This document shows positions 1-34,262 of a stretch of 34,262 nt of DNA, one piece after another. The notes beneath the pieces were generated by a model, which worked only from the letters and a program-made list of their open reading frames with translations, was not told the DNA's origin and ran no database searches. Position 1 is the stretch's first letter; every line of letters begins with the position of its first letter. Location of the stretch: NCBI RefSeq assembly GCF_913775425.1, contig NZ_CAJYIS010000075.1, positions 1-34,262 of the forward strand, read 5' to 3'. The translations under genes and the position numbers were made by a program. The stretch comes from an uncultured Enterococcus sp. (GTDB lineage: Bacteria > Bacillota > Bacilli > Lactobacillales > Enterococcaceae).

Positions 1-41
1 TAAAGTGTCTTCGGACCCAATTTTCTAGGAGGAATTTAATT

Positions 42-656
42 ATGTCAGTTTCACTAAAAGCAAGTAAAAGAGAAGTTCGCCCCCGTTCATTACGTAACCA
101 ATTACGTCACGAAGGTAAAGTACCTGCAATCGTAAATGGTTATAAAATCGAAAGTACACCAATCGCAGTTGATGCAAGTCAATTAGAAAAAGTATTACGC
201 GAAAATGGTGTGAATACTGTAATCACTTTAGATTTAGACGGTAAAAAAGTAAATACATTAATCCATAACTATACTTCAGATACCTTCAAAGGTAACTTAA
301 CTCACGTTGAGTTCTTATCTGTAAACATGAAAGAAGTAACAGAAGTTGAAGCCGAAGTTGTTGTTGTCGGTGAAGCTGTCGGCGTGAAAGAAGGCGGCGT
401 GTTAACTCAAACATTATACAACGTAACCGTTGCAGCAACTCCAGATAACTTACCAGAACGCGTAGAAATCGACGTAACAGACCTTAAGATCGGCGATGCG
501 TACACAGTAGCTGACCTTAAAGCAGACGGTGACTACGAAATCACTTCAGATAAAGAAGAACAAGTTGTTTCAGTAACTGAACCTCAAGTAGAAGAAGAAA
601 CTGAAGAAACAACTGAAGCTGCTGAACCAGAAGTAATCGGCGAAGACGCAGAATAA
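42..656 (+). CDS. rplY: 50S ribosomal protein L25, CTC/TL5 type
   Basis: 204 aa. L25/CTC protein binds 5S rRNA in the large ribosomal subunit; the long CTC form is also called a general stress protein. The N-terminal L25 domain (about residues 1-95) begins with a basic stretch containing VRPRSLRNQLR and is followed by the beta-rich TL5 C-terminal domain (about 100-180, with LPERVEIDVTDLKIGD). A very acidic Glu/Thr-rich tail (about 183-204) ends the protein, as in other Lactobacillales. The ATG at 42 is chosen because TAGGAGG lies 7-8 bases upstream. It appears monocistronic: an intrinsic terminator follows within 30 bases. Its promoter lies before the window. Identification is secure by length and domain order. 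Confidence 0.96.
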   Translation: MSVSLKASKREVRPRSLRNQLRHEGKVPAIVNGYKIESTPIAVDASQLEKVLRENGVNTVITLDLDGKKVNTLIHNYTSDTFKGNLTHVEFLSVNMKEVTEVEAEVVVVGEAVGVKEGGVLTQTLYNVTVAATPDNLPERVEIDVTDLKIGDAYTVADLKADGDYEITSDKEEQVVSVTEPQVEEETEETTEAAEPEVIGEDAE

Positions 657-684
657 TTAAAGAATCGCAATAGCTAGAATAACC

Positions 685-726
685 AACCCCCGCAACTAGT
701 CAAAAACTATTTGCGGGGGTTTTTTG
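685..726 (+). terminator. Rho-independent terminator of rplY
   Basis: AACCCCCGCAA (685-695) pairs with TTGCGGGGGTT (711-721); a short inner complement (ACTAGT/ACTA) extends the stem. It is followed by a run of T to 725. Confidence 0.93.
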
Positions 727-768
727 ATCTTTCAAAATTCGCATTTTTTTTCGCGATTTTGAAAGATC
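726..768. repeat. Second long inverted repeat before the Mga-like gene
   Basis: A 17-base left arm starting GATCTTTCAAAATTCGC (726-742) is complementary to GCGATTTTGAAAGATC (753-768) with one unpaired base and a T-rich loop. It directly follows the rplY terminator but has no T-run after it on either strand, so it is not a standard terminator. It could be a leader hairpin or operator for the gene that starts at 822. Confidence 0.6.
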
Positions 769-821
769 AAATTAAATATATAATGTTATATTTAATAAAA
801 AAGGAAAGGAAGCGTTTTTTT

Positions 822-1682
822 ATGATTGAATATTTATTGACGACTACTGAAAAAAAACGTTTAAATCTTTGGGTCACTCGACTTGCTTTAACTGATATTG
901 AACAAGATGAAGCTTTATCTTCTTATTTAATAGAACTACGCTATTTATTACAACCTAAAGGAATCTTCCAATTGTTAAAACATTTAGCTTATTATCCAAT
1001 CACCGACCTGAAACTAATTTGTCAAAAGTTGTCTATTAGTTCGTCTACTGCACGTCGTTATCTATATGCACTAAAAAATTATCTTCACACCTACACCATT
1101 CAATTACATACAAAAGGTGCAATTTATTTAATCGGTGATGAACTACTGATCCGCTCCCTCCTACTCCCTTATTTCATATTAGATTCTATTGAAGAAAATA
1201 CTATAGTCACTCCTAGTGTCTTATTTAGCCAAATCAAATTATTCCAAATGATTCGTATCCGTTCTAATCGTTCTCTCCTTGATCGAAAAACACCAATTAG
1301 AAGAATCGACAGTTATCTATTTGTCAGTGAGCAAGGATTTAGTTACATGTGGGAACAACTTTTGGGCATTCGTGAAATCACGACTTTAGCTAACGAACTT
1401 CCTCAGAAGCATTCATTTACAGGCAACTATGCACTAGGTGTGCAAAATAAGTTACTTGTCTTTTTTCATCAACTAAACATCCTAGCTAATTGTTATTGCT
1501 TTGATCAAAAAGCGCAGCAATTCTATTCATTACTTATTAAACGCTACGAATATGCCTCTTACGTACTGCCTTTCAACCTAAAAGACCCGCTAGCTTTATT
1601 TGCACTCACTTGTTTCTTTGAACCGATTTACCCTAATTTGCTTTCTTTAGATACTTTCATTAAAAAACAAAAAACTAGCTAA
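822..1682 (+). CDS. Short Mga/RofA-like transcription regulator
   Basis: 286 aa from the ATG at 822, chosen because AAGGAAAGGA (801-810) sits about 11 bases upstream; an in-frame ATG at 783 lacks such a site. A helix-turn-helix is visible at about residues 65-90 (LKLICQKLSISSSTARRYLY), typical of the HTH_Mga domain that opens with a first winged helix. The middle (about 100-286) resembles the alpha-helical Mga/PRD-like region. Full Mga-family regulators are near 500 residues, so this is either a short family member or an N-terminal half that lost its second PRD-like and EIIB-like parts. The stop codon lies inside a perfect terminator, so the gene is neatly closed. Its target is unknown; the neighbouring DUF5648 gene is a candidate from position only. 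Confidence 0.75.
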   Translation: MIEYLLTTTEKKRLNLWVTRLALTDIEQDEALSSYLIELRYLLQPKGIFQLLKHLAYYPITDLKLICQKLSISSSTARRYLYALKNYLHTYTIQLHTKGAIYLIGDELLIRSLLLPYFILDSIEENTIVTPSVLFSQIKLFQMIRIRSNRSLLDRKTPIRRIDSYLFVSEQGFSYMWEQLLGIREITTLANELPQKHSFTGNYALGVQNKLLVFFHQLNILANCYCFDQKAQQFYSLLIKRYEYASYVLPFNLKDPLALFALTCFFEPIYPNLLSLDTFIKKQKTS

Positions 1683-1705
1683 TCGAGTACGATTAGCTAG
1701 TTTTT
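1675..1705 (+). terminator. Terminator of the Mga-like gene, overlapping its stop codon
   Basis: CTAGCTAATCG (1675-1685), loop AGTA, CGATTAGCTAG (1690-1700), then TTTTT. The TAA at 1680-1682 is inside the left arm. A-tracts and T-tracts flank both sides, so it may work in both directions. Confidence 0.9.
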
Positions 1706-1707
1706 CT

Positions 1708-1838
1708 TTAAATCAATCGATCTGGCATCATGATATTTAGAAATTCCATGACACCATTTTGTAAGTATAGATCTTGCTGGTCATTTAAGACTTTACTTGT
1801 CAAATGGGAGTCCATTACCTGATAAGCCATTTCTAAAC
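1708..1838 (-). pseudogene. Decayed remnant of the 3' end of an Old Yellow Enzyme-family gene
   Basis: On the minus strand, 1708-1784 aligns to the last 77 bases of the intact oxidoreductase gene (2695-2771) with only three mismatches, including its stop codon and C-terminal residues PDRLI. The match then resumes after a 39-base in-frame deletion, whose ends coincide with copies of TTGGTCAT or TGGTCAT in the intact gene. More diverged similarity covers 1785-1812 (to about 2811-2838). After a second deletion, 1813-1838 resembles 2948-2973. No start codon or reading frame of useful length remains. The rest of the former copy has been replaced by the region carrying the next gene's promoter. The end coordinate is approximate. 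Confidence 0.85.
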
Positions 1839-1845
1839 CGTTACA

Positions 1846-1862
1846 TAGTCATATTATGACTA
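1846..1862. promoter_or_regulatory. 17-bp perfect palindrome, candidate operator
   Basis: TAGTCAT-ATT-ATGACTA. It lies where the -35 region of the next gene's promoter would be, ending 7 bases before the extended -10 motif. No protein is identified as its ligand. Confidence 0.55.
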
Positions 1863-1869
1863 CACAAAA

Positions 1870-1878
1870 TGTTATAAT
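1870..1878 (+). promoter_or_regulatory. Extended -10 promoter of the first DUF5648 gene
   Basis: TGTTATAAT fits TGnTATAAT exactly, about 50 bases before the start codon. There is no good TTGACA-like -35 at the right distance; the palindrome at 1846-1862 occupies that place. Confidence 0.65.
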
Positions 1879-1929
1879 TTTTATTATTTTCTAAAATTAT
1901 TTTAAACACTAGATAAGGAGAAACATTAT

Positions 1930-2580
1930 ATGAAAAGACCAAAAAGGATGATGAGGAAAATGAGTACCTTTAAAAAAGGGCTATTTGGATTGATAACATT
2001 TATGGCAATGGGAATTGTGATGATCGTTTCAACTGTCACAGCTTATGCGGATGATTGGATAAATGTAGTCCGTATGTATAATCCGAATTCTGGTGAACAT
2101 TTCTACACAATGAGCACCAACGAACGAAATTCTTTATATCTGATTGGTTGGCACTACGAAGGCGTTTCATGGGCTGCACCTTCAACGGGTGATACGATTT
2201 ATCGTGTGTATAATCCTAATAATGGTGATCATCATTATACGATGTCATTAGGCGAGAAAGACCATTTAGTAAAAGTAGGATGGCGTTATGAAGGTACAGC
2301 TTGGAAAAGTGCCGATTCTAAGGGTACTCCGATTTATCGTGTGTATAATCCTAATGCAAAAGGCCCTGGTAGTCATTTGTATACAGCCGATGTAAATGAA
2401 AAGAATGTTCTATCGAAATCTGGTTGGAAGTATGAGGGGATTGCATGGTATGCAGCTGGATTACAAAGTGGAAACATTAGCCCATTACCAACAAAACCTG
2501 GAAATACCCAAGACGATGAAAATAAATCAGGTTTAGTTGGAACTATTCAAGATGGACTTGATTGGTCAAACCCCCATTAA
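1930..2580 (+). CDS. Secreted protein with three DUF5648 repeats
   Basis: 216 aa. ATG at 1930 with AAGGAG at 1915-1920. The N-terminus is a signal peptide: basic residues 1-17, hydrophobic core about 18-38, likely cleavage after AYA (residue 40). Three repeats follow at about 47-81, 91-125 and 136-173, each with the pattern YNPN-(S/N)G-(E/D)H-(F/H)YT, then GW-x-YEG-x-x-W. This is the DUF5648 signature, a repeat found in secreted and cell-wall proteins of Gram-positives. The function is not established; a role in binding wall or carbohydrate is inference. A 43-residue polar tail follows, with no LPXTG motif or membrane anchor, so the product is likely released. It is transcribed alone, between an extended -10 promoter and a strong terminator. 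A second family member lies at 3896-4702. Confidence 0.88.
   Translation: MKRPKRMMRKMSTFKKGLFGLITFMAMGIVMIVSTVTAYADDWINVVRMYNPNSGEHFYTMSTNERNSLYLIGWHYEGVSWAAPSTGDTIYRVYNPNNGDHHYTMSLGEKDHLVKVGWRYEGTAWKSADSKGTPIYRVYNPNAKGPGSHLYTADVNEKNVLSKSGWKYEGIAWYAAGLQSGNISPLPTKPGNTQDDENKSGLVGTIQDGLDWSNPH
2195..2355 (+). repeat. Exact 26-bp direct repeat within the DUF5648 coding region
   Basis: The 26 bases at 2195-2220 recur without change at 2330-2355, 135 bases (45 codons) apart, in the same frame. Each encodes the start of a repeat unit (IYRVYNPN). Identity at silent positions suggests recent unit duplication or gene conversion. Confidence 0.85.
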
Positions 2581-2590
2581 TAAGTATAAC

Positions 2591-2622
2591 GGAAGACGGT
2601 TTATGACCGTCTTCCTTTTTTT
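2591..2622 (+). terminator. Terminator of the first DUF5648 gene
   Basis: GGAAGACGGT (2591-2600), loop TTATG, ACCGTCTTCC (2606-2615), then seven T. Confidence 0.93.
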
Positions 2623-2640
2623 GTGTAAACACTGTAATAA

Positions 2641-2683
2641 CAAAAACAGCCTAAACTAATCATTTAAGATCAGCTTAGGCTGT
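2641..2683 (-). terminator. Terminator of the oxidoreductase gene
   Basis: On the minus strand ACAGCCTAA (from 2683) pairs with TTAGGCTGT (to 2646), with further imperfect pairing inside, followed by TTTTTG. Confidence 0.8.
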
Positions 2684-2694
2684 GTTTATGTTTA

Positions 2695-3798
2695 TTAAAT
2701 CAACCGATCTGGCATCATGATATTTAGAAATTCCATGACACCATTTTGTAAATATAGATCTTGTTGGTCATAACTTGAGATGGTTTGTTTGATCAAATCT
2801 TCTTGGTCATTTAAGACTTTATTTGGCCAATGTGGATCGATCAAGATCGCGCGCCCGATTGCGACTAGATCTGCTGAAGCTAGAACAGTTTGGGCATCGG
2901 CTTTGCTGTGGACTTCTCCGACACCGATCAATGGGACACGATGATCGATTGCTTGATAGACCATTTCTAACATCGTATGTTCTTGATGGTTTTCATCGAT
3001 CGATTTACGTTTATAATCAGATAACGAGATATGCAAGTAGTCGAGTTCTTTTTGTGCCAATTGATCCACTAAGAATAGTGTATCTTCAATGCTGATCCCT
3101 GGTTTTTCAAATTCTTCTGGCGAGAAGCGATAACCAACAATAAAGTTTTCAACTTGCTCTTCTTCTACTACTGACAGTACTTCATCGACTAATACGTCAA
3201 TAAAGTGGTAACGTTTTTCAAGTGTGCCGCCCCATGCATCATTGCGACGATTTGAATGCGGAGAGAAGAATTGTTGGATAATGTAGGTATTTGCTCCATG
3301 TAATTCCACGCCATCAAAACCAGCTTGGATCGCGCGTTTTGTGGCTGCTTTAAAGTTTTCGATCAAGGCTAAGATTTCTGCTTCGGTGATCTCACGTGGA
3401 GTTTCAGCATTTGGACGCTCTGCTGCTACAGCACTCGCTGAAATAGGTTGGGTACCACGTAATACACTAGAATCGGTCATACGACCAGCATGGAATAGTT
3501 GTAAAATTGCTTTCGTACCATTTTGTTGAATCGTATTGGCTAGTTTGGTTAGACCAGGAATATGTTTATCGTCACTTACTGCTAACTCACCTTCCCAACC
3601 CTTACCGTCATCTTGTACGTTCGCCGCAGCAGTGATCACTGCACCAACTTCACCTGAACGTAGTCCATAATAATTTAGTTCATCTGTCGTTACGACACCA
3701 TCGTAAAATGACATTTTCGTCGTCATCGGTGCCATGACAATTCTATTTTTTAATGTCACACCACGTTTGAACGTGATCGGATCATTTAATTTTGTCAT
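2695..3798 (-). CDS. NADH-dependent flavin oxidoreductase, Old Yellow Enzyme family (YqiG/YqjM-like)
   Basis: 367 aa. A soluble FMN-dependent ene-reductase-type TIM barrel that passes hydride from NAD(P)H to electron-poor alkenes or related substrates; the physiological substrate is unknown. Visible family features: the N-terminal strand with KNRIVMAPMTT (about 17-27), QLFHAGRM (100-107), the substrate-binding pair in VELHGAN (His167 and Asn170), the loop QQFFSPHSNRRND (175-187) with GG after it, and the FMN-phosphate site near VGEVHSKADAQ and AIGRAIL in the C-terminal third. Full length for the group. AAGGAG lies upstream of the ATG at 3798. It has its own terminator. A mutilated copy of its 3' end lies at 1708-1838. 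Confidence 0.92.
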   Translation of the reverse strand: MTKLNDPITFKRGVTLKNRIVMAPMTTKMSFYDGVVTTDELNYYGLRSGEVGAVITAAANVQDDGKGWEGELAVSDDKHIPGLTKLANTIQQNGTKAILQLFHAGRMTDSSVLRGTQPISASAVAAERPNAETPREITEAEILALIENFKAATKRAIQAGFDGVELHGANTYIIQQFFSPHSNRRNDAWGGTLEKRYHFIDVLVDEVLSVVEEEQVENFIVGYRFSPEEFEKPGISIEDTLFLVDQLAQKELDYLHISLSDYKRKSIDENHQEHTMLEMVYQAIDHRVPLIGVGEVHSKADAQTVLASADLVAIGRAILIDPHWPNKVLNDQEDLIKQTISSYDQQDLYLQNGVMEFLNIMMPDRLI

Positions 3799-3846
3799 GA
3801 AAACAAGCTCCTTTTATACTAATAGTTTATTTCACACCAAAAGAAT

Positions 3847-3875
3847 AGTATAAAATCTAAAATTACACAACTAAA
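3847..3875 (-). promoter_or_regulatory. Possible promoter of the oxidoreductase gene
   Basis: -10 TATACT (3852-3847) with a weak -35 TTTAGT (3875-3870), spacing 17. It lies in the 97-base gap after the second DUF5648 gene, where no terminator is visible, so read-through is also possible. Confidence 0.4.
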
Positions 3876-3895
3876 GTAACTTAAACAATTCAAAA

Positions 3896-4702
3896 TTAAA
3901 GTTCTAAAATATCTTCTATTGGAAGATTAAAATAATTTTCTACTGTGTCACGTGCCATCAACTTATAAGTATAGTTGTATTTACCATCTATAACTTGTAA
4001 AGATTTGCCATCTTTAGCTAATCTTAAATGAAATAAGTTTCCCTGATAATTTTGAGATGTAAGATTTAAATATCCATCCTCCTCGAAAACTCGAATATTT
4101 TGTAGCTTCCTTCTATATACTGCTTTAGTGTCGGTTTTGGATATCATCATATATTTGTCAATCGAAAAAATACCGTCAGAATTAGGTATCCCCCATAGTC
4201 CGACAAAGCCACTTACTGAGTATCCAACTTTCGTCGCATACCAACCAACTCCTTCATTTTTCCAGCCGGTACGTACTAAACTTGTTTGTTCTGCTTGATT
4301 GGTCGTATAATTATGGCTTCCAGCTTGAGCATTAGGATTGTATGCTCGATACAGAGGGACTGTCTTATTAACATCTGAGTACCAGCCAATTCCCTCGTAA
4401 CTCCAACCTTTAGATACTAAAAGATTTTTTTCATTACCATTCATTGTATAATGATGATCCCCTGAATTTCGATTGTATACGCGATACACAGGTTGTCCGC
4501 TGTCTGGTGCATCCCAACCTACTCCTTCATATAGCCAGCCTGCTTTTATTAAAACATTTTTTTCAACCATATTTTTAGTATAAAAATGTTCACCACTATT
4601 TGGATTGTACAAACGTTGCATTTCGGCTGCATTTGCTTTTGAAGCAAATCCAAACAATAAACTCATTCCTAAAACTGATCCCAACACCCAATTTTTCTTC
4701 AT
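3896..4702 (-). CDS. Secreted protein with three DUF5648 repeats and a C-terminal beta-rich domain
   Basis: 268 aa. Signal peptide 1-25, with cleavage likely after ANA (SKANA|AE). Three DUF5648 repeats lie at about 30-63, 73-107 and 117-154, with motifs LYNPNSGEHFYT, VYNRNSGDHHYT and AYNPNAQAGSHNYT, each ending in GW-x-(Y/N)EG-x-GW. Residues about 160-268 form a further domain absent from the paralogue at 1930, with a GLWGIP start and alternating hydrophobic strands. I do not recognise it; a lipocalin-like fold is only a guess. No sortase motif or membrane anchor is seen. GAGAGGG lies upstream of the ATG at 4702, behind an extended -10. Function unknown; secretion is well supported. Confidence 0.88.
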   Translation of the reverse strand: MKKNWVLGSVLGMSLLFGFASKANAAEMQRLYNPNSGEHFYTKNMVEKNVLIKAGWLYEGVGWDAPDSGQPVYRVYNRNSGDHHYTMNGNEKNLLVSKGWSYEGIGWYSDVNKTVPLYRAYNPNAQAGSHNYTTNQAEQTSLVRTGWKNEGVGWYATKVGYSVSGFVGLWGIPNSDGIFSIDKYMMISKTDTKAVYRRKLQNIRVFEEDGYLNLTSQNYQGNLFHLRLAKDGKSLQVIDGKYNYTYKLMARDTVENYFNLPIEDILEL

Positions 4703-4733
4703 TTTTTCATCCCTCTCATATTTAATTAAATTT

Positions 4734-4742
4734 ATTATATCA
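4734..4742 (-). promoter_or_regulatory. Extended -10 promoter of the second DUF5648 gene
   Basis: TGATATAAT on the minus strand matches TGnTATAAT. No clear -35 element is seen, the same arrangement as for the paralogue at 1930. Confidence 0.6.
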
Positions 4743-4769
4743 TCCTATATATCTACAATATTCATATCC

Positions 4770-4817
4770 AAAAAAAACTCCCACAACTCGTTTCCTATCC
4801 AAACGAATTGTGGGAGT
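4770..4817 (-). terminator. Terminator of the met operon
   Basis: ACTCCCACAA (from 4817) pairs with TTGTGGGAGT (to 4777), with additional pairing toward the loop, then a run of T on the minus strand. Confidence 0.92.
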
Positions 4818-4825
4818 GTGTTACC

Positions 4826-5674
4826 TTATTTTGAGTCAGCTGGGACGATTTTGATTGAGCCATTCCATTTGTCTTGTACGTATTTTTCTACGTCTTCAGA
4901 GTGTAAGGCTTCGATCAATTTTTTGATTTTATCTTCGTTTTCATCGCCTTTACGAACTGCAATGATATTTACGTATGGTGTGTTGTCTTTTTCTAATAAT
5001 ACAGCATCTTTAGCAGGAACTAAATCGATTCCTAATGCATAGTTAGCATTGATAGCAACTAGATCTGCTTCATCATTTTTATACGTTGCCGCAAGTAGTG
5101 AAGGATCGATATCATGTTTGAATTTCAAATCTTTAGGGTTTTCTGCGATATCATCAAATGTTGCCGTTTCTTTATCGACGCCATCTTTTAATTTGATCAA
5201 TTCATTGTCTTCTAAGATTGTCAAAATACGACCCCAATCAGATTCTGAATTTGACGTAATGATCGTTGCGCCATCTTTTAAGTCTTTAATATCTTTGATA
5301 CGTTGAGAATACAAGCCCATTGGCTCTAAATGAACGGCACCAGCATTAACCAAGTCAAACCCATTGTCTTTGTTGGCTTTATTTAAGTATGGGATGTGTT
5401 GAAAGTAGTTCGCTTCGATGTCACCTGCGGCCAAGGCCTTATTTGGTAAAACATAGTCATCAAAAATTTGGATCTGTAAATCGATTCCTTCTTTTTTCAA
5501 GATCGGTTTTGCTTGTTCTAAAATCTCTGCATGTGGTGTCGCTGAAGCTCCGACTTTTAATACTTTATCGTCACTGTTGCCCTTTGATGTGTCATCTGAG
5601 CTTGAATTCCCGCAAGCTGCTAACCCTACAACTGCTACTGCAATTGTCACGAAACCTAATAATTTTTTCTTCAT
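4826..5674 (-). CDS. metQ: Methionine ABC transporter substrate-binding lipoprotein
   Basis: 282 aa. Binds methionine (possibly also its oxide or D-form) outside the membrane and delivers it to MetP-MetN. Residues 1-21 form a lipoprotein signal peptide with the lipobox LAAC and lipid-bearing Cys21, followed by a Ser/Asp-rich linker. The rest is an NlpA-family domain, with VGASATPHAEILEQ near the start, YVLPNKALAAGDIEANYFQHIPYL (split by the family's usual aromatic-rich motif) and NANYALGIDLVPAKDA. It is the last gene of the met operon, 15 bases after metP, before a strong terminator. Expression should follow the upstream T-box leader. Confidence 0.95.
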   Translation of the reverse strand: MKKKLLGFVTIAVAVVGLAACGNSSSDDTSKGNSDDKVLKVGASATPHAEILEQAKPILKKEGIDLQIQIFDDYVLPNKALAAGDIEANYFQHIPYLNKANKDNGFDLVNAGAVHLEPMGLYSQRIKDIKDLKDGATIITSNSESDWGRILTILEDNELIKLKDGVDKETATFDDIAENPKDLKFKHDIDPSLLAATYKNDEADLVAINANYALGIDLVPAKDAVLLEKDNTPYVNIIAVRKGDENEDKIKKLIEALHSEDVEKYVQDKWNGSIKIVPADSK

Positions 5675-5689
5675 GTGTAATTCCCCCTA

Positions 5690-6376
5690 TTATCGTTTGT
5701 CTGTACGTTTTGTTAAATAATCTCCAATTGCTTGGATAATAAATACGATTACTAAAATCAAAGCTGTTGCGACCAAAGTAATTGTATAATTACTACGTTG
5801 ATACCCTTCTTGCCAAGCGACCGCTCCTAAACCACCGGCACCGACTGCTCCGGCAATTGCCGTGTAGCCGATCATCGTGATCGTGGTCACTGTCACACCA
5901 GAAATTAGTGAAGGTAAACTTTCTGGAATCAAGATCTTATAGATAATCTCACCATAGCTTGCCCCCATTGCCTCAGCTGCTTCTAATACTCCTGCATCGA
6001 CTTCACGAAATGAAATCTCGACTAGACGCGCATAAAACGGTGTCGCTGAAAGTACCAAAGCTGGAATCGCCGCTGTTGCACCTAAAAAGGTCCCGACTAA
6101 AATCGTGGTCACTGGAATCAACAGTACGATCAAAATCATAAATGGCGTTGAGCGAAAAATATTACTAATGATTGAAACGATCGTATAAATAAGTTTAGAT
6201 GACGTAGATGATTTGCGTCCTAATGTGTATAAGGCAAGCCCTAGAAGCAAACCTAAGATAACTACTAGAATAGTCGAAATGATCGTCATATAAAGCGTGT
6301 TGTATATGGACACACTCATCGTCGACCAATTGACTTTTTCAAAGTTGAAATACGTTTCGACAAATCCCTTATTCAT
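5690..6376 (-). CDS. metP: Methionine ABC transporter permease
   Basis: 228 aa (also called MetI). Integral membrane permease of the MetNPQ importer, with five predicted helices. The conserved cytoplasmic loop that docks on the ATPase is present: EAAEAMGASYGEIIYKILIP in the middle third, followed by GAVGAGGLGAVAW near the end. Its start overlaps the end of metN by 8 bases, which suggests translational coupling and matched amounts of the two subunits. Confidence 0.95.
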   Translation of the reverse strand: MNKGFVETYFNFEKVNWSTMSVSIYNTLYMTIISTILVVILGLLLGLALYTLGRKSSTSSKLIYTIVSIISNIFRSTPFMILIVLLIPVTTILVGTFLGATAAIPALVLSATPFYARLVEISFREVDAGVLEAAEAMGASYGEIIYKILIPESLPSLISGVTVTTITMIGYTAIAGAVGAGGLGAVAWQEGYQRSNYTITLVATALILVIVFIIQAIGDYLTKRTDKR

Positions 6377-7400
6377 GTGTAACCACCTCTGTTTCTACCT
6401 GTTTTGTTGCAAAAAATGCTAATGTATCTTCGATCGCAGATTCTGCACCTGTAATCAAGATCGTAAGGGAACCAAAGGCACCTTCTTTTGCTTGCTGGAT
6501 TTTCCCGAAGACGACGTTGATATCGACTGGAAATTGGCGGATCGCTTGTGAGATGACAGGTTCATTGGCATTGTTTTCTTTAAACGTCAATGTCACGATA
6601 CGTCCAGTTGGATTTTCTGTTAAGAAGGTTTGAAGTAATTCTTCATCTGCTTGCATCTCGATATTTTGACGAACAAAACGCTTCGTGATTGCTTCTTTAG
6701 GATGACGGAATACCTCGACGACCGTGCCTTCTTCAACGACCTGACCTTTTTCCATCACGGCGACTTTATTACAGATCTGACGCACCACATCCATTTCGTG
6801 TGTGATCAAGACGATCGTTAAGTGTAATTTTTCGTTAATTTCTTGTAAAAGATCCAAAACTTCTTCTGTCGTTTGAGGATCTAAGGCACTTGTTGCTTCA
6901 TCGCAAAGTAAGATCTCTGGATCGTTTGCTAAAGCACGCGCGATTCCGACTCGTTGTTTTTGTCCGCCAGAAAGTTCAGAAGGATACGCTTTTTCGCGTC
7001 CTTCTAATCCAACTAGGGCCAATAATTCTAAAGCTTTTTCTGTTCGTTTCGCTTTAGAAACACCAGCTAATTCTAGTGGTAATTCCACATTTTCTTGTAA
7101 AGTACGTGACCAAAGTAAATTAAAATGTTGAAAGATCATTCCGATTTTTTTACGAAACGTTCTTAATTCTTTATTTTTTAATGCAGTCACACTTTGTCCA
7201 TTGACGATCACTTCACCTGTACTTGGTAGTTCTAAACCATTTAACAAGCGAACCAACGTACTTTTTCCTGCTCCTGAATATCCGACGATCCCAAAGACAT
7301 CTCCTTTATCGACTTCTAAAGAGACCCCATTTAAGGCATGGATCGTGTTGTCTTTTCGAGGATATGCTTTTGTTACGTTTTGTAGTTCAATAAATGCCAT
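6369..7400 (-). CDS. metN: Methionine ABC transporter ATP-binding protein
   Basis: 343 aa. ATPase of the methionine importer. Walker A GYSGAGKST (about 40-48), Q-loop at QHFNLLWSRT (about 91-100), signature LSGGQ (143-147), Walker B ILLCDE (163-168), and H-loop in LITHEMD. Residues about 265-343 form the NIL (ACT-like) regulatory domain that binds methionine and inhibits transport in homologues. GTGGAGGAG precedes the ATG. It is the first gene of the operon, directly downstream of the T-box leader. Confidence 0.96.
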   Translation of the reverse strand: MAFIELQNVTKAYPRKDNTIHALNGVSLEVDKGDVFGIVGYSGAGKSTLVRLLNGLELPSTGEVIVNGQSVTALKNKELRTFRKKIGMIFQHFNLLWSRTLQENVELPLELAGVSKAKRTEKALELLALVGLEGREKAYPSELSGGQKQRVGIARALANDPEILLCDEATSALDPQTTEEVLDLLQEINEKLHLTIVLITHEMDVVRQICNKVAVMEKGQVVEEGTVVEVFRHPKEAITKRFVRQNIEMQADEELLQTFLTENPTGRIVTLTFKENNANEPVISQAIRQFPVDINVVFGKIQQAKEGAFGSLTILITGAESAIEDTLAFFATKQVETEVVTHE

Positions 7401-7463
7401 GATGCGTTCTCCTCCACTGCTGTTCTTTTCAATTTCGACTCTTTTTGTAAAATAGCTAAAAAA

Positions 7464-7742
7464 AAACTTTCATCCTTCGTACAACTAAATTGTACAAAGG
7501 ACGAAAGTATCATTTCCGTGTTACCACCTTTATTCGCTGGATTTCCAGCCTCACAAGTACTTAGAGAAACTCTCTGCATACTGTTACGCGTTAACGGGCG
7601 TATCCCGTAGTGGCTTGTCCGAAAACTCACCATCTCTGCTCTAAAGACCATTTTCTAAACCACTTCCAGACTCCTTTTCAGCAACCGGAGCTCTCTAAAC
7701 TTTCAGTGAAATATACTTATCTTTTCATTGCTTTTTAATATT
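7464..7742 (-). ncRNA. T-box riboswitch (methionine class inferred) controlling metN-metP-metQ
   Basis: The minus-strand leader contains the T-box core AAAGGTGGTAACACGG (7531-7516). It is followed by a long terminator whose arms ACTTTCGTCCTT and AAGGATGAAAGT lie within 7508-7466, ending in a T-run. Upstream, the Stem I apex is visible as AGAGAG-CTCC-GGTTGCTGAAAA-GGAG (about 7697-7671). On the 3' side of Stem I an ATG at 7651-7649 (in GAAAATGG) is the best candidate specifier codon, fitting methionine; a second ATG lies near 7633. Binding of uncharged tRNA-Met would stabilise the antiterminator and allow transcription. The methionine class is supported mainly by the downstream importer genes. 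The leader fills the long gene-free stretch 7401-7794. Confidence 0.92.
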
Positions 7743-7748
7743 AAGCAG

Positions 7749-7777
7749 ATTATAACAAGCTCTCATGAACCTGTCAA
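7749..7777 (-). promoter_or_regulatory. Consensus sigma-A promoter of the met T-box operon
   Basis: TTGACA (7777-7772), 17-base spacer, TATAAT (7754-7749): a perfect match in both hexamers and spacing. This fits an operon controlled by attenuation rather than by promoter strength. Confidence 0.92.
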
Positions 7778-7794
7778 ATGTTTCTTGAAGTTTT

Positions 7795-8133
7795 TTATAA
7801 AGCTTCAAAAGCAGCCGGATCAACATCTTTTAAACTGATGAACCAAGCATTTAGTTCATCTTGATCGTTTAAGACATCGATATTTTCATCAATTTTCTCA
7901 TTGATGGAAGATACGACACCTGCTAAAGGACTTACAAATTCATTCACCGCTTTTTCAGCTTCGACTTCTAAGATCGTATCGCCTACTTCAACTACTTTAC
8001 CCGCTTTAGGTAAAGTCGCAAACGTTACATCCCCTAATTCTTCTTGTGCTTCATTTGTTAAGCCAAGACAATATTCTGTTCCGTTGAACAAAATCCAAAC
8101 ATTATCTTTTTTCTTTAAGCATTTTTTTTCCAT
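7795..8133 (-). CDS. gcvH: GcvH-like lipoyl-domain protein
   Basis: 112 aa. Resembles glycine cleavage H protein, a lipoate carrier. The lipoyl hairpin is visible as ILEVEAEKAVNEFVSPLAG with the modifiable Lys61, preceded by ELGDVTFATLPKAGKVVEVGD. It is shorter than typical GcvH (about 126 residues). No gcvT or gcvP genes are nearby, so it may act as a lipoyl relay or scaffold rather than in glycine cleavage; that is inference from what is known of H-like proteins in Firmicutes. Its start overlaps the end of the Spx-like gene by 19 bases. A comparable pairing (gcvH with the Spx-like yusI) occurs in Bacillus subtilis. No strong terminator is visible before the met promoter at 7777. Confidence 0.85.
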   Translation of the reverse strand: MEKKCLKKKDNVWILFNGTEYCLGLTNEAQEELGDVTFATLPKAGKVVEVGDTILEVEAEKAVNEFVSPLAGVVSSINEKIDENIDVLNDQDELNAWFISLKDVDPAAFEAL

Positions 8134-8489
8134 TCTTCTACGATCCCTTCATAGACTTCTTCTTTAAAGCCATTTAATACAAATTCATCATTTTTCAAAA
8201 TAATCGGACGTTTCAATAACATTCCATCTGAAGCTAAGATCTCACTAGCTTCTTCTAAGGATAAATCATTAAGTTGATCTTTTAAGCCTAATTCGCGATA
8301 ACGTTTGCCGCTTGTATTAAAAAAGCGACGTAACGGTAACTCACTAGACGTCATCCAATTTTTGATTTCAGTTGCAGATGGAGTCTGTGTAACGATATCG
8401 ATCAACTCTACATTATCTAATCGACCACTTAAATACACCATTGCTTTTTTACATGTCGAACACTTTGGATAACCATATACGGTAACCAT
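8115..8489 (-). CDS. Spx/MgsR/ArsC-family thioredoxin-fold protein
   Basis: 124 aa. The N-terminus has VTVYGYPKCSTCKKA, giving the redox pair Cys10 and Cys13 (CxxC) of the Spx/ArsC-like family, then a helical insert and LKRPIILKNDEFVLNGF near the C-terminus, the usual family closing strand-turn. Members are either RNA-polymerase-binding stress regulators (Spx, MgsR) or uncharacterised YusI-type reductases. The coupling to a gcvH-like gene favours the YusI type. It starts 34 bases after rodA, with a purine-rich site (GGGGAAAGGGAG) upstream. No arsenic genes are near, so arsenate reduction is not supported. Confidence 0.85.
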   Translation of the reverse strand: MVTVYGYPKCSTCKKAMVYLSGRLDNVELIDIVTQTPSATEIKNWMTSSELPLRRFFNTSGKRYRELGLKDQLNDLSLEEASEILASDGMLLKRPIILKNDEFVLNGFKEEVYEGIVEEWKKNA

Positions 8490-8523
8490 GCTTTTGTCTC
8501 CCTTTCCCCTAAAACGCTCGTTT

Positions 8524-9702
8524 TTATTTCGTACTCGCTTGAAAACGCATCGATAAAATCAATCCGATCCCAATCATATTACTTAGTAATGCTGATCCAC
8601 CTTGGCTAATAAAAGGTAATGGTATCCCTGTTAATGGTAACAGCCCAATATTTGCCCCGATGTTTTCAAATACGTGGAACAAGATCATCATGATAATCCC
8701 AGCTGAGATATACGCATAAAATTCATTATTCGTATCATAACACACTCGAATCATTCGATAGATCAATACAAAATATAAAAAGACAACTAGCGCACTGCCG
8801 ATAAATCCGAAGTTTTCCCCAATCACAGAAAAAATCATATCAGATTCACGAACGGATACATAGATATCACTCACATTGAAACCTTTTCCTAACAATCCTC
8901 CAGATCCAATCGCCATAATCGAAGTGGCTACCTGTCTAGAGCTCCCCTGGATGTCGTGGAAAGGATCCAACCATGAGTCGATCCGTTTAAATTGGTACGC
9001 TTTAAACCCAAAATGATATAAAAAGTCGCGGCCGTTGTCACTCACCACTAAAAATAAGATGATTCCGCTCAAAATCAAGAACGTCGCAATCAGCGGCACC
9101 ACGATTTTCCACGTAATGCCAGACATCAAAAAGATCCCACCAAAAATCGCCAAGAAGACGAGCATCGTTCCGAAATCTTTTTGTAGTAAAACTAAAAGTA
9201 AAACTGGTAGTGTCACTGCAAACATTTTGCCGATCAACGTAGCATCTGATGCCAGATTACGCTGTCGATATTTTGAATTATGAGACGTTACGATACGTGC
9301 CATCATCAAAATATACGCAATCTTCATTAGTTCAGCAGGTTGTAAGGTAAACCCACCAAAGTGAAACCAGTTTCTTGATCCAGTGGATTCTGCTAGAGAG
9401 CGGTCATAAAATTCCAGCAAGGCTAACATGATGACCAGACCTCCACCGTAGATATAAGGCGTCAACTTCCACAACCATTTTGATTTGATTTGCATAATAA
9501 TAATAACAGCAATAATGCCTAAAACATACCATAATGCTTGCTTTGCGACACCAGCAAATAAACTTCCTTTATACAAAGGATTTTGTGCATAGGCGACATA
9601 TAGCGCACCTAGACCAATCAAACAAAGAAGAAAGACTGGTAAGATGACGCCATAGTCGATGCGGCTGTCTATTCTTTTTGTTGTTCTGCGATTATTTTCC
9701 AT
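8524..9702 (-). CDS. rodA: RodA, SEDS-family peptidoglycan polymerase
   Basis: 392 aa with about ten membrane helices. SEDS glycosyltransferases polymerise lipid II for side-wall growth together with a class B PBP. Signature segments: GSRNWFHFGGFTLQPAELMKI (109-127 region, split here as GSRNW and QPAELMKI), LLQKDFGTM (172-180), GSGGLLGKG (266-274), and ESDMIFSVIGENFGF with the conserved catalytic-type Asp288. The C-terminus has GIPLPFISQGGSALL. The length and the lack of FtsW-type extensions favour RodA over FtsW. It heads a likely operon with the Spx-like and GcvH-like genes. A TATAAT -10 lies upstream. Confidence 0.92.
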   Translation of the reverse strand: MENNRRTTKRIDSRIDYGVILPVFLLCLIGLGALYVAYAQNPLYKGSLFAGVAKQALWYVLGIIAVIIIMQIKSKWLWKLTPYIYGGGLVIMLALLEFYDRSLAESTGSRNWFHFGGFTLQPAELMKIAYILMMARIVTSHNSKYRQRNLASDATLIGKMFAVTLPVLLLVLLQKDFGTMLVFLAIFGGIFLMSGITWKIVVPLIATFLILSGIILFLVVSDNGRDFLYHFGFKAYQFKRIDSWLDPFHDIQGSSRQVATSIMAIGSGGLLGKGFNVSDIYVSVRESDMIFSVIGENFGFIGSALVVFLYFVLIYRMIRVCYDTNNEFYAYISAGIIMMILFHVFENIGANIGLLPLTGIPLPFISQGGSALLSNMIGIGLILSMRFQASTK

Positions 9703-9741
9703 GAATTCTCTCTTTCTCTTTTTTTCTACATGCTCTTTTCC

Positions 9742-9770
9742 ATTATAGACCTAGTAATTCTAGATTGAAA
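9742..9770 (-). promoter_or_regulatory. Probable promoter of rodA
   Basis: TATAAT (9747-9742) with a weak TTTCAA -35 (9770-9765), spacing 17. The spacer holds the near-palindrome CTAGTAATTCTAG (9751-9763). Confidence 0.5.
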
Positions 9771-9812
9771 AGAGAAGTTTAAAAGATGAATAAAAATTTA
9801 CAGTTTCATTTC

Positions 9813-10172
9813 TTAATCATGAAATCGTTTATTCATTATTTTCTGAAAATCGTCTTTACGTGAGATAAATTTGAACATCAAATAGACCGCTCCAGCAAGT
9901 AAGAGCGTAATGGCATAAGCGAGATTACCGTGCCAGAAACTATTCATATTGATCAATGCGATCAACGTCAGCACTAACCAGTAATAGGCTAGAATTCGTC
10001 TAAAGATGCCCTTAGGACCAATTTTTGCAAAATACCGATTCCATTTATCTAAAGTCATCTTTTGTAAATCACGCTTGATTCGAAAATGAAGCATCATTAA
10101 ACCAACAGCTAAAACACTTGCTAATTTAATACTGATCACAAACACAAGTAGTGTGCCTAAAATAAACCACAT
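9813..10172 (-). CDS. Small membrane protein of unknown function
   Basis: 119 aa, not recognised. Hydrophobic helices are visible at about residues 2-27, 60-77 and 84-103, separated by a basic segment (FRIKRDLQKMTLDKWNRYFAKIGPKG) and closed by a basic C-terminus (SRKDDFQKIMNKRFHD). AAAGGAGGA is well placed before the ATG at 10172, supporting translation. It follows the tRNA-Thr terminator closely, with no obvious promoter between, so read-through from the tRNA promoter is possible. No catalytic motif is visible. Confidence 0.72.
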   Translation of the reverse strand: MWFILGTLLVFVISIKLASVLAVGLMMLHFRIKRDLQKMTLDKWNRYFAKIGPKGIFRRILAYYWLVLTLIALINMNSFWHGNLAYAITLLLAGAVYLMFKFISRKDDFQKIMNKRFHD

Positions 10173-10201
10173 CTAAAATTCCTCCTTTACTTGTGTAAAA
10201 A

Positions 10202-10235
10202 ATAAAAATGTTGACCATCATCAGATGATCAACAT
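10202..10235 (-). terminator. Terminator after tRNA-Thr
   Basis: On the minus strand ATGTTGATCATC (from 10235) pairs with GATGGTCAACAT (to 10208) with one G-T pair, then TTTTTATT. Confidence 0.85.
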
Positions 10236-10242
10236 TCTCTAA

Positions 10243-10315
10243 TGCCAGCTGCAGGGATCGAACCTGTGACCTACGCGTTACGAGTGCGTTGCTCTACCTA
10301 CTGAGCTAAGCTGGC
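10243..10315 (-). tRNA. tRNA-Thr, anticodon CGT
   Basis: 73 bases on the minus strand from GCCAGCT (acceptor, paired with AGCTGGC) to discriminator A. D-arm GCTC...GAGC, anticodon loop CTCGTAA with anticodon CGT (reads ACG), T-loop TTCGATC. CCA is not encoded. Two stem positions are A-C mismatches: 31-39 in the anticodon stem and 49-65 at the base of the T stem. The rest of the cloverleaf is intact. Confidence 0.95.
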
Positions 10316-10329
10316 AAACTACACTCTAA

Positions 10330-10358
10330 ATTATAAAAAAGTTTCACTTGTTTGTAAA
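10330..10358 (-). promoter_or_regulatory. Promoter of tRNA-Thr
   Basis: TTTACA (10358-10353), 17-base spacer, TATAAT (10335-10330), about 15 bases before the tRNA 5' end. Confidence 0.8.
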
Positions 10359-10381
10359 GACTAAGTACTTGAAAACCCAAC

Positions 10382-10416
10382 AAAAAAACAGAATGATCCT
10401 ACCTGAATCATTCTGT
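10382..10416 (-). terminator. Terminator of the permease operon
   Basis: ACAGAATGAT (from 10416) pairs with ATCATTCTGT (to 10388), then seven T on the minus strand. Confidence 0.92.
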
Positions 10417-10427
10417 CGTTTTAGTTG

Positions 10428-11792
10428 TTATTTAGTTGGATTTTGTTTGTGTACACTCGTCGATTCTTCTTTATTTTTGATTGATGTCATATAAACGATC
10501 GTTCCTACTACAAACACCGCAACAATAATAAGTAATGCCATCATTTGGATATTTGTAAGAAGATACAATGAAATAATCAAGGCAATGATCGGAATCGTAT
10601 AGCCACCTTTTAATGAAAAACCATTATTTGGATATTGTTTAGTATGTTTAAATTTCATAACGGCTAAAATAGAAGGCACGTATTGAATAAACGATACGAT
10701 GACGATACAAGCAACTAAAAAGATATAGCTAAACGAAGTCATCACCATACTGATCAATGAAGATACGATCACTGCTACGATTGGTGCACCATATTTGTTT
10801 GTTTTTGCTAAAACGCTAGGCAATAAATGATGTTCATCGGCTAAAGAAGCTGCAAGGGTCGGTGTACTAAAAGATACTGCAAAGGCTACACCAAAAATCG
10901 ATACGATCATCCCAACGATGACGATCGAGTACGCCCATGATCCGACTGTTGATTGCATCGCTTGAGCGATCGGCAATGTGTATTCAGTGATTTTTGGTCC
11001 CAAGATCCCAATAGCGATCGCTTGGACTAAAACATAGATGATCGTCACACTAGACATCACTAAGATCAAGGCTTTCGGAATATTTTTTTCAGGATTATCC
11101 ATTTGTGCCGCTGCCACTGGAATAAATGAAAAACCAGTAAACATATAAAAGACGACACTAAATCCTGCACCAAAATCTTTCATTACGTCGCTTGCATTCT
11201 TTGCACTTGTGGGGATGAATGGTGAAAAATAATGTGTATGCACAAAGAACACACCAATAACTAAAAAGAAAACTAATGTAATGATTTTAAATGCTGAAGA
11301 GATATTATCGACCCACTTCACCATACCTGTTCCAAAATAATTGATAATTGCCAAAATAATAATCAAGCCAATAGGAAATACCACTTCGATCACACTATTT
11401 TTCATCGCGGGTACGATCGGTTTTAAGGTACGCAATAACGCTACGACTTCAGCTGAGAGCGTCAGACAACCTAAAAACCAAGAGAACAATCCGATTTGAA
11501 ACCCTGTAAATTTTCCAAAAGCATTGTACGAATACAGCCATGCTGCTCCTGATCCTGAAAAACGACTCGATAAATCAGCATAACATAATGCAACCATACT
11601 CACAGTGATCGCCGCCATCAATAAGACAAAGATACTCATTACGCCGCTATCTTTATAGATTTGTTGTGGAAGCAAAAATGCTCCAGAACCGACAATTGCA
11701 TTGATCCCTAAAAAATAGATCGAGAAAAAGCTAAGTTTTTTTTGTGGCTGTTTCTTCGACACAAGCGATGTTTGGATTTCTCCAGCTGCCAT
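10428..11792 (-). CDS. APC-superfamily amino acid/polyamine permease (second copy)
   Basis: 454 aa, about 12 membrane helices. The N-terminal motif FLGINAIVGSGAFLLPQQIY matches the glycine-rich TM1 substrate-binding stretch of APC transporters. FYMFTGFSFIPVAAAQMDNPEKNIPKAL is the TM6-loop region, and SDEHHLLP-like ADEHHLLP with TNKYGAPIVAVIVSS follows. Closest in style to amino acid/polyamine antiporters or uniporters (AdiC/PotE/YjeM-like); the substrate cannot be read from the sequence. It lies 12 bases after a clear paralogue of nearly the same length and shares its key motifs, so the pair arose by tandem duplication. It is the last gene of the operon that starts with the C26 hydrolase. Confidence 0.88.
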   Translation of the reverse strand: MAAGEIQTSLVSKKQPQKKLSFFSIYFLGINAIVGSGAFLLPQQIYKDSGVMSIFVLLMAAITVSMVALCYADLSSRFSGSGAAWLYSYNAFGKFTGFQIGLFSWFLGCLTLSAEVVALLRTLKPIVPAMKNSVIEVVFPIGLIIILAIINYFGTGMVKWVDNISSAFKIITLVFFLVIGVFFVHTHYFSPFIPTSAKNASDVMKDFGAGFSVVFYMFTGFSFIPVAAAQMDNPEKNIPKALILVMSSVTIIYVLVQAIAIGILGPKITEYTLPIAQAMQSTVGSWAYSIVIVGMIVSIFGVAFAVSFSTPTLAASLADEHHLLPSVLAKTNKYGAPIVAVIVSSLISMVMTSFSYIFLVACIVIVSFIQYVPSILAVMKFKHTKQYPNNGFSLKGGYTIPIIALIISLYLLTNIQMMALLIIVAVFVVGTIVYMTSIKNKEESTSVHKQNPTK

Positions 11793-11804
11793 GATGCATT
11801 CCTC

Positions 11805-13166
11805 CTATTCTTTTTTCGTACTAACTGGACTGACTGCGTTATGATCAAATCGAGCTTCTGCTAGGTAAATGATCACGCCGACAACAAAAACACTCACTGC
11901 AACTAAAATCACTTTAAAGTTAAATCCTACTAATAAATACATTGAACCAATCAACGCTAAAATCGGAATCGTATAGCCTCCTGGCAAATGGAATCCTTGT
12001 GTTGGGAATTCCTTATTGTTGTGAAATTTCATTGTTGCTAAAATCGTTGGAATGTATTGCACGAAATTCGCACATACCATACACGTTGCTAAAAAGACAT
12101 AGCTACCAGTCAACAGTAAGAGTGAACTGATCACGACCGTCAATAAAATCGAAATATACGGCGCATCGTAACGATTGGTTTTTCCAAAGAATTTAGGCAA
12201 TAAATGGTGCTCATCAGACAATGATGACGCGATGATCGGAACATCAAATGAAGAAGCAAAAGCTACACCAAACGTTGAAATCGTACTACCAGCAATGATG
12301 ACATAATACCCCCAACTACCTAACATATGGCGCATGGCTTCAGCTACGGGAATCGTCGTTTTCGCTAATCCTGAGCCCAATACTCCAATAGCTAAAGCTT
12401 GAACAACTACATAGATCGTCATAACAGATAACATGATTGTAACCAACGCTTTTGGCAGATTTTTCTGAGGATTATTCATTTTACGCGCTGCGATCGGTAA
12501 AAATGAGAATCCCGTAAACATGTAAAAGACAACACTATACGTATTACTAACGCTCTTAAATAAGCCACTTGAAGAATCCATACGTTCTGGAACCAATGGC
12601 GAAAAATTGCTGAATTTCAAGAAAAAGACACCTACGATAATAAATAATACAACTGTAAGTAACTTCAAACCAGAAGAAAGATTGCTAACAAATTTCACTG
12701 AATTGACACCAAATAAATTAATAATACCTAAAAGGACAATAAAACCAATTCCAAACCCGAGCGAAATCCATTGATTGGCTAAACTTGGAATCATATTTTT
12801 AAAAATACGAATCAAAGCAGCAATCTCAGCGGAAATCGAAACGACTCCGGCAAACCACATGAAAAAGCCGACTTCAAATCCGACAAATTTTCCATAAGCA
12901 TGATAGGAATACAGCCATGCTCCCCCTGACTCAGAGAAACGGCCAGATAAATCAGCGTAACATAGCGCAATCAACAACGTCGAGATCCCCGCAGCAATAA
13001 TACAAACGAGTCCCCACATGACACCTGCATCTTGATAGATTTGTTGTGGGAGTAAAAATGTTCCCGAACCAATGATTCCGTTGATTCCTAAAAGAAAAAT
13101 CGAGAAAAACGATAATTTTTTCATTGAACTGACTGCCTGTTTGGCAGTAGGTTTTGCTTGTGCCAT
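11805..13166 (-). CDS. APC-superfamily amino acid/polyamine permease (first copy)
   Basis: 453 aa, about 12 membrane helices. Shares with its neighbour LLGINGIIGSGTFLLPQQIY near the start, LSGRFSESGGAWLYSYHAYGK, the TM6-loop segment FYMFTGFSFLPIAARKMNNPQKN, and SDEHHLLPKFFGKTNRYDAPY. The two are clearly homologous along the whole length but diverged at many positions, consistent with different substrates or affinities. It follows the C26 hydrolase by 15 bases. Co-transcription with an enzyme that cleaves gamma-glutamyl amides suggests uptake or exchange of a glutamate- or polyamine-related compound; this is inference from gene order. Confidence 0.88.
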   Translation of the reverse strand: MAQAKPTAKQAVSSMKKLSFFSIFLLGINGIIGSGTFLLPQQIYQDAGVMWGLVCIIAAGISTLLIALCYADLSGRFSESGGAWLYSYHAYGKFVGFEVGFFMWFAGVVSISAEIAALIRIFKNMIPSLANQWISLGFGIGFIVLLGIINLFGVNSVKFVSNLSSGLKLLTVVLFIIVGVFFLKFSNFSPLVPERMDSSSGLFKSVSNTYSVVFYMFTGFSFLPIAARKMNNPQKNLPKALVTIMLSVMTIYVVVQALAIGVLGSGLAKTTIPVAEAMRHMLGSWGYYVIIAGSTISTFGVAFASSFDVPIIASSLSDEHHLLPKFFGKTNRYDAPYISILLTVVISSLLLLTGSYVFLATCMVCANFVQYIPTILATMKFHNNKEFPTQGFHLPGGYTIPILALIGSMYLLVGFNFKVILVAVSVFVVGVIIYLAEARFDHNAVSPVSTKKE

Positions 13167-13181
13167 GAGAGAACTCCTTTC

Positions 13182-13937
13182 TTATTGAATCCGAGCGGCA
13201 ACTCGTTGGATAAAGTCACGATAGATATCTAACATTTGCGGATTTTCTGGCCATAGATTTTCAGGGTGCCATTGTACAGCTAAAATTTGATCGTCCCCTT
13301 TACTTTCAACTGCTTCAACTAATCCATCTGGGCTTTGCGCCACAACTCGTAGTCCTTGCGCAACTTCATGAACCGCTTGATGATGACGTGAGTTTACAAA
13401 TGCTTTCGTTCCAATCAAATTGGCTAGACGACTATCCGCTTCAACTTCAACATAATGAGATGGTTTATGAGCTGGAGTCGTCGCATTATAATTTTCATGC
13501 TTGATATAAAATTCTGGATGTTTGGTTTTGATATCTTGATATAAACTACCACCTAAAGCTACATTGATTAATTGGAATCCCCGACAATTTCCTAGAATCG
13601 CTTTGTCATTATGATATGCTGCCCGACAAAGTTCGATTTCAAAACGGTCTTTTTCAGTATCGAAATTACCACAACCCCATTCAGGATCTTCACCGTAAAA
13701 TTGAGGATCGATATCTGCACCACCTACAAAATAAAACCCGTCAAAACAAGTTAAATATTCACGAATATTTTCTTCACGTACATCTTTATCTGGTATCGGC
13801 AAAATCGCAGGCAGTCCCCCGGCTTTTGTAATTGAGTCACAAACCGCACTCGTTGCGTAATCAGATTGGAACAGACTTAAAGCACTCGCATCTCTTAAAA
13901 TGACGTCTGCTATAATCGCGATTCTTGGTTTTCTCAT
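13182..13937 (-). CDS. Peptidase C26 / gamma-glutamyl-gamma-aminobutyrate hydrolase family (PuuD-like)
   Basis: 251 aa from the ATG at 13937, chosen because AGGAGG lies 8 bases upstream; a TTG at 13961 lies upstream of that ribosome site and is unlikely to be used. Class I glutamine-amidotransferase fold. The nucleophile is Cys118 in LGNCRGFQLINVALGG, with catalytic His224 and Glu226 in VQWHPE; SRHHQAVHE and GGADIDPQFYGE are also family hallmarks. Relatives hydrolyse gamma-glutamyl amides such as gamma-Glu-GABA in putrescine breakdown or related gamma-glutamyl compounds. No other Puu-pathway gene is present here, so the true substrate is open. It heads an operon with two APC permeases. Confidence 0.9.
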   Translation of the reverse strand: MRKPRIAIIADVILRDASALSLFQSDYATSAVCDSITKAGGLPAILPIPDKDVREENIREYLTCFDGFYFVGGADIDPQFYGEDPEWGCGNFDTEKDRFEIELCRAAYHNDKAILGNCRGFQLINVALGGSLYQDIKTKHPEFYIKHENYNATTPAHKPSHYVEVEADSRLANLIGTKAFVNSRHHQAVHEVAQGLRVVAQSPDGLVEAVESKGDDQILAVQWHPENLWPENPQMLDIYRDFIQRVAARIQ

Positions 13938-13958
13938 TTTTTGTTCCTCCTGTATAAT

Positions 13959-13976
13959 CAATGTTTTTTTACATTG
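13959..13976. promoter_or_regulatory. Inverted repeat upstream of the C26 hydrolase-permease operon
   Basis: CAATGT-N6-ACATTG, a perfect 6-6-6 repeat with a T-only (minus: A-only) centre. It lies about 9 bases before the AGGAGG site, in the 5' leader or near the promoter. No good -10/-35 pair could be assigned beside it. Candidate operator. Confidence 0.45.
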
Positions 13977-14060
13977 TTTACTTTATCACATGAAGATGAT
14001 GCTTGGAGTGTGATTAAACAAACAGTTTTGTACGATAATCATGCAACCTTGTAAGGTACT

Positions 14061-14130
14061 AAAAAAGAGGCTGTGACAAAAGTAGATAGCTCTAAAAAAT
14101 AAGCAGAATCATGCCGAGAATAGGTTTATC
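14061..14130. repeat. Orphan half-terminator and unexplained intergenic sequence
   Basis: A6GAGGCTGTGAC at 14061-14077 is identical over 17 bases to the left arm of the lepB terminator (29589-29605), but no complementary right arm follows. The remaining bases to about 14130 encode nothing I can recognise. It looks like a remnant of a terminator or intergenic repeat between divergent genes. Confidence 0.4.
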
Positions 14131-14165
14131 TATGATTTGAATCTTTAACTATACTAGTCTTTTTC

Positions 14166-14195
14166 TTTACAAAAAGTAGCGGCTTTTTGTACACT
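14166..14195 (+). promoter_or_regulatory. Promoter with inverted repeat in its spacer
   Basis: -35 TTTACA (14166-14171), 18-base spacer, -10 TACACT (14190-14195). The spacer is almost entirely the perfect inverted repeat ACAAAAAG-TAGCGG-CTTTTTGT (14169-14190). A repressor bound here would block the promoter; the hairpin might instead be an old terminator stem. Confidence 0.6.
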
Positions 14196-14225
14196 ATCTA
14201 CAATAACTATCGAAAGGAAATCTCA

Positions 14226-14351
14226 ATGAAAAAAATCAGTATTCTTGCTACACTACTCGTCGTTTTTATCTTATTCTTTTTAAATCCTTTTTTAGCGATT
14301 TTAATTGGAGCACTCGCGGCTTTCTTCTTTAAAAAAGGTGGTACAAAATGA
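14226..14351 (+). CDS. 41-residue single-span membrane peptide
   Basis: 41 aa: a short basic start (MKKIS), one long hydrophobic stretch (about residues 6-34) rich in Leu, Ile, Phe and Ala, and a basic end (KKGGTK). GAAAGGA lies 8 bases before the ATG, and the TGA overlaps the next ATG in ATGA, so the two genes are translationally coupled. No family is recognised. It is too short for confident assignment, but the ribosome site, coupling and composition support a real gene. It may be a membrane partner of the DUF4230-like protein. Confidence 0.7.
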   Translation: MKKISILATLLVVFILFFLNPFLAILIGALAAFFFKKGGTK

Positions 14352-14962
14352 AGGTATTCAAAAAAATCTTAGGGTTTAAACTTTATTTATGGATCATCTT
14401 ACTCCTCGCTTTGATAGCCTTAGTGGGGGTATTCTTTTTACGCAGCTCTTCTGGTACTTCAATTTCTTCATCACAATCCGTCGTAAAATATATTGAAGAG
14501 GTGAACGAACAAGTCTTCTTAAATGTTGGAATCGAACACGTCGAAACCAAAACCAATAATACAACGATCCCTTGGACAAAAATCGGAATTCCATTTTCAG
14601 AGAAAAAAGCATTGATCATCTTGAACTATCAAGCAAAGTTGGGAATCAAAGCTCCGGCTAAAATCGAAGAAATCTCTGAACATGCATATAAAATCACTTT
14701 GCCAAAATACGAAGTGATCGGTATCGAGCTCGATCCGGATAAACCTTACGAACTATACGATTCACAAGGCGAACTGTTAAGCTATTCGACAAAAGATGTC
14801 GACACTGGTGAGATTGTTGCAAAAACACTATCAAATAGTGTTCAAGAAAAATATCTTTCACAATACACCAAACAACTCAATGAATCTGCTAAAAATTACT
14901 ATCAGACACTTTTAAAACCCCTTGATCCTGACATTCAACTTGAATTTGAATTTACAGAATAA
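14348..14962 (+). CDS. Membrane-anchored DUF4230-like protein
   Basis: 204 aa. One N-terminal membrane helix (about residues 12-31) with a basic cytoplasmic start, then an extracellular domain of about 170 residues. The pattern LIILNYQAKLGIKAP followed by KITLPKYEVIGIELDPDKPYELYDSQGEL resembles DUF4230 proteins, in which a beta-rich domain senses or binds an unknown ligand; this family call is from memory of the pattern and moderate. The last 50 residues are helical. The start codon overlaps the stop of the 41-aa gene. No T-run follows on the plus strand: the hairpin after it serves topB from the other side. Confidence 0.75.
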   Translation: MKVFKKILGFKLYLWIILLLALIALVGVFFLRSSSGTSISSSQSVVKYIEEVNEQVFLNVGIEHVETKTNNTTIPWTKIGIPFSEKKALIILNYQAKLGIKAPAKIEEISEHAYKITLPKYEVIGIELDPDKPYELYDSQGELLSYSTKDVDTGEIVAKTLSNSVQEKYLSQYTKQLNESAKNYYQTLLKPLDPDIQLEFEFTE

Positions 14963-14990
14963 AAAAAACGACCTAGATGATCTAGGTCGT
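14960..14990 (-). terminator. Terminator of topB, containing its stop codon
   Basis: ACGACCTAGAT (from 14990) and ATCTAGGTCGT (to 14968) are perfectly complementary around a one-base centre, followed by eight T on the minus strand. The topB TAG (14984-14982) is within the stem. Confidence 0.88.
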
Positions 14991-17129
14991 CTCAGCTTGA
15001 CTAACAGGATTTAGATAGCCTTTTTCATTACAACGTATCTTGATTTGATACGTTGTTTTTTCTTCTGTTTTGATTCCTGTGACCAGTGTTTCATTTCCAG
15101 CTAGTAGCTCTTCGATATTTTTTTTGGTCAATTTTTTTTGTCGAAAATGTGTCGAGAGCGTAAAGCGACAATTCGGATACGCGATACAGCCATAGAAGCC
15201 TTTTTTTTCGACGAGTTCGTGTTGACAGCGTGGACATTTTCCAATGACTTTACCCGTTGGTTTGGGAATAAAATCAGCTGTATTCACCTGTAATTGTGCG
15301 ATTTCATTTGGGACAGTTTGCAATAGATGCAAAATAAACTTTTGGATATTCGCTAAGAAATTTTCTTGTGATCCTGTTTGTTGACCGATTTTTTTTAAGT
15401 AACGCTCCCACTTTGCCGTCATTTCGGCACTTGCAAGTAAAGAATCGTTTCCAAGAGCTTCACTTAAAAGCGCACCTTTTTTGGTGACGATCAATTGATT
15501 TTTTTCTAAACGAATGTATTCCTTGTGCTTTAGAGTTTCAATGATACTTGCTCTAGTCGCTTCTGTCCCGATCCCTTCGATCTCTTTTAAGATCTGGCTA
15601 GCCTCTTCGTCTTCAACTTGTTTATTCGCTGTTTTCATCGCGGTCAAAAGCGTACCTTCTGTAAATGGTTTAGGCGCTTGCGTTTTCTTTTCAACAAATA
15701 AAATCTCTCCAGAAACAGCTTCATCGACTCCAACTTTAGGCAATAAATCTTCTTCTTTTGTCTGTTGTTTTTTACTTTTAGGAAACAACACTTTCCATCC
15801 TTCTTCTAAAGGTACTTTACCGATCGCTTTGAAATTTGCTTGTTCAAAAGCTGTATGGATCACCGTTTCTTCATAGGTATAATCTGGAGCAAACATCGCG
15901 ATCGTCGTTTGCATCACCAACTGATAGATCTGTTGTTGCAATTGAGGTAAACGTGCAAAACGTTCTGCTGTAGGAACTTGTTTAGTCGGAATGATCGCGT
16001 GATGCTCTTGGACTTTTTTATCATCTACGTAGCGTTTACGTGCCTTTTGCTGTGGTAGTTCCCCTTGATACCCTAGAAAGCGAGTATATTTTTCGAGTTG
16101 TGCTACAAGATACGAAAATTCATTATTAGTAATAAACGGTGTATCTGTTCTGGGATACGTTAAGAGTTTCGCTTCATATAATTTTTGAACAGCTTCTAGC
16201 GTTTGGCTTGCACTTGCTTTGTAGATCTGGTTGATTTTTGATTGTAGACTACTAAGTGAAAACAATAACGGACTTGGTGTTTTCTTTTTCTTTTTTTCCA
16301 CTTTGGTAATCTTACCTGTAGTGTGAGGCGGCTCGATCGCAACTTTTCGCAAATAGTCTTGCGCTTCTTCTTTCGTTTTAAATCGTTGGTGCGGATCTAA
16401 ATGGGCGATGAATTCACCATTTTCTGCTTGGACCTTGGCATCTAATTCAAAAAAAGGTTCTGGTTTAAAGTTTTCGATTTCCTTTTGGCGCTTATGCACG
16501 ATCGCAAGTGTCGGTGTTTGCACCCGACCAATCGAAAAGACACCTGAGATCCCTCGTTTTTGTAACGATAACGTATATAACTGACTGCCATTCATCCCAA
16601 TCAACCAATCCGCGATCTGTCTGGTTTGAGCTTCCTTATAAAACGGATAATAATCCATACCAGATCTTAATTCTTGAAATCCTTTATAGATGACATCTTT
16701 TTCCATCGAGTTAATCCACAAGCGTTGGTACGTTTTTTCTTCTGAAAAAGCTTGGGCTTGATGGATGATCGACCACGCGATGTTCTCCCCTTCACGATCG
16801 CTATCGGTTGCCACAATGATCACATCTGCTCGCTGTAACAAGCGCTCAACGATATGAAATTGCTTCTTTTTTGAATCGGCGACTTGGAAACGATATTCTT
16901 GTGGAAAAATCGGTAACGTGTGTAATGACCATTTTTGCCATTTTTCAGCGTATTCGCCTGGCTGCGCTAATTCGACTAAATGACCAAAGCCAAAGGTAAT
17001 GACAGTAGGGCCAGAAAATAAAGGATCGGTAATTTCAAAGTAGCCATCTTTTTTGCTAGATTGTTTAAAGGCTTGGGCATATGCTTGTGCCTGACTAGGT
17101 TTTTCCGCTAAGATCACTGTTTTGACCAT
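14982..17129 (-). CDS. topB: DNA topoisomerase III (type IA)
   Basis: 715 aa. Breaks and rejoins one DNA strand, mainly to unlink single-stranded or replication intermediates. The Toprim domain has ILAEKPSQA (about 6-14) and the acidic DSDREGE (109-115). SIGRVQTPTLA (199-209) is the type IA signature, and the catalytic tyrosine is Tyr325 in LLTYPRTDTPF. The C-terminal region carries a zinc-finger-like CPRC...C...C segment (CPRCQHELVEKKGFYGC, then PNCRF) that binds single-stranded DNA. Full length for TopB. GAAGGGAAG precedes the ATG at 17129. There is little room for a promoter after the upp terminator, so its promoter may lie within or before that hairpin. Confidence 0.94.
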   Translation of the reverse strand: MVKTVILAEKPSQAQAYAQAFKQSSKKDGYFEITDPLFSGPTVITFGFGHLVELAQPGEYAEKWQKWSLHTLPIFPQEYRFQVADSKKKQFHIVERLLQRADVIIVATDSDREGENIAWSIIHQAQAFSEEKTYQRLWINSMEKDVIYKGFQELRSGMDYYPFYKEAQTRQIADWLIGMNGSQLYTLSLQKRGISGVFSIGRVQTPTLAIVHKRQKEIENFKPEPFFELDAKVQAENGEFIAHLDPHQRFKTKEEAQDYLRKVAIEPPHTTGKITKVEKKKKKTPSPLLFSLSSLQSKINQIYKASASQTLEAVQKLYEAKLLTYPRTDTPFITNNEFSYLVAQLEKYTRFLGYQGELPQQKARKRYVDDKKVQEHHAIIPTKQVPTAERFARLPQLQQQIYQLVMQTTIAMFAPDYTYEETVIHTAFEQANFKAIGKVPLEEGWKVLFPKSKKQQTKEEDLLPKVGVDEAVSGEILFVEKKTQAPKPFTEGTLLTAMKTANKQVEDEEASQILKEIEGIGTEATRASIIETLKHKEYIRLEKNQLIVTKKGALLSEALGNDSLLASAEMTAKWERYLKKIGQQTGSQENFLANIQKFILHLLQTVPNEIAQLQVNTADFIPKPTGKVIGKCPRCQHELVEKKGFYGCIAYPNCRFTLSTHFRQKKLTKKNIEELLAGNETLVTGIKTEEKTTYQIKIRCNEKGYLNPVSQAETT

Positions 17130-17146
17130 CTGTATTTCTTCCCTTC

Positions 17147-17181
17147 AAAAAAAGAAACTATCGCAACAACTGCGATAGTTT
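17147..17181 (-). terminator. Terminator of upp
   Basis: AAACTATCGCA (from 17181) pairs with TGCGATAGTTT (to 17155), loop GTTGT, then a T-run. Confidence 0.9.
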
Positions 17182-17188
17182 ATGATTA

Positions 17189-17818
17189 TTATTTTGTACC
17201 AAATAAACGGTCGCCAGCATCGCCTAGACCAGGAACGATGTAGCCATCTTCATTTAGTTTTTCATCAAGTGCTGCGACATAAATATCCTCATCTGGGTGA
17301 GCATCTTGTAATGCTTTAACCCCTTCAGGTGCAGCTACAAGACAAACAAATTTGATATTTGATGCACCACGTTGTTTTAGTGAGTCGATAGCCATGATCG
17401 CAGAACCACCAGTTGCTAACATTGGATCGACAACAAGTAATTGACGACTATCGATATCATCTGGTAATTTTACAAAGTACTCATGTGGGATCAACGTTTC
17501 TTCATCACGATACATTCCGATATGACCGACTTTAGCTGCTGGAATCAATTGTAAGATCCCATCTACCATTCCGATACCTGCACGTAAGATTGGAATGATC
17601 GCAACTTTTTTACCTGATAACGTTTTTTGTGTTGAACGCACGATCGGTGTATCGATCTCAACATCCTCAACTGGCATATCACGTGAAATCTCGTAAGCCA
17701 TTAACATCGCAATCTCATCTACGACCTCACGAAATACTTTCGTACCACAGTCTTTATCACGAATGATCGTTAATTTGTGTTGGATCAACGGATGATCGAT
17801 TACTTGAAATTTACCCAT
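17189..17818 (-). CDS. upp: Uracil phosphoribosyltransferase
   Basis: 209 aa from the ATG at 17818, chosen because AAAGGAG lies 7 bases upstream and the length equals that of known UPRTs. Converts uracil and PRPP to UMP in pyrimidine salvage. The PRPP-binding loop is [11 protein letters not shown] (130-140), and the C-terminal uracil-binding end reads [19 protein letters not shown] terminator separates it from glyA, so it probably has its own promoter in the 140-base gap as well as any read-through. Confidence 0.96.
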
Positions 17819-17901
17819 ATGAATTCTCCTTTGGTTTTCTTTTATTGTAAAACATCTCTTGTCATCACGCAAAGAATTTTACCGTTTTCTACTATACCAC
17901 A

Positions 17902-17947
17902 AAAACAAAAAAAGAGCGGCAGAATCCTAAAATTCTTCGCTCTTTTT
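17902..17947 (-). terminator. Terminator of glyA (possibly bidirectional)
   Basis: AAAAAGAGCG (from 17947) pairs with CGCTCTTTTT (to 17909), with an inner AGAAT/ATTCT pairing, then more T. The A/T flanks on both sides allow function in either direction. Confidence 0.88.
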
Positions 17948-17959
17948 TTACGATTTGGC

Positions 17960-19198
17960 TTACTTGTACAATGGGTAGCGATCTGTTAGCGTGCGCACTT
18001 CTTGTTTTACAGCTTGTAAAACATCAGCATCGTCTTTATTTTCTAAGACTTTCACGATCAATTCAGCCACTTTTGTCGCATCTTCTGCTTTAAATCCACG
18101 ACTTGTGATAGCCGGTGTTCCAATACGGATACCGCTTGTTTTGAATGGACTCAATGTTTCAAAAGGAATCGAATTTTTATTAACTGTGATATTTACAGTA
18201 TCTAATAATTGTTCGGCTTCTTTACCATTCAAATCAAAACCACGCACATCGATCAAGACAAGATGGTTATCTGTAGCGCCTGAAACTAAGCGAGCTTTTG
18301 GTGCTTGGTTAAAGACTTTAGCCATTGCTTGTGCATTGTCGATGACTTGTTGTGCATAATCTTTAAATGACTCATCTAGTGCTTCTTTAAATGCTACTGC
18401 TTTTGCGGCAATTACGTGCTCTAATGGTCCACCTTGAATTCCAGGAAAAACGTTGCTGTTGATTTTTTTCGCTAAGGCTTCATCATTTGTCAAGATCATG
18501 CCTCCACGAGGACCACGCAATGTTTTATGGGTCGTCGTTGTTGTAATATCAGCATAAGGCACTGGATTTGGATGAAGTCCAGCTGCCACAAGACCTGCGA
18601 TATGTGCCATATCGACCATTAATTTTGCACCGACTTCATCGGCGATCTCACGAAAACGCGCAAAGTCGATTGTTCGAGAATATGCGCTTGCGCCTGCTAC
18701 AATCAATTTTGGTTGATGTTTACGTGCTAAAATACGAATCACTTCATAATCAAGATCTTCAGTTGAAGGATCCACACCATAACTGATGAAGTGATAGGTT
18801 TTCCCACTGAAATTGACTGGAGATCCATGCGTTAAATGCCCACCAGCGGCAAGATCCATTCCTAAAACAGTATCTCCTTCTTCGATCAATGACAGATAAG
18901 CAGCGGCATTTGCTTGTGAGCCAGAATGCGGTTGAACATTCGCAAATTCTGCACCGAATAATGCTTTTGCGCGATCGATCGCTAGGTTTTCAATAACATC
19001 AACAAATTCACAACCACCGTAGTAACGACGTCCAGGGTACCCTTCAGCGTATTTGTTAGTCAAGATACTTCCTTGTGCTGCAAGAACACCTTCAGAGACA
19101 ATGTTTTCTGAAGCGATTAGTTCTAAATTATGTTGCTGACGAACACCTTCTTTTTCGATCGCTTGAAATAATTCCGGGTCAAATGCTTGATAATCCAT
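17960..19198 (-). CDS. glyA: Serine hydroxymethyltransferase
   Basis: 412 aa from the ATG at 19198, which gives the usual SHMT N-terminus ([17 protein letters not shown]) and has AAGGAG upstream; longer readings from 19240 add 14 residues without family support. Interconverts serine and glycine with transfer of a one-carbon unit to tetrahydrofolate; a cytosolic PLP enzyme. The PLP lysine is Lys225 in [24 protein letters not shown] (53-62) and [11 protein letters not shown] (89-99) are also visible. It sits in the conserved run tdk-prfA-prmC-tsaC-glyA-upp of Bacilli. Confidence 0.96.
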
Positions 19199-19230
19199 GA
19201 TATGGCACACTCCTTTTTCATAGTACGTGA

Positions 19231-19239
19231 ATTGTAACA
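19231..19239 (-). promoter_or_regulatory. Possible extended -10 of glyA
   Basis: TGTTACAAT on the minus strand fits TGnTA-AAT with one change, 33 bases before the ATG. No clear -35 is seen. Confidence 0.4.
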
Positions 19240-19291
19240 TAGCTTATTTTTGTGAAGCTACTTTTCTTTTCAATTTTGTTTTGTTTATTTG

Positions 19292-20320
19292 CTAATTGTT
19301 CGTAAATTTCTGTTGGTCCGCAGCTTTTTTCAAGCGATTCATATAGGCATAGCCTAAACCATGCTCTTCTTTTGTTTCGACGAAAATCACATCCAAATCA
19401 GCCTGACATTCATCTAATGCACGCAGACCAGAAAACAAGCCTTTGGTGGCTGCTTCTACTGTATCATTTTGATACATAAAGATCGCACCAGCTTCCATGC
19501 GAACCTTAGCGGCGGCTGTGGGTCCTGCTATAATCCCTGCACGAATTTCTTTTTCATTCAAATACGCACTCAATTGATCGAAGTCATGTGAATCTACCAT
19601 GATCACTTTCGTTTGTGGCGAATAGTGTTTATACTTCATACCTGGCGCTTTAGGCGCTTCTGTCCCTTTTAGTGCAACAGGTTCATTCGTAATGTTCATA
19701 TGTGTGGTATCACTTAACATCTCACCTGTGATTGCCCCTGGTCTTAAAATGACCGGTGTACTGGTCGCATCGCTTAAATCGATCACCGTTGACTCTACTC
19801 CGATTTTGGTTGCACCACCGTCTAATACGCCAGCAATTTTATTTGTAAAATCATGCAAGACATGGTCAGCCGTTGTAGGACTTGGTGTGCCTGAAAGATT
19901 CGCGCTTGGCCCTACGATCGGTACACCTGCTGCTTTGATCAAGGCAAGCGTCAGAGGATGATCAGGCATTCGAAAAGCGACTGTCTTTAATCCACCTGTT
20001 ACTACAGATGAAAAAGCTCCTTCTTTGATTGGAAGAATGATCGTTAGTGGTCCGGGCCAATAGGCATCGACTACTGCTTGTGTCAATGGATGCATCTCTG
20101 AAACATAATCACGTACTTGCTCTAATCCAGTGACATGCACGATCAATGGATTATCGCTTGGACGTCCTTTTACTTGAAACACTTGTTTCACAGCCGTTTC
20201 GTCTAAGGCATTTGCCCCTAATCCATAAACTGTTTCAGTGGGAAACGCCACCAGTTGTCCTTCTTTTAATGCTGTTGCTGCTTGTGACAGTGTATCACTG
20301 GTAAATCGTTTAGTTTCCAC
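19292..20320 (-). CDS. tsaC: L-threonylcarbamoyladenylate synthase (Sua5/YwlC type)
   Basis: 342 aa from a GTG start at 20320, with AAAAGGAAG upstream. Makes threonylcarbamoyl-AMP from threonine, bicarbonate and ATP, the first step of the t6A modification of ANN-decoding tRNAs. The N-terminal YrdC domain contains VAFPTETVYGLGANA (24-38), the KGRPSDNPL motif (51-59) and GPSANLSG. The C-terminal Sua5 domain (about 215-335) marks the long, Sua5-like form. It lies 20 bases downstream of prmC. Confidence 0.94.
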   Translation of the reverse strand: METKRFTSDTLSQAATALKEGQLVAFPTETVYGLGANALDETAVKQVFQVKGRPSDNPLIVHVTGLEQVRDYVSEMHPLTQAVVDAYWPGPLTIILPIKEGAFSSVVTGGLKTVAFRMPDHPLTLALIKAAGVPIVGPSANLSGTPSPTTADHVLHDFTNKIAGVLDGGATKIGVESTVIDLSDATSTPVILRPGAITGEMLSDTTHMNITNEPVALKGTEAPKAPGMKYKHYSPQTKVIMVDSHDFDQLSAYLNEKEIRAGIIAGPTAAAKVRMEAGAIFMYQNDTVEAATKGLFSGLRALDECQADLDVIFVETKEEHGLGYAYMNRLKKAADQQKFTNN

Positions 20321-20340
20321 TGTAAAAACACTTCCTTTTC

Positions 20341-21177
20341 TTAATAAACGACAATCATTCGATCATTGCCGAACAGATCTTTTTTCGCTTCTACTTTTTT
20401 ATTGGGAAAAGCTGCTTGAAACATCTCGAGAACAGCTTCTTTTTGGAGATAGCCAATTTCTAAAAATAACTTACCATCTGGTGCTAAACAATGTGGTGCA
20501 GATTGCGCAAGTTTTTCATAGATCGCTAACCCATCGTTTGGAGCAAACAAAGCCATTTTAGGCTCAAACAAGCGGACACTTGCATCCATCACTTCCCACT
20601 CTGATTTCGCGATATAAGGTGGATTTGAAATAATAATATCAAACTGCTGATCTAAGACTGGTTCTAAGGTATCTCCTTGATGAAAAACGATTGTTTGGTG
20701 CAAACGCTTGGCATTTTCTTCGGCCACGGCCAACGCTTCAAAAGACAGATCACTTGCGTGGACTTGCCATTTTGGAGCTTGTGCTTTCAGACTGATCGCG
20801 ATTGCTCCTGTCCCAGTACCAATATCAATCACATTCAATGCTTTTTTAGTATCGCTAAACGCTAAACATAATTCGACTAATTCTTCAGTTTCTGGTCTAG
20901 GAATCAACGTATCCTCGGTGACTTGGAACAAGCGCCCGTAAAACTCTTCGACACCCGTTAGATACTGTGGTGGATAATCGGCCAATAACTGGTCCAGATC
21001 AGCCGCAACTTGTGCTTGATCTTCATTAGAAGCAAGTTGATCGAGATTGAGTAAGAACTGTGTCTTATCCCATTCTTTACGTCTTAAGAAAACAGCTTGA
21101 ATCGCATAGCCTTCTTTGCCATGCGCTTCAAGCGTTCGTGTTGCTTCTTGTATCAGTTGACGATACGTTTTATCCAT
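20341..21177 (-). CDS. prmC: Peptide chain release factor N5-glutamine methyltransferase
   Basis: 278 aa. Methylates the glutamine of the GGQ motif in release factors, increasing termination efficiency. An N-terminal helical domain (about 1-90, with TGVEEFYGR) precedes the SAM-binding domain with [15 protein letters not shown] (116-130), and the catalytic SNPPYIA (184-190) holds the NPPY motif. Its start overlaps the end of prfA by 8 bases, coupling the enzyme with its substrate. Confidence 0.95.
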
Positions 21178-22243
21178 TTTGCAACTCTTCTAATTTTGAT
21201 GTTTGATCATATACGATCAATGCATCGACGATTTCATCTAATTTACCAGCCAAGATTTGATCTAATTTTTGGATCGTAAGTCCAATACGATGATCTGTGA
21301 CACGGTTTTGTGGGAAGTTATACGTACGGATACGTTCTGAACGATCTCCGGTACCGACTGCGGATTTACGGTTTGCATCGTATTCACTTTGCGCTTCTTG
21401 TTGCAATTTGTCATACACGCGCGCACGTAAAACTTTCATCGCTTTCTCACGATTTTTAAGCTGTGAACGCTCATCTTGCATGGCCACGACAACACCTGTT
21501 GGCAAGTGAGTCAAACGTACCGCAGAAGCCGTTTTGTTGACGTGCTGACCACCAGCACCTGAAGCATGATAGATATCCGTACGAATATCTTTATCGGCAA
21601 TATCGAGTTCTACTTCAGGGGCTTCAGGCATGATCACGACTGTTGCCGTTGACGTATGGATCCGACCTTGTGATTCCGTCGAAGGAACACGTTGTACACG
21701 ATGTGCGCCACTTTCGTATTTCAATTTAGAAAAGACATTCTCACCAGAGATCATCATGATGACTTCTTTATAGCCGCCAATCCCCGTCACGTTAGCTTCC
21801 ATCACTTCTGTTTTCCAACCTTGAGCTTCAGCATAACGTTGATACATGGTAAACAGGTCTCCTGCAAACAATGCTGCTTCATCCCCACCTGCTGCTCCAC
21901 GGATCTCCATGATAATGTTTTTATCATCGTTAGGATCTTTTGGTAACAATAGGATTTTGATTTGTTCTTCTAAGGTTTCTTTTTCTTTTTTTAGATCTGA
22001 AAGTTCTTCTTTAGCGAGTTCCGCCATCTCAGCATCTAAATTTTCACCAAGCATCTCTTCAGCATCAGAAATCCCCGTCACAACTTCTTTGTAACGACGG
22101 TAAGTTGCGACTGTTTCACGCGTATTGGCTTCTTCTTTAGATAATTCCATAAAACGCTTCGTATCCGAAACCACTTCGGGATCGCTAAGTAACTCTCCTA
22201 ATTCTTCGTAACGGTCTTCAATTGATTGTAACTGATCGTACAT
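21170..22243 (-). CDS. prfA: Peptide chain release factor 1
   Basis: 357 aa. Reads UAA and UAG stop codons and triggers peptide release. The GGQ loop is [16 protein letters not shown] (GGQ at 231-233). The stop-codon-reading PxT motif is PST (187-189) in [19 protein letters not shown]; PxT variants occur in RF1. Full length. It starts 12 bases after tdk and is followed by its own methyltransferase, prmC. Confidence 0.97.
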
Positions 22244-22255
22244 ATCGGTTCTCCT

Positions 22256-22834
22256 TTAATTTGTTTTCATTTTTGGGTGGAAATAGTGGTGGCGACAGAC
22301 TGGAAAGTAAGCCTCATTGCCGCCGATTTGAACTTGATCCCCTTCATAAACAGGCTGTCCATCGATATAATGTAAGTTCATGATCGCTTTTTTATGACAA
22401 AACCAGCAGATCGTTTTCATTTCTTCGATTTTATCCGCATAAAGCAATAAATATTTTGATCCTTCGAATAGTTCATTACGAAAATCATTTTTCAAGCCAA
22501 ACGCCATAACTGGAATATTGAGTTGATCCACGACTTTCGTCAAGGCTAAGACGTGATGTTTTTGTAAAAATTGTGCTTCATCGATTAAAATGCAATACGG
22601 TTCAAATGCTAACGCTTGAATCGTAGCCAAAATATCTGTCTCGGTAAAAATCGGAATCGCTTTTTGCTCTAATCCGATCCGACTGGACACATTGCCCACA
22701 CCGGCACGAGTATCTAACCCACTTGTCATCAACACGACTGGTTTGTCTTGTTCTTCATAATTATGTGCTACTTTTAAAATCTCAATCGATTTTCCACTGT
22801 TCATTGCGCCATATTTAAAAAATAGTTGTGCCAT
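22256..22834 (-). CDS. tdk: Thymidine kinase (type II, TK1-like)
   Basis: 192 aa. Phosphorylates thymidine with ATP in pyrimidine salvage; forms tetramers in relatives. P-loop GAMNSGKS (9-16), catalytic DEAQF (85-89), and a structural zinc site with Cys143 and Cys146 (CWFC) plus Cys180 and His183 (CRHH). It heads the tdk-prfA-prmC-tsaC group. The ribosome site is only moderate (GGGATCGGG before ACAAAA-ATG). A TATAAT (22873-22868) is upstream. Confidence 0.95.
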
Positions 22835-22867
22835 TTTTGTCCCGATCCCTTCATTGACTTCTTTGGT

Positions 22868-22873
22868 ATTATA
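22868..22873 (-). promoter_or_regulatory. Possible -10 of the tdk-prfA operon
   Basis: TATAAT on the minus strand, 34 bases before the tdk start. The -35 region at the right spacing is poor (TGTAAA). Confidence 0.4.
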
Positions 22874-22974
22874 CTTGAAATTGGTGATTTTTTACAGTCA
22901 TCTGAAAAGTTCTTCGAAATTTTTATGTTTCTAACAAAAAAAGACAGTGAAAAAGTTGGCAGCGCAAAGAAAGA

Positions 22975-23024
22975 AGCCAAATCAATCCGATAATAGCTTG
23001 GCATATCTCGATAATGATTCGGCT
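22975..23024. repeat. Imperfect long inverted repeat between tdk and the CAP-domain gene
   Basis: AGCCAAATCA...GATAATAG (22975-22996) faces CTCGATAATGATTCGGCT (23007-23024) with several mismatches around a loop near 23000. It could be a hairpin downstream of the CAP-domain gene, but no T-run follows it. Otherwise the gap 22835-23060 holds nothing I recognise. Confidence 0.4.
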
Positions 23025-23060
23025 TATTGTTAAAAGAACTATTTTAGGAATACTGTTTAT

Positions 23061-23654
23061 TCATTTTTTATATTCACTTCGTTGTAATCCACCTAGATAA
23101 CTAAACGTCATATCATAACGATCCGTGCCTACTTTTTTAAAAGCGATTCCGACTGCACCTTCTGTTGGTTGACGATTTAGGAGGTTTTTATTGTGTCCTG
23201 GCGAATTGATCCACCCTTGCATGATCGTTTTAGCGCCATTTACTCGATACCATTCTAGTGACTTGCCATAGTAAGTAAACCCGAGATTTTCAACAAAAGG
23301 AATCCCTTTGTAACCATAATCACTCGGTGTTGCTAGACCACTACGTCCATTTGGTCTAGTATGAGAGAATTTGACAAAGAGTTCATTTGCCCGTTGATTC
23401 GCGGCTTTTTGTAAAGCGGGTTGTGTACGCAGACCAGCTAGTCCGCGGCTTTTACGATACTGACTGATTTGTGTGAAGACTTGATTCGACACTTCCGTTT
23501 GGACTTGCGCCACTGTCTTGGGTTTCACTGTTTGACTCGTCGATTGTGCTATACGACTTTGACTACGATTTTTTGATAGATCGTCGGCATCAACTAGCGT
23601 TCCACCTAAACATAACATTCCCATCCCAATCAATAATGAAACGGGTTTTTTCAT
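23061..23654 (-). CDS. Secreted CAP/SCP-domain protein
   Basis: 197 aa. Signal peptide about 1-23 (MKKPVSLLIGMGMLCLGGTLVDA), then a Ser/Gln-rich linker to about residue 55, then a CAP (SCP/PR-1) domain. Family residues are visible: Leu-rich helix with LRTQPALQKAANQRANEL, His in SHTRPNGRSG, Glu in ENLGF, and His in WINSPGHNKNLLN, ending in a YLGG strand. The bacterial CAP function is unknown; relatives bind wall or lipid ligands. It is transcribed alone behind an extended -10 (TGCTATACT, 23711-23703). Confidence 0.88.
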   Translation of the reverse strand: MKKPVSLLIGMGMLCLGGTLVDADDLSKNRSQSRIAQSTSQTVKPKTVAQVQTEVSNQVFTQISQYRKSRGLAGLRTQPALQKAANQRANELFVKFSHTRPNGRSGLATPSDYGYKGIPFVENLGFTYYGKSLEWYRVNGAKTIMQGWINSPGHNKNLLNRQPTEGAVGIAFKKVGTDRYDMTFSYLGGLQRSEYKK

Positions 23655-23702
23655 TGAAATCGCCTCGCTTTCACTTTAATCGTTCCTCAAATTTTCACCT
23701 AT

Positions 23703-23711
23703 AGTATAGCA
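23703..23711 (-). promoter_or_regulatory. Extended -10 promoter of the CAP-domain gene
   Basis: TGCTATACT fits TGnTATAAT with one change; the lepB promoter uses the identical nine bases. Confidence 0.55.
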
Positions 23712-23745
23712 TAATGCGTCTATTTGCTAAACTAAATCGTATTCA

Positions 23746-23777
23746 AAAATAGGATGTGACAGAAGCCTGTCACATCC
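23746..23777 (-). terminator. Terminator of the opp-osmC operon
   Basis: GGATGTGACAG (from 23777) pairs perfectly with CTGTCACATCC (to 23752), loop of four, then TATTTTTG on the minus strand. Confidence 0.9.
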
Positions 23778-23785
23778 CTTGAAAA

Positions 23786-24178
23786 TTAAGCAAAAACCAC
23801 GCTCTCATGAATTTCGATTGTTGGATCTAATGACTGGATCACCGGACAATTTGCACTCACTAGTCGTAAACATTTTTCAGCACGTTCTTGATATTTTGAA
23901 GCAACGATGACATGAAATACCATCGTGATTGAAGCTAATGGTTCTGCCTTCTTCGTTTCATCGCGCGTATAGCTCAATTCGATTTTTTTGAATTCAAAAG
24001 GAATTTTAGAATTCTCTAAAATACTAGAATAGACGTAGCCTCCACATGCGCCTGCAGCGCTGGCTAACATTTGCACAGGTGAGTATCCTTCTTCATAGGC
24101 TAAGATCCAATTTTTATCAGGAGCCGCTAATTCAAACTTTTCTGTTCCTTTAATGATCGTTAACTCATGTTTACTCAT
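23786..24178 (-). CDS. OsmC/Ohr-family protein
   Basis: 130 aa. OsmC-type peroxidase fold. The two conserved cysteines are visible: Cys45 in ASAAGACGGYVYS and Cys111 in SANCPVIQSL, with Glu in YEEGYSP as part of the active-site region. Members reduce organic hydroperoxides through the cysteine pair; some are of unknown substrate. Its ATG overlaps the TGA of oppF (4 bases), so it is the last cistron of the peptide-importer operon. A functional link to peptide uptake is not obvious. Confidence 0.9.
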   Translation of the reverse strand: MSKHELTIIKGTEKFELAAPDKNWILAYEEGYSPVQMLASAAGACGGYVYSSILENSKIPFEFKKIELSYTRDETKKAEPLASITMVFHVIVASKYQERAEKCLRLVSANCPVIQSLDPTIEIHESVVFA

Positions 24179-25068
24179 TTTCCATCTCTCCTTACAAAAT
24201 GCCCTGGACGTACTTCTATTAAAGTCGCTTCAGGATCTAACGTGATCGTTTCATCTTGCTTGATTTGATTCAATTGCTCGCGTGCGATTTTAGGATCTGC
24301 TACAGGTGCAGCACGAAGCAATTTTTTCGTATAGGCGTGTTCTGGATGAGAAAATAGTTCTTCAGTCGGAGCCAATTCGACTAATTTTCCTTGGTACATT
24401 ACTGCAATACGATCTGAGATATGGCGAATCACAGATAAATCATGCGAAATAAATAAATACGATAAACCGAACTCTTTTTGTAATTGGATCAGTAATTCCA
24501 TGATCTGCGCTTGGATCGAAACATCTAACGCGGAAGTGGGTTCATCACATAAAATAAATTTCGGTTGGCTGACGACAGCACGCGCAATCCCGATGCGTTG
24601 ACGCTGCCCACCACTAAAGGCTCGTGGTAATTTATGTTGCGCATCTCCAGTAATGCCCACCATTTCTAAAATACGACTTGCTTTTTCTTTGGCTTGTGTT
24701 TGGTCTTCACGAAATAAAGGTTCCATCACTAACTCCAAAGCACTCAATTTTGGATTTAAAGCTGAATAAGGATCTTGAAAAATGATCTGCATTTCTTGTG
24801 CTAATTTTGCACGTTCGGCTTTTGTGGTGTTGGCGAGATCGATCCCATCAAACACGACCGTACCACTCGTAAATGGTTCTAATTGCAAGACACCACGACC
24901 AAATGTCGTCTTCCCACTACCAGACTCACCCACTAGTCCTAATGTTTCCCCCTCAAAGATGGTCAAACTGATATTATCAACTGCTTGGACTTCTGTCACT
25001 TGTCCGCGCCAATTCTTTGATTTGAATACTTTATTTGCTTGTTTTACTTCAATCAAGGGTGTTGTCAT
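24175..25068 (-). CDS. oppF: Oligopeptide ABC transporter ATP-binding protein, OppF type
   Basis: 297 aa. One of two ATPases driving the importer. Walker A GESGSGKT (47-54), signature FSGGQRQRIGIARA, Walker B FILCDEPTSALDVS, H-loop LFISHDLS. The C-terminal part has the oligopeptide-transporter tail (VELAPTEELFSHPEHAYTK). Somewhat short for OppF. It begins 20 bases inside the end of oppD and overlaps osmC at its end. Confidence 0.9.
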   Translation of the reverse strand: MTTPLIEVKQANKVFKSKNWRGQVTEVQAVDNISLTIFEGETLGLVGESGSGKTTFGRGVLQLEPFTSGTVVFDGIDLANTTKAERAKLAQEMQIIFQDPYSALNPKLSALELVMEPLFREDQTQAKEKASRILEMVGITGDAQHKLPRAFSGGQRQRIGIARAVVSQPKFILCDEPTSALDVSIQAQIMELLIQLQKEFGLSYLFISHDLSVIRHISDRIAVMYQGKLVELAPTEELFSHPEHAYTKKLLRAAPVADPKIAREQLNQIKQDETITLDPEATLIEVRPGHFVRRDGK

Positions 25069-25933
25069 CTATTGAACCTCCTAACCAAACACGATGCGTC
25101 TCAGATACCCTTTGTGGCGTATCAGACACCGTAAATTCCGTCAACTGTACCGCTGCGGTTTCATTTTTATCGCCCAAATGAGCTGCTGCTAGTAATTGCT
25201 TTGTATAAGGATGCTGAGCATGGTAGAAAATATCTTCAGCACTTCCTTCTTCCACGATCCGTCCACGATACATAACCTTGATATAATCACACATTCCAGC
25301 CACCACCCCAAAATCATGGGTGACCAATAAGACAGCTAAATCTTCTTCTTGCTGTAGTTGACGGATCAAAGCCAAAATCTGCGCTTGGATCGTTACGTCC
25401 AGTGCAGTCGTTGGTTCATCTGCGATCAATAATTTTGGTTTGACAAGTAGCGCCATCGCGATCATGACCCGTTGACGCATCCCACCGGATAATTCATGAG
25501 GATATTGTTTCATCCGTTTTTCAGGTAGCGGAATCCCAACTTTAGCTAGTTCAGCGATCGCCAATGCATTAGCTTCTTTTTTCGAACATTTTTGCGCTCG
25601 ACGGACAACTTCGATCAAATGATACCCGATCGTTCGTAAGGGATTTAATGAAGTCATTGGATCTTGAAAAATCATCGAGATAGGTAAGATCTCTTTTGTA
25701 TCCACTGTCTTCCCTGCAAAAGTAAAGGTGTCGATCGTCGCTGTGACTCGCTCTGGCAATAGATTTAGCAAACTTTTCATCGTCATACTTTTTCCACTTC
25801 CAGATTCACCTACAACGCCGATGACCTTACCCTTAGGGACAGAAAGAGACAGCGGATAGACGATTGGTTGCGCATCACCTTTTTTTGGATGATAGGTCAC
25901 GCTTAATCCCTCGACTTTTAGTAACTCTGACAT
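25049..25933 (-). CDS. oppD: Oligopeptide ABC transporter ATP-binding protein, OppD type
   Basis: 294 aa. Partner ATPase to the downstream gene. Walker A GESGSGKS (42-49), signature [14 protein letters not shown], Walker [16 protein letters not shown]-loop LLVTHDFG. C-terminal segment [22 protein letters not shown] is the usual peptide-transporter motif. Shorter than classic OppD (about 330-350 residues), lacking most of the tail. Immediately follows oppC with no spacer. Confidence 0.9.
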
Positions 25934-26767
25934 CTACTCCACCTCCCCTTGTAAAATTGTTTTAACTAAATCACCTAAATTATTAAAGGAGTAAATCGTA
26001 AAGACGATAAACAATCCAGGTAAAATTGCCATATATGGTGTACGTTGTAGACTACTTTGAGCGTTTTGTAATAAACTTCCCCACGAAGACATCGGTTGTT
26101 GGATCCCTAAACCTAAGAAACTCAACGCGGATTCTGTCATGATCGCACCGGAAATACTTGTCGTTGCTGCAATGATCAATGTCGGTAAGACAGAAGGTAA
26201 GACATGGCGAAACATAATACGTAAAGGCTTTTGTCCGATAAATTGCCCATATGAAACGTATTCACGTTCTTTGGCAGACATCGTTTCGGCACGGATCAAA
26301 CGTGCGATGCTCATCCACGAAAATCCTCCAATCACGATAATGATCGTTGAAAGGCCTGGTTTTAAGAATACACTTAAAACGATGACTAAAACCAACCATG
26401 GAATAGCTGATAGCACATCGACGACACGCATCAAAATACTATCTACGATCCCACCAAAATACCCTGTAACCAGTCCTACAACTGTGCCAATAAACGTTGC
26501 AGCCAACATCGCAGATACCCCAACTAATAACGAAACTCGACCACCGTAAAGTACGCGAATAAAGTAATCACGTCCGACTTCGTCTGTTCCAAATAAATGT
26601 TTTAAACTTGGACCTTGAGACATTTGGGTAACATCGGTTAACGTAGGATCGATCGGAAGTAATGGCGCGATCAATGATAAGAAAATCAAAGCAACTAAAA
26701 AGATAAATGAGAATGCATAAAGCGGTTGTTGAAAAATTTGTTTGATGATTAATTTGAGCGTCTTCAT
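25934..26767 (-). CDS. oppC: Oligopeptide ABC transporter permease, OppC type
   Basis: 277 aa, six predicted membrane helices. The N-terminal OppC motif PLLPIDPTLTDV...PSLKHLFGTDEVGRD is visible, and the ATPase-docking loop EYVSYGQFIGQKPLRIMFRHVLP lies in the second half. Its ATG overlaps the oppB stop in ATGA. Confidence 0.92.
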   Translation of the reverse strand: MKTLKLIIKQIFQQPLYAFSFIFLVALIFLSLIAPLLPIDPTLTDVTQMSQGPSLKHLFGTDEVGRDYFIRVLYGGRVSLLVGVSAMLAATFIGTVVGLVTGYFGGIVDSILMRVVDVLSAIPWLVLVIVLSVFLKPGLSTIIIVIGGFSWMSIARLIRAETMSAKEREYVSYGQFIGQKPLRIMFRHVLPSVLPTLIIAATTSISGAIMTESALSFLGLGIQQPMSSWGSLLQNAQSSLQRTPYMAILPGLFIVFTIYSFNNLGDLVKTILQGEVE

Positions 26768-27726
26768 TTCGCTTGTCCTCCTTTACGAATTCTAGGATCA
26801 ACGATCGAGTATAAGACGTCTGCTAAAAGATTCCCAACAATCACTAACGTTGCAGAAAACAACATCACAGCCATGATCACAGGATAGTCTAAACTTTTCG
26901 TTGCACTCATTAGATACGGTCCAACTCCGGGCCATCCAAAAATCGTTTCGGTAATGATCGCACCAGTCACAAGCATCGGTAAAGCCATCCCAATTTGTGT
27001 GACAACTGGAATCATGACATTACGGCTAATATGGCGGCGGAAAATCTCGCCTTTAGTCGCATGGAATGCTTTTTGTACCATCACATAGTCTTCTGATACT
27101 TGTTCCACAGCAGAAGAGCGGATATAGCGAAGTAATTCTGGTAAAAAGACAACGGTCAAAGTCGTATAAGGCAAGATGAAATGTGACAAGTAATTGGATA
27201 GATTCCCTTCTTGCCCCACTGTGTACATCCCAATGATCGGAAACCAATTTAATTTATACCCAAAGAAATAGATCAAGATCATCGCAAAGAAAAAAGCTGG
27301 AACAGCTAGACCTAAAGAAGCTAAGCCATCGATGATACGATCGATCCATTTTCCTTTATTTGCTGCCGCAACTAACCCAAAGATAATCGCTAAGATCAAG
27401 GCTGTGACATAAGCTGGCAATACTAAACGCATCGTATTTGGGATGCGTGTGGCTAGATCTTGCGCGATACTGTGTCTTGAAGCAAGTGAATACCCAAAAT
27501 CACCATGAAAAATTTGTTTTAACCATGAAAAATATTGTACAAGAAACGGATCATTCAATCCGTATTTCTCTCTTAAGACATCAATTTGCGCTTGTGACAT
27601 ATTTGGCGTGGTAATCGAATCGATGACATCATACGGTGCCAAATGAATCAGTGAAAACACGATAAACGAAATCACAAATAATAGTGGAATAGCCTGTAAT
27701 AGCCGTTTTCCGATAAATCGTAACAT
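26764..27726 (-). CDS. oppB: Oligopeptide ABC transporter permease, OppB type
   Basis: 320 aa, six predicted membrane helices. The N-terminal LLQAIPLLFVISFIVFSLIHLAP and LREKYGLNDPFLVQY match OppB/DppB, with docking loop DYVMVQKAFHATKGEIFRRHI and the C-terminal IVDPRIRKG. It lies 74 bases downstream of oppA, beyond a terminator-like hairpin. Confidence 0.92.
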   Translation of the reverse strand: MLRFIGKRLLQAIPLLFVISFIVFSLIHLAPYDVIDSITTPNMSQAQIDVLREKYGLNDPFLVQYFSWLKQIFHGDFGYSLASRHSIAQDLATRIPNTMRLVLPAYVTALILAIIFGLVAAANKGKWIDRIIDGLASLGLAVPAFFFAMILIYFFGYKLNWFPIIGMYTVGQEGNLSNYLSHFILPYTTLTVVFLPELLRYIRSSAVEQVSEDYVMVQKAFHATKGEIFRRHISRNVMIPVVTQIGMALPMLVTGAIITETIFGWPGVGPYLMSATKSLDYPVIMAVMLFSATLVIVGNLLADVLYSIVDPRIRKGGQAK

Positions 27727-27756
27727 ATACTCACTTTCCTTTCTGTTTGTTCAATC

Positions 27757-27791
27757 AAAAAAAGGCTGTGTAAAGGAGTCTTCACACAGCC
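27757..27791 (-). terminator. Intercistronic terminator between oppA and oppB
   Basis: GGCTGTGT (from 27791) pairs with ACACAGCC (to 27764), with further weak pairing, then TTTTTTTG on the minus strand. Partial termination here would give more oppA transcript than oppBCDF. Confidence 0.85.
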
Positions 27792-27800
27792 CAGCTTACG

Positions 27801-29372
27801 TTATTTTAGCGTTAATTTACCCATATCTTCAAAGGTATAGATCGGAACCAATTTGGCTTCTTCGATCCCACCTAGACGATCTGTTGCTGCTAAAATCTTT
27901 TTATTATCCACGATTGGATAAATTACCGCTTGGTCGGCAATCTCTGCTTGTAGTTTATCATAGATCGCTTCACGTTTGGTTTGATCAAGCTCAACAGCAC
28001 CTTCATTAAATAAGGTATCGACTGCTTCACTATCTAGTTTGAAGTAGTTTGATGCACCACCCGTTTTAAATAAACGTGCGTATTGATCTGGATCGTTCCC
28101 CATAATGTAACCACCTAGGAACAAGTTGTATTTCGTTGAATCTGGTTTTTTCAATTCAGTAAATAAGGCAGTACTGTCGCCACCTTGTAATTCGACTGAG
28201 ATCCCGACTTTTTGCAACTGTTGTTGGATCAATGTTGCTTGTAGTGTTTGGGCAGGATCGGAAGAATCAAATCCTAAGTTTAATTTCAAATCAGATACGC
28301 CAGCTTCTTTTAATAATGCTTTGGCTTTTTCATCATTTGTTGTGTATTTTTCAACATCTTCTGTTGCGTATTTATTATTTGGTGGCAAGAATGAATATGG
28401 TGTTTCATAATATTTTTCTTCCAAATACGCTGCTTTGTTCATTTCATCTTTGTTTAAGGCATAAAGAACCGCTTGACGGACCTTCACATCTTGTAAAGCT
28501 TCAGATTTTGAATTCATTCCCATGTAACCAATACGGTTTTCGCTATATGGATATACCTTGATTTGTTTTGTATCTAAATCTTGGATATCTGCAGGTAATA
28601 CGACAGTTGCATCGACTTCACCTTTTTGTAGCGCAACTTTTGCTGTTTCAGTACTTTGAGTAATGCGCAATGTCACGTTTTCAATTGAAGGTTTTCCACC
28701 AAAGTAATTTTCATTGGCTTTAAATTGTAAGTATTCCCCACGTTTATAGTCGACCAATTGATAAGGACCTGTTCCAACTGGTTTTTCTGGTAATTCACTT
28801 ACAGAAAAATCAGTAACATCTTTATAAACATGTTGTGGAATGATAAACGTTTCAGTGATGATATTGTTTACTGCTGCTGCACTAACTACTGGAAAATCAA
28901 AGCGTACTGTTAGGTCATCTACTTTGTTTGCCGTAATCGGTTGATCATCGATCCATAAACTATCAGAATTTCCATTTTCTTTTTTCGCTTTTTCAGTATA
29001 CGTAAAGACGACATCATCAGCAGTCAAAGGTTGTCCATCTGACCATTTGATCCCAGATTTTAATTTTACTGTAACTGATTTTCCATCAGCTGCAGGTTCA
29101 ACTGATTCTGCTAATACATTGTTCATGTTGCCATCGCCATCAATAGCTACTAATGGTGAAAAAATCATATTACTAACTGTAAGTCCCCAACGATCACTTG
29201 TATTAATTGGATTGATCGAACTTGGATCTCCACTGATTGCATATGTGAACGTATCGGATTTAGCAGCTGAATTACTTGCTGTAGAAGATGTGTTATCGCC
29301 ATTTCCACAAGCAGCTAATACCAAACCTAATGTAACTAAACCTAAACTAAGCCATTTCTTTTTTGAGCGCAT
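27801..29372 (-). CDS. oppA: Oligopeptide ABC transporter substrate-binding lipoprotein
   Basis: 523 aa. Signal peptide with lipobox LAAC and lipid-bearing Cys22, a Ser/Thr/Asn linker, and a family 5 solute-binding domain: GDPSSINPINTSD near the start, LKSGIKWSDGQPLTADDVVFTY (a diagnostic segment, split about 105-126), VGTGPYQLVDYKRGEYLQF, and KVRQAVLYALNKDEM. Captures peptides and hands them to OppB/C. The peptide length or identity cannot be read; a di/tripeptide or pheromone specificity is equally possible. First gene of the operon; GAGGGGG precedes the ATG. Its promoter region is rich in inverted repeats. Confidence 0.92.
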   Translation of the reverse strand: MRSKKKWLSLGLVTLGLVLAACGNGDNTSSTASNSAAKSDTFTYAISGDPSSINPINTSDRWGLTVSNMIFSPLVAIDGDGNMNNVLAESVEPAADGKSVTVKLKSGIKWSDGQPLTADDVVFTYTEKAKKENGNSDSLWIDDQPITANKVDDLTVRFDFPVVSAAAVNNIITETFIIPQHVYKDVTDFSVSELPEKPVGTGPYQLVDYKRGEYLQFKANENYFGGKPSIENVTLRITQSTETAKVALQKGEVDATVVLPADIQDLDTKQIKVYPYSENRIGYMGMNSKSEALQDVKVRQAVLYALNKDEMNKAAYLEEKYYETPYSFLPPNNKYATEDVEKYTTNDEKAKALLKEAGVSDLKLNLGFDSSDPAQTLQATLIQQQLQKVGISVELQGGDSTALFTELKKPDSTKYNLFLGGYIMGNDPDQYARLFKTGGASNYFKLDSEAVDTLFNEGAVELDQTKREAIYDKLQAEIADQAVIYPIVDNKKILAATDRLGGIEEAKLVPIYTFEDMGKLTLK

Positions 29373-29399
29373 GTTTTTCCCCCTCGGATTGCTTACTGG

Positions 29400-29417
29400 A
29401 TCTCCTTACTTGGAGAT
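29400..29417. repeat. Inverted repeat in the oppA leader
   Basis: ATCTCC-TTACTT-GGAGAT, just downstream of the oppA -10. It could form a small hairpin in the mRNA leader or an operator. Confidence 0.5.
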
Positions 29418-29429
29418 GTCAATAACCGT

Positions 29430-29458
29430 ACTTTAGTGCAGTTGTTTACAAGTGTCAA
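29430..29458 (-). promoter_or_regulatory. Promoter of the opp operon
   Basis: TTGACA (29458-29453), 17-base spacer, TAAAGT -10 (29435-29430): consensus -35 with a weaker -10. Confidence 0.65.
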
Positions 29459-29466
29459 TAAAGTCG

Positions 29467-29487
29467 ATTTTGATTTTATTTCAAAAT
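29467..29487. repeat. 7-7-7 inverted repeat upstream of the opp promoter
   Basis: ATTTTGA-TTTTATT-TCAAAAT, perfect arms, 9 bases upstream of the -35. Confidence 0.5.
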
Positions 29488-29495
29488 TTCTATCC

Positions 29496-29588
29496 ATAGA
29501 TTTTTTCTATCACTCAAAGGGTAACAGAACAGTTTTTTCAATGCTAATCTACGGATTTTTAGGCTTTAAGATAGATTTTTTCTATCAC
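29496..29588. repeat. Two copies of an 18-bp palindromic sequence
   Basis: ATAGATTTTTTCTATCAC occurs identically at 29496-29513 and 29571-29588, 75 bases apart. Each is a palindrome of the type (G)ATAGA-N5-TCTAT(C). They lie between oppA and lepB, upstream of the opp promoter. Candidate paired binding sites; no protein is identified. Confidence 0.6.
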
Positions 29589-29628
29589 AAAAAAGAGGCT
29601 GTGACCGAAATCCGTCACTGCCTCTTTT
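29589..29628 (-). terminator. Terminator of lepB
   Basis: AAAAGAGGC (from 29628) pairs with GCCTCTTTT (to 29591), with GTGAC/GTCAC inside, then T on the minus strand. Confidence 0.9.
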
Positions 29629-29635
29629 AAGAAGT

Positions 29636-30205
29636 CTAAAAGACTTTAAATTCTTTGAATGGCCAATAACGCAAGACCACTTCACCTTGGATCAACTCTT
29701 TATCGACCATTCCAAAGATACGGCTATCTTTAGAGATCAATCGGTCATCTCCTAAAACAAAATAACTATTTTCTGGTACAGTAACATCAAAATCACTCGT
29801 AAATGTCTCAGCCTGAGCCGCTGTACTTTGGAAGACCTCATTATAGGAATACTCACTTTGTAACTTGTCTTCACTAAATTTTTTCTTAAATGCATCTAAA
29901 TAAGCTTCGTCGTATACTTTATCGTTGATCGTCAATTGATCATCTTTCATGACGACATGATCACCTGGCATACCGATTACACGTTTTACCGCCACCGTAT
30001 CTTCGTCATCTGGTTCTTTAGTCGTTACGATATCAAATCGCTCGATTTTTGCTAGCTTATAAACGATTAATTTTTGTCCATCTGCTAGCGTTGGATCCAT
30101 CGAATGGCCTTTAACCGATACAGGCGTAAAAACGAATAACCTTAAGGAAAGAAAAGCTAAGATGATAACGATCATGATACCCCACTCTTGCAGGAATTTT
30201 TTCAT
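29636..30205 (-). CDS. lepB: Signal peptidase I
   Basis: 189 aa from the ATG at 30205, chosen because GGAGG lies 8 bases upstream; longer starts at 30220 and 30250 lack such a site. Cleaves signal peptides of exported proteins at the outer membrane face. One N-terminal membrane helix (about 8-27), then the catalytic Ser35 in GHSMDPTL and Lys74 in VAVKRVIGMPGDHV. LGDDR followed by SKDSRIFGMV (in place of the usual S-x-DSR-x-G motif) is near the C-terminus. Divergent to ktrB; its own promoter is an extended -10 (TGCTATACT). Confidence 0.94.
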   Translation of the reverse strand: MKKFLQEWGIMIVIILAFLSLRLFVFTPVSVKGHSMDPTLADGQKLIVYKLAKIERFDIVTTKEPDDEDTVAVKRVIGMPGDHVVMKDDQLTINDKVYDEAYLDAFKKKFSEDKLQSEYSYNEVFQSTAAQAETFTSDFDVTVPENSYFVLGDDRLISKDSRIFGMVDKELIQGEVVLRYWPFKEFKVF

Positions 30206-30240
30206 CGTATGTGCCTCCATGACTTCTATTCTTTTTCTAA

Positions 30241-30249
30241 AGTATAGCA
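30241..30249 (-). promoter_or_regulatory. Extended -10 promoter of lepB
   Basis: TGCTATACT on the minus strand, with only a weak -35 (TTTCGA) at the right spacing. Confidence 0.55.
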
Positions 30250-30306
30250 TAGCCCTTGAAAACTCGAAACTATTAGCCGGCTTTTGCTAGTCGTCTAGTA
30301 GTTATT

Positions 30307-30315
30307 TGGTATAAT
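30307..30315 (+). promoter_or_regulatory. Extended -10 promoter of ktrB
   Basis: TGGTATAAT fits TGnTATAAT exactly, about 58 bases before the ktrB start. No good -35 is seen. It lies about 60 bases from the divergent lepB promoter. Confidence 0.6.
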
Positions 30316-30347
30316 GAAGCCAACCTTAGATTTCGAAAGGAAGTGAA

Positions 30348-30410
30348 ATGGTAGTGCTCGACACACCTTCTTATGAATATTTCTCGTTTATCGCAACTCA
30401 CCTTGCGTAA
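30348..30410 (+). CDS. 20-codon ORF overlapping the start of ktrB, possible leader peptide
   Basis: ATG at 30348 has a strong ribosome site (GAAAGGAAG, 30335-30343) close upstream and runs 20 codons to TAA at 30408-30410, in a different frame from ktrB and covering its ATG at 30373. The peptide (MVVLDTPSYEYFSFIATHLA) resembles nothing I know. In contrast, the ktrB ATG has no Shine-Dalgarno-like sequence. Translation of this ORF could allow ktrB to be reached by reinitiation or could modulate it. A sequencing error or frameshift that split one longer start cannot be excluded. Confidence 0.45.
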   Translation: MVVLDTPSYEYFSFIATHLA

Positions 30411-31782
30411 AAGTCAAAATTTCTTTGCTAAAAATATTTCTTCTATTCAATTGATTGTTTTTTACTACTTGATTATGACAGCAGTTGCGTTAATTTTATT
30501 TTACTTGCCATTCTTTCGAGTACCCGATCAGCATATCAAATTTATTGATTTGTTCTTTCTAGCCATCAGCACCGTCAGTGTCACTGGACTGACCACGGTC
30601 CCGTTAACGGATGTGTTTAATCACAACGGCATTCTTTTATTAGAAGTCTTATTTCAAGTCGGTGGTTTAGGGATTATGATGATCACTACGTTTTTTGCGA
30701 TTATCTCTAAACGTAAAATCAGTTTAAAACAACGACAGCTAATCATGACGGATATGAATCAGCCCAAGTTAAGCGGGATCGTTCGGATGATTCGCATCAC
30801 TTTTACCATGATTTTGGTGATCCAATTTCTAGCTGGTTTGAGTTTTGCGGTCTATTTCAAATTGGCCCATTATTATCCCGATTGGTACCATGCTATTTTT
30901 TATGGTTTTTATCAAGCTATCTCTGCTGTAACCAATTCAGGTTTTGATGTGACCGGCAATTCTATTTTGCCTTTTGCTAACGATCCGATCTTTTTATTAA
31001 GTATCATGTTTTTGATTTTTATTGGTGGAATCGGATTTCCAGTCTTGATGGATCTGCGTGAATTTATTGCGTATCATTTTTCCAAAAAAACATCCCACAC
31101 ATTGCCTTATCGCTTTTCTTTGTTTACGAAAATCGCCTTATTGGCTTTTGTGATCTTATTTTTTGGTGGTACATTGATCATTTTCTTATTAGAAAAAGAC
31201 CACCTGTTTATCCATATGAACTTTGGTAAACAAGTGTTAAACAGCGCTTTTTATTCGATGACGACTCGGAATGCGGGTTTACAGATCCATGATCTAAACC
31301 AATTTCAGATCACCACACTGATCGTTTTTTCATTTTTGATGTTTATCGGATGTAGTCCAAGTTCAGTCGGTGGTGGGATTCGGACAACTACTGTAGCCAT
31401 CATCGGATTGTATTTATTTTCTTTTTTAAAAGGTGAAAGTAATGTCAATATCTTTGGTCGCAGAATCGACAATGATGATGTCCAAAAATCGATCACGGTC
31501 TTTATGCTTTCGATGATCATGTGCTTCTTTTGTGTGCTATTTTTAAGCGCGACAGAAGATCTACCGCTGATTTCTCTAATCGTAGAAGTTTCTTCTGCCT
31601 TTGGAACTACAGGATTATCATTAGGGATCACGTCAGATTTAACGGATGTCGGTAAATTGATTATTGCCCTTTTGATGTTTATCGGACGAATCGGGATGTT
31701 ATATACCTTATTATTGTTCGTTCCTAAAGAAACACGTGATTTGAACTATAAATATCCTACTGAAAAAATTATTATCGGCTAG
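30373..31782 (+). CDS. ktrB: TrkH/KtrB-family potassium uptake protein
   Basis: 469 aa. Ion-conducting subunit of a Ktr-type K+ (Na+-coupled) uptake system. The four pore loops carry the conserved filter glycines: STVSVTGLTTV (about 66-76), AVTNSGFDVTGNS, MTTRNAGLQIHDL and AFGTTGLSLGIT. FQVGGLGIMMITTFFAI and MFIGRIGMLYTLL are also typical. The KtrA nucleotide-binding partner is not adjacent. The start at 30373 is the only ATG that keeps the frame, because an in-frame TAG lies upstream at 30352, yet it lacks a ribosome site and is overlapped by the 20-codon ORF. Confidence 0.92.
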   Translation: MNISRLSQLTLRKSQNFFAKNISSIQLIVFYYLIMTAVALILFYLPFFRVPDQHIKFIDLFFLAISTVSVTGLTTVPLTDVFNHNGILLLEVLFQVGGLGIMMITTFFAIISKRKISLKQRQLIMTDMNQPKLSGIVRMIRITFTMILVIQFLAGLSFAVYFKLAHYYPDWYHAIFYGFYQAISAVTNSGFDVTGNSILPFANDPIFLLSIMFLIFIGGIGFPVLMDLREFIAYHFSKKTSHTLPYRFSLFTKIALLAFVILFFGGTLIIFLLEKDHLFIHMNFGKQVLNSAFYSMTTRNAGLQIHDLNQFQITTLIVFSFLMFIGCSPSSVGGGIRTTTVAIIGLYLFSFLKGESNVNIFGRRIDNDDVQKSITVFMLSMIMCFFCVLFLSATEDLPLISLIVEVSSAFGTTGLSLGITSDLTDVGKLIIALLMFIGRIGMLYTLLLFVPKETRDLNYKYPTEKIIIG

Positions 31783-31858
31783 TCAACGAAACAAAACGAT
31801 GAAGTCATTAGTGAAACCTTAAGAAATCTAAATCCTATTCCGCTTTAATTTCAGAATA

Positions 31859-31867
31859 TGGTATGAT
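31859..31867 (+). promoter_or_regulatory. Extended -10 promoter of murT-gatD
   Basis: TGGTATGAT fits TGnTATAAT with one change, 49 bases before the murT ATG. Confidence 0.5.
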
Positions 31868-31915
31868 TAGTTTCGTAAAAAAAACGATTAGAATGAATAT
31901 GTGTTGGAGGAGTAT

Positions 31916-33268
31916 ATGGGAATAAAAAGTATGGTAGCGACTTTTGTAGGACGCACCTCTCAATGGGGGTTAAAAACCTTTTTCAAGGGCGGTTCTAGTT
32001 TACCTGGAAAGTTAGCTCTTTCAATTGATCCAAATGTCTTAGCACATTTAGCTAAAGATTACCAAATCGTAGTGATCACTGGAACCAACGGCAAAACGTT
32101 GACCACTGCGCTAACCGTGAATATCTTAAAACAAGAGTTCGATAACGTCTTGACAAACCCTACTGGAGCAAACATGGTCCAAGGGATCGTATCGACGTTT
32201 CTGTCGGCCAAACCCAAAAAAGGCCAAAAAAAATTCGCAGTCTTAGAAATCGATGAAGCGAGTTTACGTGAAGTAACGAAATATGTAAAGCCTGAGCTTT
32301 TTGTCTTTACCAATATCTTTCGTGATCAGATGGATCGTTATGGCGAAATCTATACGACGTATCAAATGATCGTCGATGGTGCCGCTAACGCTCCTGAAGC
32401 TTTGATTTTAGCCAATGGTGATGCGCCTATTTTTAATTCGATCAAAACAGTCAACGAACAAGTCTATTATGGTTTTGATCATTTACCTGATCACGAACAA
32501 ATGGCACATTACAATACCGATAATGTTTTATGCCCGCATTGTGAACACATTTTACATTATAAAATGATCACCTATGCCAATTTAGGGAAATACTATTGTC
32601 CACATTGCGACTATAAACGACCTGAATTGACTTATCGCTTAACAGAACTCACCGCTATGACCAATACTACAGCAAACTTTGTGATCGATAACGAAGCGTA
32701 TCAATTAGAAGTCGGTGGTCTTTATAACATCTACAATGCTCTTGCTGCAACTGCTGTGGCTTCACATTATCAAGTCGCTCCTGAAAAAATCCGAGCAGGG
32801 CTAGCTTACGATGAGAAAGTTTTTGGACGCCAAGAAGTCATCAAAGTAGGCGACAAAGAATGTACGCTCGTTTTAGTGAAAAATCCAGTTGGCCTAAACC
32901 AAGTCATCGATATGATCGGACTCACACCAGAGCCTTTCTCACTCGTTTGTCTATTAAATGCCAATTATGCTGATGGGATCGATGTCAGTTGGATTTGGGA
33001 TGGTAATCATGAGGCATTTGCCCAGATGAACATTCCGGCTGTGATCGCTGGTGGCGATCGTCATCAAGATATGGCGTTGCGTCTAAAAGTAGCAGGTATC
33101 GATGAAACACAATTGACTGAAGTCAAAGAAATCGATGCTGTCGTGGATCGCATCAAAGACTTGCCTACAGATAAAGTCTATATTTTAGCGACGTATACCG
33201 CTGTTTTACAACTTAGAAAAAAATTCGCTGAAAAAGGCTACATCAAAGGAGGAATGTCTGGTGAGTAA
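31916..33268 (+). CDS. murT: Lipid II isoglutaminyl synthase, MurT subunit
   Basis: 450 aa from the ATG at 31916, with GGAGG 5 bases upstream; a GTG at 31901 lies upstream of that site and is unlikely. With GatD it amidates the D-glutamate of lipid II to isoglutamine, needed for cross-linking and for lysozyme and beta-lactam tolerance in relatives. Mur-ligase ATP site [14 protein letters not shown] (52-65). A zinc ribbon formed by Cys206, Cys209, Cys228 and Cys231 (CPHC...CPHC) is a MurT hallmark. The C-terminal DUF1727 domain docks GatD. Overlaps gatD by 8 bases. Confidence 0.95.
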
Positions 33269-33953
33269 CTACAGCTTGAACCTCGCCCATCTCTACGGGA
33301 ATTTACTAAATACTTATGGTGATAATGGAAATATTTTAATGCTCCAATATGTTGGAAAACAGCTTGGCATCACCATTGACTCAACGGTCGTTAGTATCCA
33401 TGAACCGTTTGATGATAACGCGTTCGACCTTGTCTTTTTTGGTGGTGGTCAAGACTATGAGCAAGTCATCGTAGCCAAAGATCTCCCCACTAAAAAAGAA
33501 GCCTTGACGCGTTATATCGAAAATGAAAAAGTCCTACTTGCGATTTGTGGAGGCTATCAAATGCTTGGTCACTACTATATCGGTGCTAAGGGCGAAAAAA
33601 TTCATGGCATCAGCGCTTTAGATCACTATACGATTAGCCAAGAAAACAATCGTTTTATCGGCGATGTGAAAATCTATAATGAAACGTTTGACGAAACGTA
33701 TTATGGCTTTGAAAATCATAATGGACGCACATTTTTAGGTAAAGGCGAAAAAGCTTTAGGAAAAGTCCTTCAAGGAAAAGGCAATAACGGTGAGGATCAA
33801 ACAGAAGGCGTCATCTACAAAAATGTCTTTGGTTCTTATTTCCACGGCCCGTTACTCGCACGTAATCCTCAATTAGCTGAGCGTTTGATCAAAACGGCTT
33901 TCATAAAAAAATATGATGAAGAAACCTTTAACACTCTAGTTAAAGCGAAATAA
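33261..33953 (+). CDS. gatD: Lipid II isoglutaminyl synthase, glutamine amidotransferase subunit GatD
   Basis: 230 aa from a GTG start at 33261, with AAGGAGG 8 bases upstream and inside the end of murT. Class I glutaminase that supplies ammonia to MurT. The nucleophile is Cys96 in [19 protein letters not shown] (59-68) is the preceding family motif, and the catalytic histidine is in [12 protein letters not shown]. Full length. The overlap with murT implies coupled synthesis of the two-subunit enzyme. Confidence 0.95.
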
Positions 33954-33970
33954 TCCTTCTCTTTTCATAA

Positions 33971-34031
33971 AAAAAGAAACCAATTTTCAAGTTTTCACAA
34001 ATTTGTGAAGCAGATTGGTTTCTTTTTTTTT
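33971..34031 (+). terminator. Terminator of murT-gatD
   Basis: AAAGAAACCAAT (ending 33984) pairs with ATTGGTTTCTTT (from 34014). An inner palindrome TTCACAAATTTGTGAA (33994-34009) forms the apex. It is followed by about ten T; the A-rich left flank would also permit reverse function. Confidence 0.9.
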
Positions 34032-34091
34032 GTTTAAGGTATATAGTACTCTTTGTTCGAAAGGTCATGTTATTCTATTTTGACTCTTGTT

Positions 34092-34108
34092 TTGACCGAA
34101 AATGTCAA
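34092..34108. promoter_or_regulatory. Inverted repeat before the malolactic-enzyme gene
   Basis: TTGAC-CGAAAAT-GTCAA, 17 bases before the ATG. A candidate site for a LysR-type or other malate-responsive regulator; no regulator gene is in the window. Confidence 0.4.
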
Positions 34109-34125
34109 CAGAGAGGAAGAATTCC

Positions 34126-34262
34126 ATGTCAACTCAAAAAGGAAAAGCAATTTTAAATAATCCCTTCTTAAACAAAGGTACAGCATTTAGCTTGGCAGAG
34201 CGTGCTGACTTAGAAATCGAAGGACTATTACCAAGTGCAGTGCAAACACTCGCACAACAAAT
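34126..34262 (+). CDS. mleS: Malolactic enzyme (partial, 5' end only)
   Basis: 45 complete codons, running off the window end. The N-terminus has [14 protein letters not shown] and [13 protein letters not shown], the opening of malolactic enzymes and NAD-type malic enzymes in lactic bacteria; malolactic enzyme (malate to lactate and CO2, needing NAD+ and Mn2+) is the closer match from memory. GAGAGGAAG lies about 6 bases before the ATG. The choice between the two enzymes needs the missing catalytic part. An inverted repeat TTGAC-N7-GTCAA (34092-34108) is just upstream. Confidence 0.75.

Follow-up and report, generated by a model that had tools for sequence, protein, structure and literature searches.

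A decayed copy of an oxidoreductase 3′-end beside a DUF5648 gene: a probable partial-duplication scar in Enterococcus

Gene content of the locus

The stretch of DNA analysed here (the window, 34,262 nt) comes from an uncultured Enterococcus sp.; the nearest named relative seen was Enterococcus sulfureus ATCC 49903 (genome G002; the genome of the window is G000). Between a gene for a Mga-family regulator and an intact gene for an NADH:flavin oxidoreductase of the Old Yellow Enzyme type (OYE) the window contains a short remnant of the OYE 3′-end and a DUF5648 gene; a second DUF5648 gene follows (Table 1). The intact OYE shows 95% identity to OYE of E. sulfureus, and the first DUF5648 gene shows 82–84% identity to its orthologue; the Mga-like gene has 67% identity to that of E. 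sulfureus and 28% to that of another congener (G001). By eye, the first DUF5648 protein has a signal-peptide-like N-terminal start.

The hairpin between the Mga-like gene and the remnant has a folding energy of −22.2 kcal/mol (z −7.5); a hairpin of other sequence was seen by eye in the equivalent position of E. sulfureus. None of six weak matches to RNA families at 600–4900 reached the gathering score.

Table 1. Features of the locus (window coordinates; codons numbered from 0)
Feature	Position	Strand	Basis or remark
Mga-family helix-turn-helix regulator, left neighbour	822..1682	+	Pfam PF05043, E 5.2e-9
Hairpin terminator between Mga-like gene and remnant	1669..1706	scan scored minus strand	17-pair stem
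Remnant of OYE 3′-end, 43 codons, frame open	1708..1836	-	Alignment to intact OYE
Near-identical section of remnant	1708..1784	-	3/77 mismatches versus intact OYE
Perfect dyad TAGTCATATTATGACTA adjoining remnant, −35 region of likely DUF5648 promoter	1846..1862	.	Identical in E. sulfureus
Extended −10 (TGnTATAAT), fixed distance from dyad	1870..1878	+	Same dyad-to-hexamer spacing at other sites
First DUF5648 gene, 216 aa	1930..2580	+	PF18885, E 5.4e-52
Terminator of first DUF5648 gene	2591..2615	+	Terminator scan
Terminator of intact OYE gene	2646..2683	-	16-pair stem
Intact NADH:flavin oxidoreductase (OYE), parent of remnant	2695..3798	-	PF00724, E 4.9e-77
OYE section once covered by stranded copy, codon 276 to stop	2695..2970	-	Outer boundary common to both remnants
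Second DUF5648 gene, not grouped with first	3896..4702	-	Tree

Direct repeat and decayed gene end

When the 34 kb window was compared with itself on the same strand, two direct repeats were listed at E ≤ 1e-6. One of them relates 1708–1784 to 2695–2771, 77 nt on the same strand with 74 identical positions (96%) and three mismatches; its E-value of 1.7e-29 rules out chance similarity. An earlier note on this DNA, made from the letters alone, had claimed a 77-base repeat in the same orientation with three differences and the DUF5648 gene in between; this is what we found, and the alignment, which the note had proposed to check, is far above chance.

Homology of the remnant to its parent extends over the 77 nt and two further pieces. 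As a whole, the remnant corresponds to OYE codons 276–283, 320–330 and 344–367. The pieces are separated by two deletions, one of 36 codons (108 nt) and one of 39 nt, in agreement with the note, which had described an in-frame deletion of 39 bases bounded by short repeats as well as a second deletion. The 39-nt deletion is flanked in the parent by near-identical repeats around TCTT(G/C)TTGGTCAT, with a single copy left in the remnant. By eye, both deletions lie between short repeats of the parent sequence, as expected for slippage.

Comparison with E. sulfureus and other genomes

Gene order in E. sulfureus (L25, Mga-like gene, remnant, DUF5648, OYE, DUF5648, MetQ) is the same as in the window. 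As this genome was sequenced separately, an assembly artefact is ruled out; the structure is known from two genomes, one per species.

The E. sulfureus remnant has 31 codons and a single deletion of 183 nt, with both start and end different from those of the deletions in the window. On the other hand, the outer ends of the two remnants are the same: both run from the OYE stop codon to codon 276, where a few bases separate them from the same dyad, and all parent codons before 276 are missing in both species. Also, a change of C to T at the third base of codon 279 is common to both remnants and present in neither OYE gene. The shared outer boundaries and the codon 279 change, combined with different internal deletions, indicate that a single truncated OYE copy most likely predates the split of the window species and E. 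sulfureus and was shortened separately later. Judged by the common boundary, the stranded copy originally had about 276 nt, not 77 nt.

The idea put forward in the note, that a duplication placed the DUF5648 gene between two OYE 3′-ends and that one of them decayed, is supported. The OYE ends do flank the DUF5648 gene and one is decayed, with the same boundaries and different deletions in E. sulfureus; the duplication would be the event behind this arrangement. Among the genomes compared there was no relative carrying the remnant without a neighbouring oxidoreductase gene. The note's further suggestion, loss of the DUF5648 gene by recombination between the repeats, gained no support: both repeat-bearing genomes keep the gene, and the congener that has no DUF5648 gene also has no OYE.

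This congener, G001, is the third genome of the genus; it has L25, a distant Mga-like gene and MetQ, the latter two ∼270 bases apart, and nothing in the genome matches the window OYE or DUF5648 at E ≤ 0.001. In a collection of species with 49 OYE loci, the OYE 3′-end repeat was present at one locus, that of E. sulfureus, which was also the only one to have L25, DUF5648, MetQ and MetI as neighbours in common with the window; other MetN matches at OYE loci were ABC ATPases with 25–43% identity. The Mga-like gene was compared against 30 L25 loci (of 53 L25 matches); it was found in the three genus genomes and at a fourth locus at 23%.

Four enterococci (L048 7255–7701, L053 7300–7702, L056 7300–7701 and L063 2346–2750) have a direct repeat of another kind immediately downstream of OYE; it is ∼130–180 nt long with a spacing of ∼268 nt.

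Near-identity of the terminal 77 nt

The two parts of the window remnant differ in their distance from the intact OYE gene: in ungapped pieces, 3 of 77 nt are mismatched in the terminal part versus 11 of 53 nt elsewhere (Fisher P = 0.003). When changes in the window remnant were counted by hand, the upstream part had 9 in 57 nt and the terminal part a single one in 72 nt (P = 0.005). Codon 353, furthermore, is GTC in both copies of the window and GTA in both copies of E. sulfureus. Both the uneven distribution of changes and the likeness of codon 353 within species are explained by conversion from the adjacent OYE gene; judging from these sequence patterns, the terminal 77 nt of the window remnant were probably overwritten later by the intact gene. 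Codons 348 and 364 of the remnant match OYE of E. sulfureus and differ from OYE of its own genome; therefore, the conversion, if any, came before these OYE changes.

Conversion could also be argued from age. Synonymous divergence between the window species and E. sulfureus could be estimated for all but one (the Mga-like gene) of the nine genes measured and ranges from 0.3 to 1.6 per site. A neutral copy older than the split, by synonymous and fourfold sites, is expected to show more than 3 differences in 77 nt (binomial P ≤ 0.002 at divergence of at least 15%, P = 0.04 at 10%). This argument is weak, as the nearby promoter region also changes slowly (58 of 67 positions identical between the two species). 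The E. sulfureus remnant has no two-part contrast (8 changes in 48 nt versus 4 in 45 nt, P = 0.36), and the terminal 42 nt kept by both remnants have 0 changes in the window versus 4 in E. sulfureus (P = 0.12). Conversion is not proven, nor is it required by the data.

Origin of the arrangement

We consider it likely that the arrangement is a scar of partial duplication: a DUF5648 gene would have been inserted at OYE, and the stranded OYE end would have decayed separately in the two species, with no present function needed. In the common ancestor the Mga-like gene presumably faced the OYE gene across a shared terminator. Recombination would then have brought in the DUF5648 gene, together with its promoter, on the downstream side of OYE, giving the arrangement now seen; the final ∼276 nt of OYE would have been duplicated in this event, with one copy part of the intact gene and the other stranded next to the Mga-like gene. 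Either a single crossover or a homology-assisted insertion could give this layout in one step; at the junctions, OYE homology is found on one side of the DUF5648 insert. Subsequently the stranded copy lost internal pieces between short repeats, with the different outcomes observed in the two species, and gene conversion from the intact gene probably renewed the final 77 nt of the copy in the lineage of the window.

The same final map could be produced by tandem duplication of a unit composed of DUF5648 and the OYE 3′-end, if the left DUF5648 copy was then deleted. The left flanks of the remnant and of OYE do not resemble each other, as a deletion beside the remnant would predict; however, two events are needed, and a repeat search in 1–6000 found no piece of the first DUF5648 gene to the left of the remnant. 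We regard such an origin as conceivable but rather unlikely; an insertion anchored in the OYE end is preferred because it is simpler.

On the preferred reading, the locus is a partial-duplication scar of an ordinary kind, with a small coding puzzle. As such it makes a clear small example of how a metabolic gene gains an accessory neighbour, and two species suffice to read the order of events.

Open reading frame of the remnant

The puzzle is that all three deletions (108, 39 and 183 nt) are multiples of three and that a stop codon is present in neither remnant, leaving the frame open in both species. One could speculate that the remnant was retained as a small gene whose product is a peptide corresponding to the C-terminus of OYE. 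The number of replacement changes is indeed low, 11 of 22, versus 16–18 expected in neutral simulation (P = 0.001–0.019 depending on the mutation model), which hints at a sequence more like a coding one than a dead one. This signal comes mostly from E. sulfureus (P = 0.004–0.023 alone; 0.09–0.26 for the window remnant alone); moreover, the test was picked after the data had been seen, and conversion too would reduce replacement changes.

As for the open frame, the chance of no stop in either remnant is 0.34–0.45. Direct repeats of at least 5 nt in this OYE section are in phase in 29 of 52 cases in the window and in 25 of 49 cases in E. sulfureus; with repeats mostly in phase, in-frame deletions should be frequent, and three of them are less striking than a chance of one in three for each would make them. 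No Shine-Dalgarno sequence was seen by eye before any start candidate of the remnant, the promoter scan gave no minus-strand promoter-like site within or just upstream of it, and the start is not common to both species (the candidate ATG at codon 278 of the window remnant is ATA in E. sulfureus). Retention as a small gene is, in our judgement, quite improbable. If translated, the remnant would be an example of a peptide gene born from the tail of an enzyme; such a peptide might perhaps bind the full enzyme at a subunit contact.

Promoter and relatives of the DUF5648 gene

The distance from the end of the dyad to the −10 hexamer (extended TGn) is 10 nt in both species; the extended −10 in E. 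sulfureus is TGnTATACT. There is no −35 match at this promoter, hence it is absent from the plain promoter scan. The dyad with this fixed spacing, at up to two mismatches, has four occurrences in the window genome and four in E. sulfureus (reverse readings excluded). The one match in G001 falls inside the gene for a distant relative (30%) of the dyad-linked Mga-family regulator of E. sulfureus, and the reversed control pattern with spacing had no match in the three genus genomes. Of 58 family genomes searched, 2 contain exact dyads, with two copies apiece, and the control gave no exact match. Counts for the dyad alone at two mismatches per strand (5, 1 and 2 in G000, G001 and G002, versus 1, 2 and 2 for the control) are less telling. 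From these sequence features it looks as if the inserted DUF5648 gene arrived with, or acquired, a seemingly regulated promoter directly beside the remnant.

The sites with the dyad AnTCATAnTATGAnT and fixed spacing to the −10 hexamer (window 1846–1878; L193, L195 and L197 in the window genome; L192, L194, L196 and L198 in E. sulfureus) form a small candidate regulon. Genes behind the dyad include the first DUF5648 gene, another DUF5648 gene of E. sulfureus, a lipoprotein-like gene and the gene for the Mga-family regulator, which may regulate its own gene; the window-genome orthologue of this regulator (74% identity) has a degenerate dyad only. In both species, a dyad promoter was also seen by eye behind the second CpsD-like kinase gene, with a terminator-like hairpin directly after it, an arrangement that would suit a short RNA of ∼55 nt (L137 5043–5110 in contig C77 of the window genome; L136 about 4190–4271 in E. 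sulfureus).

DUF5648 has been described in one paper as a putative binding domain of enterococcal endolysins, and in another glycan recognition was proposed. The domain occurs at 13 places in the window genome and 18 in E. sulfureus, with no match in G001. The idea that the first DUF5648 gene arose recently by copying of the second gained no support: in a tree with 16 of 27 inner branches open, each clusters with its own orthologue and no branch unites the pair. Twenty-seven matches (31 less 4) lie outside the locus; 21 of them, in 18 loci, some with short flanks at contig ends, were examined for spanning repeats. Two pairs were within paralogues (L139) and one 45-nt pair had its members 6.3 kb apart (L142). 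A DUF5648 mobile cassette that always duplicates its target is not supported by the other DUF5648 loci examined.

Among 72,556 plasmid records, 341 contain relatives of the DUF5648 protein, with Enterococcus accounting for 316; among 50,697 phage records, 9 do. Identity is <60% in each case. Mobile DNA thus carries members of the family in other settings, in keeping with acquisition by insertion, but none of these matches shows the source of the inserted gene.

Site-specific elements typically show the 3′-end of a gene copied at the far end of the insert. The layout would fit a small DUF5648-carrying element integrated at the OYE 3′-end, with the repeats as copies of its attachment site, and the mobile-DNA matches point the same way; however, such an element is most improbable here since a search for phage integrases gave no match at the locus (the 3 matches in the window genome and the 7 in E. 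sulfureus are all elsewhere), there is no ORF of at least 80 aa besides DUF5648 between the repeats, and no evident flanking copies of neighbour genes were present at 21 of the 27 other DUF5648 matches, the 45-nt pair aside.

Relation to known systems

In Vibrio T6SS effector arrays, homology-facilitated illegitimate recombination was reported to displace 3′-ends of genes (PMC5361080). Similarly to the insertion proposed for the OYE locus, a new gene is inserted there and the 3′ part of the old gene is stranded downstream, with the event inferred in both cases; however, the arrays described in that report involve effector and immunity genes in many strains, whereas here it is one metabolic gene end in two genomes.

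Merodiploids of Streptococcus pneumoniae carry transformation-driven tandem duplications bordered by repeats (PMC3784515). As at the OYE locus, the segment is bordered by direct repeats able to recombine; the merodiploids of that report are large, recent and laboratory-made, whereas the OYE/DUF5648 segment is ∼1 kb, old and decayed.

Flanking direct repeats have also been reported for 10–18% of small variable segments (PMC2884548). The likeness is in a short gene segment situated between direct repeats; the repeats given in that source are mostly <30 bp and come from strains within one species, unlike the repeat of 77 nt seen here in a locus common to two species.

Other observations in the window

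Two adjacent stretches of ∼1.2 kb, 10563–11740 and 11937–13121, are 65% alike and perhaps represent a tandem gene pair. Positions 1–127 of the window recur in reversed orientation at one end of contig C18 of the same genome (G000:C18:1-127), pointing to an overlap between these contigs at the beginning of the L25 gene.
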